Assembly (NCBI GenBank): GCA_016192455.1
Contig: JACPUC010000017.1
Span: 1 to 64,000, forward strand
DNA length: 64,000 nucleotides
Origin: Candidatus Tectimicrobiota bacterium
GTDB taxonomy: Bacteria > JACPUC01
Direction of reading: 5' to 3'
Position numbers and translations under genes: made by a program. Positions 1 to 64,000 of the stretch are shown here, piece after piece; positions within the stretch are counted from its first letter, which is position 1; each line of letters begins with the position of its first letter. The notes under the pieces were generated by a model. The model had not been told where the DNA came from and made no database searches. It saw only the letters and a list, made by a program, of their open reading frames with translations.

Positions 1-135
1 CACGTACGTCGCCCCACCGCTCTTCGACAACCACAGCGTGATCGCCGCCGTCAACGTCGTCTTCCCGTGGTCCACGTGACCAATCGTGCCGATGTTCACA
101 TGCGGCTTCGTGCGCTCAAATCTCGCCTTCGCCAT
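1..135 (-). CDS. tuf: Elongation factor Tu, N-terminal fragment (runs off window)
   Basis: Encodes the first 45 residues of EF-Tu, the GTPase that brings aminoacyl-tRNA to the ribosome. The protein begins [19 protein letters not shown] and contains the G1 loop GHVDHGKTT at about residues 19-27. The rest lies beyond the left edge of the window. The start ATG (133-135) follows GGAGG at a distance of 10-12 bases. Four tRNA genes lie upstream on the same strand in the order Thr-Tyr-Gly-Thr, the order known from E. coli thrU-tyrU-glyT-thrT-tufB, so tuf is probably the last gene of a tRNA-tuf transcript. Confidence 0.97.
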
Positions 136-497
136 GGTGGTGCTTCCTCCACACCGGCAGACAATTGGACCGCAGGACCGGAGCCGCGGGCTGAGCCGCT
201 TGCGGCCAACCCTGAACCATCATCGTGGAGGGATCTCCGCGAATCGAGGGCAGACTTCCGAGACCAAGCATTCACCCCCCCCGCTTGCCGCCCCCTGGGG
301 CGGCACCAATGAGGGGCTGGCCTCCTGGCGCCAAGACCTTGCTCATCAGGAAACGAACACAAACCCTTTCCCCGGCAAAGCGATGGTAACCACCTCCGGC
401 AGACAATGGGGATCGCCACGCCTTGTCCCGGTCGTTCCCCCACCTCCCCTGCCGCCGCGCCTGCCCCGCGAACCCCCGTAAAACCCTGGAAGGCCGC
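136..497. other. Spacer between tRNA-Thr(GGU) and tuf
   Basis: About 360 bases with no convincing gene. It holds a strong GC hairpin at 287-304 (eight-base arms GCCGCCCC / GGGGCGGC). No T-run follows on either strand, so it is not a canonical terminator. It may be an RNA processing or attenuation element of the tRNA-tuf transcript, which is inference only. Confidence 0.5.
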
Positions 498-572
498 TGG
501 AGCCCACGACCGGGATTGAACCGGTGACCCCTTCCTTACCAAGGAAGTGCTCTACCTCTGAGCTACGTGGGC
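498..572 (-). tRNA. thrT: tRNA-Thr (anticodon GGU)
   Basis: The 75-base cloverleaf reads from GCCCACG at 572 to an encoded CCA at 498-500. The acceptor arms pair fully (GCCCACG with CGTGGGC), the T-loop is GGTTCAATCCC, and the anticodon loop TTGGTAA sits on a CTTCC/GGAAG stem, giving anticodon GGT (Thr, ACC codon). It is the last tRNA before tuf. Confidence 0.97.
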
Positions 573-605
573 CTGGCGTTTGAACGCCTGGTAGCCGTGT
601 CACGC

Positions 606-681
606 TGGAGCGGGAAACGGGATTCGAACCCGCGACCCTCAGCTTGGAAGGCTGATGCTCTGCCAACTGAGCTATTCCCGC
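606..681 (-). tRNA. glyT: tRNA-Gly (anticodon UCC)
   Basis: The 76-base cloverleaf has acceptor GCGGGAA pairing with TTCCCGC, T-loop GGTTCGAATCC, and anticodon loop CTTCCAA on a TCAGC/GCTGA stem, giving TCC (Gly, GGA codon). CCA is encoded (606-608). It is only 33 bases from tRNA-Thr(GGU), consistent with co-transcription. Confidence 0.97.
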
Positions 682-950
682 CAACTTCGACCTTTGCGAG
701 GGCCTCTGACTGGTGCTACCACGACAGGCTTGATCACCCCGAACACACCACCCTCGCGGGGGCATCCTCTCAAGGACGGGCCCCCTGCTGACCCTCGGCG
801 GGGAGATTCTCGCGCTGGTAACCTCAGAAACACCCTGCTAGCACAGCCGCCCTGCAAACGTCAGGGGGAGAGAAGGGGTCCGATGCCGCGCCACACCACC
901 TTATCCATGGCGCGCCGCTCGCCGCCGCCTGGCGCATCGCCTGGGAAGGC

Positions 951-1035
951 TGGTGGGGAGGGGAGGATTCGAACCTCCGAAGGCTGAGCCGACAGATTTA
1001 CAGTCTGTTCCCTTTGGCCGCTCGGGAACCTCCCC
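951..1035 (-). tRNA. tyrU: tRNA-Tyr (anticodon GUA)
   Basis: This is an 85-base class II tRNA with a long variable arm, as expected for bacterial tRNA-Tyr. The acceptor is GGGGAGG, and the anticodon loop CTGTAAA on an ACAGA/TCTGT stem gives GTA. CCA is encoded at 951-953. The 269-base spacer to tRNA-Gly contains no feature I can support. Confidence 0.97.
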
Positions 1036-1229
1036 AACGTGCTGGCGCACCGCCTTGCTTGCATACGGTCTCTTGCGGCTCCCCACGTGGCTGGGAGCCG
1101 GGCGGAAACCACGGTGCCGTGGCCGTCCGCTGCGCGCAGCGCGCCCCTGGCAAGCATGCCTTGCGGTTTGCTGGTGTCCGTTCGTGCTGTCCCTGGAGCT
1201 GAGCCTGGAGTTGACCCTGAAGCCATCCC

Positions 1230-1304
1230 TGGAGCTGGCGAAGGGATTTGAACCCCCGACCGGCTGATTACAAATCAGCTGCTCTACCCCTGAGCTACGC
1301 CAGC
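1230..1304 (-). tRNA. thrU: tRNA-Thr (anticodon UGU)
   Basis: The 75-base cloverleaf has acceptor GCTGGCG with CGCCAGC, T-loop GGTTCAAATCC, and anticodon loop TTTGTAA on GCTGA/TCAGC, giving TGT (Thr, ACA codon). CCA is encoded at 1230-1232. It is the first gene of the tRNA-tuf unit, 18 bases downstream of the -10 box of the promoter at 1323-1351. Confidence 0.97.
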
Positions 1305-1322
1305 CTTGCAGCGTAAAACATC

Positions 1323-1351
1323 ATCTTACGAAAATCTTCCGAGCCGGTCAA
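1323..1351 (-). promoter_or_regulatory. Strong sigma-70-type promoter of the tRNA-tuf unit
   Basis: On the minus strand -35 TTGACC (1346-1351) and -10 TAAGAT (1323-1328) are separated by exactly 17 bases. The expected start lies about ten bases before tRNA-Thr(UGU). Both boxes match the sigma-70 consensus at five of six positions. Confidence 0.8.
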
Positions 1352-1408
1352 GCTAAAACCGTGCCCCCTTCTCTTCCACCCTAACCTGCCGCGGCTGCGG
1401 CGGCTTCG

Positions 1409-2290
1409 TTACGGCGCCAAGGGGTACCAACCGCCGACCCGCTGACCCTTCTCCGCGCGCTGCGCCACCCCGCTCCGATCCCCCGGTCGCGCCTGACGCT
1501 GTCGCTGCACTTCGTAGATGAGGATGCTCGCCGCCACGCTGAGATTGAGGGGGGCCTGCACGCCGGCCGCCGGGATGCGCACGAGCTGGTCGCAGGTACG
1601 GCGCACCAGGGGACGCAAGCCCTTCGCCTCGCCGCCGATGACAATCGCCAGGGGACCGGCCAGGTCGACCCCATCACAGCGCGTCTCGGCTTCCGCCGCC
1701 GCGCCAATCACCCAGAGCCCGGCCTCCTGGAGCTGCCGCAGGCTCTCCGCCACGTTGACGACGCGCGCCACCGGCAGCCGCTCGAGCAGACCGGCCGCCG
1801 CCTTGGCAACCGTGCCGCCGAGGAGCGGAGCGTGGTGGCGGGGAAGGAGCAACCCATGCGCGCCGAGCACCGCCAGGGAGCGAATGACGGCGCCGAGATT
1901 GCGCGGGTCTTCCACCGCATCGAGCACGACAAGGAGCGGCGCCTGGCCGGCGGCCCGCGCGGCCTCGAGCATGGCCTCGCAGGTACTATAGGTCGTCGCT
2001 TCTCTGAGCGCCACGATCCCCTGGTGAGTCAGCGGCTGGCCGCCGCCGGGCCGCTCCCCGGCGGGTCGATCCAGGAGCCGATCCAGAAGGCGATCGAGCG
2101 CCGCCCTGCTGCACCCCTCAAGGGGAAGGCCGCGCTCCGCCGCCAGCACCTCCAGCTCCTGGCGCTGGGGGCCGTGCAGGCTGCGGGCCACAAGAAGCCG
2201 TGTGAGGCGCGGCTGCCCGGCGCGCAGCGCCTCCAGCACGGGCTTCCTGCCGTAGAGGACCTCCTCGGGCCTCAGCCGCTGCGCCGCCAC
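1409..2290 (-). CDS. rlmB: 23S rRNA (guanosine-2'-O-)-methyltransferase RlmB, TrmH/SpoU family
   Basis: SPOUT-fold methyltransferase expected to 2'-O-methylate a conserved guanosine (G2251 in E. coli) of 23S rRNA. At 293 residues it has an N-terminal substrate-binding domain starting RPEEVLYGRKPVLEAL and the three SPOUT motifs: DPRNLGAVIRS, IGGEAKGLRPLVRR and PLNLSVAASILIYE, the last forming the trefoil knot. The likely start is GTG at 2290 with AAGGA upstream, overlapping the end of cysS by 19 bases, so translation is probably coupled. It ends the yacL-ispD-ispF-gltX-cysS-rlmB unit. The C-terminus carries about 25 extra Arg/Gln-rich residues after the knot. Confidence 0.93.
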   Translation of the reverse strand: MAAQRLRPEEVLYGRKPVLEALRAGQPRLTRLLVARSLHGPQRQELEVLAAERGLPLEGCSRAALDRLLDRLLDRPAGERPGGGQPLTHQGIVALREATTYSTCEAMLEAARAAGQAPLLVVLDAVEDPRNLGAVIRSLAVLGAHGLLLPRHHAPLLGGTVAKAAAGLLERLPVARVVNVAESLRQLQEAGLWVIGAAAEAETRCDGVDLAGPLAIVIGGEAKGLRPLVRRTCDQLVRIPAAGVQAPLNLSVAASILIYEVQRQRQARPGDRSGVAQRAEKGQRVGGWYPLAP

Positions 2291-3729
2291 TGGGTTCCGT
2301 CCTTGCTGTCTTCAACGATGATGCCGCGCGCCTGCAGCTCGTCGCGGATGCGGTCGGCCTCGGCGTAGTCGCGCGCCCGACGCGCCGCGTTGCGCCGTTC
2401 GAGCTGCGCCGCCACCCACTCCTCGGTCACCCGCGCGCCGCCGAGCGCCGGCTGCCAGCGAAGGTACTCCAACGGTTGCCGCTGCATGATGCCGAGGACT
2501 CCGCCCACCTCGCGCAACTCCGCCGCAGCGGCGGCGCTCCCCTCCAGCTCGCCTCGATCAAGCCGGGCATTGAGGGTGGTGCTCGCCTCAAAGAGGGCCG
2601 CCAACGCCGCCGCGCTGTTGAAGTCGTTGTCCATGGCGCCGCCAAACTTCCGGCGCAGGACACTCTCCCCCTCCTCGCCGGCCGCTGCCTGCCGCTCGCC
2701 CGCGCCCCCAGGCGCGGTGGAGGCTGCGGGAGCGGCCGCGGCGGCCGCATCGAGGCGCTGCAGGAGGGTGTAGAAGTAGTCGAGGTTCTTCTTCGCCGTC
2801 GCCATCGCCTCCTCGGTGTAGTCGACCGGGCTGCGGTAGTGCGTGGAAATGAGGAAGAGGCGGATGACCTCCGGGTGGTAGCGTTCCAGGAGGCTGCGCA
2901 CCGTCAGGAAATTGCCGAGCGATTTCGACATCTTTTCGTGCTGGATGTTCACGAAGCCGTTGTGCACCCAGAAGTTCACGAAGGGCTGGCCGCTGGCCGC
3001 CTGCGACTGGGCCACCTCGTTCTCGTGATGCGGGAAGAGGAGGTCCTTGCCGCCGCCGTGGATGTCGAAGTGGGCGCCGAGGTAGGCGTGGCTCATCGCC
3101 GAGCACTCGATGTGCCACCCCGGACGGCCCGCTCCCCAGGGAGACTCCCAGGTGGGCTCGCCCGGCTTCGCCCCCTTCCAGAGCGCGAAGTCGAGGGGGT
3201 TCGCCTTCGCCTCGTTGGCTTCCACCCGCGCGCCGCTGAGCATCTCGTCAAGCTGGCGTCCCGACAGCTCTCCGTAGCGGGGGAACTTCTCCACGGAGAA
3301 GTAGACGTCGCCGTTTGCCTGGTAGGCGTAGCCCTTCTTCAGGAGCACCTCGATCATGGCGATGATGTCGCGCATGTGCCCCGACACCGTCGGCTCATGC
3401 TCCGGGGTGAGGACCCCGAGGGCCGCCATATCCTCGCGGTACTCCTGGATATAGCGCTCTGCGATGACGGAGCTGGGGACGTTCTCCGCCCTGGAGCGCA
3501 GGATGATCTTGTCATCGACATCGGTGAAGTTGCGCACGTAGCGCACCCGGTAGCCTTGCCAGCAGAAGTAGCGCACGATGAGGTCGAAGACGACGGCGCT
3601 GCGCGCGTGGCCCACGTGGCAGGCGTCGTAGGCGGTGATGCCGCAGACATAGAGACGCACCACGCCGGGCTCCAAGGGTTGAAACGGCTCCTTGCGGCGG
3701 GTTCGCGTGTTGTAAATGACCAGCGGCAT
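2272..3729 (-). CDS. cysS: Cysteinyl-tRNA synthetase
   Basis: Class I aminoacyl-tRNA synthetase charging tRNA-Cys in the cytoplasm. Its 485 residues contain the HIGH-type motif HVGH within CGITAYDACHVGHARS (about residues 29-44), the zinc ligands of the family (that Cys, the Cys in HIECSAMSH, and HHENE) and the KMSKS loop KMSKSLGN. An Ala-rich insertion of about 25 residues (near 345-370) separates the catalytic core from the anticodon-binding domain. The ATG at 3729 follows GAGGA by seven bases. It starts three bases after gltX ends and overlaps rlmB. In B. subtilis cysE and mrnC lie in this stretch; neither is present here. Confidence 0.97.
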   Translation of the reverse strand: MPLVIYNTRTRRKEPFQPLEPGVVRLYVCGITAYDACHVGHARSAVVFDLIVRYFCWQGYRVRYVRNFTDVDDKIILRSRAENVPSSVIAERYIQEYREDMAALGVLTPEHEPTVSGHMRDIIAMIEVLLKKGYAYQANGDVYFSVEKFPRYGELSGRQLDEMLSGARVEANEAKANPLDFALWKGAKPGEPTWESPWGAGRPGWHIECSAMSHAYLGAHFDIHGGGKDLLFPHHENEVAQSQAASGQPFVNFWVHNGFVNIQHEKMSKSLGNFLTVRSLLERYHPEVIRLFLISTHYRSPVDYTEEAMATAKKNLDYFYTLLQRLDAAAAAAPAASTAPGGAGERQAAAGEEGESVLRRKFGGAMDNDFNSAAALAALFEASTTLNARLDRGELEGSAAAAAELREVGGVLGIMQRQPLEYLRWQPALGGARVTEEWVAAQLERRNAARRARDYAEADRIRDELQARGIIVEDSKDGTQWRRSG

Positions 3730-3732
3730 GCC

Positions 3733-5256
3733 TCATTCCTCGTGTTGGAGGGCCTCATCAAGGCGCTGCAAGGCAAGGGCGCGCCCCATAAGCGGCAACA
3801 GAGCCGCCAGCTCAGGACCATGCTCCCGACCGGTCAGCACCAGCCGCACCGGTCGGTAGAGCGCCTTCCCCTTGATGCCGTGTTCTCGGCCGATGTCCCG
3901 CAGGAGCTCCGGAATCCCGGCGCAGGCGGCTTCGTCGCCCTGGGCCAGGCCGGCGCGCAGGCTGTGGAGGACGCGCCGCGCCGTGTCCTCGCGCAGCATG
4001 GCACGGACGCTCTCAGGCAGCGGCAACGGCGCCGCCTCGAAGACACGCCACCAGGCGAGGAGGTCGCGCAGCGTCTCGCAGTTCTGCCGCACGGCATGGA
4101 CGAAGGTTTCCCAGCGGGCTCCTCCGGGGAGCCGCGCGGCGGCCTCGGGATCACACGCCACGAGCGCCTGGCGCGCCGCCGCCGCGTCAAGCCGCCGCAG
4201 GTACGTGGCATTCAACCAGCGGAGCTTGTGCCAGGGAACCGTGGCCGGGCTGCTGCGCACGCGCGCCAGGTCGAACCTCGCCAGGAGCGCCGCGGTGTCG
4301 AACACCTCTTCCCCCTCCGGGTGCGACCAGCCCAGAAGGGCCAGGAAGTTGCGCAGCGCCGAGGCCAGGTAGCCTTCCCGCCGGTAGCTGCGCAGGCTGG
4401 TGCTGGCGTCGCGCTTGCTCAACGGACGCTGGTCGGCATGGACGAGCAAGGGGACATGGGCAAAGCAGGGCACCGGCGCTCCGAGCGCCGCATAGAGGAG
4501 GAGCTGCCGCGGCGTGTTCGGGAGATGGTCATCGCCGCGCACCACGTGGCTGATCACCATGTCGCTGTCATCGACGACCACCGCCAGATTGTACGTCGGG
4601 CTGCCGTCGGAACGCTGCACGATAAAGTCGCCGAGCGTCGGGCCGTCAACCTCCTGGGGGCCGTGGATGGCATCCTCCCAGCGCAGGCGGCCGGGCGGCG
4701 TCAGGAACCGCAGGGCATGCGGCGCCCCGGCGGCGAGTTTCGCGGCTCGCTCGCTGCTGCGGAGCTGCCGGCAGGTCCCGCCGTACCGCGGCGCGAGACC
4801 GCGCCGCAGCATGGCCTGGCGCTCCGCCTCGAGCTGCTCCGGGGTGCAGAAGCAGGGATAGAGTCGCTCCCCGCGCTGCAAGGTCTCGAGCGCGGCGGCA
4901 TAGTGCGCCCCGCGGTCCGACTGGCGGTAAGGTCCGTAGGCCCCGCCGCAGTCGGGGCCTTCATCCCAATCGATGCCGAGCCAGCGCAGGTCTTCCAGAA
5001 TCGTCTGCTCCGCCTCCGGTGTCGAGCGCTCGCGGTCGGTATCCTCGATGCGCAGGATGAAGGCGCCGCTCCCCTTCGTCACCCCCCTTCCCCGGTGCTC
5101 CTGCCCTCCACTGACGCCGCAGGCGGGCGGCAGCGCGAGGTCGGCGGCCTGCCGCGCCAGGAGCCAGTTGAAGAGCGCCGTGCGTGCATTGCCGAGGTGC
5201 AAATTCCCGGTTGGGCTCGGCGCGAAACGTGTACGCACCCTGGCGGTAGCAGCCAT
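3733..5256 (-). CDS. gltX: Glutamyl-tRNA synthetase with an N-terminal insertion
   Basis: Charges tRNA-Glu (possibly also tRNA-Gln; I saw no glnS or gatCAB in the window to decide). The 507 residues begin RVRTRFAPSPTGNLHLGNAR (HIGH motif) and include the family hallmark ILRIEDTDRERST and the KMSKS equivalent PLSKRDAST. Between helix ARTALFNWLLARQAAD and strand AFILRIEDTD there are about 24 extra residues (roughly 40-63) where other GluRS proteins have only two to four. The frame stays open, so this is an insertion rather than a frameshift. It lies 42 bases downstream of ispF and three bases before cysS. Confidence 0.96.
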   Translation of the reverse strand: MAATARVRTRFAPSPTGNLHLGNARTALFNWLLARQAADLALPPACGVSGGQEHRGRGVTKGSGAFILRIEDTDRERSTPEAEQTILEDLRWLGIDWDEGPDCGGAYGPYRQSDRGAHYAAALETLQRGERLYPCFCTPEQLEAERQAMLRRGLAPRYGGTCRQLRSSERAAKLAAGAPHALRFLTPPGRLRWEDAIHGPQEVDGPTLGDFIVQRSDGSPTYNLAVVVDDSDMVISHVVRGDDHLPNTPRQLLLYAALGAPVPCFAHVPLLVHADQRPLSKRDASTSLRSYRREGYLASALRNFLALLGWSHPEGEEVFDTAALLARFDLARVRSSPATVPWHKLRWLNATYLRRLDAAAARQALVACDPEAAARLPGGARWETFVHAVRQNCETLRDLLAWWRVFEAAPLPLPESVRAMLREDTARRVLHSLRAGLAQGDEAACAGIPELLRDIGREHGIKGKALYRPVRLVLTGREHGPELAALLPLMGRALALQRLDEALQHEE

Positions 5257-5298
5257 GGACTCGTGTGCAGCGGTACGGGAGGAGGGAAGAACAGCGCG

Positions 5299-5778
5299 CT
5301 AACGCTCGCGTGCCTGCAGGAGCGCCACGGCATGGGCGGCCATGCCCTCGCCGCTGCCGGTGAAACCCAGCCCATCCGTGGACGTCGCTTTGATGCCCAC
5401 CTGGCCCAGCGCAACGCCGAGAGCTTCCGCCACGTTCCGCCGCATCGCCGCGGTGTAGGGCGCCAGCTTCGGCGCCTGGGCGATGATCACGGCATCGAGG
5501 TTGAGCAGGCGCCAGCCCGCCGGCTCGAGCATCGCCGCCACGCGGCGGAGGAGGTCGAGGCTGCAGGTGCCCCGCCAAGCCTCGTCACTGCTCGGGAAGT
5601 GCGTCCCCAGATCGCCGAGCGCGGCGGCGCCCAGGAGCGCATCGCAGACCGCGTGGCTCAGGACATCCGCGTCGGAGAACCCTTCCAGTCCCACATGGTA
5701 AGGGATGCGCACGCCACCCAGGATCAAGGGCCGATCCGCAACCAGGCGATGGGCGTCATAGCCAACCCCCACACGCAT
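5299..5778 (-). CDS. ispF: 2-C-methyl-D-erythritol 2,4-cyclodiphosphate synthase
   Basis: Converts CDP-ME 2-phosphate to MEcPP in the non-mevalonate isoprenoid pathway. At 159 residues it is the normal length. Metal ligands are in GYDAHR (Asp8, His10) and SDADVLSHAVCDALLGA, with the CDP-binding segment KATSTDGLGFTGSGEG near the C-terminus. The start ATG is at 5776-5778. It lies downstream of ispD with a 164-base spacer in which I see nothing, and upstream of gltX, the arrangement of the B. subtilis yacL-ispD-ispF-gltX region. Confidence 0.97.
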   Translation of the reverse strand: MRVGVGYDAHRLVADRPLILGGVRIPYHVGLEGFSDADVLSHAVCDALLGAAALGDLGTHFPSSDEAWRGTCSLDLLRRVAAMLEPAGWRLLNLDAVIIAQAPKLAPYTAAMRRNVAEALGVALGQVGIKATSTDGLGFTGSGEGMAAHAVALLQARER

Positions 5779-5942
5779 GCCAGCCCTCGCCCACGCTGCG
5801 GATCGTCAGCACGCCTTTGGGCGCGCGCGCGGCGGCACCTCGCAACAGGTCCCAAACGCTGCGGCGCGCCACGACCGCCCATATCATCGAGGTACTTTAC
5901 CGAAAGGCTCGCGCCGACGCAAGCGCGGCCCGTCTCCGCAAG

Positions 5943-6659
5943 CTACGTCAACACCGGGGCGTCTGCTGCGGCTCCCTGCATCTGCAGGATCGCCTGGGCC
6001 AGGAGCAGGTCCTCCGGCGTGGTGATCTTGATGTTGAGGGGGGAACCGCGCACCACTTGCACCGTCGCCCCCATCTCTTCAACCAACTGAGCTTCATCAA
6101 AGCTGGTCCGCTGCGCGCGCTGGGCCCGCGCCATCGCCTCGGCGAGGAGGTCGCGCCGAAAGACTTGGGGCGTTTGCGCCTGCCAGAGGCTGGTTCGGTC
6201 CACCGTCCGCGTCACCGCGCCGTGGGGCTGCACCAGTTTGAGGCAGTCGCTCGCCGGCAGGGCGGCGATGGCGGCTCCATGGCGCGCCGCCGCGGCAATC
6301 GTCGCATCGATGAGGGAGGGGTTCACGAAGGGGCGCACGCCATCGTGGATGAGCACGAGCTCGACTTCCTCGCGCACGTGCGCCAGCCCCCGCGCCACGG
6401 TGTGGAAACGCTCCGCGCCACCCTCCAGCACGGCGGCCACCTTGCCGATCCCCCACTCGTGCATGAGGGCATGGCGCGCCCGCGTCAGCCAGGCAGCCCC
6501 GACGAGGACGATGATCTCCCGAATGGAGGGGTGCTGCGCCAGGCGGGACACCGTGTGCTGGAGCAGGGGCTGACCGCCGAGCAAGAGGAACTGCTTCGGC
6601 GTCTCCTCCCCCATGCGCTTGCCGTTCCCCGCAGCCGGAACGATTGCCGTTACCTGCAT
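5943..6659 (-). CDS. ispD: 2-C-methyl-D-erythritol 4-phosphate cytidylyltransferase
   Basis: Transfers CMP to MEP in the MEP isoprenoid pathway. The 238-residue protein starts MQVTAIVPAAGNGKRMG, the CTP-binding loop, followed by PKQFLLLGGQPLLQHT, LIHDGVRPFV and the C-terminal GSPLNIKITTPEDLLLA. I chose the ATG at 6659 because the family starts at this point; the open frame extends 28 codons further upstream but these are Arg/Gly-rich and unlike IspD. ispF follows; the third MEP gene of this window, dxr, is 20 kb away. Confidence 0.96.
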   Translation of the reverse strand: MQVTAIVPAAGNGKRMGEETPKQFLLLGGQPLLQHTVSRLAQHPSIREIIVLVGAAWLTRARHALMHEWGIGKVAAVLEGGAERFHTVARGLAHVREEVELVLIHDGVRPFVNPSLIDATIAAAARHGAAIAALPASDCLKLVQPHGAVTRTVDRTSLWQAQTPQVFRRDLLAEAMARAQRAQRTSFDEAQLVEEMGATVQVVRGSPLNIKITTPEDLLLAQAILQMQGAAADAPVLT

Positions 6660-6830
6660 GGCGCTGCCTCGCTTCTCCCCCGCCGCACCGCTCCTCCCGC
6701 CGCTCGCCTTGCCGCGCCGCGGCGCCATCCCCGCCCGCCACACCGGCCCCCTGGCACCCCTGCCTGGCGCGCTCGCCGGGGCCGGCCCGCCGAGACCGTC
6801 CGATTAATTAACCGGGGTTCCACGCCGCTC

Positions 6831-7859
6831 TCAGTTCTCTCGACTATTGAACGTGCTCTCGCGTTCGATGTCATCGCGCGGCTTGGTGAAGATCATCCGC
6901 CCGGCAGGAGTCTGCAGGACGCTGGTGACGGCCACCTCGATGTTGCGGCCGATGAACTTGCGGGCGTTATCGATGACGACCATGGTGCCGTCGTCAAGGT
7001 AGGCAACGCCCTGGCCGTACTCCTTGCCCTCCTTGAGGACGTACACCTGCATCATCTCGCCGGGCAACACCACCGGCTTCACGGCGTTGGCGAGCTGGTT
7101 GATGTTCATCACGCCGATGCCCTGCAGCTCGGCCACCTTGTTGAGGTTGAAGTCATTGGTGATGATCTTCCCCCCCAGCTTCTTGGCCAGCTCGACGAGC
7201 TTGGCGTCCACCTCCTTGACGCGCGGGAAATCGAAATCGACAATCTGCACCTCGGCGCTCTTTTGGATCTTCTTCAGAATGTCCAGACCGCGCCGGCCGC
7301 GGTTGCGTTTCAGCGAGTCCGAGGAGTCCGCGATTTGCTGCAGTTCCTTGAGGATGAACTGCGGGATGACCAGTTGGCCTTCGAGGAAGCCGGACTCGCA
7401 GATGTCGGCGACGCGGCCGTCGATAATGACACTCGTGTCGAGGATCTTGATGTTCTCCGGCAGAGTCGGCCCGCCGAAGAAGGCGCGCAGGGCGGCCAGG
7501 CTGAAATCGCCTCCTTTCAACATGCCGACGAGGACGCCGAGGTACGCAACGACGAGGTTGAGGAGCACCTTCATGGCGAGGGTGGCATTGGCGCTGAGGC
7601 CGGGGAGCACCAAGAACGCGCCCGCGAGCAGGTTTCCGCACACCAGGCCGAGGACAAGGCCGAGGAAGCCTCCCAGGAGCTTTGCCGTCGACAAGCGCCG
7701 AACGTTGCGCGAGGCGTACATGATCACGCCCGCGACCATGGCTCCCAGAAGGGCGCCCAGCATGAGGTAGGCTTGGTGTGGTGAATACTGCAGCACAAGG
7801 AGCGCACTCCCACCGGCCGCCATCAAGGTAAACAAAGACCGGAGGAACAGTAGCGGCAC
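6831..7859 (-). CDS. yacL: YacL-type PIN/TRAM-domain membrane protein
   Basis: At 342 residues it has four N-terminal membrane segments (about residues 1-125), then a PIN domain beginning LPENIKILDTSVIIDGR with acidic residues in DTSVIIDGR, ICESGFLEGQLVIPQ and IITNDFNLNK, and a C-terminal TRAM domain (GQGVAYLDDGTMVVIDNA). PIN domains are Mg-dependent RNases; the physiological substrate of this family is unknown to me. GTG at 7857-7859 is the start because AAGGGGGTGAT, a near-perfect Shine-Dalgarno, lies just upstream; this removes 46 non-conserved codons. Its own promoter is at 8081-8108. Confidence 0.9.
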   Translation of the reverse strand: MPLLFLRSLFTLMAAGGSALLVLQYSPHQAYLMLGALLGAMVAGVIMYASRNVRRLSTAKLLGGFLGLVLGLVCGNLLAGAFLVLPGLSANATLAMKVLLNLVVAYLGVLVGMLKGGDFSLAALRAFFGGPTLPENIKILDTSVIIDGRVADICESGFLEGQLVIPQFILKELQQIADSSDSLKRNRGRRGLDILKKIQKSAEVQIVDFDFPRVKEVDAKLVELAKKLGGKIITNDFNLNKVAELQGIGVMNINQLANAVKPVVLPGEMMQVYVLKEGKEYGQGVAYLDDGTMVVIDNARKFIGRNIEVAVTSVLQTPAGRMIFTKPRDDIERESTFNSREN

Positions 7860-8287
7860 CTCATCACCCCCTTGCAGGGTTAAAGGTAGGAAAGGAAACG
7901 TCACCCCCGCCGGTGGGGCAGGGCAGGGCACGCATCCTGACAATGCGCAGGCAAAATGGAGAGCCGTCTGAAAGCGAAGGAGCGAGGAAAAGCGCACGTC
8001 TCGCCGAACACGTGGTCCCGGCGCTGATACTTCCCTACTACGCCCACACCGAGCTTTAAGGTTCCTACGTTAGCCTTCTAAATATAAGGTGCGGGAAAAA
8101 TTCTGCAAGAACTGAAAGAACGCTCAGCCCACCCTCTTGGCTGCCGCGCCGCCCCTCCTCTCCATTCCATGGCGGCCTGCCGGCGCTGACCAGTGAACCT
8201 GCGGCACCGCGGCCAGACCGTTCCACGGCCTCGAAACCCCCCCGGCGGGACAAACGGGGAGCGCCCAGGAAGGCGATTGCGGCGCCT
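7860..8287. other. radA-yacL spacer: leader and promoter region
   Basis: This 428-base gap holds the promoter at 8081-8108 and a leader of about 215 bases before yacL. No disA or carD-like gene, both common here in other bacteria, can be read on either strand. No clear terminator follows radA. Confidence 0.6.
8081..8108 (-). promoter_or_regulatory. Candidate promoter of the yacL-ispDF-gltX-cysS-rlmB unit
   Basis: On the minus strand -35 TTGCAG (8103-8108) and -10 TATATT (8081-8086) are separated by 16 bases, in a local AT-rich stretch between radA and yacL. The -10 matches consensus at five of six positions; the -35 is weaker. Confidence 0.6.
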
Positions 8288-9643
8288 TTACAACACCCCC
8301 AGCAGCTCCACCACGCTGCGCAGGCGAATGATCTCCAGCCCTCGCGCGGCTTGCTCGGCGATGCTGCTCGCCTGCGGCACGAGGGCGCGGTGGAAGCCGA
8401 GCTTGGCCGCTTCCTTCAGGCGCGCCTCCACCTGGCTGACGCTGCGCACCTCGCCCGCCAGGCCTAGCTCCCCGAACACAACCGTGCCGGGGGCGATGGG
8501 GCGATCCAGGAAGCTCGAGGCCAGCACCGCGGCGATGCCGAGGTCGGCGGCGGGCTCCGACAGGCGCGCCCCGCCCGCCACGTTGGCGAAGATGTCGCAG
8601 CCGTGCAGGTGCAGGCCGCCGCGCTTCTCAAGGATGGCGACGATGAGGGAGAGGCGCGCGGCATCGACGCCGGTGGCCATGCGCCGCGGGTTCGCCAGGC
8701 CGCTCGTGGTGACCAGGCCCTGCAGCTCCACCAGGAGCGGCCGCGACCCCTCCAGACTGGCCGTCACGGCGCTTCCCGGCGCCCCCTCGGCGCGCTCCGC
8801 GAGGAAGAGCTGCGATGGGTTCTCCACCTCGATCAACCCGGCGGCCCCCATCTCGAAGACGCCGATCTCGTTCGTGGAGCCGTGGCGGTTCTTCACGGCG
8901 CGTAGGATGCGGCAGGCGTGGCCGCTGTCGGCCTCGAAGTAAAGGACCGTATCGACCATGTGCTCGAGCACCTTGGGTCCGGCGATGGCGCCGTCCTTCG
9001 TGACGTGGCCGATGAGGACGATCGGCATGCCGAAACGGCGCGCCCAGGTGATGAGCTGCGCCGCCACCTCGCGGAGCTGGCTGATGCTCCCCGGCGCGGA
9101 CTCGAGCTTGCTGCTGTAAACGGTCTGGATGGAGTCGATGACGAGGCAAGCGGGCGCGGCACTCTTCACGGTCGGCAGGATGTCCTCGAGGCAGGCCTCC
9201 GCCAAGACGAGCAGCGGCTCGACGAGGACGCCGAGGCGCTCGCCCCTCAGGCGGGTTTGCTGCGCCGACTCCTCGCCGGCCACGTAGAGGACCCCGTGCC
9301 CCGCCCGGCTGAGCGCGCCGGAGCACTGCAGCAGCAGCGTCGACTTGCCGATGCCGGGATCGCCCCCCACCAGCACCACGGAGCCGGGCACCAGGCCGCC
9401 GCCGAGCACCCGGTCGAGCTCGGCGATGCCGCTCACCAGGCGATGCTCGGCGCCCCCCGCGATGGCGGTGATGGGCTGGGCCCGGGGCGGCTCGCCGGCG
9501 CTGGCCCGCCGCTCACTGTCGCCCGCCGCCTGGCGTTCCTCGACGAGGCTGCCCCACGAGCCGCAGCCGGGGCAGCGGCCCAACCAGCGCGGCTCGATCG
9601 TGCCGCAGCTCTGGCAGATGAAGTGCGTCTTTTCGCGGGCCAT
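8288..9643 (-). CDS. radA: DNA repair protein RadA (Sms)
   Basis: Hexameric RecA-like ATPase that promotes branch migration in recombinational repair. The 451 residues contain an N-terminal C4 zinc finger (CQSCG...CPGCGSW), Walker A GGDPGIGKSTLLLQ, Walker B LVIDSIQTVY and a Lon-like C-terminal domain. The RadA signature, normally KNRFG, reads KNRHG here (within AVKNRHGSTNEIGVFEM). The start ATG at 9641-9643 gives MAREKTHFICQSCG as in other RadA proteins; the upstream 31 open codons are not conserved. It is the upstream member of the radA-yacL-ispDF block known from Firmicutes. Confidence 0.96.
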   Translation of the reverse strand: MAREKTHFICQSCGTIEPRWLGRCPGCGSWGSLVEERQAAGDSERRASAGEPPRAQPITAIAGGAEHRLVSGIAELDRVLGGGLVPGSVVLVGGDPGIGKSTLLLQCSGALSRAGHGVLYVAGEESAQQTRLRGERLGVLVEPLLVLAEACLEDILPTVKSAAPACLVIDSIQTVYSSKLESAPGSISQLREVAAQLITWARRFGMPIVLIGHVTKDGAIAGPKVLEHMVDTVLYFEADSGHACRILRAVKNRHGSTNEIGVFEMGAAGLIEVENPSQLFLAERAEGAPGSAVTASLEGSRPLLVELQGLVTTSGLANPRRMATGVDAARLSLIVAILEKRGGLHLHGCDIFANVAGGARLSEPAADLGIAAVLASSFLDRPIAPGTVVFGELGLAGEVRSVSQVEARLKEAAKLGFHRALVPQASSIAEQAARGLEIIRLRSVVELLGVL

Positions 9644-9681
9644 GGAAATGCCGGACACGCCTGGGGTTGGAGACAGGAGAA

Positions 9682-9776
9682 CTTGCGAGGAGCACTGCCC
9701 CTCGCGCGCCCTTCCACGCGAGGGCGCCCTGCGCACTCGCGGAGGCTGGAGGTGTAGGAGAGCGAGGGTCCCTCAC
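9682..9776 (-). repeat. Palindromic intergenic repeat, diverged copy
   Basis: Starts cttgcgaggagcactgcccc and contains ctcgcgcgcc, acgcgagggcgc and ggtgtaggagagcgaggg. It aligns along its length with the reverse complement of the two copies upstream of moaC (11056-11182, 11244-11355) but is more diverged. It lies just upstream of radA. Confidence 0.65.
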
Positions 9777-9883
9777 AAAAGATCCCTACAGTAGACCTCT
9801 CTATTTAAAGAATGCCGGATCCGTTCGCAGTCTTCAATTGGTTCACTCATCCGGTGCTTCCGGCTCAGCCCTGGGAACTGCTC

Positions 9884-10105
9884 CTATCCTGGCACCTGAT
9901 AGATGATCGGACGGTAACGGGGAGGAGGTGCCGCCTTACCTTCAGCCTGAGCTGCGTCAAGCCAGGCCTTCTTGGCTTCCTCGACCTGCCGAAGGGCTTC
10001 TTCGGCTGTCTCGCCAAAGGCACTACAGGAGGCAAGGTCTGGAATATCAGCGATGTAGCCGCCATCCTCTTCGCTGTAGAAGATATTGATGTGATAATCG
10101 CTCAT
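9884..10105 (-). CDS. hicB: HicB-family antitoxin-like protein
   Basis: The 73-residue protein has the HicB/UPF0150 fold signature: strands INIFYSEEDGGYIADIPDL, then CSAFGETAEEALRQVEEAKKAWL. In HicAB modules HicB neutralises the mRNA interferase HicA and can repress the operon. It lacks a separate C-terminal DNA-binding domain, as many short HicB proteins do. Its ATG overlaps the TGA of the upstream hicA remnant (ATGA). The stop is followed by a 240-base spacer to radA containing one palindromic repeat. Confidence 0.88.
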   Translation of the reverse strand: MSDYHINIFYSEEDGGYIADIPDLASCSAFGETAEEALRQVEEAKKAWLDAAQAEGKAAPPPRYRPIIYQVPG

Positions 10106-10359
10106 GCCTCTTCCTTCACTTGAAGGTTATACTTCTCCACCAGTCGCAAGAACTGCCGAATCTGACACGGTTTCGCTTCTCCCTTGACCTCTTGGAGATT
10201 CAGGAGTTCTTCGATGTCTCCGTGACTCTAGATATGATGACTGCCGCTGCAACGAACAAGGCGGAAGCCGTATGCTTCCGCCAGGTTTCGCATATCGGCA
10301 AATGACACATTATGCACCGCCCCTCGCACCAGTCGTTCGAGAAGCCCCCTGCGACTCAT
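10102..10359 (-). pseudogene. hicA: hicA toxin gene interrupted by an in-frame amber codon
   Basis: Conceptual translation from ATG 10357-10359 runs MSRRGLLERLVRGAVHNVSF, then YGFRLVRCSGSHHI, then TAG at 10228-10230, then continues in the same frame SHGDIEELLNLQEV, KPCQIRQFLRLVEKYNL to TGA overlapping hicB. This is the full HicA (YcfA) layout, 86 codons with the catalytic His of GSHH intact. The amber replaces the aromatic codon usual after HHI (Tyr or Phe); TAT or TAC to TAG needs one change. The rest of the frame shows no other damage, so the event is recent, a sequencing error, or suppressed. Confidence 0.8.
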
Positions 10360-10510
10360 CGTGCCCTGTTCCGCATCTAATATCTCAGCTCACTACCTAT
10401 GTTGTCCGAGATACCGCACCGGCCAAGCCTGATTTGGACAAGAGCGCCCACACCAAGAAGTTTTTGATGGATCGGGTTCGCAGAACGATTCTCGCCACAT
10501 CTCCCTACCG
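10360..10510. other. Spacer upstream of hicA
   Basis: 151 bases of mixed composition between the hicA remnant and the end of moaC. I see no gene and no convincing promoter, although the hicAB promoter would be expected here. Confidence 0.4.
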
Positions 10511-11026
10511 TCACTCTCCCGGCCGCTCGTAGGCGCCGCTTTTGCCGCCGCTCTTGCGCACCAGGCGCACGTCGCTGATGGTCATGCCCTTGTCGAGGGC
10601 TTTGCACATGTCGTAGATGGTCAGCGCCGCCACGGAAACAGCGGTCATCGCCTCCATCTCGACGCCGGTCTTGCCGGTGAGGCTGGCCGTGGCTTCGATG
10701 TCGATGCAGCCCGCGGCGGCGTTGAGGCGGAACTGCACGGCCACTACGTCGAGCGCCAGCGGATGGCAGAGGGGGATGAGGTCGCCGGTGCGCTTCGCCG
10801 CCAAGATGCCCGCCACGCGCGCCACCTCGAAGACGTTCCCCTTGGCGACGGCGTTGGACTCGATGGCCCGCAGCGTCTCCGCCGAGGCGTAGACCCGCCC
10901 GCGCGCCGTGGCGCTGCGCGCCGTGGCCGCCTTCGCCCCCACGTCCACCATGCGCGAACGCCCCTCCTCGTCGAGGTGGGTGAACGAGGTGACGGACCGC
11001 GGCGGTCGAGTTTTCCTGTCGCTCAT
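10511..11026 (-). CDS. moaC: Cyclic pyranopterin monophosphate synthase MoaC
   Basis: Second step of molybdenum cofactor synthesis: converts the MoaA product to cyclic pyranopterin monophosphate. The 171 residues contain the family motifs MVDVGAKAATARSATA, GILAAKRTGDLIPLCHPL (active-site Lys and His), TGKTGVEMEAMTAVSVAAL and the C-terminal KSGGKSGAYE. I chose ATG 11024-11026 (MSDRKTRPP) because conserved sequence begins just after it; another ATG seven codons upstream is possible. No other moa gene is in the window. The gene is flanked upstream by two copies of a palindromic repeat. Confidence 0.95.
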   Translation of the reverse strand: MSDRKTRPPRSVTSFTHLDEEGRSRMVDVGAKAATARSATARGRVYASAETLRAIESNAVAKGNVFEVARVAGILAAKRTGDLIPLCHPLALDVVAVQFRLNAAAGCIDIEATASLTGKTGVEMEAMTAVSVAALTIYDMCKALDKGMTISDVRLVRKSGGKSGAYERPGE

Positions 11027-11055
11027 CGCTGTGTCTTTCGCAGGCATCTTTAAGA

Positions 11056-11182
11056 AGGTTCGTGGGGGACCCGTGCTCCCCCAGACCCCCCTTTCCCCGC
11101 GAGCTGCGCAGCAGCTTGCGTAAGCGGGGTGCGCGCGGAACATTGTTCCGGGGGCACGGCTCCCTCGCAAGAAACTTCGACT
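11056..11182 (+). repeat. Palindromic intergenic repeat, copy with internal palindrome
   Basis: Outer arms cccgtgctccccc and gggggcacgg are inverted, and an inner pair surrounds gagctgcgcagcagct. The copy matches 11244-11355 over nearly its whole length, except that it carries an additional 15-base palindrome cggaacattgttccg at about 11136-11150 that the other copies lack. It sits between moaC and dcd, upstream of moaC. Confidence 0.8.
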
Positions 11183-11243
11183 GAATCACCAACAGGGTAT
11201 GCAATGATGCGGCAAGACGCAACAACCACCGAAATGCGGATTT

Positions 11244-11355
11244 GTTCCGGTGGACCCGTGCTCCCCCACACCCCCATTCCCCGCGAGCTGCGCAGCAGTT
11301 CGCGTAACCGGGGTGCGCGAGGGGGCACGGCTCCCTCGCAAAAAAACTCGACTGG
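11244..11355 (+). repeat. Palindromic intergenic repeat, second copy
   Basis: Direct repeat of 11056-11182 with the same order of elements: ggacccgtgctcccccacac, cgcgagctgcgcagcagttcg, ggggtgcgcgagggggcac, ggctccctcgcaa. It can fold into a long imperfect hairpin. Located downstream of dcd. Confidence 0.8.
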
Positions 11356-11378
11356 ATAACAGAGAGGCAACATGAGCG

Positions 11379-11939
11379 CTACGGGCACGCCAGCGTGATG
11401 CCGTTGCTGGCCTGGTAGCGTCCGGCCTTGTCGGCGTAGGAGCGCAGGCAGGGTTCGTCGCCTTCGATGAAGAGGAGCTGGGCGATGCCGGCGCCGGCGT
11501 GCAGGCGGGCGGGAAGTGGCGAGGCGTTGCTGATCTCGAGGGTGGCGTGACCTTCCCACTCCGGCTCGAAGGGGGTGAGGGTGACGATGATGCCGCAGCG
11601 CACGTAGGTGCTCTTGCCAAACCCGATGGCAATGACGCCGCGCGGGATGCGGAAATACTCCAGGCTGCGCGCCAAGACGAAGGCGTTCGGGGGGATGAGG
11701 CAGCTCGCGCCGCGCACCTCCTCAAGCAGCTCCGGCTCGAACGCCAACGGATCGACGACGCTCCCCTGCCGCGGCGCAAAGACGCGAAACTCATCGGCAA
11801 GCCGCAGATCATACCCATACGCCGACAGCCCGTGCGACACACCCCGACCCGGCCCGCACCGCCCCTCCTCGGCGAACGGCTCAATCATCCGCGCCGAACG
11901 CGCCATCTCCCGTATCCACCGGTCAGATTTGACGGGCAT
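11379..11939 (-). CDS. dcd: dCTP deaminase
   Basis: Deaminates dCTP to dUTP in pyrimidine deoxynucleotide synthesis; a trimer of the dUTPase fold. The 186 residues include LSAYGYDLRLADEF, the nucleotide-binding GFGKSTYVRCGIIV, the catalytic Glu in GHATLEISN, and C-terminal KAGRYQASNG. The sequence resembles the group with TPFEPEWEG. The start is ATG 11937-11939. It stands alone between copies of the palindromic repeat, so co-transcription with moaC is doubtful. Confidence 0.93.
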   Translation of the reverse strand: MPVKSDRWIREMARSARMIEPFAEEGRCGPGRGVSHGLSAYGYDLRLADEFRVFAPRQGSVVDPLAFEPELLEEVRGASCLIPPNAFVLARSLEYFRIPRGVIAIGFGKSTYVRCGIIVTLTPFEPEWEGHATLEISNASPLPARLHAGAGIAQLLFIEGDEPCLRSYADKAGRYQASNGITLACP

Positions 11940-11982
11940 GAGCCTCTCTTATCTCAGAAAGGGGCGGGGCATTTTTTTCTTG

Positions 11983-12100
11983 GAAGAACGAGGCGAGGGG
12001 ACCTCGTCCCCTCGCGCACCCCATCTACGCGAGTTGCTGCGCAACTCGCGGGAGCTGGGGGTATGGGGGAGGCAGGGCCGCCCCTCCTCACCAAGGATTC
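11983..12100 (-). repeat. Palindromic intergenic repeat, inverted copy
   Basis: Contains cccctcgcgcaccccat, acgcgagttgctgcgcaact and tgggggtatgggggaggcag, matching the reverse complement of the copies at 11056 and 11244. It lies immediately upstream of dcd, at the right border between GC-rich host DNA and the AT-rich patch. Confidence 0.75.
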
Positions 12101-12143
12101 TCTTAACACCTTTCAATAGGCTTCGCTTGGTAGGTTGACGACA

Positions 12144-13283
12144 TCAGTGAGGTTGGTCGTCTCCCAACCATGCTTGTAGGCTCAATCGGTGTTTTTGTAG
12201 AACTCGCCGGCCAACAATCATTTGTCGCTCAGAGGGAGAGTTATCATCGGGAATTAACCTGCTCGCTTTCGCCAACTCCTCATCCTCCTCATTCGTGATT
12301 CCCGGTGTAACCCCGGAAGAACTGAGTCTTTCGCGTGAATCATCCGGAGGATTGACCATTTCACCTAAGAGTTGAATCTCATCAGCGCTGAGCAGAGACC
12401 TACTAGAAGGTGTCCTAAGTAATCTTACGCCTGAGGAATCTTGAAAATATTCGAATAATAGCACTCCTGACAATCTGGATTGCCCAAGAAGATTATCAAG
12501 TTCATCAACCACCAACTCAACCATCGCTTCATCCGGACTGCCAATCCTTCCTGAGAGAGCCAAAAAAAGCACGCCAGCATCGCAATCCCCAATTAGTCCA
12601 AGTTGTCTTCCACACTTGAGTTTCTTTTCAAAGGCCCTTAATACCCGTCTTGCCAGCGGACCCGTAGGTTTGCAGGCCGGCCCAAGACCGCTAATATCAT
12701 TTTTTGAGAAACTAAATGCTGTCGCCTCAACACAACACCACCGTCCGCTAACTTTAAATCTTGCGTCAACTGTACTATGTCTGTCCCCAACTTCTGGATA
12801 AAGCTCAAAGGCTACATTATTGTCGATACATACTTCTACCAACCTTCCTATGCTCAGAATTTCGAAGATAGCACCATCCCTGTGATAGTTCTGATTACTG
12901 TTTAACCTTCCTGTTGTTTTACAGAATTCTTTAATTTGATTTTCCGTCTTACAATATCCTCGTAGTAGAGTTATTCTAGCACTCAATTCCGAAATCAAAC
13001 CACAAAAACTCCTGAAACTTTCAAGCTTTTCGAGTGCCTCAATTCCAAACATATTATCTGGCGGTAATGATTTTCTCGTTTCCTCCACCATCCTAAAGTA
13101 TTCCAAGCACCACTCTTCATCAAGCCACTTGCGTAATGGCTCACATCTGTCCATTTGACTCCGCACAGCGGAGAGAAGCTCACGGAGAGCTTCCTGTACC
13201 GCTTTGCCTCGCGTAAGTTCTTCTTCGGGATTAAGTTCTTGCAATCTCACAGCCCTAATTTTTAGCAGACATTCTTGATCCAC
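12144..13283 (-). CDS. Unknown 379-residue protein in AT-rich DNA; possible divergent nuclease fold
   Basis: Not recognised. The GTG at 13281-13283 is the best start: it lies seven bases after the stop of the upstream gene and the frame before it belongs to that gene. The first ~150 residues look helical (charged, with Leu/Glu-rich stretches). A middle section reads GAIFEILSIGRLVEVCIDNN, AFELYPEVGDRHSTVDARF, then GRWCCVEATAF: Glu, Asp and Glu spaced like PD-(D/E)xK nucleases, but with EAT instead of ExK. The C-terminus is acidic and Ser-rich. Base composition is close to 45% GC, far below the neighbours, and codon use is unlike the host. Function unknown; the nuclease idea is inference from motif spacing only. 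Confidence 0.7.
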   Translation of the reverse strand: MDQECLLKIRAVRLQELNPEEELTRGKAVQEALRELLSAVRSQMDRCEPLRKWLDEEWCLEYFRMVEETRKSLPPDNMFGIEALEKLESFRSFCGLISELSARITLLRGYCKTENQIKEFCKTTGRLNSNQNYHRDGAIFEILSIGRLVEVCIDNNVAFELYPEVGDRHSTVDARFKVSGRWCCVEATAFSFSKNDISGLGPACKPTGPLARRVLRAFEKKLKCGRQLGLIGDCDAGVLFLALSGRIGSPDEAMVELVVDELDNLLGQSRLSGVLLFEYFQDSSGVRLLRTPSSRSLLSADEIQLLGEMVNPPDDSRERLSSSGVTPGITNEEDEELAKASRLIPDDNSPSERQMIVGRRVLQKHRLSLQAWLGDDQPH

Positions 13284-13290
13284 ATAAGGA

Positions 13291-13596
13291 TCACGCCCCC
13301 ACAAATCTCGGGAACTGCTTGCAGGCGGCGTGCAGGACGCGGTCGTTGCAGACGTAGAAGTAGCGCACGCCGCGGTGGATACAGCTTGAGTAGGCGTAGT
13401 CGTCGCGCAGCAGGTCGAGGGTGATCGCAAAGGAGTGCTCCCAGCGCCAGCCGTCGCGGTGCAGGGAAACCTCCAGGGCCTCGCCCGAGGGCAAGTCCCC
13501 GGAGAAGCTGAGCTGGATACCAGGATCGTAGGAGGCGATATCTTCGCGCACTTTCCGCTCCACCAACGCAACCTCGGCTGCGGTTGAACGTATCAA
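13291..13596 (-). CDS. Unknown 101-residue protein
   Basis: Not recognised. The TTG at 13594-13596 is chosen because GGAGGAAGAGG ends one base upstream. The protein begins IRSTAAEVALVERKVREDI and contains SLHRDGWRWEHSFAITLDLL and a Cys/Tyr-rich end (SSCIHRGVRYFYVCNDRVL). Unlike the next gene it is GC-rich and host-like until its last codons, and the composition changes sharply at about 13300. It may be a native gene whose 3' end was replaced when AT-rich DNA arrived, or the N-terminal domain of the next protein separated by a frameshift; the two reading frames are adjacent. Confidence 0.6.
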   Translation of the reverse strand: MIRSTAAEVALVERKVREDIASYDPGIQLSFSGDLPSGEALEVSLHRDGWRWEHSFAITLDLLRDDYAYSSCIHRGVRYFYVCNDRVLHAACKQFPRFVGA

Positions 13597-13662
13597 GCCT
13601 CTTCCTCCATGCAACGGTACCGCTTCAGCCTGTCTGCGAATGAACCCTTCTCATCCTTCCTT

Positions 13663-13986
13663 TCACTTGAGAACCTTGTTGACCTCATGGAGTAGTCTTT
13701 TACAGCAATAGTCAACCGACTTGGATGAACCAAGGAACCTAACGTGTGGTCTTTGATGGTGAACAGGACAACGAAGCGATAAGAGTTTCCGTTGCAACTC
13801 TTCTTCAACGAATTTCAGAGCGGACTGGTGGATAGCACGGCCGAAGGTGCTCGGAGAAACTTTTCGCCCATTGAGCTTGAATTCTTCCTGGAACGTAAAC
13901 ACAGCTCTCTTCTCGGCTAAAACTGCACAAGGATCAGGCGTTTCGGTGTGAAGGACGGGCATTGCAGGCAGTAGTTTTGGAAACAA
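13663..13986 (-). CDS. Small unknown protein with CPxH...CC motif
   Basis: About 107 residues from a TTG at 13986; the frame is open about 20 codons further upstream without an ATG, so the start is uncertain. The C-terminal half, ALKFVEEELQRKLLSLRCPV followed by HHQRPHVRF and VDYCCKRLLHEVNKVL, has the pattern CPxH-x(n)-CC seen in small uncharacterised bacterial proteins, possibly a metal site. The middle reads TFQEEFKLNGRKVSPSTFGR. It is followed after 66 bases by the 101-residue gene on the same strand. Intermediate base composition. No function can be assigned. Confidence 0.5.
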   Translation of the reverse strand: MFPKLLPAMPVLHTETPDPCAVLAEKRAVFTFQEEFKLNGRKVSPSTFGRAIHQSALKFVEEELQRKLLSLRCPVHHQRPHVRFLGSSKSVDYCCKRLLHEVNKVLK

Positions 13987-14157
13987 CTTGCCCGCATGAA
14001 CATACGCCGTTGTTCCAGATGCCGGCAGTCGGGCTGTTCATCTCCAGGGGGACTCATGGAACTTCCTATCAAGGAGTTGTTGGGGAGAATCCCGTAGACG
14101 GCGTAGGCACAGCTCTCCCCTCTTTCCTGAGCGCCACGATCCAGCGCGGACATCTTC
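13987..14157. other. Spacer in the AT-rich patch
   Basis: 171 bases between the 88-residue gene after nrdJ and the CPxH...CC gene. It may hold the real 5' end of the latter. A short frame (ATG 14059, MNSPTAGIWNNGVCSCG) can be read but I do not support it as a gene. Confidence 0.3.
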
Positions 14158-14424
14158 TTAGTCCCTTTCCCCTGCCCGCTCCATGGCGCCGAGGCGCTGC
14201 TCGATGGCGGCGCGCAGGGCGGCGTCATCAAGTCTCCCTTCGCGGCTCAGGTAGAACTCGCTGGGGCTACGCCAGCCCTCCTTGGAGAGGACGATGCGTA
14301 CGATGCCGCCGGGAGACCCTGCCCGCTCGTCCGAGCGCACCTTCACCCGCGCGTCGATGGCCTGCACGGTCTGCGTGATCAGCCCCGTCACGCCGCCATT
14401 CACCGCACCTGACGCTTCCGGCAT
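14158..14424 (-). CDS. Unknown 88-residue protein downstream of nrdJ
   Basis: Not recognised. GC-rich and host-like. ATG at 14422-14424 follows AAGGGA by eight bases and lies 18 bases after nrdJ stops, so it is probably in the same transcript. The sequence TGLITQTVQAIDARVKVRS, then VRIVLSKEGWRSPSEFYLS and a helical end (AALRAAIEQRLGAMERAG) suggests a small alpha/beta protein. The segment IVLSKEGWRSPSEF resembles VSLHRDGWRWEHSF of the 101-residue protein at 13291-13596; distant homology is possible but unproven. It could be an accessory of the ribonucleotide reductase, on position alone. Confidence 0.6.
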   Translation of the reverse strand: MPEASGAVNGGVTGLITQTVQAIDARVKVRSDERAGSPGGIVRIVLSKEGWRSPSEFYLSREGRLDDAALRAAIEQRLGAMERAGERD

Positions 14425-14442
14425 GGGAAATCCCTTTCTCTC

Positions 14443-17178
14443 TTAATTACACCTTGAGAACCCGCAGTTCTTGCAGACGAAGCAGCCGTCGAGCGGTTCG
14501 AGCATGTGCGAGCAGTCGGGGCAGACGGCGAGGAGATCGGTGGCCGGGGGGCCCGCTTTCAGGAAGCTGACGGCCTGCACGTCGCGCGCCGGCAGGGGCG
14601 CCTCGGCGTTGATCTTCAGGTGGTGCCCCAGGGCCTTGCCGATGGCGTCCGGCACCGACTGGATGAGTTCCCCGTCGTACCACACCTGGCGCCCGCACTG
14701 GATGCCCAGGAGCTGCTTGACGATGACCTGCGGATCGACGCCGGAGCGCAGGGCGATGGAGATGATGCGGCCGAGCGCCTCGGTGAGGGAGTTGACCAGG
14801 CTGCCGCTCTTGCCGAGCTGCAGGAAGACCTCGGCGATGCCGAAGTCGTCGCGGTTCAGCGTGATGTAGAGGTCGCCGTCGGCCGTCGGGATGCGCTCGG
14901 TGTCGCCTTGCAGGCGGCGGCTGCGGGCACGCAGAGAGGCGTACTTCGATGTGCTCGGCGCCGCGCTCGACACCAGTTCGGCGCTCTTGGCCTCTCCCGA
15001 CCCCGGCTTGGCCGCGCCGGCGGCCTTTTCCAGGCCTCGGCCCGCCACGGCCTGGCCTGCGGGCGCGGCAGCCTGTTCGCCAGGTTTGCCGAGGTTGAGC
15101 ACCTGCCCCTCGCGGCTGCCGTCGCGGTAGATCGTCACCCCCTTGCAGCCGAGCTTGTAGGCCAAGCGGTAGACCTCCGCCACGTTCTGCTCCGTCGCGT
15201 CATGGGGGAAGTTCACCGTTTTGCTCACGGCGTTATCGGTAAACTCCTGGAACGCCGCCTGCATGCGGATGTGCCACTGGGGCGTGATGTCGTGCGCCGT
15301 GGCGAAGAGCCGCTGGAGGTCCTCCGGCACCTCCGCCAGGCCGCGCACGCCGCCGCGCTCCGCCACCTTCTCCATCAGCTCCGGGCTGGCCAGGCCGCGC
15401 GCCCGCGCCGCCTCCTCGAAGAGGGGGTTCACCTCGACGAGGTGGTCGTTGTCCATGACGTTGCGCCAGTAGCTCAGGGCGAAAAGCGGCTCGACGCCGC
15501 TGCTGCAGCCGGCGATGATGCTGATGGTGCCGGTTGGCGCGATGGTGGTCACCGTGCTGTTGCGCTGCAGCGGCTCGCCCTGCTGGTCCCAGAGGCTGCC
15601 GGGGAAGTTCGGGAAAGCTCCGCGCCGGCACGTCAGCTCGCGCGAGGCCTCTTTGGCCTCGAGGTGGATGAAAGCCATCAGCTCCTTCGCCTGGGCGATC
15701 GCCTCCTCGGAGTCATACGGGATGCCCAGCCGCACGAGCATATCCGCAAAGCCCATCACCCCCAGGCCGATGCGGCGGTTGGCGCGCGTCATGGCCTCGA
15801 TCTGCGGCAGCGGGTAGTTGTTCACCTCCACGACGTTGTCGAGGAAATGCACCGCCTTCCAGGTGGTGTCGCGCAGCTTCTCCCAATCGACCTCCCAGGT
15901 CGCCGCCTCCGACCCTGCCTGCCGGGAGCGCGCCCGCCCATGAGGCGCCGCGGCATCGCCGGCCTCCACCCGCCGCACCATCCGCGCCAGGTTGATGGAG
16001 CCGAGGTTGCACGACTCGTACGGCAGCAGCGGCTGCTCGCCGCAGGGGTTGGTGCTCTCCATCTCGCCGAGCTTGGGCGTCGGGTTGTCGCGGTTGATGC
16101 GATCCAGGAAGACGATCCCCGGGTCGCCGTGCTGCCAAGCCTGGCGCACCATGAGGGTGAACACCTTGCGGGCGCTGAGCTTCTTGCGCACCTTCTTGGT
16201 GTGCGGCTCGACGAGCTCGTACTCCTCATCCCGCTCCACGGCCTGCATGAAGCGCTCCGTGAGCGCCACCGAGATGTTGAAGTTTGTCACCTCCTGCCGG
16301 CTGCTCTTGCAGGTGATGAACTCCAGGATGTCCGGGTGGTCCACCCGCAGAATCCCCATGTTGGCGCCGCGCCGCGTCCCCCCCTGCTTGATCGCTTCGG
16401 TGGCGGCGTTGAAGACCTTCATGAAGGACACCGGGCCGCTCGACACGCCCCCCGTGGTGCGCACCGTGCTCCCCTTCGGCCGCAGCCGCGAGAAGGCGAA
16501 GCCGGTGCCGCCGCCGCTCTTGTGGATGAGCGCCGTGTCCTTGATGGTCTCGAAGATGCGCTCCAGCGAGTCATCGACCGGCAGCACGAAGCAGGCCGAG
16601 AGCTGCCCCAGGTCGCGCCCGGCGTTCATCAGCGTCGGCGAGTTCGGCAAGAACTCGAGGTTCGCCATCAGGGCGTAGAACTCGCGCGCCGTCTCCTCGA
16701 GGCGCTGCGGGGCGTAGGGCGCGTCCCCCTTGGCGATGTGCGCCGCCACGCGGCGGAACATCTCCTCCGGCGTCTCCACCGGTGCGCCGTTCTCATCCTT
16801 CGCCAGGTAGCGCCGCTCCAGCACTCGCAGCGCGTTCTCCGTCAGGTCGAGCGCCGCGCCAGCTTCTGCCTTCCCCGCCTGAGCCTGGGCGCGCGCCGCC
16901 ATCTTGGCCTCAACCATCTGGCCGATGAGCAGGTTGGGAATCAGGGTGAGCTTCAACCGGCGCAGCTCCTCTTCGATCTCCCGGCTCATGGCGCGCGCCT
17001 CCGTAGCGCTGAGTCCACGGCCTCTCTCCAAGCTGCGGGCCAGCCGCTCACCATCCCACGCCCCGGCCGCTGCCCCCTCGGCAAGCACCGTCAGCGACGG
17101 ACACGACGAGACCTCCGCCTCTCCCGTGCGGCTCGCCGGCGAGTCCACCGCAGTCGTGTGAGAAGTCTTGCGCTCCAT
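14443..17178 (-). CDS. nrdJ: Class II (adenosylcobalamin-dependent) ribonucleotide reductase
   Basis: Reduces ribonucleotides to deoxyribonucleotides using AdoCbl, independent of oxygen. The 911 residues include the first redox Cys in LGQLSACFVLPVDDS, the active-site loop NPCGEQPLLPYESCNLGS, the phosphate loop SGGGTGFAFSRLRP and NSTVTTIAPTGTISI. After a low-complexity Ala/Gly linker (near 715-760) comes a TSCPD-type domain (LVNSLTEALGRIISIALRSG) and a C-terminal zinc-ribbon-like tail CPDCSHMLEPLDGCFVCKNC. ATG 17176-17178 follows AAAGGGGGAG by five bases. The upstream promoter and palindromes are at 17255-17307. The reliance on B12 fits the corrinoid/siroheme genes elsewhere. Confidence 0.96.
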   Translation of the reverse strand: MERKTSHTTAVDSPASRTGEAEVSSCPSLTVLAEGAAAGAWDGERLARSLERGRGLSATEARAMSREIEEELRRLKLTLIPNLLIGQMVEAKMAARAQAQAGKAEAGAALDLTENALRVLERRYLAKDENGAPVETPEEMFRRVAAHIAKGDAPYAPQRLEETAREFYALMANLEFLPNSPTLMNAGRDLGQLSACFVLPVDDSLERIFETIKDTALIHKSGGGTGFAFSRLRPKGSTVRTTGGVSSGPVSFMKVFNAATEAIKQGGTRRGANMGILRVDHPDILEFITCKSSRQEVTNFNISVALTERFMQAVERDEEYELVEPHTKKVRKKLSARKVFTLMVRQAWQHGDPGIVFLDRINRDNPTPKLGEMESTNPCGEQPLLPYESCNLGSINLARMVRRVEAGDAAAPHGRARSRQAGSEAATWEVDWEKLRDTTWKAVHFLDNVVEVNNYPLPQIEAMTRANRRIGLGVMGFADMLVRLGIPYDSEEAIAQAKELMAFIHLEAKEASRELTCRRGAFPNFPGSLWDQQGEPLQRNSTVTTIAPTGTISIIAGCSSGVEPLFALSYWRNVMDNDHLVEVNPLFEEAARARGLASPELMEKVAERGGVRGLAEVPEDLQRLFATAHDITPQWHIRMQAAFQEFTDNAVSKTVNFPHDATEQNVAEVYRLAYKLGCKGVTIYRDGSREGQVLNLGKPGEQAAAPAGQAVAGRGLEKAAGAAKPGSGEAKSAELVSSAAPSTSKYASLRARSRRLQGDTERIPTADGDLYITLNRDDFGIAEVFLQLGKSGSLVNSLTEALGRIISIALRSGVDPQVIVKQLLGIQCGRQVWYDGELIQSVPDAIGKALGHHLKINAEAPLPARDVQAVSFLKAGPPATDLLAVCPDCSHMLEPLDGCFVCKNCGFSRCN

Positions 17179-17254
17179 GACACTCCCCCTTTCCAACGCT
17201 CCGCTATCTCTCTACTTTATAGTATGCCCTTGACAGGCGTGCGATTCAATCCCT

Positions 17255-17271
17255 GCCCACATTTTGTGGGC
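17255..17271. promoter_or_regulatory. Inverted repeat downstream of the nrdJ -10 box (possible operator)
   Basis: A perfect 7-base inverted repeat GCCCACA / TGTGGGC with a 3-base centre. It lies 9 bases downstream of the -10 hexamer, where a bound repressor would block transcription. The spacer between the -35 and -10 (17286-17301) also contains a partial palindrome CCATATCTTG resembling half of an NrdR box. Two sites ahead of a ribonucleotide reductase gene suggest NrdR-like control, but neither matches the consensus well. Confidence 0.4.
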
Positions 17272-17279
17272 AAGTGGGG

Positions 17280-17307
17280 ATGTTACCACAAGATATGGGG
17301 CTGTCAA
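17280..17307 (-). promoter_or_regulatory. nrdJ promoter
   Basis: On the minus strand a perfect -35 TTGACA (17302-17307) and -10 TAACAT (17280-17285) are separated by 16 bases. The start of transcription would be about 95 bases before the nrdJ ATG. Confidence 0.7.
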
Positions 17308-17607
17308 CCAAATTTTAAGAAAAATGAGCGCCGCGCAAAGCCGCCCCGGAGGCCACCGTCGGGCCGGCGCGCCGCGCGCCGCCGCATGGGTAGCCGCCCT
17401 GCGCAACCTGTCGCGTTCTCCCCCTGCCGCCGGTGAGGAAGCGCGGCCCGGCAGCGGCTGCACCGCGGCTCCACCGCCCTGCCCCGTTTCGCCGCCGACG
17501 CAGGTCGTGGTATCATTGCCCGCGGCGGTGCCGACGGGCCACGAACGGCGTGGCAGGGGCGGCGTCGGCGGTCAGTTTGCCACCATTCCAGGCGAAAGGC
17601 ACTCATC

Positions 17608-18810
17608 GTGAACACCCAGCACCTGGTGCGGCGGCTGGTGAAGGCCACGCCGAGCAAGATCGTCTTTCTCATCCTGGACGGCCTGGGGGGCTTCCGCGGC
17701 GCCGGGCGGCAGCAGAGCGAGCTCGAGGCGGCCCGCCTGCCGCACCTCGACGCGCTCGCCGCGGCCTCCTCCTGCGGCCTCAGCGATCCGATCGCGCCGG
17801 GGATCACCCCCGGCAGCGGGCCCTCGCACCTGGCGCTATTCGGCTACGACCCGGTCGAGCACGACATCGGCCGCGGCCTCCTCTCCGCCCTCGGCGTCGA
17901 TTTCCCCTTGCAGCCCTCCGACCTGGCGGCGCGCATGAACTACTGCACGGTGAGGGACGGCCTGGTGACCGACCGGCGCGCCGGCCGCGTCCCCACCGCC
18001 GAGTGCGCCAGGCTTTGCCGCATGCTCGCGAAGGTCGAGATCGCCGGCGTCGAGGTGTTCGTGCAACCGGAGCAGGAGCACCGCGCCGCCCTCATCCTGC
18101 GGGGCGAGGGGCTGGACGATCACCTGACCGACTCCGATCCCCAGGTCACCTGCAAGGCGCCGCTGCGGGTCCAGGCGCTCGAAGCCCAGGCCGAGCGGGC
18201 GGCGACCATCGTCAACGAGTTCGTGCGCCAAGCCGGCATGATCTTGAAAGACGAGCGGCCGGCGAACATGGTGCTGCTGCGGGGGTTCGCCCGTTATCAC
18301 CCCATTCCAAGCATGCAGGAGCTCTACCGCTTGAACCCCGCCTGCATCGCGGTCTACCCGATGTACAAGGGCGTCACCCGCCTCATCGGCATGAAGGTGC
18401 TGGAGACCGGCCCGAGCCTCGGGGAGGAGGTGGCGACCCTCGAAACGCATTGGCAGGAGCACGATTTCTTCTATCTGCACGTGAAGAAGACCGACAGCGC
18501 CGGCGAGGACGGCAACTTCGACGCCAAGGTGGCGGTCCTCGAGGAGGTGGACGGTCTTCTTGGCCGCATCCTCGGCCTGCGGCCGGAGGTGCTTGTCATC
18601 ACCGGCGACCACTCGACCCCCTCCGCCCTGAAGGGCCATAGCTGGCACCCGGTGCCGGTGCTCATGCACGGGCGCTGGTGCTGGCCTGACGAGGTGCGGA
18701 GCTTCACCGAGCTGGCCTTCAGCCGCGGTTGCCTCGGGCGCCTGCGGGCCACGGACATCATGCCGCTGGCGCTGGCCAGCGCCGAAAAACTGGCGAAGTA
18801 CGGCGCCTGA
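17608..18810 (+). CDS. apgM: 2,3-bisphosphoglycerate-independent phosphoglycerate mutase, ApgM (archaeal) type
   Basis: Interconverts 3- and 2-phosphoglycerate in glycolysis/gluconeogenesis; alkaline-phosphatase-superfamily metalloenzyme. The 400 residues contain FLILDGLGGF (metal ligand Asp), the Ser-nucleophile segment GSGPSHLALFGYDP, HVKKTDSAGEDGNF, and the metal-binding VITGDHSTPSALKGHSWHP. Start GTG 17608 follows AAAGG by eight bases. Transcribed away from nrdJ and converging on the prepilin peptidase gene. This form is typical of archaea and scattered in bacteria. Confidence 0.95.
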   Translation: MNTQHLVRRLVKATPSKIVFLILDGLGGFRGAGRQQSELEAARLPHLDALAAASSCGLSDPIAPGITPGSGPSHLALFGYDPVEHDIGRGLLSALGVDFPLQPSDLAARMNYCTVRDGLVTDRRAGRVPTAECARLCRMLAKVEIAGVEVFVQPEQEHRAALILRGEGLDDHLTDSDPQVTCKAPLRVQALEAQAERAATIVNEFVRQAGMILKDERPANMVLLRGFARYHPIPSMQELYRLNPACIAVYPMYKGVTRLIGMKVLETGPSLGEEVATLETHWQEHDFFYLHVKKTDSAGEDGNFDAKVAVLEEVDGLLGRILGLRPEVLVITGDHSTPSALKGHSWHPVPVLMHGRWCWPDEVRSFTELAFSRGCLGRLRATDIMPLALASAEKLAKYGA

Positions 18811-18887
18811 GCGGGGGCAGTCTCGGCGGAGCGGCGAAGTGCGCGCCGCGCAGACGGCCGCCGCGGCGCCGCAACCTCAGTCCCAGC

Positions 18888-19679
18888 TCAGCCGAGGAAG
18901 AGGTCGAAGTACCAGGCAAGGAGGGTGTTTCCGGCCAGGAGCGCCAGGAGCGCCCCAAGGGCCAGGTAGGGCCCAAAGGGGATGGGGGTGCGTCGGCTGT
19001 GCCGCAGGAGGAGGAGCATGGCGCCGCCGGTGAGCGACCCCAAGAAGGCCGCGAAGATGATCGTCAGCAAGGCGATCTTCCATCCCAGGAAGGCCCCCAC
19101 CATCGCCATGAGCTTGATATCGCCACCCCCCATCGCTTCCTGCTTCAAGAGCACGCCGCCCAGCACCCCAACGGCATAGAGCACGCCGCCGCCGACCAGC
19201 CCCCCGAACACCGCCCAGAGGGGTCCGTGGGGCAGAAGGAAGAGGCTCGCCAGAACCCCCGCGAGAGTTCCCGGCAGGGAGATGACGTCGGGGATGATCT
19301 GGTGCTCCAGGTCGATAAACGAGATGATCAGGAGCGCCTCGAAGAGGGCGAGGTAAGCCGGCAGCTCCCTGGACCAGCCGATCTCCCACCAGAGCAGCAG
19401 GAAGAGGAGGGCTGACAGCGCCTCAACGAGAGGGTAGCGCGGCGAGATGCGGCTGCCGCAGCTCCGGCAGCGGCCCCGCAGCAGCAGGTAGCTGAGGACC
19501 GGCAGGTTATCGAACCAGCGCACGGCGGCGCCGCAGTGGGGGCAGTGGGAGCCGGGGCGGACCACGGAGAGGCGGCGCGGCAGGCGGTGGATGCAGACAT
19601 TGGCGAAGCTGCCGAAGATGGCGCCCACCAGGGCCACCACGGCGCCTGCAAACGGACCAGCAAAGGGCTCGGGGCTCAC
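18888..19679 (-). CDS. pilD: Prepilin leader peptidase / N-methyltransferase
   Basis: Inner-membrane aspartyl protease that cleaves type IV prepilins and methylates the new N-terminus. The 263 residues include IFGSFANVCIHRLPRR, the zinc-type CPHCGAAVRW...CRSCGSRISPRYPLVE region required for methylation, and the two catalytic Asp segments FIDLEHQIIPD and AMGGGDIKLMAMVGAF, among about eight membrane segments. The start appears to be GTG at 19677-19679. It lies 32 bases downstream of asnB and on the strand of the two pilin genes, its likely substrates. Confidence 0.95.
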   Translation of the reverse strand: MSPEPFAGPFAGAVVALVGAIFGSFANVCIHRLPRRLSVVRPGSHCPHCGAAVRWFDNLPVLSYLLLRGRCRSCGSRISPRYPLVEALSALLFLLLWWEIGWSRELPAYLALFEALLIISFIDLEHQIIPDVISLPGTLAGVLASLFLLPHGPLWAVFGGLVGGGVLYAVGVLGGVLLKQEAMGGGDIKLMAMVGAFLGWKIALLTIIFAAFLGSLTGGAMLLLLRHSRRTPIPFGPYLALGALLALLAGNTLLAWYFDLFLG

Positions 19680-19711
19680 GTCAGCTCAGCACTCGGCAGG
19701 AGGGGGATGCA

Positions 19712-21667
19712 TCACACCGCCGCCTCGGCCGCCTCAGCCGCCGCTGGGGGGAAGGGGCGATCCAGGAACATGCGGCACCAGACCTCGAAGATGAGGAGAT
19801 TCCACAGCAGCGGGCTGTGATCGGCCCGCCTGCCGAGATGGTCCGCCAGCAACCGCTCGACCGCCGGCGGCTGGAGCAGGCCGCGGTCGCGCGCCCGCCG
19901 GCTGAGGAGGAGGTCGCGCGCGAAGTCCGCCAGTTCGCCGCGCAGCCAAAGGTCGATCGGCACGGCGAAGCCCCGTTTCGCCCGCTGGATGATGTCCGAG
20001 GGCAGGAGCCCGCTGGCAAGACGCCGCAGGAGGTGCTTCCCTTCCAGGCGGAGCAACCCTCGGGGATGGATCTTGAGATTGAGCGGCAGGCGCGCCGCAA
20101 ACTCGACAAGGCGGTGATCGAGGAACGGCGAGCGCGCCTCGAGGCCATGCGCCATGCTCATGCTGTCCACCTTCGCGAGCACATCGTTAGGCAGGTAGCC
20201 GAGGGTATCGAACTCCATGAGGCGCTGCAACCCCGGTGAGCCCAAGGATGCGAGCTGCGCCGCGCGCTCGGCGCGCAGGCTGCGGTCCTCGATCTGCCGG
20301 AGGAGGTCGGGCGAATAGAGGGCCGCGCGCCACTCCGGCCGCAGCATCGCCAGCATCGTCACGTAGCGCTCCGAGGCAGGCTGCGCCGCGGCGTCGCTGA
20401 AGCGCCGCAGGCGCGCCCCGAAGCTCCAGCGGCTGCGTCCTCCGCCCTGGAGCAGCGAGGCGAGCCGGGCAAGCCCGCGCAGCGCCGCCAGGGTGGGCGC
20501 GGGCAGCCACGCCGCGCAGCGCTCGGCATACGCCGCCGCCCGGTAACGGTCGTAGCCGCCGAAGGCTTCATCTCCCCCGTCCCCCGTCAGCACGACGGTA
20601 ACGTGCCGGCGGCTCAACTCGGAGACGTAGTAGGTGGGCACGGCCGAGGCGTCGCCGAACGGTTCGCTGAAGTGCCAGACCAGCTTCGGCAGGATCGCTA
20701 GGGCATCCGGCTTCACCACGAACTCGTGGTGCTCCGTCGCATAGCGCGCCGCCACCTGGCGGGCGAATGGCAGCTCGTTGTAGGCCCCCGCCTCGAAGCC
20801 GATGGTGAAGGTGCGCACAGGCGACGCTAGCGCCTTGGCCATCAAGGCCACGATGAGGCTGGAGTCGATGCCACCGCTGAGGAACGCCCCCAGGGGCACG
20901 TCGCTGACGAGCTGCTCGCGCACGGCCTCGCGGAGCAGCTCGTGGAGCTGCTCCTGGAGCGACGCCGCGCTTCCCGCCACAGGCTCCCCGCCGCTCGGCA
21001 GCCGCCAGTAGGGGCGCAGCCGCACGCCATGGGCATCACAGAGGAGGAGGTGGGCGGGCGGCAGTTTGCGGATGGCGCGGAAGACGCTGCGGGGAGCGCC
21101 GATGCACTGGAAGGTGAAGAAATCGTCCAAGGCCTCGGCGTCGAGGTCGCGGGGAACGCCCGGCGCCACGAGCAGGGCGCGTAGCTCGGAGGCGAAGTTG
21201 AGGCAGCCGCCGACATCAGCGTAGTAGAGCGGCTTCTGCCCCAGGCGGTCGCGCCCCAGGAGCAGGCGGCGACGGCGCCCGTCCCAGAGGGCGAAGGCGA
21301 ACATGCCGCGCACCTTGTCGAGGCAGTCATCCCCCGCTTCCTCGTAGAGGTGCAGGAGCACCTCGGAGTCGCTCTGCGTGGCGAAGCGGTGGCCCGACGC
21401 CTCCAGGCGGCGCCGCAGCTCCCGATAGTTGTAGATTTCCCCGTTGATGACGAGGGCGCAGCTCTGATCCTCATTGTAGAGCGGCTGGCGGCCACCCGCG
21501 AGGTCGATGATGCTCAACCGGCGGTGGGCCAAGCCGAAGAACGGCTCCTGGTGGAAGCCCGCGTCATCCGGTCCACGATGCGCCAGCAACCCCGCCATGG
21601 CGGCCAACGTTTCGGCAGCCACGGGGCGGCGCTCCTGGTAGGCGTAGATGCCGGCGATGCCGCACAT
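19712..21667 (-). CDS. asnB: Glutamine-dependent asparagine synthetase (class II)
   Basis: Makes asparagine from aspartate with glutamine as nitrogen donor. The 651-residue protein starts MCGIAGIYAYQERRP, where Cys2 is the glutaminase nucleophile, followed by HRGPDDAGF and NGEIYNYRELR; the synthetase domain has the pyrophosphate loop SGGIDSSLIVALM and GDGGDEAFGGYDRY. ATG 21665-21667 follows GGAGGAAGGAG. Proteins of this length and type also occur in polysaccharide and natural-product clusters as amidotransferases, so the acceptor need not be free aspartate. Located between the pilin genes and pilD. Confidence 0.93.
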   Translation of the reverse strand: MCGIAGIYAYQERRPVAAETLAAMAGLLAHRGPDDAGFHQEPFFGLAHRRLSIIDLAGGRQPLYNEDQSCALVINGEIYNYRELRRRLEASGHRFATQSDSEVLLHLYEEAGDDCLDKVRGMFAFALWDGRRRRLLLGRDRLGQKPLYYADVGGCLNFASELRALLVAPGVPRDLDAEALDDFFTFQCIGAPRSVFRAIRKLPPAHLLLCDAHGVRLRPYWRLPSGGEPVAGSAASLQEQLHELLREAVREQLVSDVPLGAFLSGGIDSSLIVALMAKALASPVRTFTIGFEAGAYNELPFARQVAARYATEHHEFVVKPDALAILPKLVWHFSEPFGDASAVPTYYVSELSRRHVTVVLTGDGGDEAFGGYDRYRAAAYAERCAAWLPAPTLAALRGLARLASLLQGGGRSRWSFGARLRRFSDAAAQPASERYVTMLAMLRPEWRAALYSPDLLRQIEDRSLRAERAAQLASLGSPGLQRLMEFDTLGYLPNDVLAKVDSMSMAHGLEARSPFLDHRLVEFAARLPLNLKIHPRGLLRLEGKHLLRRLASGLLPSDIIQRAKRGFAVPIDLWLRGELADFARDLLLSRRARDRGLLQPPAVERLLADHLGRRADHSPLLWNLLIFEVWCRMFLDRPFPPAAAEAAEAAV

Positions 21668-22050
21668 CCGCAGCTCCTTCCTCCGCCGCAGCGTCGGTCA
21701 AGATGGTAACCCGGCTGCCGACGAGACCGCTCCGCAGGCCGTGGCGCTTCGCCTTGCATCCCCACCTGGCCGGGCTGGCGCCTTCCGACACCCAGATGCT
21801 GAACCGCCGCCGCGGCTCCATGCTACGCCTCAAGCTTAGGCCATGCGAACCAAAAAACAAAGCCCCCAGACCACTGCGTCGAGGGCTTTGCTTTACCGCA
21901 AGGATGGATCGCCGACAATCGCTGGAGGGGCTCCTTCAAGGGTGTGATCGGGCCGCGAACGCCGCAGTGACCGGCTTTGGCGCAGGCCCCTCCTCATCCA
22001 GGGCGAGGGCTGCGCCGAAGGTCGGCCTGCTCAGCCGCGCGCGGCGAGCG
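21668..22050. other. asnB upstream region and 3' end of pilin gene 1
   Basis: 383 bases containing the pilin-1 terminator (21851-21890) and about 160 bases of 3' sequence that is repeated, slightly diverged, after pilin gene 2. No clear asnB promoter was found. Confidence 0.5.
21851..21890 (-). terminator. Rho-independent terminator after pilin gene 1
   Basis: On the minus strand the stem CAAAGCCC / GGGCTTTG (right and left arms 21883-21890 and 21858-21865) with a 17-base loop is followed by TTTTTTGG. It lies about 160 bases after the pilin stop codon. Confidence 0.75.
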
Positions 22051-22437
22051 TTAGCACCCTGCCGTGCACTTGATGGACCCATCGGCGTAGGTGAGCGTCC
22101 ACACCTCGCCGGCGATATCGAAGCCGGCCTTGCCGGTTCCGGTCGAGGTCTTGTCGTCCACCACCGCATACTGGTAGTAGGTCTCGCCGGTCGGCGCTTC
22201 GTAGTTGACCTCCAACGCCGTCTTGCCGTACCGGCCGTGCTCAGCCTTATACACCTCCTGGAGCGTCCGGATGTGCCCAAGTTCCTGCTTCGCCTCGCTC
22301 TGCCGCGCCCGCTTCGAGTAGCTCTTGAAATTCGGAATGGCAATTGCCGCCAGAATCCCGATGATGGCCACGACGATCATCAGCTCGATGAGCGTAAAGC
22401 CCTTCTCTCCCCAGTTCTCGTTCCGCCGTGCGAGCAT
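22051..22437 (-). CDS. pilA: Type IV major pilin-like protein, copy 1
   Basis: Subunit of a type IV pilus or pseudopilus. The 128-residue prepilin has leader [13 protein letters not shown], cut before [18 protein letters not shown]; Glu5 of the mature protein is present. The remaining 90 residues form the globular head with [16 protein letters not shown] and end in CTAGC, the only two cysteines, too close for the usual D-loop disulfide. It differs from copy 2 at only five positions (R5Q, N8K, Y63F, H67K, S121T). ATG 22435-22437 follows GGAGACAGGAG. A sigma-54 promoter lies about 75 bases upstream. pilD is 2.4 kb downstream on the same strand. Confidence 0.95.
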
Positions 22438-22511
22438 CTCCTGTCTCCTCTTCCATGCCGCGATGGCTCCAGCGACCCCTTGCGTTCCGTAGGTCAGGCG
22501 CTGCTTGAGGA

Positions 22512-22528
22512 AGCAAGTCCCATGCCAA
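22512..22528 (-). promoter_or_regulatory. Sigma-54 (-24/-12) promoter of pilin gene 1
   Basis: On the minus strand TTGGCATGGGACTTGCT: the GG at -24 and GC at -12 are exactly ten bases apart, and it fits the consensus YTGGCACGrNNNTTGCW at all but one position. The expected transcript start is about 64 bases before the ATG. Sigma-54 control needs an NtrC-type activator such as PilR. Confidence 0.85.
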
Positions 22529-22721
22529 CTTCAGTAGAACCTTGTCAACCTTGTTCTTACTCCAAGACAAAGGGACGTTGCAATCCTCGGTTTCTTGCAC
22601 ACCATAGCGCAGAAGTGGGGCGAGCTCAATGTTTGGCGGCAGTTCGTCTCCGCGGGAGAGAGAGTGGCCGGTTTCGCGTCCCTTCCTCGGCCTGCCCTGG
22701 AGTGCGCGGCGCTGCTTTATT

Positions 22722-22757
22722 TGACCAGATTGCTCACCGACCTGACAAAACTTGTCA
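22722..22757. promoter_or_regulatory. Paired palindromes upstream of pilin gene 1 (likely activator sites)
   Basis: TGACA-N5-TGTCA at 22743-22757 is perfect; TGACC-N5-GCTCA at 22722-22736 is an imperfect partner. Centres are 21 bases apart, two helical turns. They lie about 195-245 bases upstream of the sigma-54 promoter, a normal enhancer distance. TGTC is the core reported for PilR sites in Pseudomonas. Confidence 0.65.
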
Positions 22758-23258
22758 CCCGAGCGGGCTGTGGCGCGACCCAGCGCCGCGCCGCGGCACG
22801 CGCTGCCACCTCGGCGGCACCGGCCGGCGCCTCCCCATCGGGAGCCGCGCGGCACGGTGGCCATTCGCAGGTGGGCCGACAGCCTCCCTACCGACATCCC
22901 ATGGCCGCCAGGTCCCACCTTGAGTTGCGGTTCGTGCGGTGGCCTGCTTCCCTCTCCGCCGCGCCTGCACAGGCAGGCGAGCGGGCTTTCGCCTCCACGG
23001 CGAGGTCCGTGCCGGGCGCACCCACGGCAAAGCCCTCAGACTGCCGCGTCGAGGGCTTCGTCCCACCGCAAGGATGTAATACCACAATCGCTGGGGGGCT
23101 TGCCCCTGGTTTATCAGACTCTGGAGGACGGTTGCCGCGTCCAGTGGGAAGGCGCTCGGGCCGCGAACGCCGCGATGCCCGGCATTGGCGCAGCCCCCTC
23201 CTCATCCAGGGCGAGGGCTGCGCCGAAGATCGGCCTGCTCAGCCGCGCGCGGCGGGCG

Positions 23259-23645
23259 TTAGCACCCTGCCGTGCACTTGATGGTTCCATCCGCGTAGGT
23301 GAGCGTCCACACCTCGCCGGCGATATCGAAGCCGGCCTTGCCGGTTCCGGTCGAGGTCTTGTCATCCACCACTGCGTACTGGTAGTAGGTTTCGCCCGTG
23401 GGCGCTTCGTAGTTGACCTCCAACGCCGTCTTGCCGTACCGGCCCTTTTCAGCCTTGAACACCTCCTGGAGCGTCCGGATGTGCCCGAGTTCCTGCTTCG
23501 CCTCGCTCTGGCGCGCCCGCTTCGAGTAGCTCTTGAAGTTCGGAATGGCAATCGCCGCCAGAATCCCGATGATGGCCACAACGATCATCAACTCGATGAG
23601 CGTAAAGCCTTTCTCTCCCCATTTCTCATTCTGCCGTGCGAGCAT
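23259..23645 (-). CDS. pilA: Type IV major pilin-like protein, copy 2
   Basis: Almost identical to copy 1: 128 residues, leader [13 protein letters not shown], then [18 protein letters not shown] and the same head ending in CTAGC. Two of the five differences fall in the cleaved leader, so the mature proteins differ at three positions only. ATG 23643-23645. Its sigma-54 promoter and paired upstream palindromes mirror those of copy 1. The terminator has lost its T-run, so read-through into copy 1 is possible. Confidence 0.95.
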
Positions 23646-23719
23646 CTTCTGTCTCCTCTCTCACGCTGCGATGGTTCCAGGGACCCCTTGCGTTCCGTGG
23701 GTCAGGCGCTGCTTGAGAG

Positions 23720-23736
23720 AGCAAGTCCCATGCCAA
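23720..23736 (-). promoter_or_regulatory. Sigma-54 (-24/-12) promoter of pilin gene 2
   Basis: Identical core to copy 1: TTGGCATGGGACTTGCT on the minus strand, GG and GC ten bases apart. About 64 bases of leader precede the ATG. Confidence 0.85.
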
Positions 23737-23924
23737 CTTCAGTAGAACCTTGTCAACCCTTTTCTCACTCCGTCAACAAGGGAAAGTGACAACTCTGGAG
23801 ATCTTCCGCCGATCTTGTACCTGCAAGGAAAAGTCGAATGTTTTCCGTCAGTTCACCTCTTCTGGGGAGATCGCGGCCGGTTTCGCGTCGCTGCCTCGGT
23901 TTACGCCGCGTCGCGCCGCTCTTC

Positions 23925-23961
23925 TGACAATATTCGTCACCTGGATTGACACATTTTGTCA
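23925..23961. promoter_or_regulatory. Paired palindromes upstream of pilin gene 2 (likely activator sites)
   Basis: TGACA-N5-TGTCA at 23947-23961 is perfect; TGACA-N5-CGTCA at 23925-23939 has one mismatch. Centres are 22 bases apart. Position relative to the gene (280-316 bases upstream of the ATG) matches that in copy 1 although the surrounding sequence has diverged. Confidence 0.65.
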
Positions 23962-24270
23962 GTCGAGGGATCCGAGCCTTCCCCGCTCCGCCGTGACCCG
24001 GCTGGCGGGACGATGGCCTGGTGGCACAGTTTCATGAGCGGTCAACGGCGGCGAGGCGAGGCGGGACCTTTGGAGAGGGAGCGACAACGCCGAGCCCCGG
24101 GGGACCGAGCAAGCCCTGAGGCGGGGGAGGAAGCGCGGCGGCGGCCCGCCGCGAGCGTCTTGGCGCGCTGCCTTCGGCGCCGCGCGGCACGGCATCTTTG
24201 CACGCCTGGCAACCTTCGCGGCAGCAGCCCGGCACAACCCGGCCTGGAGGGGCCCACGCCGAGCTTGCGG

Positions 24271-25314
24271 TCAAGACTCCGCGCCGCCGTCCACAGCTCC
24301 TTCCTGGGCGCCCTTCAGCAAGCCGGCAGCCTTGCGGATTTCGTGCTCGAGCGCCGCGGCCAGCTCGGGGTGCTCGCGCAGGAAGTGTTTGGCGTTCTCC
24401 CGCCCCTGGCCGATACGTTCATCGCGGTACGAGTACCACGCGCCGCTCTTGGCGAGCAGGCCGCGTTCGACGGCAAGGTCGAGGAGGTCGCCGCTGGAGG
24501 AGATGCCCTCATCATAGAGGATGTCGAACTCGGCTTGCCGAAACGGCGGCGCCAGCTTGTTCTTCACCACCTTCACGCGCGTGCGGTTGCCGACGACGTT
24601 CTCCCCCTCCTTGAGGGAGGCGATGCGGCGGATATCCAGGCGCACGGAGGTGTAGAACTTCAGCGCGTTGCCGCCGGTGGTGGTTTCGGGATTGCCGAAC
24701 AGCACGCCGATCTTTTGCCGAATCTGGTTGGTGAAGATGATGCAGGTGTGCGATTTGGAGATGACGCCGGTGAGCTTGCGCAGGGCCTGCGACATCAGGC
24801 GCGCCTGCAGCCCCATGTGGGCGTCCCCCATCTCCCCTTCGATCTCCGCCTTGGGCACCAGCGCCGCCACCGAGTCGATGACGATGACATCGATGGTGCC
24901 GCTACGCACCAGCACGTCGCAGATTTCCAATGCCTGCTCGCCGGTATCCGGCTGGGAGATGAGAAGCTCCTCGAGGTTCACGCCGAGCTTCTGGGCATAG
25001 AGGGGGTCGAGGGCATGCTCGGCGTCGATGAAGGCGGCAATCCCTCCGGCTTTCTGGGCATTGGCGATGACGTGCAGCGTGAGGGTCGTCTTGCCTGAAG
25101 ACTCAGGCCCGAAGATCTCGGTGACCCGCCCGCGCGGCAAGCCTCCCACCCCCAACGCAACATCGAGGGCAAGCGAGCCGGTGGGGATCGCCGGCACCTC
25201 CACGCGCGCGGCGGTATCACCGAGGCGCATGATCGCGCCGCGCCCGAACTGCCGTTCAATCTGAGCCACGGCAAGGTCTAACGCCTTCTGCCGACTCTCC
25301 TTCTCCCTCTCCAT
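24271..25314 (-). CDS. recA: Recombinase RecA
   Basis: ATP-dependent strand exchange and SOS co-protease. The 347 residues contain Walker [16 protein letters not shown], Walker [16 protein letters not shown] (as [18 protein letters not shown]), the L1/L2 region [19 protein letters not shown] and [19 protein letters not shown], and a short Gly/Ala-rich tail. The start is ATG 25312-25314 ([12 protein letters not shown]), with GGAGG seven bases upstream. I found no recognisable LexA box in front. No recX follows; pilin gene 2 lies downstream. Confidence 0.98.
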
Positions 25315-25398
25315 ATGGCTCCCTCCGGGGGGACACGCCTGCGCGGACAACGGGGCGCGAGGCTCAGGACCTCATCGACCTCCCACACTGCACGACCA

Positions 25399-25974
25399 CT
25401 AGTTGGAGCCCAGCAGCGCCACGTTCTCCACCAGGGTGTGGATGGCGCCGGTAGGGTTCAGCTCGCTGCGAAACAAGGCACAGGAGTCGACGTGCACCTC
25501 GGCGTGCAAGCCCTGCTGGGCGGCGTGCACCTGCCGCAGCAGGCTGCCCTTGCGCTGCACGGACTTCACCCGTCCCAGCGTAAGGTGCGGCGCGAAGTGG
25601 CGGGCATCGCGCTCGATCCCCAGGGCGGCCAAGCGTTCCTCCAGCCTAGCGTGCAGCGTGGCCAGCGAAGCGCTCTCGTTCTTCCACCCCACCCACAGCA
25701 CGCGGGGGTAGTTGAGGTTGGGAAACGCCCCCACCTCGGTGAGGGTGAGCGTGAACGCCGGCACCTCCGCGGCCGCTCCGCGCAGGGCCTCGATGATCTG
25801 CGGGATGAGCGCCTGGGCGGTCTCACCGAGAAACTTCACCGTCAAGTGCATGGTATCGGGCCGCACCCAAACGACCTGCAGGCCGGGGTTGGCAAGCCGC
25901 TCCTGCATCTGCTGGAGGAGCGTCTTGATAGCGGCTGACAGCGGCACGGCGATGAAGGCGCGGATCGTTTTCAT
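25399..25974 (-). CDS. thpR: RNA 2',3'-cyclic phosphodiesterase (2'-5' RNA ligase family)
   Basis: 2H phosphoesterase that opens 2',3'-cyclic phosphate on RNA. The 191 residues have the two HxT motifs HLTVKFLGET (about 44-53) and HLTLGRVK (about 133-140), and the family start IRAFIAVPLS. Its ATG (25972-25974) overlaps the stop of pncC as ATGA, so the two are translationally coupled. recA lies 84 bases downstream, a frequent neighbourhood: cinA/pncC-thpR-recA. Confidence 0.94.
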   Translation of the reverse strand: MKTIRAFIAVPLSAAIKTLLQQMQERLANPGLQVVWVRPDTMHLTVKFLGETAQALIPQIIEALRGAAAEVPAFTLTLTEVGAFPNLNYPRVLWVGWKNESASLATLHARLEERLAALGIERDARHFAPHLTLGRVKSVQRKGSLLRQVHAAQQGLHAEVHVDSCALFRSELNPTGAIHTLVENVALLGSN

Positions 25975-26489
25975 GACGTCGTCGCTTCAGCCCGTTCCGT
26001 AAGATGCGCCACCAGCAGGTGGAGAGCCGCCGCCACCGCCTGCTCCTGCACCTCGGCGCGGCTGCCCCGGAAGCGGTGCTCGGCAACCTGGACCGCCTCG
26101 CCCCGCGCGCCGCCGCTGCACACCCCAACGTACACCAGCCCCACCTCCCGGCTGCCGGTGTCGCTGGTAGGCCCAGCATTGCCGGTGACGCTCACGGCAA
26201 CGTCGGTGCGGGCCAGCAGCCGCATGCGCCGCGCCATGGCCACCGCCAGCTCGCGGCTGACGGCGCCGTGCTCCGCCAGCATCTCCGCAGGCACTCCCAA
26301 AAGCTCCCATTTTGCCCGCGCCGTGTACGCCAGCATGCCGCCCACGAAGTAATCAGATGCCCCGGCAACGCTCGTGATGGCGGCGCCAAGCGCGCCTCCC
26401 GTGCAGGACTCCGCCACCGCCAGCGTGGCGCCGCGGCGTCGCAGCTCCCCGCCGAGCCGCTTCGCCAGCTCCTCGACCGAGGTACCCAT
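25971..26489 (-). CDS. pncC: Nicotinamide-nucleotide amidase (CinA C-terminal domain)
   Basis: Deamidates NMN to nicotinate mononucleotide for pyridine-nucleotide salvage. This is a stand-alone CinA C-terminal domain of 172 residues: LAVAESCTGGALGAAIT (catalytic Ser), SDYFVGGMLAYTARAKWELLGV, and VTGNAGPTSDTGSREVGLVYVG. The usual VTGIAGP has Asn in place of Ile. The N-terminal molybdopterin-binding part of full-length CinA is absent. Coupled to thpR by a 4-base overlap. Confidence 0.93.
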   Translation of the reverse strand: MGTSVEELAKRLGGELRRRGATLAVAESCTGGALGAAITSVAGASDYFVGGMLAYTARAKWELLGVPAEMLAEHGAVSRELAVAMARRMRLLARTDVAVSVTGNAGPTSDTGSREVGLVYVGVCSGGARGEAVQVAEHRFRGSRAEVQEQAVAAALHLLVAHLTERAEATTS

Positions 26490-26550
26490 GACCGCCGCGA
26501 CCGCTCCGTTCCAATCGGCTTCGGCCTGGCTGGCTCCCCCCGCCGCCGTC

Positions 26551-27711
26551 CTAGCTCACAAGAGAGGCGGTCACGCGACGCGCCCAGGCATCCGCAGCCA
26601 GCACCGTCTCGAGGTCCGTGACCGGCTTCGCCGTGTGCGCCGCCATGGTCTTCTCGATGGACTTGGGAATCTCCGAAAACGGCAGGCGCTGCTCGAGGAA
26701 CGCCCCCACGGCCACCTCGTTGGCGGCGTTGAGGACCGTGGGCATGGTGCCGCCGAGGCGGGCGGCCTCGTAGGCCAGGCGCAGACAGGGGAACTTCTCT
26801 ACATCAGGCGGCTCGAAGGTGAGCGTCTGCAGGGCCGCCAAATCGAGCGACGGAAGCCGGTTCGGCAGCCGCTGCGGGTAGCTGAGGGCATAGGCGATCG
26901 GCACGCGCATATCGGCGATGCCAAGCTGCGCAATGACGGCGCCATCGTGAAACTCGACGAGGGAATGAACGATGCTCTGACGATGGATGAGGACGTCGAT
27001 TTGCTCGAGGCTGACGCCGAACAGCCAGCGGGCTTCGATCACCTCGAGTCCCTTGTTCATGAGGGTGGCGCTATCGACGGTGATCTTCGCCCCCATGGTC
27101 CAGTTCGGGTGGCGCAGGGCCTCCGCCGGCGTGACGCTGGCGAACTTCTCCGGCGGGCGATCCAGGAACGGCCCGCCGGACGCCGTCAGCAGGATCCTGC
27201 GAATGGAGCTCCGTTGTTCGCCGGCAAGGCACTGGAAGATGGCGCTATGTTCGCTGTCCACCGGGATGATGCGGCTGGGGTCGGCAGACGCTCCCGCCAT
27301 CAGCTCGCCCGCCATGACGAGCGTCTCTTTATTCGCGAAGGCGACTGTCTTCTTCGCCTCGAGGGCGGCCAGGGTGGGGAGGAGGCCGGCGGCGCCGACG
27401 ATGGCCGCCATCACCTGCTCGGCCTCCGGCATGACCGCCACCTTGGTGATTCCCTCCACTCCGGCGAGGATTTCGACGCTTGCCGGCGGCAGGCGCCGGC
27501 GCAGACGCTCCGCGGCCTCGGGGTCCCGCAACGCCACGAGGCGCGGCCCGAACTCCGCCACCTGCCGCTCCAGGAGCTCATCGTTGCTCCCCGCCGTCAG
27601 CCCCACCACGGTGAAACGGTCCGGGTGGTCGCGGATGACATTGAGCGTGCTGGTACCGATGGAGCCGGTGGAGCCGAGCACGGCGATGGCGCGTCGTGGG
27701 GTTGCTGCCAT
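26551..27711 (-). CDS. dxr: 1-deoxy-D-xylulose 5-phosphate reductoisomerase
   Basis: Makes MEP from DXP with NADPH, the committed step of the MEP pathway. The 386 residues contain the NADPH loop AVLGSTGSIGTSTLNVI, the substrate segment TASGGPFLDRP, HPNWTMGAKITVDSATLMNK (metal and substrate binding) and PTVLNAANEVAV. Start ATG 27709-27711. Downstream of cdsA in the widespread order rpsB-tsf-pyrH-frr-uppS-cdsA-dxr. The rseP gene that often follows dxr is missing; pncC follows instead. Confidence 0.97.
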   Translation of the reverse strand: MAATPRRAIAVLGSTGSIGTSTLNVIRDHPDRFTVVGLTAGSNDELLERQVAEFGPRLVALRDPEAAERLRRRLPPASVEILAGVEGITKVAVMPEAEQVMAAIVGAAGLLPTLAALEAKKTVAFANKETLVMAGELMAGASADPSRIIPVDSEHSAIFQCLAGEQRSSIRRILLTASGGPFLDRPPEKFASVTPAEALRHPNWTMGAKITVDSATLMNKGLEVIEARWLFGVSLEQIDVLIHRQSIVHSLVEFHDGAVIAQLGIADMRVPIAYALSYPQRLPNRLPSLDLAALQTLTFEPPDVEKFPCLRLAYEAARLGGTMPTVLNAANEVAVGAFLEQRLPFSEIPKSIEKTMAAHTAKPVTDLETVLAADAWARRVTASLVS

Positions 27712-27735
27712 AGGCCTGACGTGAACGGCGATTCC

Positions 27736-28542
27736 TTACCTGCCCAGGAACCGCTCCAGAAACTTGAGCCAGAAGTAGGAGGCGGGCGCGGCGAGGAGCA
27801 GGCCGTCGATGCGATCGAGGAGCCCACCGTGTCCGGGCAGGAGGCCGCCTGCGTCCTTCACCCCGACGCTGCGCTTCAGCAGCGACTCCATCAGGTCGCC
27901 GAGCTGGCCAGCCAGGCCCATGACCACGGCCAGGCTCAGCACCACGCCCCAGGGCAGAGGCACGGCGCCCGTGAGCTTGCCAAGGAGCGCCGCCAGGAGG
28001 CTTCCCGCCAGGCCGGCCATGGCGCCCTCGACCGTTTTCCGCGGACTCAGCCGCGGCGCCAGGGCCCGCCGGCCCCACACCTTGCCACCCACGAAGGCCA
28101 GTGTATCACCAATCCACACACAGGCAAAGAGCAGAAGGACGAGCCGAACGCCGTGCGGCGCGGCATGGAGCGGCACGAGGTAGCCGAGCAAGCCACCCAC
28201 GTAAAGGACAGCGAAGCAGCTCAGCGCCAGCTCGTCGACGGTGCGCCGGCCGCGCACGCCGATCCCCATGTGGAGCGTCAGGAGGAGGCTCACGAAGAGC
28301 GCCAGGATGGCCGGCAGTGTGCCGTCCCACGCCTCCGTAAAGCTCCAGACGTAGGCGAACGAGGCAGGCGCCACCAGGGCGAGGGCAAGCCGCGAGCGTT
28401 CCGCCGCGGTCATCAGGACGAGCTCGCTCGCCGCCACCGCGGCCGCTAGGGCGACGATGAGCGTGAAGAGCCAGGCGGGCGCGAAGAGGAGCCAGAGGAG
28501 GAGGGGGGGAATGAGGACGGCGGCGCTGAGGAGACGCGGCAC
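27736..28542 (-). CDS. cdsA: Phosphatidate cytidylyltransferase
   Basis: Membrane enzyme making CDP-diacylglycerol from phosphatidate and CTP. The 268 residues carry about eight hydrophobic segments and the C-terminal CdsA signature GLAGQLGDLMESLLKRSVGV followed by KDAGGLLPGHGGLLDRID. The start is GTG 28540-28542, nine bases after uppS ends; the ribosome-binding site is weak, suggesting coupling to uppS. Confidence 0.95.
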   Translation of the reverse strand: MPRLLSAAVLIPPLLLWLLFAPAWLFTLIVALAAAVAASELVLMTAAERSRLALALVAPASFAYVWSFTEAWDGTLPAILALFVSLLLTLHMGIGVRGRRTVDELALSCFAVLYVGGLLGYLVPLHAAPHGVRLVLLLFACVWIGDTLAFVGGKVWGRRALAPRLSPRKTVEGAMAGLAGSLLAALLGKLTGAVPLPWGVVLSLAVVMGLAGQLGDLMESLLKRSVGVKDAGGLLPGHGGLLDRIDGLLLAAPASYFWLKFLERFLGR

Positions 28543-28551
28543 AATGCGTTC

Positions 28552-29313
28552 TCAACTCTTCGGGGACAAGAGCTGTTCCTGCGTCCTCCCGAAGCGCCGC
28601 TGACGATTCTGGTAGTCGATGATGGCGCGCAGGAGGTCCGCCTCGCTGAAGTCGGGCCAGTAGATGTCGGTGAAGAAGAACTCGGCGTAGGCGAGCTGCC
28701 AGAGGAGGAAGTTGCTGACGCGCAGCTCGCCGCTGGTGCGGATGAGGAGATCCACGTTCGGCAGCCCCGCGGTGTAGAGCTGCCCGTCAATGGCGGCCTC
28801 ATCAATCTCCTCGGGCCGCAGGCGCCCGGCCGCCACCGCCTCCGCCAGGCGGCGCACCGCGCTGAGGAGCTCTTCCCGCGCCCCGTAGCTCAGTGCCAGG
28901 GAGAGCACCATGCCGGTGCAGGAGGCGGTCTGCTGGCGCGTCGAGGCGATGAGCTCCTGCACCTCGCGCGGCAAGTCCTGGATGCGACCGATGGCGTTGA
29001 AGCGGATATTTTCCGCCGCCATGCGGCGGATTTCCTTCTGCAGGAACTCGCTCAGGATGCCCCACAGGGCGCTGATTTCGGTGATGGGCCGGGCCCAGTT
29101 CTCCAGGGAGAAGGAGTAGAGGGTGAGCGCCTTCACCCCCAGCTCGCGGCACAGCGTCACCACGCGATCAACAGCCTGCACCCCGACGCGGTGGCCGGCG
29201 ATGCGCGGCAGATGGCGTTCCTTGGCCCAACGGCCATTCCCATCCATGATGATCGCGATGTGGGCAGGCAGGCGCGTGAGGTCAACCTGCTCGAGTAAGG
29301 GATGATCTGGCAC
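28552..29313 (-). CDS. uppS: Undecaprenyl diphosphate synthase (isoprenyl transferase)
   Basis: cis-Prenyltransferase making the C55 carrier for peptidoglycan and other envelope polymers. The 253 residues include HIAIIMDGNGRWAKERHL with the catalytic Asp, GHRVGVQAV, LYSFSLENWARP and DLLIRTSGELRVSNFLLWQ. Start GTG 29311-29313. It links the MEP genes of this window to envelope synthesis. Confidence 0.97.
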   Translation of the reverse strand: MPDHPLLEQVDLTRLPAHIAIIMDGNGRWAKERHLPRIAGHRVGVQAVDRVVTLCRELGVKALTLYSFSLENWARPITEISALWGILSEFLQKEIRRMAAENIRFNAIGRIQDLPREVQELIASTRQQTASCTGMVLSLALSYGAREELLSAVRRLAEAVAAGRLRPEEIDEAAIDGQLYTAGLPNVDLLIRTSGELRVSNFLLWQLAYAEFFFTDIYWPDFSEADLLRAIIDYQNRQRRFGRTQEQLLSPKS

Positions 29314-29352
29314 GGGTTGTCCCGAACTCCGTTGGCACGCGCCGCCGGGGGA

Positions 29353-29910
29353 TCAGGAGATCTCGAGGATCTCTTTCTCCTTCCGCGCGGCAACGTCATC
29401 AACCTGGTTGATGAACTGGTCGGTGAGCTTCTGCACCTTCTCCTGCGCCTTGAAAAGATCGTCCTCGGTGAGCTGCTTGTTCTTCTGCCGCGCTTTCAGG
29501 TCCTCGTTCCCCTCGCGTCGCACATTGCGAATCGCCACCCGACACTCTTCGGTCCTCTTCTTCAGGTGCTTCACCAGCTCGCGCCGGCGCTCCTCGGTCA
29601 TCATCGGGATGCTGAGGCGCAGCATCTTGCCGTCGCTGTTCGGAGTGAGGCCCAGATCGGAGGCTCGGATCGCCTTTTCAATCAGGGGCAAGGCAGTCGG
29701 GTCCCAAGGCTGCACCGTGAGCAGGCGACTCTCCGGCGCCGACAGCGTGGCGAGCTGGTTCAAGGGCGTCGGCGTGCCGTAGTAGTCGACCTTGATGCCA
29801 TCCAGCAGGGCCACCGAAGCGCGACCCGTCCTCAGGCTGGCGATCTCCCTCTTGAACACCTCGATGGCGCTCTCCATCCGCTGCTTCAGGTCGTTGAACT
29901 GCTCATCCAT
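29353..29910 (-). CDS. frr: Ribosome recycling factor
   Basis: Splits post-termination ribosomes together with EF-G. The 185 residues match the family length and motifs: LKTGRASVALLDGIKVDYYG (as LRTGRASVALLDGIKVDYYG), LLTVQPWDP, IPMMTEERRRELVKHLKK and VAIRNVRREGNEDLK. ATG 29908-29910; pyrH ends two bases upstream. A normal member of the rpsB-tsf-pyrH-frr string. Confidence 0.97.
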   Translation of the reverse strand: MDEQFNDLKQRMESAIEVFKREIASLRTGRASVALLDGIKVDYYGTPTPLNQLATLSAPESRLLTVQPWDPTALPLIEKAIRASDLGLTPNSDGKMLRLSIPMMTEERRRELVKHLKKRTEECRVAIRNVRREGNEDLKARQKNKQLTEDDLFKAQEKVQKLTDQFINQVDDVAARKEKEILEIS

Positions 29911-29912
29911 CG

Positions 29913-30635
29913 TCAGGAGGCCTCGCGAATGATGGTCCCCACATCCTCGCCGCAGAGCACGCGCTTCAGGTTCCCCGGTTGCCGCGCATCGAAGACGACG
30001 ATCGGCAGGGCATTGTCGCGGCAAAGCGACATGGCCGTGGAATCAAGCACCTTGAGGTTCCGCTGCAGCGCCTCGGTGAAGGTGAGCGTGCGGTAGCGCG
30101 TGGCGCTGGGGTCCCGGGAGGGATCCGCGGTGTAGACGCCGTCCACCTGCGTCGCCTTCAGGAGGATCTCGGCGCCGATCTCCATGGCCCGCAGGGCGGC
30201 CCCGGTGTCCGTCGTGAAGTAGGGGTTGCCGGTGCCGCCGGCGAAGATCACCACGCGCCCCTTCTCGAGGTGCCGCAGGGCCCGCCGACGGATGTACGGC
30301 TCGGCCAGCTCTTTCACCTCGATGGCGGTGAGCACGCGCGTCACCACCTCGAGCTTCTCCAGGGCATCCTGCAAGGCGAGGGCGTTCATGATCGTGGCCA
30401 GCATGCCGAGGTAGTCCCCCGTGGCGCGATCCATGCCGCGCGCGCTGGCTTTCAGGCCGCGGAAGATATTCCCGCCGCCGACCACGAGGCCCAGATCAAT
30501 CCCCAACTTCTTCACGTCGCGCAGGTCGAGGGCGATGCGCTCGACCACCTCGGGCTTGATGCCGTACTGGCCCGCTCCGCAGAGGGCTTCGCCGCTCAAC
30601 TTCACGACCACGCGCTTGTACTTCACGGCGGCCAT
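29913..30635 (-). CDS. pyrH: Uridylate kinase
   Basis: Phosphorylates UMP to UDP; hexameric amino-acid-kinase-fold enzyme. The 240 residues contain [56 protein letters not shown] and [23 protein letters not shown] 30633-30635 (MAAVKYKRV) is chosen over a GTG six codons upstream, because conserved sequence starts there and GAGGGA precedes it. Confidence 0.97.
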
Positions 30636-30707
30636 ACGCAGCGTTTCCCTCACCCTGGCGGGGAGCCGGCGTGGGCAGCGGCCCGACCTCCCGAGCGCTG
30701 ACCGACC

Positions 30708-31301
30708 TCACGCGCCGAGCTGAAAGCGGCTGAAGCGGCGTACCACGATGTTCTCGCCGAGCTTCGCGATCAGCTCCTTCACCAGCTCGGAGACCGTCTT
30801 CTTGTCCTCTTTCACGAACGGCTGATCGAGCAGGCAGACCTCACCGTACCACTTGTCGAGTTTCCCCTGCACGATCCGTTCAACAACCTGCGGGGGTTTC
30901 CCCGTCGCCTGGGCCTGGGAGGCGTAGATCTCCTGCTCCCGCCGCAGCACGGCCTCGGGCACGTCCTCGCGCCGCGCGTACTGGGGGGCCAGCGCGGCGA
31001 CGTGCATCGCCAGGTCGCGGGCGAGGTTCTGGAACTCCTCGGTGCGCGCCACGAAATCGGTCTCGCAGTTCACCTCGAGAAGGACGCCGATCTTGTTGCC
31101 GGGATGAATATAGGAGATGACTAGTCCTTCGGAGGTGGCCCGGCCCGCCTTCTTGGCGGCTGCCGCCAACCCCTTCTTGCGCAGGTGGTCGATGGCGGCA
31201 TCGAGGTTGCCGTCGGTGACTTGCAGCGCTGATTTGCAGTCCATGATGCCGGCGCCGGAGCGCTCACGCAGTTCTTTCACCATCGCCGAGGTAATCGCCA
31301 T
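30708..31301 (-). CDS. tsf: Elongation factor Ts
   Basis: Nucleotide exchange factor for EF-Tu. The 197 residues are of the short type: UBA-like domain [20 protein letters not shown], then the core with [13 protein letters not shown] and [10 protein letters not shown], lacking the coiled coil and second core repeat of E. coli EF-Ts. ATG 31299-31301. It lies between rpsB and pyrH. Confidence 0.97.
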
Positions 31302-31463
31302 TCCACTCCACTCCATCACTCGCTCAACGGCACGATTACATCTTTGACGCGGGCCTGGCCAAGCCCTCGCCCCCTGGAGGCCGCGCCGCCACAGCTCGCT
31401 CCCTGCCCCTCGAACCAGGGCCGCACTGCGGCGCCCCTGCCCCACAACGGGTCGACGCCGGCG

Positions 31464-32249
31464 CTACCCTTTGCCCACGCCCACCTCGGTAGCCACGCCC
31501 ACCGCCGACGGCTCCATGCTCGCGGCGGCTCCTGGGCGGTCTCCCCCAGGCTCACCCCCGCGCCCTGCGAGGTTCTGCCCGGCGATGACGGCATCGGCGA
31601 TCTTCGAGGTGAGGAGGCGGATGGTGCGAATGGCGTCATCGTTGCTCGGAATCACGAAATCGATGTCGTCGGGATCACAGTTCGTATCGACGAGCGCAAT
31701 GGAGGGGATGCGCATCTTTTTCGCTTCGTTGATAGCGATGCGTTCCTTGCGCGAGTCGACCACGAAGATGGCCCCCGGCAGGTGGTCCATGCTCTTGATG
31801 CCGCCAACGAACTTCTCCAGCTTCACGCGTTGCCGTTCGAGACGCAGGACCTCTTTCTTCGAGAAGACCTCAAGGCTGCCGTCAACGCTGCGGCGATCGA
31901 GATCGCGCAAGCGCCGCAGGCTGATCTGGATGGTCTGGTAGTTCGTCAGGGTGCCGCCGAGCCAGCGGGTCGTGACGTAGAACTGCTGGCAGCGCTTGGC
32001 TTCGGCTTCGATGATGCTTTGCGACTGCTTCTTCGTGCCGACGAAGAGGATCGACTCGCCGCGCGCCGCAAGATCGCGCACGTACTCATACGCCGCCAGG
32101 AACTTCTGCAGCGTCTGCTGCAAGTCGATGATGTAGATACTGTTCCGTGCCCCGTAGATGTAGCGACGCATCTTGGGATTCCAGCGCTTCGTCTGATGCC
32201 CAAAATGCGCGCCGGCTTCCAAGAGCTGCTTCAACGTCAACGTTGTCAT
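31464..32249 (-). CDS. rpsB: 30S ribosomal protein S2
   Basis: Assembles late into the 30S subunit. The 261 residues begin [20 protein letters not shown] and include [34 protein letters not shown] and the C-terminal [17 protein letters not shown], followed by about 35 non-conserved Gly/Ala-rich residues. ATG 32247-32249. First gene of rpsB-tsf-pyrH-frr-uppS-cdsA-dxr. Confidence 0.98.
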
Positions 32250-32472
32250 GCGCGCTGTGATCCTCCCAGGTCTGCGGGCACGCCACCTCCCGCGGCACCC
32301 CAACTCTTCGCGTCGCTGCCGCTTCGGCCCGCCTTGGCTATTGCGAAACCCCCTCACTGCTCAAGGCAATGGTACTGCAAATCATCCTCCCTCGCAAGGG
32401 CCGTGGCCCCGGCCCGCATCACGCCCCGGGTCGCGCCCGGGGTCAGCTTGCATGGGGCCGAGACTGCCCGAG
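32250..32472. other. Spacer between argJ and rpsB
   Basis: 223 bases. The rpsB promoter must lie here; I see no pair of -35/-10 boxes good enough to name. Confidence 0.4.
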
Positions 32473-33678
32473 TCAGGACCGATACGCCGCATTGATGCGG
32501 ACATACTCCTCGGAGAGGTCGCTCGTCCACACCGTGGCCTCTCCCCGCCCCAGTCCCAGGTCGATGCGCAGGTGCACGTCGCGCTTCTTCAGGAGCGCCG
32601 CGGCCGGCGGCTCCCAGTCGCTCTCCAGGGCGCAGCCATTGGCGGCGATGCAGTGATCGCCGAGGTAGATGCTCACCCGCTGCGGCTCGAACTGGATGGG
32701 CGCCACCCCCAGGGCGGCGATGATGCGGCCCCAGTTCGGGTCTCCGCCGAAGAGGGCGGTCTTCACCAGGGTCGAGCAGGCCACGGCCCGGCCGGCGATA
32801 CGCGCCTCGGCGTCGCTCGCGGCCCCCACGACGCGCAGGGTGACGAACTTCGTCGCCCCTTCGCCGTCGCGCACGATCTGCTGCGCGAGCTGGACGCAGC
32901 ACTCGCGCAGCGCCGCGGCGAAGGCGGCGTACCCCTCGCTGCCGGGCTGCAGCGGCGGCAGGCCGGCGGCCCCGTTCGCCAGGCAAACGACGCTGTCATT
33001 CGTGCTCGTATCGCCGTCAATGGTGATGGCGTGGAACGAGTCCTCCACCGCGGCGCGCAGGGCCTGCTGCAGGGGCTCGGCGGCCACGTCGGCGTCGGTG
33101 GCCAGGAAGGCGAGCATCGTCGCCATGTCGGGGTGAATCATGCCGGCGCCTTTGGCGATCCCGCCGATGGTCACCGGGCAGCCATCGAGGATGATCTCGA
33201 CGGCCGTCTCCTTGGCGAAGGTGTCCGTCGTCATGATCGCCTGCGCCGCCGCGCGGCTGTCGCCGGCGCCGAGCGCGCGCCCCGCCTCGGGGATGCCGCT
33301 GCGCAGGCGCTCCATCGGCAGGAAGGCCCCGATGACGCCGGTGGAGGCCACCAGCACCTCACGCGCCTCAAGCCGCAGCGCCGCGGCGGCCAGGCACGCC
33401 ATCTCGCGGGCGTCGCGCAGGCCGCGCTCACCCGTGCAGGCGTTCGCATTGCCGCTGTTGGCGATGATGGCGCGGGCCCGCCCCGTGCGCGCGACTTCGC
33501 GGCTCACCACCACGGGCGCCGCCGCGACCCTATTGCGCGTGAACATGGCGGCCACCGAGGCCGGACGGTCGGAGACGAGCAGGGCGAGATCGAGGCCTTG
33601 CTTCTTGACCCCGCAGGCGACCCCCGCGGTGCGCATCCCGCGCACCAGAGCCCAGCCCCCACCAACGAGCCGCGCCAT
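32473..33678 (-). CDS. argJ: Glutamate N-acetyltransferase / N-acetylglutamate synthase, bifunctional
   Basis: Moves acetyl from N-acetylornithine to glutamate in cyclic arginine synthesis. The 401-residue proenzyme self-cleaves before the Thr of MIHPDMATMLAFLATDADV, giving two chains. Other motifs: NSGNANACTGERGLRDA, STGVIGAFLPMERL, TIDGDTSTNDSV and GDPNWGRIIAALG. I use ATG 33676-33678 (MARLVGGGWALVRG), with GGGGA eight bases upstream; another ATG five codons earlier is possible. argC is 107 bases upstream on the same strand. Confidence 0.96.
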   Translation of the reverse strand: MARLVGGGWALVRGMRTAGVACGVKKQGLDLALLVSDRPASVAAMFTRNRVAAAPVVVSREVARTGRARAIIANSGNANACTGERGLRDAREMACLAAAALRLEAREVLVASTGVIGAFLPMERLRSGIPEAGRALGAGDSRAAAQAIMTTDTFAKETAVEIILDGCPVTIGGIAKGAGMIHPDMATMLAFLATDADVAAEPLQQALRAAVEDSFHAITIDGDTSTNDSVVCLANGAAGLPPLQPGSEGYAAFAAALRECCVQLAQQIVRDGEGATKFVTLRVVGAASDAEARIAGRAVACSTLVKTALFGGDPNWGRIIAALGVAPIQFEPQRVSIYLGDHCIAANGCALESDWEPPAAALLKKRDVHLRIDLGLGRGEATVWTSDLSEEYVRINAAYRS

Positions 33679-33785
33679 CTCCTTGTTCCCCATTCCCCGC
33701 CACGCATGAGCCCACGGGCGCTGCGACGCTCCGCGGGCGCTGCGCCCCACCCCGGCGCGCGGCCCCCCGGCGCGGCTCCCCGCCC

Positions 33786-34835
33786 TTACAGCGCCAGGCC
33801 GGGGGTGCGCAGGGCGAGGGTCTCCGCCAAGCCGTGCATGAGGTTGAAGTTTTGGACGGCCTGCCCCGAGGCGCCCTTCACGAGGTTGTCGAGCGCCGAG
33901 ATGAGGATGAGGCGGCCCGTGCGGCTATCGACCTCCACCCCGATATCGCAGAAGTTGGAGCCGCGCACGTGGCGCGCTTCCGGCAGCCGCCCGGCGGCGC
34001 AGAGCCGCACGAAGGGCTCCTCGCCGTAGGCCTTGGCGAGCACCTCGCGGAACTGTGAGGCGCTGAGGGGCAGGCGCGGCTGCGCGTAGATGGTGCTCAG
34101 CATGCCGCGCGTCATCGGCAGCAGATGCGGGGTGAAGGTGATCGTCACCGGCACCCCGGCCGCCACGCTCAGCTCCTGCTCGATCTCGGGGGTGTGGCGG
34201 TGGCGCGGCACGCCGTACGCTTTCACGCTCTCGGCGGCCTCCCCGTAAAGGTACTGCGCCTCCAGCTTGCGCCCGGCCCCCGACACGCCGCTCAGGGCGT
34301 CCACGATGATGCTCTCGGGAACCAAAAGCCCCTCGCTCAGCAGCGGGGCCAGCGGCAGGATCGCGCTCGTGGGGTAGCAGCCGGGGTTGGCGACGAGCTG
34401 CGCCTCTTTGATGGCGCTGCGGTAGCGCTCCGGCAGACCATAGACGGCGCGCGCCAGCCAGCTTCGCGCCTCGTGGGCCGCTCCGTACCAGGCCTCGTAG
34501 GTCTGCGCGTCGCGCAGCCGGAAATCCGCGCTCAGGTCGATGACGCGCTTGCCCGCCGCCAGGAAGCGGACCGCGGCGCGCATCGCCGTCTTGTGGGGGA
34601 GCGCCAGGAAAACCGTGTCGCAGCGCTCCTCGAGACCCTCCTCGAGGAGGGGGGAGAGGGTCAGGTCCAGCAGCCGGGCCAGCGACGGGAAGAGCTCGGC
34701 GACCTGCTGGCCGGCGTACTGCTCGGAGGTGGCCACGCTGATCTCGACCGCGGGATGCGCCACCAGCACGCGCAACAGCTCATAGCCGGTGTAGCCGCTC
34801 GCTCCAATGACGCCAACCCGCACGCGCTCCGCCAT
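33786..34835 (-). CDS. argC: N-acetyl-gamma-glutamyl-phosphate reductase
   Basis: NADPH-dependent third step of arginine synthesis. The 349 residues contain VGVIGASGYTGYELLRVL, the catalytic Cys in VANPGCYPTSAILPLAPL, SGVSGAGRKLE and HRHTPEIEQEL. ATG 34833-34835 follows GAAGGCGG. Precedes argJ; the pair argC-argJ downstream of rplM-rpsI is a common arrangement. Confidence 0.97.
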   Translation of the reverse strand: MAERVRVGVIGASGYTGYELLRVLVAHPAVEISVATSEQYAGQQVAELFPSLARLLDLTLSPLLEEGLEERCDTVFLALPHKTAMRAAVRFLAAGKRVIDLSADFRLRDAQTYEAWYGAAHEARSWLARAVYGLPERYRSAIKEAQLVANPGCYPTSAILPLAPLLSEGLLVPESIIVDALSGVSGAGRKLEAQYLYGEAAESVKAYGVPRHRHTPEIEQELSVAAGVPVTITFTPHLLPMTRGMLSTIYAQPRLPLSASQFREVLAKAYGEEPFVRLCAAGRLPEARHVRGSNFCDIGVEVDSRTGRLILISALDNLVKGASGQAVQNFNLMHGLAETLALRTPGLAL

Positions 34836-35041
34836 GTCGCCGCCTTCACCGTAGCCGCCTCGACCCTGCCAGCTCCGCAGGCGGCGTGCGCTTCCTGCAC
34901 GCAGCCCCGACACACGCTGGGGCAGCCGCTTGCGGCGCCCTCCTCAATGCCGCTCGCCGGGGAGCACGCCGACAGCGCTCCCCTCGCTCCACGGCCCCGG
35001 CCACGCCGGGCCACGGCCAAGGAGCGAGGCCGGCGCCGCGA

Positions 35042-35437
35042 CTAGCGCTTCGAGAACTGGAAGCGCGCCCGGGCGCCGCGCTGGCCGTACTTCTTGCGCT
35101 CCTTCTCCCGCGGGTCGCGGGTGAGGAAGCCGCCGCGCTTCAGCGCCCTGCGGTGGGCTTCGTTGAGAATCTGGAGCGCCTTCGAGATGCCGTGCTGCAG
35201 GGCGCCCGCCTGCCCGGAGAGGCCGCCTCCCTTTACCGTCGCCATCACACTGATGCCGCCGATGGTTCCCGTCACCTCAAAGGGGCGGCGCACCAGCATC
35301 TGCGACGTGGGGCGGGTGAAGTAGTTCTCCATCGGCTTGCGGTTCACCGTGATGCTGCCCTCGCCCGGCCAGATCCAGACGCGGGCCACCGAGGTCTTCC
35401 GCCGCCCGGTTGCATAGTAGCGCTGCAGGATACTCAT
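35042..35437 (-). CDS. rpsI: 30S ribosomal protein S9
   Basis: The 131 residues include [51 protein letters not shown] and the conserved basic tail [17 protein letters not shown] that reaches the P-site tRNA. It follows rplM by 18 bases, the universal L13-S9 pair. Confidence 0.98.
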
Positions 35438-35455
35438 CAGTCTTCCTTCTCCGCC

Positions 35456-35884
35456 TTACTGCTCGAGCGGCTTGGGTTGCTGCGCCGCGTGGGGATGCGT
35501 CGTCCCCGCGTAAACGCGGAGCTTGCGAAAGAGCTGCCGGCCGAGGGAGTTCTTCGGCAGCATGCCGCGCACCGCCTCCTCGATGATGAACTCGGGCTTG
35601 CGCTGCAGGACCTTCTGGGCGCTCTCCTCCTTCAGGCCGCCATGGTAGCCGGAGTGGTGCCGGTAGAGCTTCTGCTCCAGCTTCTTGCCGGTCAGGCGCA
35701 CCGCCGCCGCATTGATGACGATGACGTGGTCGCCGGCATCGACGTGCGGGGTGAAGGTCGGCTTATGCTTGCCGCGCAGGATCATCGCCACCCGCGTGGC
35801 GAGGCGCCCCAAGATCTTCCCCTTCGCATCGATGATGTACCAGGAAGGTTCAATCTCTTCTTTCTTGGCTACAAACGTCTTCAT
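35456..35884 (-). CDS. rplM: 50S ribosomal protein L13
   Basis: The 142 residues, exactly the E. coli length, start [20 protein letters not shown] and contain [36 protein letters not shown] and [18 protein letters not shown]. The ATG at 35882-35884 is used; the frame is open 17 codons upstream but not conserved there. Translated with rpsI. Confidence 0.98.
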
Positions 35885-36031
35885 GGTCGCCTTGGTCCTC
35901 GTCTCAATGTTCACCTCGCGCCGCTTGGCCGCCATTCCTCGAGAGTCTGCCTTGATCCCAGGACGCCGCCTGCTCCCTGCTGCTCTACCCCTGCGCCAGC
36001 AGCGACGACCGTCAGCCCCCAGGGACAGCCC

Positions 36032-36409
36032 TTAACGGCTCGACAGTTCGAAGGCGCCGGGCAGATGGTGCAGCGCCGCCACCGACGCATCGGCGGCCAG
36101 CTCCACGGCGATGACATCGAACCGGCAGGGCAGCGCGTGGAGACGCCGCCGCTGCAGGTAGGCCTGCGCCAGGCGCGCCAGGCGCCGCTGCTTGGCGCGC
36201 GTCACCGCCGCCTCGGGCGGCGCCAGGCTCCCCGCTTGCCTCGCCTTCACCTCAACGAAGACGAGGGTCGCGCCGTCCCGCGCGATGAGGTCGATCTCCC
36301 CCAGCTTCGAGCGCACGTTGCGTTCGAGCACCTTCCAGCCTTGCCGCCGCGCCCAGCGGACGGCGGCCTCCTCGCCCAGCGCGCCCCGCCACCGCCGCAG
36401 CCAGCTCAT
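36032..36409 (-). CDS. yraN: YraN / UPF0102 family nuclease-fold protein
   Basis: 125 residues. Contains the PD-(D/E)xK-like core LGEIDLIARDGATLVFVEVK with Glu, Asp and ExK residues, preceded by GEEAAVRWARRQGWKVLERN. The family resembles Holliday-junction resolvases; its role is not established. Its ATG overlaps the rnhB stop (ATGA at 36406-36409), so it is coupled to rnhB, the usual partner. Confidence 0.94.
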   Translation of the reverse strand: MSWLRRWRGALGEEAAVRWARRQGWKVLERNVRSKLGEIDLIARDGATLVFVEVKARQAGSLAPPEAAVTRAKQRRLARLAQAYLQRRRLHALPCRFDVIAVELAADASVAALHHLPGAFELSSR

Positions 36410-37107
36410 GGCGCCGGCTCAGCCGGCCGCGCCGGCGCCGCGAGAACACCGCGAAAGGTGCGGCGATGCACGGCGGTCGGGCCAAGGCGCCGCAGCGCCT
36501 CGAGGTGCGCCGGCGTGGGGTACCCCTTGTGCCGCGCCAAGCCATAGCCCGGGTAGCGCCGCTCCAGCGCAGCCATGATGCGGTCGCGGCTCACCTTGGC
36601 GATGATGGAGGCCGCGGCGATGCAGGCCGAGTGGACATCCCCCTTGATGATGCTGCGCTGCGGGCTGGCCAGGTGCGGCAGCGGCTGGTTGCCGTCAATG
36701 AGCACGAGGGCCGGCCGCACCCCCAAGCGCCGCACCGCTTTCAGCATCGCCCCCTGCGTGGCCCTGAGGATATTCTGCGCCTCGATCGCCCGCGGCGACA
36801 TGGCGCCCAGGGCAACGGCCACCGCTTCCCGGAGGATGGCGCCGAAGAGCGCTTCCCGCTGCCGGACAGTCAGTCGCTTCGAGTCGCGCAACCCCCACAG
36901 CTCGGGAGACGGCGGCAACACCACCGCCGCGGCAACGACGGGCCCCGCCAGCGGACCGCGCCCCACCTCATCCACGCCGGCCACCAAGGCAGGGCTCGCC
37001 GCGCCATCCCCCGTTCTGACGTCGCCAGCGCCGTTGCCGGCCTCGCAAAACTGCGCCACGCATTCGCGGTCAAACGCCAGCATCGACCGCAGATCGGGGA
37101 AGCGCAC
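36406..37107 (-). CDS. rnhB: Ribonuclease HII
   Basis: Cuts RNA in RNA-DNA hybrids and at single ribonucleotides in DNA. The 233 residues have the acidic active-site motif VAGVDEVGRGPLAGPVV, LRDSKRLTVRQREALF, and ACIAAASIIAKVSRDRIM plus KGYPTPAHLEALRRLG. The GTG start at 37105-37107 has GGAGG eight bases upstream; ATG eight codons later is an alternative. Unusually long N-terminal spacer (about 35 residues) before the catalytic domain. Confidence 0.95.
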   Translation of the reverse strand: MRFPDLRSMLAFDRECVAQFCEAGNGAGDVRTGDGAASPALVAGVDEVGRGPLAGPVVAAAVVLPPSPELWGLRDSKRLTVRQREALFGAILREAVAVALGAMSPRAIEAQNILRATQGAMLKAVRRLGVRPALVLIDGNQPLPHLASPQRSIIKGDVHSACIAAASIIAKVSRDRIMAALERRYPGYGLARHKGYPTPAHLEALRRLGPTAVHRRTFRGVLAAPARPAEPAP

Positions 37108-37165
37108 CCTGCCGCCTCCGTCCCAGCCGCGCCGCGCTCCGTAGCGAGGTGCGGTCCTCGCCAGC

Positions 37166-37510
37166 CTAGCGGTCGCGTTCCTTGATGCGTGCTTTCTTCC
37201 CGGACCGCTGCCGCAGGTAGTAGAGCTTGGCGCGCCGCACCTTGCCTTTCCGGCGCACCTCGATGCGCTCGACCCGCGGCGAGTGCAGGAGGAAGATGCG
37301 CTCCACGCCGATGCCGTAGGAGACCTTGCGGACCGTGAAGGTTTCCCGCACGCCGCCGCCGCTGCGCCCGACGACGTTCCCCTCGAAGACCTGGACCCGC
37401 TCCTTCTCCCCCTCGAGGATGCGCAGGTGCACCCGCACCAAGTCGCCGGGGCGGAAGTCCTCCACGCTGGCTTTCATCTGCTCTTTTTCAAGGTAGTCAA
37501 TCACATTCAT
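37166..37510 (-). CDS. rplS: 50S ribosomal protein L19
   Basis: The 114 residues start [20 protein letters not shown] and include [38 protein letters not shown] and [21 protein letters not shown] 37508-37510; the open frame upstream is not conserved. Between trmD and rnhB as in many bacteria. Confidence 0.98.
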
Positions 37511-37650
37511 GGCAGTTGTGCTCCGCGCCACCCTCTGAACGTTCGCGCCGCTCCTGCAGCACGCTCGGCGCTGCCACCCCGCGGGGGGGGGCGGCCTCCA
37601 CCTTCGCCGTGCTCGATTGCGGCGGGCAAGCTGAGGAAATTCCTCACCCC

Positions 37651-38412
37651 TCACTGGCGGAGGGGGATCTCCCGCTGCGCCTCCTCGGCCTCGAGTTCCG
37701 CCAGCAACCCCTGGTCCTCCTCGCTTAACGGCGCCTGGGCCAGCAACTCCGGACGCCGGCGGCGGGTCTTCCGCAAGGCTTCCTTCCGCCGCCAGCGCTC
37801 AATTGCCGCGTGGTTGCCGGAGAGCAGCACCTCGGGCACGGCGTAGCCGCGAAAGCCTTGCGGCCGCGTGTAGTGCGGGTAATCCAGCAGCCGGCCGTAG
37901 AACGAGTCCTGGACCACCGAGTCGCGCTTCCCCACGACGCCCGGCAGCAGACGGACCAGGGCGTCGATGAGCACCATGGCGGGAATCTCGCCGCCCGTGG
38001 TGACATAGTCTCCGATGGAGAGCTCCAGGTCAACGAAATGTTCCACGAACCGCTCGTCCACCCCCTCGTAGTGACCGCAGAGGATGGTGAGCAGCGGTTC
38101 CCGGGCCAGGGCTTTGAGGCGCTCCTGCTCCAGCCGCTCCCCCTGGGGAGACATGTAGACGAGCGGGCCGCTCCCCGGCTGCTCGTCCCGCACCGCCTCG
38201 AGGGCCGCAACGAGCGGCTCGATCTTCATGACCATCCCGGAGCCGCCCCCGTACGGCGCATCGTCAACGACCCGGTGCCGATCCCTGGTGGCATCGCGGA
38301 TGTCGTGCAGCCGCAAGTCCACGATGCCGCGCTGCCGCGCTTTGCCGACGATGCTGTCGGCGAACGGCGACGTGAACATCTGCGGGAAGATTGTCAGCAC
38401 ATCAATGCGCAT
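37651..38412 (-). CDS. trmD: tRNA (guanine-N1-)-methyltransferase
   Basis: Methylates G37 of tRNAs reading CNN and some other codons, preventing frameshifts. The 253 residues begin [17 protein letters not shown] and carry the SPOUT knot: [19 protein letters not shown] and [19 protein letters not shown], with [13 protein letters not shown] and [13 protein letters not shown] in the C-terminal domain. ATG 38410-38412 overlaps the end of rimM by 11 bases. Confidence 0.97.
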
Positions 38413-39103
38413 GACGCTCGTGCGTGCAGGCTTCCAGCAAGCCCTCGAGCGGCTGGACGAGGATGCGCCGCGCCGCCAGATCAACCGCCTCGATCACCTC
38501 ATCGGTCGCCGGCAGGAGGAGCTCCCCCGCCGGCGTCTCCACCACCCAGACATCGTGGCTCGCGGTGGAGAAGAAGTCGCGCAGGAGGCCGAGCGGGCCC
38601 TCCTTCGTCTCCACCTGGGCGCCGACAAGGTCGGGCCACAGGTAGGCATCCTGCAGCAGCGGCTGCACCGCCGCGCGCGGCGCCACCACCTCGGCGCCGA
38701 CGAGCTGCTCCGCGTCGCCGATGGAGCGGCAGCCGCCGAGCTGGAGCACGACGAGGCGCCGGTGCGGGGTGAGGCTCTCCACCCGAAAGGTTCTGGCGAA
38801 GGGCGCGCCGCCGGCCGCAGCCCGGCGCAGGAGAACCTCGCGCAGCCGCAGGCGCGCCAGCAGCTCCACCTCCAGGGCGGGCGCCAGCCGCACCGCACCC
38901 CGGCGGCCGTGCGGCCGCGTTACTCGACCGATCACCACGCCTTCGGGCGGCTCCGCCGCCGCCGGTTCTCCGGTGGGGAGAACGTCGCGGCGGCGCTCAG
39001 ACTTCTCATCCTGGGAGGCAGGAGCCGCGCCGGCGGTCGCCTGACGATCGGGCTGCCAGGTGGTTGCTTCCCCCCGGCGCCCATGATCCGCCTCGTCCGT
39101 CAT
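38402..39103 (-). CDS. rimM: 16S rRNA maturation factor RimM
   Basis: Assists 30S head assembly and binds S19. The 233 residues comprise about 52 non-conserved N-terminal residues, then VIGRVTRPHGRRGAVRLAP of the RimM domain and a PRC-barrel domain (DAYLWPDLVGAQVETKEG, HDVWVVETPAGELLLPATDE). Overlaps trmD by 11 bases. The order khpA-rimM-trmD is standard. Confidence 0.93.
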   Translation of the reverse strand: MTDEADHGRRGEATTWQPDRQATAGAAPASQDEKSERRRDVLPTGEPAAAEPPEGVVIGRVTRPHGRRGAVRLAPALEVELLARLRLREVLLRRAAAGGAPFARTFRVESLTPHRRLVVLQLGGCRSIGDAEQLVGAEVVAPRAAVQPLLQDAYLWPDLVGAQVETKEGPLGLLRDFFSTASHDVWVVETPAGELLLPATDEVIEAVDLAARRILVQPLEGLLEACTHERHAH

Positions 39104-39166
39104 CGCCTCGCTCCCCTCCGCGTTCCGGCTCCCCGGGGCCGCCCGGCCCGCAGCGCTGCCGGCGGC

Positions 39167-39397
39167 CTACTCGATGATCTCCAGCACGGCGCGCTTGTTG
39201 ATCTTCGTGGCGGCGGCGTTGAGGAGGGTGCGCATCGCCCGGGCGGTGCGGCCCTGCTTGCCGATGACCTTGCCGAGGTCCTCCCGCGCCACCTTGAGCT
39301 CGATGACCATCGTCCGCTCCCCTTGAACTTCCCGCACCACCACCTCGTCGGGTTTATCAACCAGTGACGAGACGATGTACTCGATCAGCTCCTTCAT
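39167..39397 (-). CDS. khpA: KH-domain RNA-binding protein
   Basis: 76-residue single KH domain: [19 protein letters not shown], then [20 protein letters not shown] containing the GKxGR-type loop that grips RNA, and [23 protein letters not shown] 39395-39397; upstream open codons not conserved. Between rpsP and rimM as in most genomes; homologues act as RNA chaperones. Confidence 0.96.
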
Positions 39398-39578
39398 CGC
39401 ACTCCTTCCACGTCCACCTGGCACGCGCTCGCCCCTGCTCGCTGGGGTGAGGACCGCTCTCGGGGGAGCCATGGCGGGGGATGCGCGGCGGTCACGCTCG
39501 GCTCATCCCAACCGTCGCGTCATCTCCACGGGGGACCCCATGGGGGCCGCCTGGCCGAGCAAGTCGAGCCGGACGCCG

Positions 39579-39899
39579 TCACACGCTGCCGCCGGGCGCG
39601 CTCGCAGCCTCCGCGGGCCTTGCCTCCGCCGCCGAGCTCGTGAGCTTGCCGGAGGCGCTCGTGATGCCGGCCCTGGTGAACAGCGACCGCACCGTCTCGC
39701 TCATCTGCGCCCCTTGCTGGAGCCAGTGGATGGTCTTCTCCCGGTTCACCTTGAGCGCCGGAGGCTCCGTCAGCGGGTTGTAGGTGCCGATATGCTCGAT
39801 GAACCGGCCGTCGCGCCGCGCCCGCCCGTCAGCCACGGTGATGCGGTAGAAGGGACGTTTCTTCGAGCCATGACGCTGGAGGCGAATTCGCACAGCCAC
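39579..39899 (-). CDS. rpsP: 30S ribosomal protein S16
   Basis: 106 residues starting [20 protein letters not shown] from a GTG at 39897-39899, eight bases after [26 protein letters not shown] and [18 protein letters not shown] follow, then about 25 extra Ala/Ser-rich residues. First of rpsP-khpA-rimM-trmD-rplS, downstream of ffh. Confidence 0.97.
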
Positions 39900-40116
39900 A
39901 ACAGGGTCTCCTTGGTGGAACAGGTGGGGCCATCTTAAAACCAACAGGGCGGTCGGGAGACAACGTCAACCCAGGCGCGCCTCGATCCTCGGGGGAAAGG
40001 AGCGGCAGCACGCCGGCCGTGCCACCGCGCTCACCCTCGGCCTCAGCCCGGCAGCCGGGAACGATCCCTTCTGGATAGCCTGGGTGGAACCCTAAGGATT
40101 TCCGCAACGAACCGAG

Positions 40117-41454
40117 CTAGCCAAGAGGCAAAGGAAGGTGTCCGCGGCGCAGCTTCTTGCTTGCCTTTCCAACCCCGCCGAAGGAGCGCATCATCTTCTT
40201 CATCTGCGCGAACTGCTTCAACAACCGGTTGACATCCTGGACGGTGGTGCCGCTGCCGCGGGCAATACGCTTGCGGCGGCTGCCGTTGATGAGCGCATGG
40301 TTGTGGCGTTCGCCCATGGTCATGGAGCTGATCATTGCCTCAACCTTCACCAACTCCTTCGCATCCGGTTGGATGTCCTTGAGCCGCTTCATGCCAGGGA
40401 TCAGGTCCAGCAGCCCCTCGAGAGGACCCATCGTCTTCAGTTGGCAGATTTGTGCGGAGAAGTCCTCCAGCGTGAAGGAGTCCTCCTGCAGCTTGCGCTC
40501 CAGCTCCAGGGCCTGCTCCTGGCTGTAGGCGGCTTCCACCTTGTCGATGAGCGACAGCACATCCCCCATGCCGAGAATCCGGGAGGCCATGCGGTCGGGG
40601 TGGAAGGCCTCCAGAGCCTCAACCTTCTCGCCCGTGCCGATGAACTTGATCGGCGCCCCGGTCACCTCGCGGATAGAGAGCGCCGCCCCACCGCGCGCAT
40701 CGCCGTCCAGCTTCGTCAGCACCACGCCGTCGAGCTGCACCGCCTCGTGGAAGGCCTTCGCCACATTCACCGCGTCCTGGCCGGTCATGGCGTCAACAAC
40801 GAGGAGCACCTCGTGCGGCTGCAGGCGGGCCTTGATCTCCCGCAGTTCCTCCATGAGCTCGGTGTTGACGTGCAGGCGGCCGGCCGTGTCGAGGAGGAGC
40901 ACGTCGCAGTGCTGCGCCGCGGCCACGCGCACCGCCTCCTGGCAGATGCGCAGGGGTGACTCGCCCGGGCCGCCGACGTGCACCGGCACGCCGATCTGCT
41001 TCCCCAGGGTTTGAAGCTGCTGGATGGCGGCGGGCCGCTGGATATCCGCCGCGACCATGAGAGGGCGTTTCCCTTCCTGGCGGAACTTCGCGGCCAGCTT
41101 CGCCGTGGAGGTCGTCTTGCCGGAGCCCTGGAGACCGCACATCATGACGATGGTGGGGGCCGAAGGGGCCCATTGCAGCTCCGCCCCCTGGGCGCCCATC
41201 AGGCGGGTCAACTCTTCGTTGACGATCTTGATCACCTGCTGGGCCGGCGTCAGGCTCGCCAGCACCTCCGCGCCGACGGCGCGCTGGCGCACCTTCTCAA
41301 CAAAGGACTTCACCACCGTGTAGTTGACGTCCGCCTCGAGCAGCGCGACGCGAATTTCGCGCAACGCCTCGCCGACGTCCCGTTCGTTCAACGTGCCGCG
41401 GCCGCGGAGCTTCTTGAAGATGCCTTCCAGCCGCTGCGTGAGGCTCTCGAACAT
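40117..41454 (-). CDS. ffh: Signal recognition particle protein Ffh
   Basis: GTPase that targets signal-anchor proteins to the membrane with 4.5S RNA. The 445 residues contain the N domain, G1 MCGLQGSGKTTSTAKLA, LLLDTAGRLHVN, LTKLDGDARGGAALS, and the M domain with GSRRKRIARGSGTTVQDVN binding SRP RNA. ATG 41452-41454 (MFESLTQRLEGIF). Its own strong promoter lies at 41566-41594. The SRP RNA gene was not seen in the window. Confidence 0.98.
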   Translation of the reverse strand: MFESLTQRLEGIFKKLRGRGTLNERDVGEALREIRVALLEADVNYTVVKSFVEKVRQRAVGAEVLASLTPAQQVIKIVNEELTRLMGAQGAELQWAPSAPTIVMMCGLQGSGKTTSTAKLAAKFRQEGKRPLMVAADIQRPAAIQQLQTLGKQIGVPVHVGGPGESPLRICQEAVRVAAAQHCDVLLLDTAGRLHVNTELMEELREIKARLQPHEVLLVVDAMTGQDAVNVAKAFHEAVQLDGVVLTKLDGDARGGAALSIREVTGAPIKFIGTGEKVEALEAFHPDRMASRILGMGDVLSLIDKVEAAYSQEQALELERKLQEDSFTLEDFSAQICQLKTMGPLEGLLDLIPGMKRLKDIQPDAKELVKVEAMISSMTMGERHNHALINGSRRKRIARGSGTTVQDVNRLLKQFAQMKKMMRSFGGVGKASKKLRRGHLPLPLG

Positions 41455-41565
41455 CCTTCCCACCCGCCGCATCGCGCCGGTTGCGGCACAAACCATCACC
41501 TCCGCATGCCCCGCTGCTGCTCGCGGGGCCGCCCGCGCCTCTCGACATGTCGCCGTAAATGGTTG

Positions 41566-41594
41566 AGGATAGTGCCTCTATCCTGAGGTGTCAA
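41566..41594 (-). promoter_or_regulatory. Strong promoter of ffh
   Basis: On the minus strand a perfect -35 TTGACA (41589-41594), 17-base spacer and -10 TATCCT (41566-41571). It probably drives ffh and, by read-through, rpsP-khpA-rimM-trmD. Transcription would start about 100 bases before the ffh ATG. Confidence 0.8.
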
Positions 41595-41683
41595 GGAGGA
41601 AATAGCGCCCCATCCTCCCCCCTCGGCCTGCCCACGGCGCCGCGGCCTCCCACGGCGCAGCGCTTCCGCCTCCGTCAACCTTC

Positions 41684-42352
41684 TCAGCCCGCGGCGGCAC
41701 CCCCCCTGAGCTGTCGGATCACCGTGCCATAGTCGGGCTGCTCGAAGATTGCTGATCCCGCCACGAGGATGGACGCCCCGGCCTCGCGGAGGAGGGCCGC
41801 GTTGCCGGGGTTCACCCCGCCATCCACCTCAATGGCGACGCTCAGACCGCGCTCCGCGATCAGCCGCCGCAGGCGGGCGATCTTGCCCTCGCTGCCGGCG
41901 ATGTACGCCTGGCCCCCAAAGCCTGGGTTGACGGACATGATGAGCACGAAGTCCACGCTGGGGAGAATCTCCTCGACAGCGGTGAGCGGCGTGGCCGGGT
42001 TGAGAACGACCCCGGGGCTTATGCCGCAGGCGCGGATGCGGCCCACCGTGCGGTGCAGGTGCGGGCAGGTCTCCACGTGCACCGAGAGGCTGGTGGCGCC
42101 GGCCTCCTGGAAGTCCTCGATGAGCCGGTCGGGATGCATCACCATGAGGTGGCAGTCGAGCGGCAGCTGCGTGCAGCGCCGCAGCCAGCGCACCACCGGG
42201 GGACCGATGGTGAGGTTGGGGACGAACTGCCCGTCCATGACATCGATGTGCAGCCAGTCAGCGCCGGCCGTCTCGACCGCCTGCACCTCCTCGCACAGGC
42301 GTCCGAAATCAGCGGCGAGGAGGGAGGGAGCAATGAGGATGGGGGCCGACAT
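41684..42352 (-). CDS. rpe: Ribulose-phosphate 3-epimerase
   Basis: Interconverts ribulose 5-phosphate and xylulose 5-phosphate. The 222-residue TIM barrel has IAPSLLAADFGRL, DWLHIDVMDGQFVPNLTIG, CHLMVMHPDRLIEDF, IMSVNPGFGGQAY and AIEVDGGVNPGNA. ATG 42350-42352, directly preceded by a GTG that is also possible. It follows the PASTA gene by 240 bases in which I see no gene. Confidence 0.97.
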   Translation of the reverse strand: MSAPILIAPSLLAADFGRLCEEVQAVETAGADWLHIDVMDGQFVPNLTIGPPVVRWLRRCTQLPLDCHLMVMHPDRLIEDFQEAGATSLSVHVETCPHLHRTVGRIRACGISPGVVLNPATPLTAVEEILPSVDFVLIMSVNPGFGGQAYIAGSEGKIARLRRLIAERGLSVAIEVDGGVNPGNAALLREAGASILVAGSAIFEQPDYGTVIRQLRGGAAAG

Positions 42353-42595
42353 CACCTGCCGCTGCTCCTAGGCGAGGTGAAGGGCCCCGCCTTCCGGCTG
42401 GACCCCTCGCCAGACTCGCAGGCGCGATCATCTCCCGCCACTGCGCCGCGGGCGAGATGCGTGCGAAGACAGCCTCGCCGCCCAGGAGATGCCCCGGCAC
42501 TTCAAACGCGACGAGGTTTGCACTGGAGCTCTGGGACCGCGCGCTGCTGACGCCCCAGACCCTCCGCCACGGTCGGCGGGCGAGGTCTCCAGTGC

Positions 42596-43540
42596 CTAGT
42601 AGTAGATGCGCTCACTGACCAGCTTGTCGTCCAGGTAGATCTTCGCGGTGGTCTTCCCATGCACGGGGACGAGGAGACGAATCTGCTGCCCCGGCTCACT
42701 CATCTGGTTGTAGATTTCCCGGCTCCCCTTCTCCGAGGCCACAAGGATGCGCAGCCGGCGCGCCGTCAGGCCTTCCGGCATCTCGTACTGGAGCACGCTA
42801 AAGGTGCCCACCTGCGCCGAGGTGGGCGGCTTCTTCGAGACGACGAGCCGCGCCACCATCCCCGCCCGCACCGGCTCGCCGCCGCTCGGCTCGTGGCGCA
42901 GGATCGTTCCCGCCGCGATGCCCGGGTACTCGACGGAGACGAGGTCCGCCAGCTCCAGGCGCAAAGCCTTGGTCACCGCCGCGGCCTCTTCAAGGGGGCG
43001 CCCGACGAGGTTCGGCATGGCATACATGCCAGGGCGCGGCCCCAGGCTGACGAGGAGATTGACGGCGTGGCCGCGCTTGACCTGTCGCCCGCTCTCGGGG
43101 GACTGGGCGATGACGCGGTTTTCACCGATCTGCGCGTCTGACACACGGGCGATCTGCCCGACCTCGAGGCCTTGACGCTGCAGGCTGCCGCGGGCGTTCT
43201 CCAGGAGCTCGCCGCGCAGCTCCGCCATGGTGAGGCGCGCCGATCCCTCACTGAGGACGACGAGGAGAGAGCGCCCCTCCTTCACACGCGTGCCGGCCTC
43301 CGGCATCTGTTTAACGATGTGGTCCTTCGGAATGTCGGGGCTGGCTTCCCGCCCCTGGATTTTCAGGGCCAGTTGCCGCCCCTGCGTCTCCTGCACCGCC
43401 GCCACCACGTCCTTGCCCACGAGGTTCGGCACCACCACTTCCTCACCGCCCACGATCACTTGCAAGGCAACGAAGGCGCTGGCCGCGCTGATCGCAAGGA
43501 AGGCCAGGAAGGCAAGCAGGAAGGTGAAGAGCTTCTTCAT
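42596..43540 (-). CDS. Membrane-anchored protein with three PASTA domains, no kinase
   Basis: 314 residues: an N-terminal membrane anchor MKKLFTFLLAFLAFLAISAA, then three PASTA repeats (VVVPNLVGKDVVAAVQETQG; LTMAELRGELLENARGSLQR; YAMPNLVGRPLEEAAAVTKA), each ending in GxxLxVVLS-like strands, and a C-terminal beta-rich segment of about 75 residues ending SERIYY. PASTA domains bind muropeptides or penicillin-type ligands in kinases and PBPs; here no catalytic domain is present. ATG 43538-43540 follows GGGAGGAG. The position between rsmB and rpe is familiar from Deltaproteobacteria. Confidence 0.92.
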   Translation of the reverse strand: MKKLFTFLLAFLAFLAISAASAFVALQVIVGGEEVVVPNLVGKDVVAAVQETQGRQLALKIQGREASPDIPKDHIVKQMPEAGTRVKEGRSLLVVLSEGSARLTMAELRGELLENARGSLQRQGLEVGQIARVSDAQIGENRVIAQSPESGRQVKRGHAVNLLVSLGPRPGMYAMPNLVGRPLEEAAAVTKALRLELADLVSVEYPGIAAGTILRHEPSGGEPVRAGMVARLVVSKKPPTSAQVGTFSVLQYEMPEGLTARRLRILVASEKGSREIYNQMSEPGQQIRLLVPVHGKTTAKIYLDDKLVSERIYY

Positions 43541-43690
43541 CGGACTCCTCCCGACGGGAGCGCCGCGCTCCTGACCCTGCGGCCCGCCGCGGGTTCGCTG
43601 CGACTTGGGTCCCCCTCCTGGGGCCTCCCCCAGCGTAACGGCAGCAGCCACCGCGAAGGCGACCGCCGGGACCGCGCTCCTCTCGAGGGC

Positions 43691-45106
43691 TCAGCCTTGC
43701 ACCTCAAAGACGGCCGCGAAGAATCCATCGCTGTCGTGCAGATGGGGAACCGTCACGAGGGCGCCGTTCCGCAGCAGATCATGGCGGCGCATCGTGGTGA
43801 GGCGCGACGCCGCATCGACCGGTGCCACGTCGCGGCGTTGGCGCGCGAACGTTTCCGCCACCTGCACCGTTTCCTCCGGCTCGGTGCTGCAGACCGCATA
43901 GACGAGCGTGCCCCCCGGGGCCACGAGGTTGGCCACCTGCTCTAGCAGCTCGAGCTGCAGCGCCGCGAGGCGGACGATGTCCTCCTCGGCGCGGCGCCAG
44001 CGCAGGTCGGGATAGCGCCGCACCACCCCCAGGCCGCTGCACGGGGCATCCACGAGAGCGGCGTCGAAGGGGCGCCCCCGCAGCGGCGGGCGGCGCGCAT
44101 CAGCGAGGTGGCGGCGGGCGATCGTCACGCCAAGCCGCAGGCACTCGTCGCCGAGCTGCCGCAGTTTGCCGGCGTGCACATCCCAGCAGGTGATCCTCCC
44201 CTGGCCGCGCAGCCCCATGGCGATCGACGCCGTCTTGCCGCCGCGGCCGGCGCACGCATCCAAGACCTGCTGCCCAGGGCGCAGCCCGAGGAGCTCCACG
44301 GCGGCCATCGAGCTCTCGTCCTGGATGAAAAAGGCGCCCTCTCGGAAGGCCGTCAGCTCGCGCACGTCTCCCGGCGCAGCGAGGCGCAACGCATCCGGAT
44401 GCAGGGTTCCTGACGCCACGCGGCACCCCGCCTTCTCGATCAGCGCGGCAACCTCCGCGGTGGTCCAGCGGAGCGTATTGACGCGCACGGAGAGGGGTGG
44501 CACGCAGTTGTTCGCGGCGCAGAGGCTGACCGCCTCCTCGACGCTCCACTGCCGCACCCAGCGCCGCACCAGCCACGCCGGGTGCGAGGCCGTGACGCTG
44601 AGGTGCGTCACCGCATCCTCGTGGAGGCTCGGCAGGGGCGGATCATGCCGACGCAGCAGTTCGCGCAGCACCGCATTGACGTACCCCGCCGCCCAGCGCC
44701 GTCCCATCGCGCGCGCCAGGCTCACCGTGTCGCTCACGGCGGCGTACTCCGGCACCGCCGTGAGGTAGCGGAGCTGGTAAGCGCCCAGGCGGAGCAGGAT
44801 GCGCACCCAGGCATCAAGGCTCTCCAGGGAGCGGCGGCTGCAGGGCGCCAGCAGCCAGTCCAGGGTGGCGCGGTGGCGCAGCACGCCATAGACGAGCTCT
44901 TCAGCCAGCGCGCGCTCCCGCCGCTCCAGCGGCGAGCGCCGCAGGGCCGCCGCCAGGGCGAAGTTGGCGTAGGCTCCTTGCGTTTCGACGCGGTGGAGAA
45001 CGCGCGCCGCCACCGCCCTGGCGGAGGGTGGTGCGTGGTCCCGCGCCTCTCCGCCGACGAGGCACCCCGTCCTCGCCGCCTGCGGTCGCATGGCGTTGCC
45101 CCTCAT
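43691..45106 (-). CDS. rsmB: 16S rRNA (cytosine-967-C5)-methyltransferase RsmB
   Basis: 471 residues: N-terminal NusB-like RNA-binding domain (AVAARVLHRVETQGAYANFA) and a SAM methyltransferase domain with VLDACAGRGGKTASIAMGL, ALVDAPCSGLGVVRRYPDL and the catalytic-Cys motif LVYAVCSTEPEE. The SAM loop reads AGRGGKT where most family members have APGGKT. ATG 45104-45106 overlaps the fmt stop (ATGA), so it is coupled to fmt. Confidence 0.95.
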   Translation of the reverse strand: MRGNAMRPQAARTGCLVGGEARDHAPPSARAVAARVLHRVETQGAYANFALAAALRRSPLERRERALAEELVYGVLRHRATLDWLLAPCSRRSLESLDAWVRILLRLGAYQLRYLTAVPEYAAVSDTVSLARAMGRRWAAGYVNAVLRELLRRHDPPLPSLHEDAVTHLSVTASHPAWLVRRWVRQWSVEEAVSLCAANNCVPPLSVRVNTLRWTTAEVAALIEKAGCRVASGTLHPDALRLAAPGDVRELTAFREGAFFIQDESSMAAVELLGLRPGQQVLDACAGRGGKTASIAMGLRGQGRITCWDVHAGKLRQLGDECLRLGVTIARRHLADARRPPLRGRPFDAALVDAPCSGLGVVRRYPDLRWRRAEEDIVRLAALQLELLEQVANLVAPGGTLVYAVCSTEPEETVQVAETFARQRRDVAPVDAASRLTTMRRHDLLRNGALVTVPHLHDSDGFFAAVFEVQG

Positions 45107-46203
45107 GGCGCCTCCCGGCGGCCGATGCGACGCCCGTCTCGCTCCCCTGCTCCCGGCGTAGGGGGCGGTGACGTCGCCGCGGCAGCGGCGCCCTGCGCCG
45201 GGGGCGCGGCCGTGACCGACGCGGCCGATTCGCGCGGCGCTTCCGCGCCCTCCCCCCGAGGCCCGCCGAAGACCTCCCCCACCCGCAGGGAGCGCCCTCG
45301 AAGGTAGGCGGCGGCGCTCATGGCGGACTTGTTGGCGGGTTGCACTTCGAGCAGCACGAGGAGGCTGCGGCCCGTCTGCAGCGCGATGCCCTCCTCATCG
45401 ATGGCAGCGACGCGCCCCGCGACGTCCCGGGCACCGCCTGGGCGCGCCGCCGCGTCGACCCGCGCCCGCAGCACCCGCAGGCGCTCGCCGCCATGCTCGG
45501 TGAACGCGCCAGGCCACGGGTGGTAGGCGCGAATCTGGCGCTCCAGCTCCACCGCCGGCCGGCACCAGTCAAGCCGGCCGTCCTCTTTGCGCAGTTTGCG
45601 CGTCAGGATCGCCTTCGCGTCATCCTGGCGCCGCGGCTGCAGGGCGCCGCGCTCCAGATCCGTGAGGGTGGTCACCATGAGCCGCGCGCCGACCTCGGCC
45701 AGGCGGTCGTGGAGAGAGGCCGCGGTATCATCCGGCGCGATGGCGACCTCCTCCTGGAGCAGGAGGTCGCCGCTGTCCAATCCCGCATCGAGGACCATCG
45801 TCGTCACCCCCGTGACCGCATCCCCCCGCAGGATGGCGGTGGAGATCGGCGCGGCCCCGCGATAGCGCGGCAAGAGCGAGGGGTGGAGATTGATGCAGCC
45901 GTGCGGGCAGAGGCCGAGGAGCGCCTCGGGGAGCAACTGCCCATAGGCCACCACCACGATGGCATCAGCGCCGCACGCCCCCAGGCGCTCCAGCAGGCTG
46001 GGCTCCGAGGCCCGCCGCGGTTGCAGCACCGGCAGGCCCAACTCCTGGGCGCAACGCTTCACCGGCGGCGGCTGGACCTGCCGACCGCGCCCGCGGGGTC
46101 GATCGGGCTGCGTCACCAGCAGGCAGACGTCATGGGGCGACGCCTGGAGGGCCCGCAGCGTTGGCAGCGCAAACTCTGGTGTCCCGAAGAAGATGCAGCG
46201 CAT
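45103..46203 (-). CDS. fmt: Methionyl-tRNA formyltransferase
   Basis: Formylates initiator Met-tRNA. 366 residues: MRCIFFGTPEFALPTLRAL, VVVAYGQLLPEALL, and the catalytic INLHPSLLPRYRGAAPI with LDAGLDSGDLLLQEE. The C-terminal tRNA-binding domain is followed by about 50 low-complexity Ala/Pro/Gly residues. ATG 46201-46203 chosen at the conserved start. Coupled to rsmB by ATGA; def lies 145 bases upstream. Confidence 0.96.
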   Translation of the reverse strand: MRCIFFGTPEFALPTLRALQASPHDVCLLVTQPDRPRGRGRQVQPPPVKRCAQELGLPVLQPRRASEPSLLERLGACGADAIVVVAYGQLLPEALLGLCPHGCINLHPSLLPRYRGAAPISTAILRGDAVTGVTTMVLDAGLDSGDLLLQEEVAIAPDDTAASLHDRLAEVGARLMVTTLTDLERGALQPRRQDDAKAILTRKLRKEDGRLDWCRPAVELERQIRAYHPWPGAFTEHGGERLRVLRARVDAAARPGGARDVAGRVAAIDEEGIALQTGRSLLVLLEVQPANKSAMSAAAYLRGRSLRVGEVFGGPRGEGAEAPRESAASVTAAPPAQGAAAAATSPPPTPGAGERDGRRIGRREAP

Positions 46204-46348
46204 CAGGGCCTGCTCATAGCCACGGCGCACGGTTCAGTTTGCTCCCGCAAGCCCACCGAGCGGAGACCCGCTGGCGGCCGTCACTGTGGAGCCCCCACCC
46301 CGGCATTCCCGCCCCGGCATCGGCAAGCGCCGGCTTCCGGCAGGGCTC

Positions 46349-46900
46349 TCAGAGGGCCGGCGCGCCACTCGACCGCCGCGCCCGGGGCTTCGTCTCTTCG
46401 TCTCGCTTCAGCTTGCGGAGCTTGCGCTTCGCCAGATCGCGTTTCAACGGGCTCAAGTAATCGAGGAAGAGGATGCCCTCCAGGTGGTCAAGCTCGTGCT
46501 GCACGGCGCGCGCTTCCAGGCCGTGCACGTGGCGCTCGAACCACGCGCCGTGGCGGTCCTGCGCCCGCACGCGGACCGTCGCCGCGCGCCGCACCACGGC
46601 CGAGTACTCGGGAACGCTCAAACAGCCCTCTTCGGCCTCCTCCACTCCCTCGAGCTCGACGATCTTGGGGTTCACGAGCTCCATCAGCTTCCCCGTCTCG
46701 TCGCCCACCGAGAGGTCGATGATCATCAGCCGCCGCAGCACCCCCACCTGGGGGGCCGCCAATCCGACGCCCGGGGCCAAGTACATCGTCTCCAGCATAT
46801 CATCGAGGAGGCGGTGCAGTTCCCCGTCGAACTCCACCACCGGAGCCGATTTCTGTCGCAAGAGGGGGTCGGGGTACGTCAAAATTCTCAACCGAGCCAC
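46349..46900 (-). CDS. def: Peptide deformylase
   Basis: Metalloenzyme removing N-formyl from nascent proteins. 183 residues with the three motifs PGVGLAAPQVGVLRR, EEGCLSVPEYSAV and VQHELDHLEGILFLD (metal ligands Cys and two His). A basic tail of about 25 residues follows. Start GTG 46898-46900, seven bases after AGGAG. First of def-fmt-rsmB. Confidence 0.97.
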   Translation of the reverse strand: MARLRILTYPDPLLRQKSAPVVEFDGELHRLLDDMLETMYLAPGVGLAAPQVGVLRRLMIIDLSVGDETGKLMELVNPKIVELEGVEEAEEGCLSVPEYSAVVRRAATVRVRAQDRHGAWFERHVHGLEARAVQHELDHLEGILFLDYLSPLKRDLAKRKLRKLKRDEETKPRARRSSGAPAL

Positions 46901-47141
46901 GTTCTATCTCCTACCCTCCCTCTTCTCACGCCTGCTCCTCACCACCCCGGCGCACTCACGCTCAGGCGGCCCCAGGAGGCCGCGGGAGGCGTGGGAGGGC
47001 TTGCGACACGACGCCGTTCGACGTAGCATCACGTGGACCAGCTACGAGTAACTTTAATCACCTGAGCGCAGAAGGGCAACCCGTCGCCTTGCTTCTCCGA
47101 CCGGACCCCCTTCGCCGCCTTCCGCGAGCTGGATTCGCAGG
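46901..47141. other. Divergent spacer with relic of a longer TPR gene
   Basis: No promoter recognised. From the TAA at 47055-47057 to the ATG at 47142 the frame of the following TPR gene is open for 28 codons (SPERRRATRRLASPTGPPSP and so on), similar in composition to the Pro/Arg linker that precedes the same point in its two paralogues. This suggests a 5' truncation. Confidence 0.5.
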
Positions 47142-48812
47142 ATGGGAGCAGAACTCGGGCAGCGGCCACGGCTCCGTCTCTCCCAAGGGCTCGCTCTGGG
47201 GGTGCTGGCGCTGCTCGCAATCCTCAGCCTTCTCCGCATGGAGGTCTGGCGGGACAGCCTGAGCCTCTGGCGCGACGCCAGCCGCAAGGCGCCCCAGCTC
47301 GCCCTGCCCCACAATAACCTGGGAGACGCTTACCAGGCCAGCGGCTCGGCCGACCGCGCCATGGTGGAGCTGAAGACGGCCCTCCACCTCTCGCCCAAGT
47401 TCGCCAAGCCCTCCATCCGCCTCGCCGACCTCTACCGAAGCCTTGGCCGCACCAGCCAGGGCCTGGCGGCGGCGCGGTGGGCCGTGCACCTCATCCCGGA
47501 GAACCATGCCGCCCGCAACGCCCTGGGGTCGCTCTTCTTGCAGCGCGGCCTTGCCAGCAAGGCGCTCGCCGAATTCGCCCTGGCGACGACCCTGCATCCC
47601 CGGGACCCCCTGAGCGCCGCGAACCTCGCCGCCGCGCTCCTCGCGCTGGCGCAGCCCCGGCGCGCGGCGGATCGGCTGGCGCGGCTGGTGGAGGAGGTTC
47701 CCGAAGCCTTCACGGCGCAGACGAACCTTGCGGTGGCCTTCACGCACCTCGGCCTCGCCACCAAGGCGGTGGCCGCGCTGCAGACGGCCCGCCGTCTCCG
47801 TCCCAGCGCCGCGCTGAACCTCCAGCTTGGGATTGCGCTCGCCGGGCTCGGGGAGACGCGGCGAGCGGAGGCGCGTCTGCGCGCCCGCCGGGGCCCAGTC
47901 GGCCTCTCGCCCGACCTACGGGCCAGGCTGGCGGCGGTCCTCCTGGAGCAGGCGCGACCGGCGAAGGCGTTGGCGGAGCTCCTGCAAGCGCTCCACGACG
48001 CCCCCGACAACCCGCAGCTCGCTCCCCCGCTCGCCTCGGTCTACCTCCGCATCGGTCTCCCTGAGCGCGCCCTCGCCAACCTCCGGAAGGCTCTGCGGCG
48101 CGCGCCGCACCTTGCCGGCGGCCAGACGAAGCTGGCGGCGGCCTACCTCGCGCGGGGCCAGCGGCTGAAGGCCGCGGCTGCCCTCCTCGCGGCGGTCGCC
48201 GACGATCCGACCTCCGAGAACGCCTGGAAGAACCTCGGCGATACCTTCCGCCTCCTGGGGGCGCCGCGCTCCACCGCGCGGGCCTACCGCCGCGTCATCG
48301 CGATCAACGGGCGGGAGGCGTCGAACTGGAACGCGCTGGGCGCCGCCCTCTACGACGCCGGTCAGTTCGATCAGGCGACGCGGGCTTTCCTCGAGGGTCT
48401 CCGCCGACAGCCCGGCGCGGCGGCGCTCTGGAACAACCTTGGCACTCTCGCTGCCCGCGCCGGCCACCTGCGTCAGGCGAGCCGCGCCTTGCAGCGCGCC
48501 CTGCGCCTGGATCCGGGATCGAGCCCCGCACGCAACACGCTGGGGTTCCTCTTCAACCAGCAGCAGCAGTATGACGCCGCCCTCGTGCAGTTCAAGAGCG
48601 CGCTCCTGCTGAACCGGCAGCAGGTGCAGAGCGCCTTCAACATCGCCTCGGTGCTGAAGGAACGAGGGCGGCCCGAGCAGGCCCTGGCGTGGTTCGAGTA
48701 CTTCCGGCGGAAGTGGCGGGGCGCTCCGCACCTGACCTCCCTGGCAGAGCAGGAGATCGCGGCGCTGCGCAGGCTCCTCCACGCTCCTCCAGGAAAGGCG
48801 CGCGAGCCATGA
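47142..48812 (+). CDS. TPR protein lacking the GT-C membrane domain (first of three paralogues)
   Basis: 556 residues: one membrane segment (LGVLALLAILSLLRM) then about 14 tetratricopeptide repeats to the end, beginning after MEVWRDSLSLWRDASRKAPQ. This junction sequence (VWRDSLSLWRDA, HNNLGDAYQ) is the same as that joining the membrane and TPR parts of the next two genes, so the protein corresponds to their C-terminal half only. ATG 47142 has only a weak ribosome-binding site (CAGG). It ends 10 bases before the next gene, so the three are likely one operon. TPRs imply protein binding on the periplasmic or cytoplasmic face; function unknown. Confidence 0.85.
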   Translation: MGAELGQRPRLRLSQGLALGVLALLAILSLLRMEVWRDSLSLWRDASRKAPQLALPHNNLGDAYQASGSADRAMVELKTALHLSPKFAKPSIRLADLYRSLGRTSQGLAAARWAVHLIPENHAARNALGSLFLQRGLASKALAEFALATTLHPRDPLSAANLAAALLALAQPRRAADRLARLVEEVPEAFTAQTNLAVAFTHLGLATKAVAALQTARRLRPSAALNLQLGIALAGLGETRRAEARLRARRGPVGLSPDLRARLAAVLLEQARPAKALAELLQALHDAPDNPQLAPPLASVYLRIGLPERALANLRKALRRAPHLAGGQTKLAAAYLARGQRLKAAAALLAAVADDPTSENAWKNLGDTFRLLGAPRSTARAYRRVIAINGREASNWNALGAALYDAGQFDQATRAFLEGLRRQPGAAALWNNLGTLAARAGHLRQASRALQRALRLDPGSSPARNTLGFLFNQQQQYDAALVQFKSALLLNRQQVQSAFNIASVLKERGRPEQALAWFEYFRRKWRGAPHLTSLAEQEIAALRRLLHAPPGKAREP

Positions 48813-48822
48813 AGGGAAGCGT

Positions 48823-51303
48823 GTGAACGCGACGGCACAACCCGCCACGCTCCCGCAGGGGGCGCCGCGCTCTCGGCAATGGGGAGCGGCGGCCCTGGTC
48901 TTCGCGCTCAGCTCGCTGCTCTACCTGCCGGCGCTGACGTTTCAGTTCACGAACTGGGACGACAACGTCCTGGTGACGGAGAACCCACTCCTCCAGGTGC
49001 TCCGTCCGGACATCATCATCGAGGTCTTCACCTCCTTCCAGGCGCACGACTACTGGCCGCTCAACCTGCTCTCCCTGGCGCTCGACCGGCTGCTCTGGGG
49101 CTTCAACCCCGCCGGCTACCACCTGACGAACCTGCTCCTGCACGCCCTGAACGCGGCGCTCGTCTACCTCCTGCTCCTGCGCCTGGCGGGGCCCGGGCTG
49201 CCGGCCCTCCTCGGCGCCCTCTGGTTTGGGCTGCACCCCCTGCAGGTCGAGTCGGTGGCCTGGGTGGCCGAGCGCAAGAATGTCCTCTCCCTTGCCCTCT
49301 TTCTCGCGGCGTTCCTGAGCTACGCGCAGGCGCTCCGCGGCGCGGCGCGGCGAGCAGAGGGCGGCGCTGGGGGCGGCGCGCCACCCTCCTCGTCGCTGCA
49401 CCTCGGTTGGTACGCCGCCTCCCTCGGGTTCTTCGCCCTCGCCCTGCTCGCGAAGTCGAGCACGGTGGTCCTGCCGGGGATTCTCCTCGCTTTTCACCTC
49501 TGCGCGCGGCGATCCGGCCTCCGCGCCACCGCGCCGCACTTCGTCTTGGCGGCGGCGGGGGTCATGCTGACGCTGCTGCCGAAGACGCACGTCATCACGA
49601 GCTACCACGGCGGCGGTCTCCTCCCCACCCTGCTGACCCTGCCGATCCTCGTGACGACGTACCTCCTCAAACTCCTCCTGCCCGTGCAGCTCACCGCTTA
49701 CTACGATACGGCCGCCGTGGCCTCCGCCGCGGAAGGACGCTTCTGGGTGGCCCTGCTGGCGCTCCTGGCGCTGGCGCTCACCGGCCATCGCCTCTGGCGC
49801 TGGAGCCGCCGCGCCGCCTTCGGGCTGGCCTGGTTCCTGCTCGGGCTGGCGCCGGTGCTGCAGCTCATCCCGTTCCCGACCCTCTTCGCCGAGCGGTTCG
49901 TCTACCTGCCCTCGGTTGGGCTGGCGCTGTTCGGCTCCACCCTCGCCGCTCATCTCCAGGCCAGGTGGGACGCCGATGCCGGGAGCAGCGGCACGGCAGG
50001 AGGGCTCGCCGAGACTGCTCCTCTCCGCTCGCGCCGCCCGGCTTCACCGCCGGCCGTTCGCGCCTCCGCCCGGCGCAGGCGCCTCGCCGCCGCCTTGAGC
50101 GCCGCGGCGCTCCTCCTCCTGGCGCTCCTGGCGGGCTGGCGTCTGCCGGTGTGGCGCAGCAGCCTGACACTCTGGCGCGACGCGCTGGCGAAGGCGCCGG
50201 GGCTAAGCCTGGCGCACAACAACCTGAGCAACGCTTACCGCGAGGCCGGGGCCTGGGACCGCGCCCTCAGGGAGGCGTTCGCGGCGCTCTCCCGCGCGCC
50301 CCACTACGCCAAGGCGCACCACAACCTGGGGATGGCCCTCCTGGCCCGCGGTCGAGGCCGTGATGCCGCGCTGCATCTCCGCATGGCGCTGCGCCTCGCG
50401 CCTGACACGCCCGCCTTCGCCAGCGCCGTGGCTCTTGCCTTCGTCAAGCTGCAGCGCCCCACGAAGGCGGTGGCGGCCGGGCTCGATGCCCTCTCCCTCG
50501 CAGCCCTGACGCCTGAGGCCCATCTCATCCTCGGCTGGGCCTATGCCAACCTCGACGAAGCGGCACGCGCCCTGCGACCGTTGGCGCGCGCGCTCGCCTC
50601 CCGGCCGGATTGGCCCGACGGACACCGCCTGCAAGGCTTTGCGTTCCTGCGGCTGCACCAGCCCACGAAGGCGGTAGCGGAGCTCCTCACCGCCATTCGC
50701 CTCGCCCCCGAGCAGGAGGAGAGCTGGCGCTACCTTGGGGATAGCTTCACGAGCGCCCGCCAGCTTCGCCGCGCCGTCACGGCGTACCGAACCGCGCTAC
50801 GCAAGGACGCGCGCAGCGCCCGGGGCTGGAACAACCTCGGCGACGCCCTCCTGACGCTCGACCACAGCGATGCGGCGGCCCTGGCGTTCCTGCGCAGCCT
50901 TAGCTCCGATTCCAGCTACGAGAAAGCCTGGAACAACCTCGGCAGCGTCGCCACGCAGCGGCGGCGCGCCCTCCGGGGAGCGGGGGCGCTGCGGCAAGCC
51001 TTGCTGCTGGCGCCGACGTACGCCCACGCCCACAGCAACCTCGGCGTCGCCTTCAACGCCCTGGGCCGGCGCGACGCCGCCCTGGCGCAGTTCCAGCATG
51101 CCCTGGTCCTGCAGCCTGGTCATCCCCAGAGCATGTTCAACATTGCGGCGCTGCTGCAACGTCTCGGGCGCACGCAGCTTGCCCTGCGGTGGTACGAGCG
51201 GGTGCGGCGATCGGCGCAAGGTCCGCCCTCCCTGGCGCGACGGGCCGAGGAGGAGAGCGCCCTCCTGCGCGCCGCCTCCACGACCGCCCTGCCGCCTCCC
51301 TGA
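48823..51303 (+). CDS. TMTC-like GT-C membrane protein with TPR repeats (second paralogue)
   Basis: 826 residues: about ten membrane segments (20-400) and about 11 TPRs. The membrane domain has FTNWDDNVLVTENPLL, DYWPLNLLSLALDRLLWGFN, AGYHLTNLLLHALNAALVYL and GLHPLQVESVAWVAERKNVL. The acidic pair in the first outer loop (WDD), the YHLTN and HPLxVE segments and the TPR tail match the plan of animal TMTC O-mannosyltransferases. Bacterial members are uncharacterised; transfer of sugar from a lipid carrier to proteins is inference. Start GTG 48823 behind GAAGGGAAGC. Confidence 0.88.
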   Translation: MNATAQPATLPQGAPRSRQWGAAALVFALSSLLYLPALTFQFTNWDDNVLVTENPLLQVLRPDIIIEVFTSFQAHDYWPLNLLSLALDRLLWGFNPAGYHLTNLLLHALNAALVYLLLLRLAGPGLPALLGALWFGLHPLQVESVAWVAERKNVLSLALFLAAFLSYAQALRGAARRAEGGAGGGAPPSSSLHLGWYAASLGFFALALLAKSSTVVLPGILLAFHLCARRSGLRATAPHFVLAAAGVMLTLLPKTHVITSYHGGGLLPTLLTLPILVTTYLLKLLLPVQLTAYYDTAAVASAAEGRFWVALLALLALALTGHRLWRWSRRAAFGLAWFLLGLAPVLQLIPFPTLFAERFVYLPSVGLALFGSTLAAHLQARWDADAGSSGTAGGLAETAPLRSRRPASPPAVRASARRRRLAAALSAAALLLLALLAGWRLPVWRSSLTLWRDALAKAPGLSLAHNNLSNAYREAGAWDRALREAFAALSRAPHYAKAHHNLGMALLARGRGRDAALHLRMALRLAPDTPAFASAVALAFVKLQRPTKAVAAGLDALSLAALTPEAHLILGWAYANLDEAARALRPLARALASRPDWPDGHRLQGFAFLRLHQPTKAVAELLTAIRLAPEQEESWRYLGDSFTSARQLRRAVTAYRTALRKDARSARGWNNLGDALLTLDHSDAAALAFLRSLSSDSSYEKAWNNLGSVATQRRRALRGAGALRQALLLAPTYAHAHSNLGVAFNALGRRDAALAQFQHALVLQPGHPQSMFNIAALLQRLGRTQLALRWYERVRRSAQGPPSLARRAEEESALLRAASTTALPPP

Positions 51304-51420
51304 GGAGCGCGTCGGCCGCGCCGACAGGGTCATGGGCGACTGCCTTGCGCTCGTCCCACGCTCGTGGCAGGCTCGTTCCAGAAAAGTGCGCCCGGGCACA
51401 GGAGGGTGAGAGGTTCCAGC

Positions 51421-54213
51421 ATGCGTCGTCGCTCAGCCATGTTGAGGCACCCAGCCCTTGCCGCGCTGCTCGTCTTCGCGCTCAGCGCCGCCGTCTACCT
51501 GCCGACGCTCGGCTACCCCTTCACGAACTGGGATGACCTCCTCCTGGTCACGGAGAATCCGCTCATCCGCGATCTCAGCGCGCGGAATTTCCGCGACATC
51601 TTCACCTCCACCTACGCCCACGACTACTGGCCGCTGAGCCTGGCGTCGTTGGCGCTCGACCGGCTGCTCTGGGGCTTCAACCCGGCGGGCTACCACCTGA
51701 CGAACCTCATCCTGCACGGCGTCAACGCCGCGCTCGTCTACCTCCTCCTCGTGCGCCTCACCGGCACGGGCGTGGCCGCCCTTCTCGGGGCCCTCTGGTT
51801 TGGTCTGCACCCCCTGCATGTCGAGTCGGTTGCCTGGGTGGCGGAGCGCAAGAACGTCCTCTCGCAGGTCTTGGTGCTGGCAGCGGTGCTCGCCTACCTG
51901 CGCGCTGGGGCCCTCGGGACGGCAGCCGGAAACGGTACGCGGCGGGGCGCGTACCTCGCCTCGCTCGCCCTCTTCGCCGGCGCGCTGCTGTCGAAAACGA
52001 GCACCGTGGTCCTGCCGGCGATCCTCGTTGCCCTCCACCTCTGCCTGGGACGGCCGCGCCTCGTGCTGACGCTGCCGCACTTCGTCCTCGCCGCCCTGGG
52101 CTCCCTGGTGACGCTTCTTTCAAAGGCGGAGTTCGTGCAGACCTACCCCGCCGGCGGCTTCGCGGCCGCCCTCCTGACGCTGCCGACGCTCCTTTCGGCC
52201 TACGTCGCCAAGCTGCTCTTTCCGGTTCAGCTTAATGCCTTCTACGACTTCATCCCGGTGCGCGGCCCGGCAACGGTGAAGTTCTGGATCGCGTTGGCGT
52301 TCCTCGCCGCGGTCGCCCTCCTCATGCGCTCGCTGTGGCGCTGGGAGCGCCGCGCTCTCTTCGGCCTCGCGTGGCTCTTCCTGGCGTTCCTGCCGGTGTT
52401 GAACCTCGTGCCGTTTCCGATCCTCTTCGCCGAGCGCTTCGCCTACCTGCCCTCGGTGGGTCTGGCGATCTTCGGGGTGTGCGTTGGCTCGCGCCTGACC
52501 GGCGCCGTCGCGCCTCTGGCGCCCACGCCGGCGGCCGCGCACGCGGCGACGAGGGGAAGCGACGCCGGGCTTCCTTCGGCAGCGGCCCGGACGGCGGGCG
52601 GCCTGCTGCGTCGGGCGGTTCCCGGCGGCGCCGCCGTGTGCCTGGCGCTCCTGGGCGCCCTGACCCTCAGCCGCGGCCGCGTGTGGGCTGACAGTATGAG
52701 CCTCTGGCGGGACGTCATCCGCAAGTCGCCGCGCCTCAGCGTGCCGCACCACAACCTCGGCGCCGACTACCGGCAACGCGGTCAGCAGAATCGCGCGGCG
52801 GCGGAGTACCTGACGGCGCTCGCCCTCGATCCGGGCCATCCCGAGTCGCAGATGAACCTCGGCAACCTCGACCTCGATGCCGGCCGCCTGGACCGCGCCG
52901 TGCTGCGCTACCAGCGTGAGCTTAGCCGCGTGCCGCGCTCCTCCATGGCCCGCAGCAACCTCGGCGTGGCATACACCCGCAAGGGGCTGCCCGCGCGCGC
53001 CGCGGCCGCCTTCGAGCGCGCCCAGGCCCTCTACCCTCGCGATCCCCGCCTGCTCGTCAAGCTCGGCAACGCCTACGCGCAGCAGCGCCGCTACCACCTC
53101 GCCCTCCTGCGGCTTCAGGAGGCGCTGCGGCGCAGCCCGCGGCTCCTCGGGAACGACGCCGAGCTGGCGAACCTCCTCGGCACGATCTACGGTCGCCTCG
53201 GTGAAGTGCGACGGGCTGCCGCCTTCCACACGCGGGCGCTGCAACGCGACCCGATGCTGCCGGCGGGTTTCATCAACCTTGCGAACGCCTTCGATGCCCT
53301 CCGGCAGCGCGATCGCGCCCTGCATGCCGCCCAGGCGGCAGCCGCGCTGGCTCCTAACCAGACCGAGGCCCTCACCAATCTGGGGGCCCTCCTCGTCGAG
53401 GTGGGGCGCCCCCTGCGGGCGGAGCGCTTCCTGCGCGCCGGCTTGCGCCGCGCCCCCGGCACCGCCAAGGCTCGCCTGGCCCTGGCGCGCGCCTTCCAGG
53501 AGGCGGGTCGCTCGGAGAGGGCCATGCTGGCCGTGAAGACGGAGCTGCGCGGCGATCCCCGCCTTGTGGGCGGCTGGACCCAGCTCGGCGATCTCTACGC
53601 GGCGCGACATCGCCCCCGCAAGGCCGCCGCGGCGTATCGTGTCGCCGTGCGCCTCGACGCGGCGGACCCCAGCGCCTGGAATCGCCTTGGCTACCTCTGG
53701 CACCAGCATGGCACGCCCGATCGCGCCGGCGCTGCCTACCTGCAGGCTCTCGCCCTGCTGGCGGGCCCCCTGCGCCACCCGCCGGCGGCGCCGGCCTCAC
53801 GCTCCGCCGGCAGCGCTCAACCGCTCGCGATTCGCGCGAACCAGGTGGCGCGAGCCTGGAGCAACTTCGGCGCCATCGCCGCCAGCCGCGGCCGCGGGGA
53901 TCGCGCCCGCCGGGCCTTGCAGCGGGTCCTCCGCCTGAACCCGGAGTACGAGCCGGCCCACCTCAACCTCGGCTCGCTGCTCAGCCGCCAGGAGCGCTAT
54001 GATGCGGCGCTCCTGCACTTCGCCATGGCCATGCGGCTGAACCGGCGCCGCGCCGAGAGCGCCTTCAACATGGCCAGCATGCTCGAGGCGCGCGGCCAAG
54101 CCCGACAAGCGCTGCACTGGTACGAGCACTTCCGCGAGCGCTGGCAGGGCGCGGCGAGCCTGGACAGCGTGGCGGCGCAGAAGATCGCGCAGCTCCGCGC
54201 GCTCCTGGAGTGA
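51421..54213 (+). CDS. TMTC-like GT-C membrane protein with TPR repeats (third paralogue)
   Basis: 930 residues with the same plan as the preceding gene: FTNWDDLLLVTENPLI, DYWPLSLASLALDRLLWGFN, GYHLTNLILHGVNAALVYLL, GLHPLHVESVAWVAERKNVL, a linker, a last membrane helix, VWADSMSLWRDVIRKSPRLS and about 13 TPRs. ATG 51421 follows GAGAGG by seven bases; ATG 51439 is an alternative. It begins 117 bases after the second paralogue. Extra TPRs relative to it lie in the C-terminal half. It converges on cbiX. Confidence 0.88.
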   Translation: MRRRSAMLRHPALAALLVFALSAAVYLPTLGYPFTNWDDLLLVTENPLIRDLSARNFRDIFTSTYAHDYWPLSLASLALDRLLWGFNPAGYHLTNLILHGVNAALVYLLLVRLTGTGVAALLGALWFGLHPLHVESVAWVAERKNVLSQVLVLAAVLAYLRAGALGTAAGNGTRRGAYLASLALFAGALLSKTSTVVLPAILVALHLCLGRPRLVLTLPHFVLAALGSLVTLLSKAEFVQTYPAGGFAAALLTLPTLLSAYVAKLLFPVQLNAFYDFIPVRGPATVKFWIALAFLAAVALLMRSLWRWERRALFGLAWLFLAFLPVLNLVPFPILFAERFAYLPSVGLAIFGVCVGSRLTGAVAPLAPTPAAAHAATRGSDAGLPSAAARTAGGLLRRAVPGGAAVCLALLGALTLSRGRVWADSMSLWRDVIRKSPRLSVPHHNLGADYRQRGQQNRAAAEYLTALALDPGHPESQMNLGNLDLDAGRLDRAVLRYQRELSRVPRSSMARSNLGVAYTRKGLPARAAAAFERAQALYPRDPRLLVKLGNAYAQQRRYHLALLRLQEALRRSPRLLGNDAELANLLGTIYGRLGEVRRAAAFHTRALQRDPMLPAGFINLANAFDALRQRDRALHAAQAAAALAPNQTEALTNLGALLVEVGRPLRAERFLRAGLRRAPGTAKARLALARAFQEAGRSERAMLAVKTELRGDPRLVGGWTQLGDLYAARHRPRKAAAAYRVAVRLDAADPSAWNRLGYLWHQHGTPDRAGAAYLQALALLAGPLRHPPAAPASRSAGSAQPLAIRANQVARAWSNFGAIAASRGRGDRARRALQRVLRLNPEYEPAHLNLGSLLSRQERYDAALLHFAMAMRLNRRRAESAFNMASMLEARGQARQALHWYEHFRERWQGAASLDSVAAQKIAQLRALLE

Positions 54214-54303
54214 GCTGGAGGAACCAGGGAACGCCGGCACGGGGTGGGGAGCCTCGCTCGCGGCTTGCCGCCGTGCCGCGCCGAGGGGCTTCGCGACGGC
54301 GTG

Positions 54304-55095
54304 CTACCTCGCCTCGGGGGAGCCGTCGTCGCGGCTGGACCGCAGGGCGGTGAGGGCTGCCGCGAGGCGCGCGTCGAGCACCTCGAGAACCCTCTCATGG
54401 AGACCGAGGTGCGGGGCGACCACGACCTTGATCCCAGGGAAGCGGGGTGACAGATCGGCAACGGAGTTCCGCAGCCGGGAGAGGAGCCGACCGCTGAACA
54501 GGAGGTAGGGCAGGACCATGACGATCTCCGTGGCGCCGTGCGCAAGAGCTGTAACCGCAACCTCAAGGTCGGGGCGCCCCCTGCCGAGGAGGTGCGGGGC
54601 AACGGCGGCGAAGCGGCGATGCTCGCGGATCAGAACGACGAGGCGCGCGAACTCGCTCCTGGCATCCGGCTCGCTCGAGTCATGCCCGACGACGAGCAGC
54701 GCAGCGCGCTCAGCCCTGGCGGGAATCGCAGCCAGGGCCGCCTCGGCGCGCAAGCAGGCCAGTTGCACCATGGCCGGATGAAGACCTAGTCCGCCCGCCG
54801 CCGCGAAGCGGGTTGTCGGGAAGCTCCGGCGCAGGCGCTCCACCAGCCTGGGGAGGTCATGGGTGAGATGGCCGCCGGAAAAGAGGAAGAGCGGCACGAG
54901 GAGCACCGCCTCGGCTATTCCCGCCAGCACCGCCACCGCTTCCTCCGCGGCAGGCCGCACCAGCCCCAGGTAGGCGTGGGCTAGCACCAGCTCCGGCCGG
55001 CGCTGCCGATACGCCGCGACGAGCTGCTCGAACTCACGCGTCGCCTGAGGATCACGGCTGCCATGCCCAACGAGGAGCACCGCCTCCCGCCCCAT
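54304..55095 (-). CDS. cbiX: Sirohydrochlorin cobalto/ferrochelatase, two-domain CbiX type
   Basis: Inserts Co or Fe into sirohydrochlorin, toward cobalamin or siroheme. The 263 residues are two tandem chelatase domains: AVLLVGHGSRDPQATREFEQ with VPLFLFSGGHLTHDL, and LLVVGHDSSEPDARSEF with LPYLLFSGRLLSR. His is kept in both GH motifs; the first domain also keeps the second His (GGHLTHD) but the second has GRLLSR, so one site is probably active. ATG 55093-55095 follows GGAGG by eight bases. The nearby reductase and methyltransferase suggest the siroheme branch; nrdJ needs B12, so cobalt is also possible. Confidence 0.92.
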   Translation of the reverse strand: MGREAVLLVGHGSRDPQATREFEQLVAAYRQRRPELVLAHAYLGLVRPAAEEAVAVLAGIAEAVLLVPLFLFSGGHLTHDLPRLVERLRRSFPTTRFAAAGGLGLHPAMVQLACLRAEAALAAIPARAERAALLVVGHDSSEPDARSEFARLVVLIREHRRFAAVAPHLLGRGRPDLEVAVTALAHGATEIVMVLPYLLFSGRLLSRLRNSVADLSPRFPGIKVVVAPHLGLHERVLEVLDARLAAALTALRSSRDDGSPEAR

Positions 55096-55222
55096 CGCCC
55101 GCACCTCCTCTCCCGCCCTCCCCTGCGGCTCTGCAGCAGTTCCCCATGAGCCTGCGGCCCACCCGCAAGGTCATGAAAATAAGCGGACACTTCTTGCTCA
55201 GCAGGCTTCCATGCCCTCGACT

Positions 55223-55250
55223 GTAGGGGCGGTTCGCGAACCGCCCCTAC
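55223..55250. repeat. Perfect 28-base palindrome
   Basis: Perfect inverted repeat with 14-base arms GTAGGGGCGGTTCG / CGAACCGCCCCTAC and no loop. This short palindrome type occurs as dispersed intergenic repeats in many unrelated bacterial genomes. Confidence 0.85.
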
Positions 55251-55260
55251 CACCGGGATG

Positions 55261-55420
55261 CAAAGAACCGCGGAGGGAGGCGGATGTCGGTGTGCCTCCG
55301 CGTCCCTCTGTGGTTCCTTCCCCTACCTTCTCCGCGTCCTCTGCGTCTCCGCGGTGTACTCCATTGAACCGTAGAGGGCGCAGAGGGCGCAGAGGTGAAG
55401 GACACCGGCCGCATGACCGT
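55261..55420. repeat. Imperfect inverted repeat block with CTCTGCG tracts
   Basis: First an imperfect hairpin (aagaaccgcggaggga ... tccctctgtggttcctt, 55264-55320), then ctccgcgtcctctgcgtctc opposite gagggcgcagagggcgcag. Such CTCTGCGTC-type tracts are frequent intergenic repeats. Together with 55223-55250 this is a cluster of repeats, not a gene. Confidence 0.6.
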
Positions 55421-55669
55421 CAGCCTCATCATTGCGTAAAATCAACCACTTAGACGCTTATTCTCGAGCCAGGACCGCGCACGCAGCGCCGGCGCAGCGT
55501 CCGACGGCTCCAGGCGGGGGGCGGGGCGTTCTGCCGGCAGCAGCCATCCCAGGCGCCTCCCCTCGCCTCTTGGTTCTCATCCTGCGCGACAAACGATCCG
55601 CCGCTCCATCTGGGAGAACTCTCCTCAGCACCCAAAGTAAGAAGCTAGAGAACTTTTTTAAGAATGATC

Positions 55670-55699
55670 TTGACTAAATCAGTCTTCTTAAGCTATTTT
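55670..55699 (+). promoter_or_regulatory. Candidate promoter of the nitrite/sulfite reductase operon
   Basis: -35 TTGACT (55670-55675) and -10 TATTTT (55694-55699) with an 18-base spacer in an AT-rich island; TATACT at 55700-55705 is an alternative -10. TGACT-N5-AGTCT overlaps the -35 and could be an operator. Confidence 0.45.
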
Positions 55700-55808
55700 T
55701 ATACTAACTTCTTCCAGAGAGATTACGTATCGCTGTTCCCGTCCGCAAGACTAAAATACCGCCTGCGCTGCGTCGCGGCGCACGGCAAGCCTCTGGAGGT
55801 GACGCATC

Positions 55809-57965
55809 ATGAGCTCCGTCGCTACGAAGCAGGGCGCGGCGCCGGGGGTTGTCGAGATCTCCCCCGCAATCGCGCGCGAGATCGAGGTCTTCGAGCTGGA
55901 GGTGGAGCGCTACCGCCGCGGCGCCGTCTCCGAGGAGCAGTTCAAAGCCTTTCGTCTGCAGCAGGGCATCTACGGCCAGCGCCAGGCCGGCGTGCAGATG
56001 GTGCGGGTGAAGATTCCCTCCGGCTGCCTCAACCCCGGGCAGCTCGATCTCCTCGGCTGCCTCGCCACGGCGTACTCCACCGGCATCGCCCACCTGACGA
56101 CACGCCAGGACGTGCAGTACCACTACGTGAAGCTGGAGCACGTGGCGACGATCATGCGGGAGCTGGCGGCGCACGGTCTGACGACGCGGGAGGCCTGCGG
56201 CAACACCATCCGCAACGTCACCTCCTGCCCCGCCGCCGGCGTCTGCCGGGATGAGCTCTTCGACGTGACGCCGCTGGCGCGCGCCGTGTCGGCCCACTTC
56301 CTGCGCAACCCGGTCTGCCAGCAGCTCGGACGCAAGTTCAAGATCAGTTTCAGCGGCTGCGCCGATCACTCCTGCGCCATGGCGATGATGCACGACATCG
56401 GCGTCATCGCCGCCCGCCGCGAGGTCAACGGCAAGGTGGACTATGGCGCCACGGTCTACGTCGGCGGCGGCCTGGGCGCCGTGCCGATGCCGGCGCAGCT
56501 CCTCGAGGCCTTCGTGCCGCTCGAGGAGGTGCTGCCGCTCTTCGAGGCGATCGTGCGCGTCTTCCACAAGTATGGCGAGCGCGCCAACCGCAACAAAGCC
56601 CGCCTGAAGTTCCTCCTGGAGAACCTCGGCATCGAGGCCTTCCGCGCCAAGGTGGCGGAGGAGCGCGCCGCGCTGCGGCCGGAGCCGGAGTGGAACCGGT
56701 TCATCGAGCAGCTCCAGATCAACGAACGGGCGGACGGCCGCTCCGCCTCGAATGGCCATACCTCCAAGGAGGAGCCGTTCAACGGCGCTCCCTACGGCAA
56801 CCCAAGCTACGCCGCCTGGCGGGCGACGAACGTGCGGCCGCAGCGCCAGCCCGGCTTCTCGACCGTCACCCTCTTCCTCGAGCTGGGCGACATCACCGCG
56901 GCGCAGTTCCACGGCCTGGCCGACGCGCTGCGCCGGTTCGACATCGGCGACCTTCGCGCCACCCAGCAGCAGAACTTCCTCTTGCGCTGGGTGCGCAACA
57001 GCGACTTGGGCGCCCTGCGCGCCGCTCTGCAGCCCCTCAACCTGGCGCGGCCCGGCGCCAACACCATCCTGGATGTGACCGCCTGCCCCGGCACCGATAC
57101 CTGCAACCTCGGCATCACCTCCTCGAAGGGCTTGGCGCGTCAGCTCGGAGCGGTCCTCGCCAAGGACGACCTGAAAGATGTGCAGAACCTGCGCATCAAG
57201 GTCAGCGGCTGCCCGAATAGCTGCGGCCAGCACCACCTCGCCAACATCGGCTTCTTCGGCAGCACGCGGCGCAGCGGCGACCACATCGCGCCGACCTACC
57301 AGATGCTCCTGGGCGGACGCAGCGACCGCAACGGCGCGGCGTTCGGGCTCGCCACCCTGAAGCTGCCGGCAAAGAACGTCCCCGCCGCCGTGCGCCGCCT
57401 CCTGGCCCTCTACACGAACGAGCGACAGCCGGGCGAGGAGTTCACGGCGTTCATCGAGCGCATCGGCAAACAGCGCGTCAAGGAGCACCTGGCCGATCTC
57501 GAGGCCCTGCAGCCTTACGGCGAGAGCGCCGACGCGTACACTGACTGGGGTCGGAACGAGGAGTTCAGCCTGAAGGACAAGGGCGTCGGCGAATGCGCCG
57601 GCCAGCTCCTCGGCGAGGTGGAGCTGAAGCTGAACGAGAGCGAGCGCACCATCTTCGAAGCCAACCTCCTTTACGAGCGCCGGGACCTGCGCCGCGCCTA
57701 CGAGCGCGCCGAGGAGGCCATGGCGCTGGCGGCCGAGGCGTTGCTCTCGACGCGCGGCGTCGCGGCAGGCGCAGACGCCAATCTGAAGCACCTCTTCCAC
57801 GGCCACTTCGTGCAACCGGGTCTGGTCTTCGAGACCACCGCCAACTATTTCGTCAAGGCCGGGGCGCTGAACGGCGGCGCGCCGACGCAGCAGGCGGTGC
57901 ACGCCCGCATCGAAGAGGCCACCCTGTTCATCGAAGAGTGCCACACCGCTTACGCACGCATGTAG
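55809..57965 (+). CDS. Siroheme-dependent nitrite/sulfite reductase with C-terminal helical extension
   Basis: Six-electron reductase (nitrite to ammonia or sulfite to sulfide). 718 residues: two ferrodoxin-like plus siroheme half-domains. The second half carries the classic 4Fe-4S/siroheme ligands, C426-x5-C432 (TACPGTDTCN) and C468-x3-C472 (SGCPNSCG). The first half keeps a near-complete set, C140-x5-C146 and C184-x4-C189, where nitrite and sulfite reductases usually have a decayed site. About 125 extra helical residues (590-718, YERRDLRRAYERAEEAMALA) follow. ATG 55809 after CTGGAGGTGACGC. Sulfite versus nitrite cannot be decided. cobA follows, supplying siroheme precursor. Confidence 0.92.
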   Translation: MSSVATKQGAAPGVVEISPAIAREIEVFELEVERYRRGAVSEEQFKAFRLQQGIYGQRQAGVQMVRVKIPSGCLNPGQLDLLGCLATAYSTGIAHLTTRQDVQYHYVKLEHVATIMRELAAHGLTTREACGNTIRNVTSCPAAGVCRDELFDVTPLARAVSAHFLRNPVCQQLGRKFKISFSGCADHSCAMAMMHDIGVIAARREVNGKVDYGATVYVGGGLGAVPMPAQLLEAFVPLEEVLPLFEAIVRVFHKYGERANRNKARLKFLLENLGIEAFRAKVAEERAALRPEPEWNRFIEQLQINERADGRSASNGHTSKEEPFNGAPYGNPSYAAWRATNVRPQRQPGFSTVTLFLELGDITAAQFHGLADALRRFDIGDLRATQQQNFLLRWVRNSDLGALRAALQPLNLARPGANTILDVTACPGTDTCNLGITSSKGLARQLGAVLAKDDLKDVQNLRIKVSGCPNSCGQHHLANIGFFGSTRRSGDHIAPTYQMLLGGRSDRNGAAFGLATLKLPAKNVPAAVRRLLALYTNERQPGEEFTAFIERIGKQRVKEHLADLEALQPYGESADAYTDWGRNEEFSLKDKGVGECAGQLLGEVELKLNESERTIFEANLLYERRDLRRAYERAEEAMALAAEALLSTRGVAAGADANLKHLFHGHFVQPGLVFETTANYFVKAGALNGGAPTQQAVHARIEEATLFIEECHTAYARM

Positions 57966-58051
57966 CCAGGGCGCCAGCCCCAGGGCGCGCAGCACCCGGT
58001 GTGCGTCCCCTCGAACGCCACCCATCACGCGAAACGGATTGGTCCCACGCC

Positions 58052-58945
58052 ATGGAGCATCATCACCAGCACTCCACCTTGAAAGGCCTTGACGGTCCCG
58101 TCGCCCTCCTCAGCCTGCTGCGCAAGGAAGCCGCGACAACCCCCGGCGAAGAGGACGCGGCCCCGGCCCCCGGCATTGTCTCCCTCGTCGGCGCCGGGCC
58201 GGGGGACCCGAAGCTGCTGACCCTGCGCGCCCTCGAGCTGCTGCAGGCGGCGGACGTCATCGCCTACGACGAGCTGGTCCCGCCGGCGATCCTGGCGCTG
58301 GCGTCGCCGGCGGCCGAGCTGCTGCCGGTGGGGCGCCGCTGCGGGGCGGAGCCGCGCCCGTTCCGCCTGCACCCGGCGGTGGCGGCGCGGGCCCACGCGG
58401 GGAAGCGCGTGGTGCGGCTGAAGGCGGGCGACCCCTTCCTCTTCGGGCGCGGCGGCGAGGAGATCGAGGAACTGGTCGCGGAGGGCATCCCCTTCGAGGT
58501 CGTTCCCGGCGTCTCGGCGGCCTTCGGCGCCGCCGCAAGCGCCGGCATCCCCCTGACGCACCGCGACTGCGCCTCCGCCGTCACCTTCACCACCGGCCAC
58601 GGCGCCCACGGCGAGGCGGGCGATCCTGCCGCCTGGCAGCCCGCCGGCGGCGGCACGATCGTCCTTTACATGGTGGCGCGCAAACTGCGGCAGAACGTCC
58701 GCCGCCTCATCGCCGCGGGCCGCTCGCCGGAGACGCCGGCGGCCTACGTTGCCGCGGCCACCACCGCCGAGGAAGTGGTGCTCATCGGGACGCTGGCGGA
58801 CATCGCCGGGCAGGTCGAGGCGCTCGATTCCACGTCCCCCGCGCTGCTCATCGTGGGCGAGGTGGTGCGCCTGCGGCAACAGCCCGCCGCGCGCCGAACA
58901 GAGCGCTCCCCGGCCCTCGCCGCGGCACTGGAGGATCGCGGGTGA
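58052..58945 (+). CDS. cobA: Uroporphyrinogen-III C-methyltransferase
   Basis: SAM-dependent bis-methylation of uroporphyrinogen III to precorrin-2, the entry to siroheme and cobalamin. 297 residues: about 40 N-terminal residues with a His-rich start (MEHHHQHS), then SLVGAGPGDPKLLTLRALEL, AYDELV, RLKAGDPFLFGRGGEE and VVPGVSAAFGAAASAGIPLT. It is a single-domain SUMT, without the dehydrogenase/chelatase of CysG. ATG 58052 lies 86 bases after the reductase. Overlaps the DUF4202 gene by four bases (GTGA). Confidence 0.95.
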   Translation: MEHHHQHSTLKGLDGPVALLSLLRKEAATTPGEEDAAPAPGIVSLVGAGPGDPKLLTLRALELLQAADVIAYDELVPPAILALASPAAELLPVGRRCGAEPRPFRLHPAVAARAHAGKRVVRLKAGDPFLFGRGGEEIEELVAEGIPFEVVPGVSAAFGAAASAGIPLTHRDCASAVTFTTGHGAHGEAGDPAAWQPAGGGTIVLYMVARKLRQNVRRLIAAGRSPETPAAYVAAATTAEEVVLIGTLADIAGQVEALDSTSPALLIVGEVVRLRQQPAARRTERSPALAAALEDRG

Positions 58946-59568
58946 ACGGCACAGCGCGATTGGAGGCGGCGATGGCGCGCTTCGACGCCGCGCATCGCCA
59001 GGACCCGAACGTCGAGGTCTTCGAGGGAGAGCTGCACCCCAAGGAGCTGCTCTACGCCCAGCGGCTCAGCGCCTGGCTGCTGGTGGTGGAACCTGACGCC
59101 TCCGAGATCCTGCGCTTGGCGGCTCGCGCGCAGCACCTCTACCGCTGGCGCATCCCCCGCGCCGACTACCCCATGGATCGCCAGGGATACCTGGCGTGGC
59201 GCGGCCGGCTGGCGATGTTCCACGTGGAACATGCCGCGGAGATCCTGCGCCAGGTCGGCTACGACGAGGCCACGATCGCGCGGGTGCAGGCCCTGGTGCG
59301 CAAGGAAAACCTCAAGCGCGACCCGGAGGCGCAGACCCTCGAGGATGCCGTCTGTCTCCTCTTCCTGGAGCACGAGCTGGGGGCGTTCGCACCGCGCGTG
59401 GGGACCGAGAAGCTGGGGACGATCCTGCGCCAGACCTGGCACAAGATGTCACCCCGCGGCCGCCACCTGGCGCTGGAGCAGCGGCTCCTCCCCGCGGACA
59501 TGGCGCGCGATCTCCTCCCCAAGTCCCTACCAGGGGCTGATGCTCCATCATCCCCCTCCTCTCGATAA
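58942..59568 (+). CDS. DUF4202 protein
   Basis: 208 residues. Family features: RFDAAHRQDPNVEVFEGELH, KELLYAQRLSAWLLVVEPDA, AARAQHLYRWRIPRADYPMD, YDEATIARVQALVRKENLKR, and AVCLLFLEHELGAFA. The conserved His/Asp/Glu (AQHLxRW, FLEHE) suggest a metal-dependent HD-like fold; activity is unknown. Start GTG 58942-58944 overlaps the cobA stop, so the two are translationally coupled and its role is probably tied to the reductase/siroheme operon. Confidence 0.9.
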   Translation: MNGTARLEAAMARFDAAHRQDPNVEVFEGELHPKELLYAQRLSAWLLVVEPDASEILRLAARAQHLYRWRIPRADYPMDRQGYLAWRGRLAMFHVEHAAEILRQVGYDEATIARVQALVRKENLKRDPEAQTLEDAVCLLFLEHELGAFAPRVGTEKLGTILRQTWHKMSPRGRHLALEQRLLPADMARDLLPKSLPGADAPSSPSSR

Positions 59569-59646
59569 CACACTGCGCCTTACCATCACGCTGTTGTCGC
59601 CCGTGACGATCGAGCCCCGGCGCCTTCCTGCCGGCGGGGAAGACCC

Positions 59647-62313
59647 TCACAGCATGTTCTGGGGATTAAGGTCGAGATCGACGTGGACGGCCGCGCGGCG
59701 CTGCAGGGCCTCCACCTCCGGGAGGAGCACCCGATGCAGCTCCCGGCGCAGCCAGTCGGCGTCACTCGCCTTCAGGAGAAGGTGCCAGCGATAGCGCCCC
59801 TTCAGGCGGGCGAGGACGGCGGGGGCGGGGCCGAGGACCTCGACGTCGCCGCCGGCGGGTGGGTGGAGATCCTTGCGCAGGCGCATGGCGAGGTGCGTGC
59901 CGGCCTGCATGGCCAGCTTGTCATCGCGGCTCAGCAGGCGCACCAGCACCAGGTGGCTGAAGGGGGGATAGAAGTGCGCCCGGCGCATGGCGATTTCGTG
60001 GGCGTAGAAGGCGGCGTAGTCATGCTGTTGGGCGCAGGCGATGGCGTAGTGGCCCGGATTGTAGCTCTGCACGATCACCCGCCCCGGCGTGCCGCCGCGC
60101 CCGGCGCGCCCGGCCACCTGGGTGAGGAGCTGGAAGGTGCGGGCGGCGGCGCGGAAGTCCGGCAGGCTGAGGAGGGCGTCGGCGGAGATGACGCCGACCA
60201 GGGTGATGCCGGGGTAGTCATGCCCCTTCGCCACCATCTGCGTGCCGATGAGGATGTCGAGCCGCCCCCTGGCGAGCTGGCTCAGGACCGTGTGGTAGGC
60301 GCGGCGATGGCGCGTCGTGTCGCGGTCCATGCGCTGGACGCGGGCGTGTGGGAAGGTCTCGCGCACGACGGCCTCGAGTTGCTGGGTGCCGAAACCGCGG
60401 TGCGCCAGGTTGACGCCCCGGCAATCGGGGCAGAGATCGGGCACCGCCTGCTGGTAATCGCAGTAGTGGCAGCGCGCCACCTGCTGCGGGCGGTGGTAGG
60501 TGAGGGCCACGCTGCAGTCTCGGCAGGTGAGGGTGCAGCCGCAGTCGAAGCAGATGACGGCGGTGCTGAAGCCGCGCCGATTGAGGAAGAGGACGCTCTG
60601 CCCGCCGCGCTCGAGGGTGGCGGCGAGGGCGTCGAGGAGCGGCCAGGAGAGGTAGGCGTGGGGGCCGTCGCGGCGCGGTTGGCGGCGCATATCGACGATG
60701 GCGACCTCGGGGAGGGGATGCTCGGTCACCCGCTCCGGCAGGGCGAGGTAGGCGCCTGGCTGGCGGCGGGCGGCGTGGTAGGCCTCCAGGGTCGGCGTCG
60801 CCGAGCCCCGCACGAGCACCGCGCCGGCCTGCGCGGCGCGCAGCTCCGCCACCTCGCGGGCGTCGTAGAGGACCCCCTCCTCCTGCTTGTAGGAGTTCTC
60901 CTGCTCCTCGTCGATGACGATGATGCCGAGGTTGCGCACCGGCGCGAAGACGGCGGAGCGCACCCCGACGACAACGCGCGCCTCGCCGCGGCGCACGCGA
61001 TCCCACTCATCGAGCCGTTCGCCGGCGCTGAGGCCGCTGTGGAGGAGGGCGACGAGCTCGCCGAAGCGGCGGTGGAAGCGCTCCACGAGCTGCGGCGTCA
61101 GGACGATCTCCGGCACCAGCACGATGGCGCCGCGCTGCCGCTCGAGGACGAGGTTGATGGCATGGAGGTAGAGTTCCGTCTTGCCGCTGCCGGTGACGCC
61201 ATGCACGAGGAAGGTCGCCGCGCGCCCGTCGCGCAGGGCCTGCTCGATCGCCGCCAGGGCGTCGCGCTGGGCGTCGGTGAGCGTGTGCGGCTGTTGCGCC
61301 GGCGTCGCCGCCGCTCCTTCCGGCGCTGCTCCGGCGGCGCTGTCGGGAACGGGCTGCGCCTCGGCCCCGAAGGCAAACGGGATGCGGCGCGCGCGGCGCG
61401 TCTCCAGCCGCACGAGGCGGCGCTCGGCGAGCCGCCGCGCCACGGCGCTCCCCCCCGGCAGGGCGGCGTTCAGGCTCGTCGCTTCCATCTCGCCCTGCCG
61501 GGCAAGGAGATCGAGGACCGCGCGCTGCCGCGGCCCCAGACGCGGCGCGCGCTCGCTCGCCGCGCCCTCCCGCGGCTCTGAAGCGGCGAGGGTGAAGAAG
61601 GTCGCCCGGTGTTCGCGCGCCGCGCCGCGCGGCCTGCTCCCCCGCACCAGACCGCGTCGGGCCAGGACACCGAGGAGCGCCGCGAGGGGCGGCGCGGGCT
61701 GCTCCCCATGATGCTGCGTGGTCGGGGCTTCGTCGCCCTGGTCCCGCGCCGCCTCGAGACTCTCTTCGAGCTGGCGTACGTCACAGGGGCCCTGGAGCCC
61801 CACGGCCGCGAGCACGGTCACCTGCAAGGCGGTGAGCGCGGTCGCGCCACCGGTGGTGGGCGACGCCGGCCCTCCCTCCGCCTGCTCGGCGGGGCTCGGC
61901 AGCAGCCGCCTCCCCGCCTCGCTGAGGGACCAGAGCCGCGCATCAACGGGCCTTCCCAAACCACCCGGCAGCGCCGTCTTCAGGACCAGCCCCAACGGCG
62001 TCAGGTAGTGCGCCGCCACTGCCCGCGCGAGGTCGAGGAGGCCGGCGTCGAGCACCGGCTGCGGCTCCAGGAGGCGGCGGATCGGCTTCACGTCCGCCAC
62101 CTCGGTGCTCTCCACAAGTTCCACCACGTAGCCCGTCTCGCGGCGGCGGCCGAAAGGCACCTCGACGAGGCTCCCCGGCGCCACGCACCCCCGCAGCGCG
62201 GCGGGAATCGCGTAGGTGTAGAGCTGGTGCAGCGGCGCCGGCACCGCCACGTCGGCGTAGGGAGGCTCATGAGTCGGGGAGGGGGGGGAGGCTGCCTGGC
62301 GGGCCACGGCCAT
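59647..62313 (-). CDS. priA: Primosomal protein N' (replication restart helicase PriA)
   Basis: 888 residues: N-terminal 3'-DNA-binding domain (YADVAVPAPLHQLYTYAIP, VEVPFGRRRETGYVV), an enlarged winged-helix section (about 150-330), Walker A HGVTGSGKTELYLHAI, motif II VIDEEQENSYKQEEG, and the C8 zinc region CFDCGCTLTCRDCSVALTYH with CHYCDYQQ and LCPDC. Helicase motif II is DEEQ where PriA proteins have DEEH. ATG 62311-62313 has AGGAG adjacent; the GTG two codons later has AGGAG at six bases and may be the true start. It converges on the DUF4202 gene. Confidence 0.95.
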   Translation of the reverse strand: MAVARQAASPPSPTHEPPYADVAVPAPLHQLYTYAIPAALRGCVAPGSLVEVPFGRRRETGYVVELVESTEVADVKPIRRLLEPQPVLDAGLLDLARAVAAHYLTPLGLVLKTALPGGLGRPVDARLWSLSEAGRRLLPSPAEQAEGGPASPTTGGATALTALQVTVLAAVGLQGPCDVRQLEESLEAARDQGDEAPTTQHHGEQPAPPLAALLGVLARRGLVRGSRPRGAAREHRATFFTLAASEPREGAASERAPRLGPRQRAVLDLLARQGEMEATSLNAALPGGSAVARRLAERRLVRLETRRARRIPFAFGAEAQPVPDSAAGAAPEGAAATPAQQPHTLTDAQRDALAAIEQALRDGRAATFLVHGVTGSGKTELYLHAINLVLERQRGAIVLVPEIVLTPQLVERFHRRFGELVALLHSGLSAGERLDEWDRVRRGEARVVVGVRSAVFAPVRNLGIIVIDEEQENSYKQEEGVLYDAREVAELRAAQAGAVLVRGSATPTLEAYHAARRQPGAYLALPERVTEHPLPEVAIVDMRRQPRRDGPHAYLSWPLLDALAATLERGGQSVLFLNRRGFSTAVICFDCGCTLTCRDCSVALTYHRPQQVARCHYCDYQQAVPDLCPDCRGVNLAHRGFGTQQLEAVVRETFPHARVQRMDRDTTRHRRAYHTVLSQLARGRLDILIGTQMVAKGHDYPGITLVGVISADALLSLPDFRAAARTFQLLTQVAGRAGRGGTPGRVIVQSYNPGHYAIACAQQHDYAAFYAHEIAMRRAHFYPPFSHLVLVRLLSRDDKLAMQAGTHLAMRLRKDLHPPAGGDVEVLGPAPAVLARLKGRYRWHLLLKASDADWLRRELHRVLLPEVEALQRRAAVHVDLDLNPQNML

Positions 62314-62514
62314 CTCCTGGCGGAGCGTCGCTTCCCGGCGATGCCTGCAACGGGATGCCTGAGGGAGCGGCGGGGGACGACGCCGATTCCGTCCGCGCCT
62401 CACGCCCCCCATCGCAGCCACGGCCGGGAATGCCGTTGCCGCCGCGCCGCGGCTGGCGTATGATCAGTCAGCAGGAGCTGAGCGCGCAGGCAGGGGCCGC
62501 CCGGAGTTCCAGGC

Positions 62515-63585
62515 ATGGACGACGCTGAGAAGCAGCTTCGGGACCTTGACGAGAAGCTGGGGGCGCTGCTCAACGAACGGGTGCTCCGGCAGGTGCAGCG
62601 CGCCTCGCCGATCGAGGCGCTGGGGCGCGACCTCGAAGCGGGACGCGCCGCCGCCGAGGCCGCGGGCACGGGGTGGTTCCCGAGCGCCTCCCTGCGGCTC
62701 CTCTACCAGCACCTCCACGGCGCCGTGCTCGAGCGCCTGAAGGGACTCGTCGTCGCCTACCTCGGCCCGCCCGCCAGCTACACCCACGCCGCGGCGCTGC
62801 AGCACTTCGGCTTCGCCGCGCAGTTTGTCCCCCTCACGACCATCGCCGACATCTTCCGCGAGGTCGAGGCGGGGCGCGCCGGTTCCGGCGTGGTGCCGGT
62901 TGAGAATACCACGGAAGGGGCGGTCCAACATACCCTCGATACGTTCATCGAGAGCACGCTCGGCATCGGCGCCGAGATCGCCCTGCGCATCTCGCACCAC
63001 CTCCTGTCGCAGTGCGAGCGGCTGGAGGAGGTCGAGCAGCTCTACTCCCACCCGCAGGCGCTGGCCCAGTGCCAGCGCTGGCTCGCCGCCCATGTGCCCG
63101 GCCTGCCCCAAAACCCAACCAGCAGCACCGCCGCCGCCGCCGAACTCTGCCAGAGGGAGCCGCGGGCGGCGGCCATCGCCAGCGGCGAGGCGGCAGCCCT
63201 CTACGGCCTGCGCATCCTGGCGTCGCAGATCGAGGACTTCAGCCAGAACTACACGCGCTTCCTGGTGCTGAGCAGCACCGCTCCGCCTCCCACGGGGCGC
63301 GACAAGACCTCGCTCGTCTGCGGCATTCCCGACCAACCCGGGGCGCTCTACCACACCCTGGAGCTGCTGGCCAGCGAGAATATCAACATGCAGAAGATTG
63401 AGTCGCGCCCGAGCAGGGCGCGGCCGTGGGAGTATGTCTTCTTCATCGACCTCGAGGGGCATCGTGAGGAAGCGCACGTGTGCCAGGCACTCACCACAAT
63501 GCGCGAACGCTGCAGCTTCCTGAAGGTGCTGGGGTCCTACCCCCAGGCTATCAATGTCGAGCGGAAAGGGACCGGCACGAGATGA
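62515..63585 (+). CDS. pheA: Prephenate dehydratase with degenerate chorismate mutase domain
   Basis: Makes phenylpyruvate for phenylalanine. 356 residues: N-terminal AroQ-like helices (LRDLDEKLGALLNERVLRQV), dehydratase domain with YLGPPASYTHAAAL, GVVPVENTTEGAVQHTLD, NYTRFLVLS, and a C-terminal ACT domain with ESRPSRARPWEYVFFIDL for Phe feedback. In the first domain the positions of the catalytic Arg11 and Lys39 of the E. coli mutase are Glu and Ile, so mutase activity is doubtful. ATG 62515. Coupled to hisC by ATGA. Confidence 0.94.
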   Translation: MDDAEKQLRDLDEKLGALLNERVLRQVQRASPIEALGRDLEAGRAAAEAAGTGWFPSASLRLLYQHLHGAVLERLKGLVVAYLGPPASYTHAAALQHFGFAAQFVPLTTIADIFREVEAGRAGSGVVPVENTTEGAVQHTLDTFIESTLGIGAEIALRISHHLLSQCERLEEVEQLYSHPQALAQCQRWLAAHVPGLPQNPTSSTAAAAELCQREPRAAAIASGEAAALYGLRILASQIEDFSQNYTRFLVLSSTAPPPTGRDKTSLVCGIPDQPGALYHTLELLASENINMQKIESRPSRARPWEYVFFIDLEGHREEAHVCQALTTMRERCSFLKVLGSYPQAINVERKGTGTR

Positions 63586-64000
63586 CGATCGACGTTCCAG
63601 AGCACATCGCCACCCTCATCCCGTACAGCCCCGGCAAGCCAGTCGAGGAGCTGGAGCGCGAGCTGGGCATCACCAACGTCGTCAAGCTCGCCTCGAACGA
63701 GAACCCCTTCGGTCCTTCGCCGAAAGCCATGGAAGCGGTGCGCCGGGCGGTCTCGCAGGTGCACCGCTACCCGGACGGAGGGAGCTACCACCTCCACCAA
63801 GCCCTGGCTGAGCGCCATGGCTTGGCGCCCGAGCACTTCCTCATCGGCAACGGCTCGAACGAGGTCATCGTCGATATCATCAACACCTACATGCGGGCCG
63901 ACAGGCGCCCGGCCGACCGCGGGGTGACGGGGGAGTATGCCTTCCTCGTCTTCCGCCTGGCCGTGCAGTCGCGCGGCTGCACGCCGGTGATGGTTCCCTT
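63582..64000 (+). CDS. hisC: Histidinol-phosphate / aromatic aminotransferase, N-terminal part (runs off window)
   Basis: PLP-dependent class I/II aminotransferase; the first 139 codons are present: IATLIPYSPGKPVEELEREL, KLASNENPFGPSPKAMEAV, RYPDGGSYHLHQALAERHG and IGNGSNEVIVDIINTYM. The PLP lysine lies beyond the edge. Its ATG overlaps the pheA stop, a pairing that suggests it also transaminates phenylpyruvate or arogenate; histidine synthesis genes are not in view. Confidence 0.93.
   Translation, partial: MTIDVPEHIATLIPYSPGKPVEELERELGITNVVKLASNENPFGPSPKAMEAVRRAVSQVHRYPDGGSYHLHQALAERHGLAPEHFLIGNGSNEVIVDIINTYMRADRRPADRGVTGEYAFLVFRLAVQSRGCTPVMVP

Follow-up and report, generated by a model that had tools for sequence, protein, structure and literature searches.

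Three adjacent genes of a Candidatus Tectimicrobiota genome raise the question of what a bacterium does with proteins that combine a membrane domain and a long series of TPRs, in the manner of the animal TMTC O-mannosyltransferases. In the window (the whole stretch of 64,000 nucleotides that was analysed), P0001 (47142..48812, + strand, 556 aa), P0002 (48823..51303, + strand, 826 aa) and P0003 (51364..54213, + strand, 949 aa as listed) are co-directional, separated by intergenic gaps of 10 and 60 bp, and have the same GC3 of ~0.89. For P0003, the ATG at 51421, behind AGGAGGGTGAGAGG, is the more likely start, giving a protein of 930 aa. P0002 and P0003 consist of a membrane head and a TPR tail; P0001 is a head-less paralogue.

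The genes flanking the array have housekeeping functions: one flank carries def, fmt and rsmB, the other CbiX and a sulfite/nitrite reductase. No glycosylation genes adjoining P0001-P0003 were found among the cluster neighbours inspected. Elsewhere in the window, the segment 12001-14000 has a much lower GC content (0.50 vs. ~0.69 for the whole window).

Fold and Active Site of the Membrane Heads

Hydropathy indicates many hydrophobic segments ahead of the TPRs in P0002 and P0003, and one in P0001. The membrane domain covers approximately residues 20-444 of P0002 (48880..50154, + strand) and 25-436 of P0003 (51436..52671, + strand), and the two heads share 59% identity. Searches of the PDB by sequence gave no match at E ≤ 10 with the head alone, and one chance-level match only with the family profile.

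The AlphaFold2 model of the P0003 head, built from a 90-row alignment, has a pLDDT of 91.7 and a pTM of 0.92. In Foldseek, both matches at E ≤ 0.001 were to the aminoarabinose transferase ArnT (best E 1.6e-5), followed by Pmt4 and oligosaccharyltransferases (OST). VIA-align gave Z scores of 19-21 over 322-348 residues for Pmt4, STT3/AglB and ArnT; the values of 21.1 for Pmt4, 20.9 for yeast STT3 and 20.3 for ArnT are ties, as Z differences below 1 carry no ranking. Nearly all VIA-align rows listed were GT-C enzymes. The P0003 model thus matches known GT-C structures, with no sign of a different membrane fold, and the heads of both P0002 and P0003 are predicted to have the GT-C glycosyltransferase fold. 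In our reading of the model, the P0003 head has 11 membrane helices and, between TM7 and TM8, one further helix of juxtamembrane type. The published topology model of TMTC has the same number of spans and a juxtamembrane helix at the same place (PMC7801869).

The acidic motif WDD is found at residues 45-47 of P0002 (48955..48963, + strand) by translation and alignment and, in the homologue alignment, at residues 56-58 of P0003 (51529..51537, + strand), in the first external loop. Among 114 homologues, D57 (P0003 numbering) is kept in 112 and D58 in 111, so the acidic pair of the initial annotation is not generally lost. Two basic residues are also conserved: the EL3 lysine (K211 of P0003) in 113 of the 114 and the EL5 arginine (R358 of P0003) in 101. 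The aspartate pair, the lysine and the arginine are all intact in both P0002 and P0003. In PMTs, the corresponding EL3 lysine and EL5 arginine have been described as ligands of Dol-P-Man (PMC6801728).

Comparison with TMTC, PMT and ArnT

The order of parts proposed initially for the two long paralogues, a membrane head and then a TPR tail as in animal TMTCs, holds for both P0002 and P0003. Animal TMTC1-4 (CAZy GT105) share with them the 11-helix GT-C head, in which DD lies in the first external loop and ERxxY precedes TM10, and, across the membrane, a TPR tail. The resemblance can be followed through the seven TMTC motifs tabulated in PMC7801869. Motif 1 (DD) is present in both proteins, and motif 7 (ERxxY) is found as ERFVY and ERFAY. 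Motif 6 (PxxP, in TM9) reads LPVLNLVPFP in P0003, with the prolines present at a different spacing. The remaining four differ: motif 2 (SHKSYRP) reads AHDYWP, keeping Y and P and neither the arginine nor the rest; motif 3 (RxD) reads RKN; motif 4 (KE(T/Q)xxT) reads KSS or KTS, with the lysine kept and the glutamate changed to S or T; and motif 5 (DW) is absent, the sequences being TAYYDT in P0002 and NAFYDF in P0003.

Furthermore, DUF1736 (PF08409), the TMTC segment between TM7 and TM8, was matched by neither P0002 nor P0003 at E ≤ 1. It was matched by one of 90 relatives (7e-5), and a search of the host genome, run without a positive control, gave no match at E ≤ 0.001. Because motifs 2, 3, 4 and 5 and DUF1736 were searched for and are altered or missing, P0002 and P0003 should not be filed as TMTCs; as far as their sequences tell, they share the TMTC plan, not TMTC detail. 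In TMTC, modelling has placed the motif-4 glutamate and the motif-5 DW where metal and donor bind (PMC7801869); with neither in P0002 and P0003, their chemistry may differ from that of TMTC. Elsewhere in the genome, seven paralogues (L011, L012:9246, three genes of L013, L014 and L015) carry YRP, R-E-D or R-E-E, and KE, and appear closer than P0002 and P0003 to the animal pattern.

PMT/POMT enzymes (GT39), represented by Pmt4, have in common with the window proteins the membrane fold, the acidic motif, the EL3 lysine and the EL5 arginine. They differ in that P0002 and P0003 have no PMT, PMT_2 or MIR Pfam match and bear a TPR tail instead; PMT_2 was matched by 22 of 90 relatives. ArnT is bacterial, like the window proteins, and uses an undecaprenyl-phosphate sugar, but its 13 membrane helices are combined with a periplasmic domain of another type than TPR (PMC7801869), whereas the window heads have 11 helices and TPRs. 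Closest in architecture are other bacterial GT-C/TPR proteins (e.g., AMJ42_05695, cited in PMC7801869), which also share the WDD, the EL3 lysine, a DRYxY and frequent tandem runs; those outside this genome are 23-35% identical to the window clade and have fewer TPRs than P0003.

TPR Tails and the Head-Less Paralogue

The Pfam matches of all three proteins are essentially to TPR-type families only, with E-values down to 2e-34. A consensus scan against shuffled sequences identified 11 clear TPRs in P0001, nine in P0002 (tail at 50206..51225, + strand, 9-10 repeats) and 13 in P0003 (52738..54153, + strand). By these sequence criteria, the repeats are genuine. The description of two long paralogues joining a WDD-containing multi-span domain to 11-13 TPRs stands for the motif, the head, the repeats and the 13 of P0003; it is slightly high for P0002, because nine repeats are clear and the tail has room for 10 in register. 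The 13 TPRs of P0003 are the most of all members examined (median 5), and at least two clear TPRs are present in 96 of 101 relatives.

P0001 had been described as a TPR-only relative. It is indeed a paralogue with TPRs, but its N-terminus forms a membrane helix that corresponds to TM11 of the other two, placed by hydropathy at residues 9-37 (47166..47252, + strand) and extending over residues 9-49 in the AlphaFold2 model. P0001 aligns with residues 417-948 of P0003, up to the C-terminus (41% identity), and so retains the final membrane helix, the linker VWRDSLSLWRD and the complete set of TPRs. A three-frame reading of 46801-47300 showed no remnant of a GT-C head; a hidden head upstream was discarded on this ground, and def, which is divergently oriented, has its start at 46900. 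P0001 has lost the enzyme head and kept the last membrane helix and the TPR tail.

The AlphaFold2 model of P0001 (three-row alignment; pLDDT 85.5, pTM 0.58) consists of one long helix and a solenoid of ~14 helical hairpins; among solved structures, this solenoid most resembles the O-GlcNAc transferase TPR superhelix (E 4e-18). O-GlcNAc transferase is a soluble GT-B enzyme; the window solenoid, on the contrary, is predicted to be membrane-anchored, and its catalytic part is GT-C or absent. No other anchor-plus-TPR gene like P0001 was seen beside related loci, with a short TPR ORF of 212 aa in L111 as a possible exception. One candidate for a second P0001, L017:4843-6816, turned out to be a common TPR protein whose N-terminus resembles that of a lipoprotein.

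Distribution and Tandem Copies

The genome (4.46 Mb in 31 contigs, 88% complete) contains 13 GT-C/TPR genes, including P0002 and P0003. A scan of 84,980 species yielded at least 583 relatives among at least 590 matched stretches; those among the matches listed come from many phyla and are mostly ~30-36% identical. The genomes compared include no other member of the host phylum. In a sample of 290 bacterial genomes, the family profile (threshold 1e-20; heads scored, TPRs not part of the criterion) matched 124 (~43%), many of them with six or more genes.

The adjacent P0002 and P0003 are tandem paralogues, as initially noted, and the survey of copy number showed that such runs are common: two or more heads occur in tandem in 19 of the 101 runs counted around related genes. 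The array itself is thus ordinary for the family, and tandem expansion, taken at first as a sign of several substrates, gives no such indication alone. The same genome has another run of three GT-C/TPR genes in tandem (L013, 6590-12565, contig C7), which belongs to the animal-TMTC-like motif class. Tandem runs of two to four GT-C/TPR genes are also present in Geobacteraceae (L044, L064, L077 and L078), some members of which can be cultivated. The literature searched yielded no experimental study of bacterial GT-C/TPR proteins.

Different Histories of Heads and Tails

In the tree of the heads, P0002 and P0003 are sisters, with the paralogue L009 next to them (99/95 and 100/99). Another paralogue, L012:4186-6609, groups with L016 and a Nitrospirota gene (93/85 and 100/99). 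The tree of the tails (last 140 residues) gives another picture: the tail of this L012 gene, which resembles those of the P0001-P0003 cluster, is placed with P0001 and P0003 (99/90), then P0002 (97/87), and L009 lies elsewhere. Identities calculated in blocks follow the same pattern. L012 vs. P0003 is mostly 32-42% in the head (one block 16%) and 55-58% near the end, and L009 vs. P0003 is mostly 48-67% in the head and 22-42% in the tail.

Constrained trees were compared for groups picked after the trees were seen, and the p-values are to be read in that light. For the heads, holding P0002, P0003 and L012 together was rejected (AU p 1.5e-8). For the tails, both P0001, P0002, P0003 and L009 held together (AU p 0.004) and L012 held with L016 (p 0.016) were rejected; the comparison of L012 inside vs. 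beside the P0001-P0003 group gave p 0.22. The different trees of heads and tails suggest that TPR tails have been exchanged between paralogous heads, on the basis of a short (150 columns) and repetitive tail alignment and of a single genome. A more far-reaching idea, speculative and in our opinion unlikely, is a combinatorial repertoire of protein glycosylation, in which 13 heads would be served by exchanged, acceptor-binding TPR tails, the head-less P0001 of the same operon would lend or withhold substrates, and acceptor choice would evolve by tail swapping.

Proposed Function and Alternative Explanations

The host genome encodes Omp85, and the host is therefore taken to be diderm. We consider it somewhat probable that P0002 and P0003 glycosylate exported proteins from a polyprenyl-phosphate sugar, with P0001 as an adaptor, decoy or partner. 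P0002 and P0003 would be inner-membrane GT-C glycosyltransferases with both the active site and the TPR tail in the periplasm. By homology, the head would take a sugar from a putative polyprenyl-phosphate-sugar donor at the outward-facing side of the membrane; the EL3 lysine and the EL5 arginine would bind the phosphate of the donor, and the WDD acidic pair would lie at the acceptor or metal site. The sugar would then be passed to a putative acceptor, an exported protein recruited by the periplasmic TPR superhelix. P0001, having no active site, would putatively act in the same membrane as adaptor, decoy or partner.

For the donor, the neighbourhoods of relatives are informative. A GT2 gene of the AglJ/PpgS/DPMS-like type overlaps the GT-C/TPR gene in L047 and L098, follows it after 6 bp in L059 and lies within 180 bp of it in L045 and L054. 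These polyprenyl-phosphate-hexose-synthase-like genes beside some relatives support a lipid-linked sugar as the probable donor. In the flanks of 80 related loci, the main shared homology clusters were GT2, ABC-transporter and response-regulator proteins, and only the GT2 cluster looked meaningful to us. The host itself has one clear DPMS/AglJ-like GT2 (L117, 1063-2283, contig C2), with 52% identity to the GT2 of L098 over the stretch searched; it is far from P0001-P0003 and adjoins a Wzy_C O-antigen-ligase-type gene.

This last neighbour also fits the main rival explanation, in which the GT-C heads would add sugar to a glycan or lipid of the cell envelope, much as ArnT modifies lipid A, with the TPR tail as their tether to an assembly complex. 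The first place of ArnT in Foldseek favours such a role, and so does an exopolysaccharide-type GT2 (3067-4089, with C-terminal hydrophobic segments) located directly after the paralogue L012:4186-6609 on contig C7. However, the structures with the highest Z scores, tied as they are, include the protein modifiers Pmt4 and STT3. Moreover, among families built on this head-tail plan, TMTC alone has an assigned role, and it modifies proteins; recruitment of the acceptor by the TPRs has been proposed for it (PMC11292533). The likeness of the TPR tail to the O-GlcNAc transferase superhelix also favours a protein as acceptor. Envelope decoration is rather unlikely on this balance, though it comes closest to protein glycosylation.

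The altered motifs leave room for another interpretation, namely that the heads of the window clade have degenerated and serve as scaffolds in the membrane, P0001 being the extreme case. Motifs 2, 3 and 5 and the motif-4 glutamate are lost in P0002, P0003 and L009, and P0001, if it works at all, works headless. The active-site residues that P0002 and P0003 retain (aspartate pair, EL3 lysine and EL5 arginine) argue against it. Besides, neither KE nor the motif-2 arginine is present in 101 of the 114 homologues, so most share the motif class of P0002 and P0003, which indicates a widespread class rather than decay. Degeneration is accordingly improbable.

The window also contains two near-identical type IV pilin genes (22051-22437 and 23259-23645, - strand; 128 aa each, ~0.8 kb apart) and a prepilin peptidase gene (18888-19679), and pilins had been named as conceivable targets; a dedicated pilin glycosylation system is nevertheless very improbable and was rejected as a specific role for P0001-P0003, since the pilin genes are ~24 kb away behind translation and other housekeeping genes, no conserved pilin neighbour was found among the flank homology clusters of the 80 related loci, and no genetic link emerged.

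Protein glycosylation by P0002 and P0003, with P0001 beside them, thus remains our preferred reading. The family itself is already widespread; what is new here is the head-less tail of P0001 and the discordance between heads and tails, which together make this family a good place to test the role of the TPR tail. Such heads occur in about four in ten of the sampled bacterial genomes, and their plan is in common with the human TMTC enzymes. At this locus, two heads that are close relatives carry different tails and a further tail has no head, which makes for a natural comparison. Tests of P0001-P0003 would reveal whether acceptor choice depends on the TPR tail, as is also asked of the TMTCs (PMC11292533).
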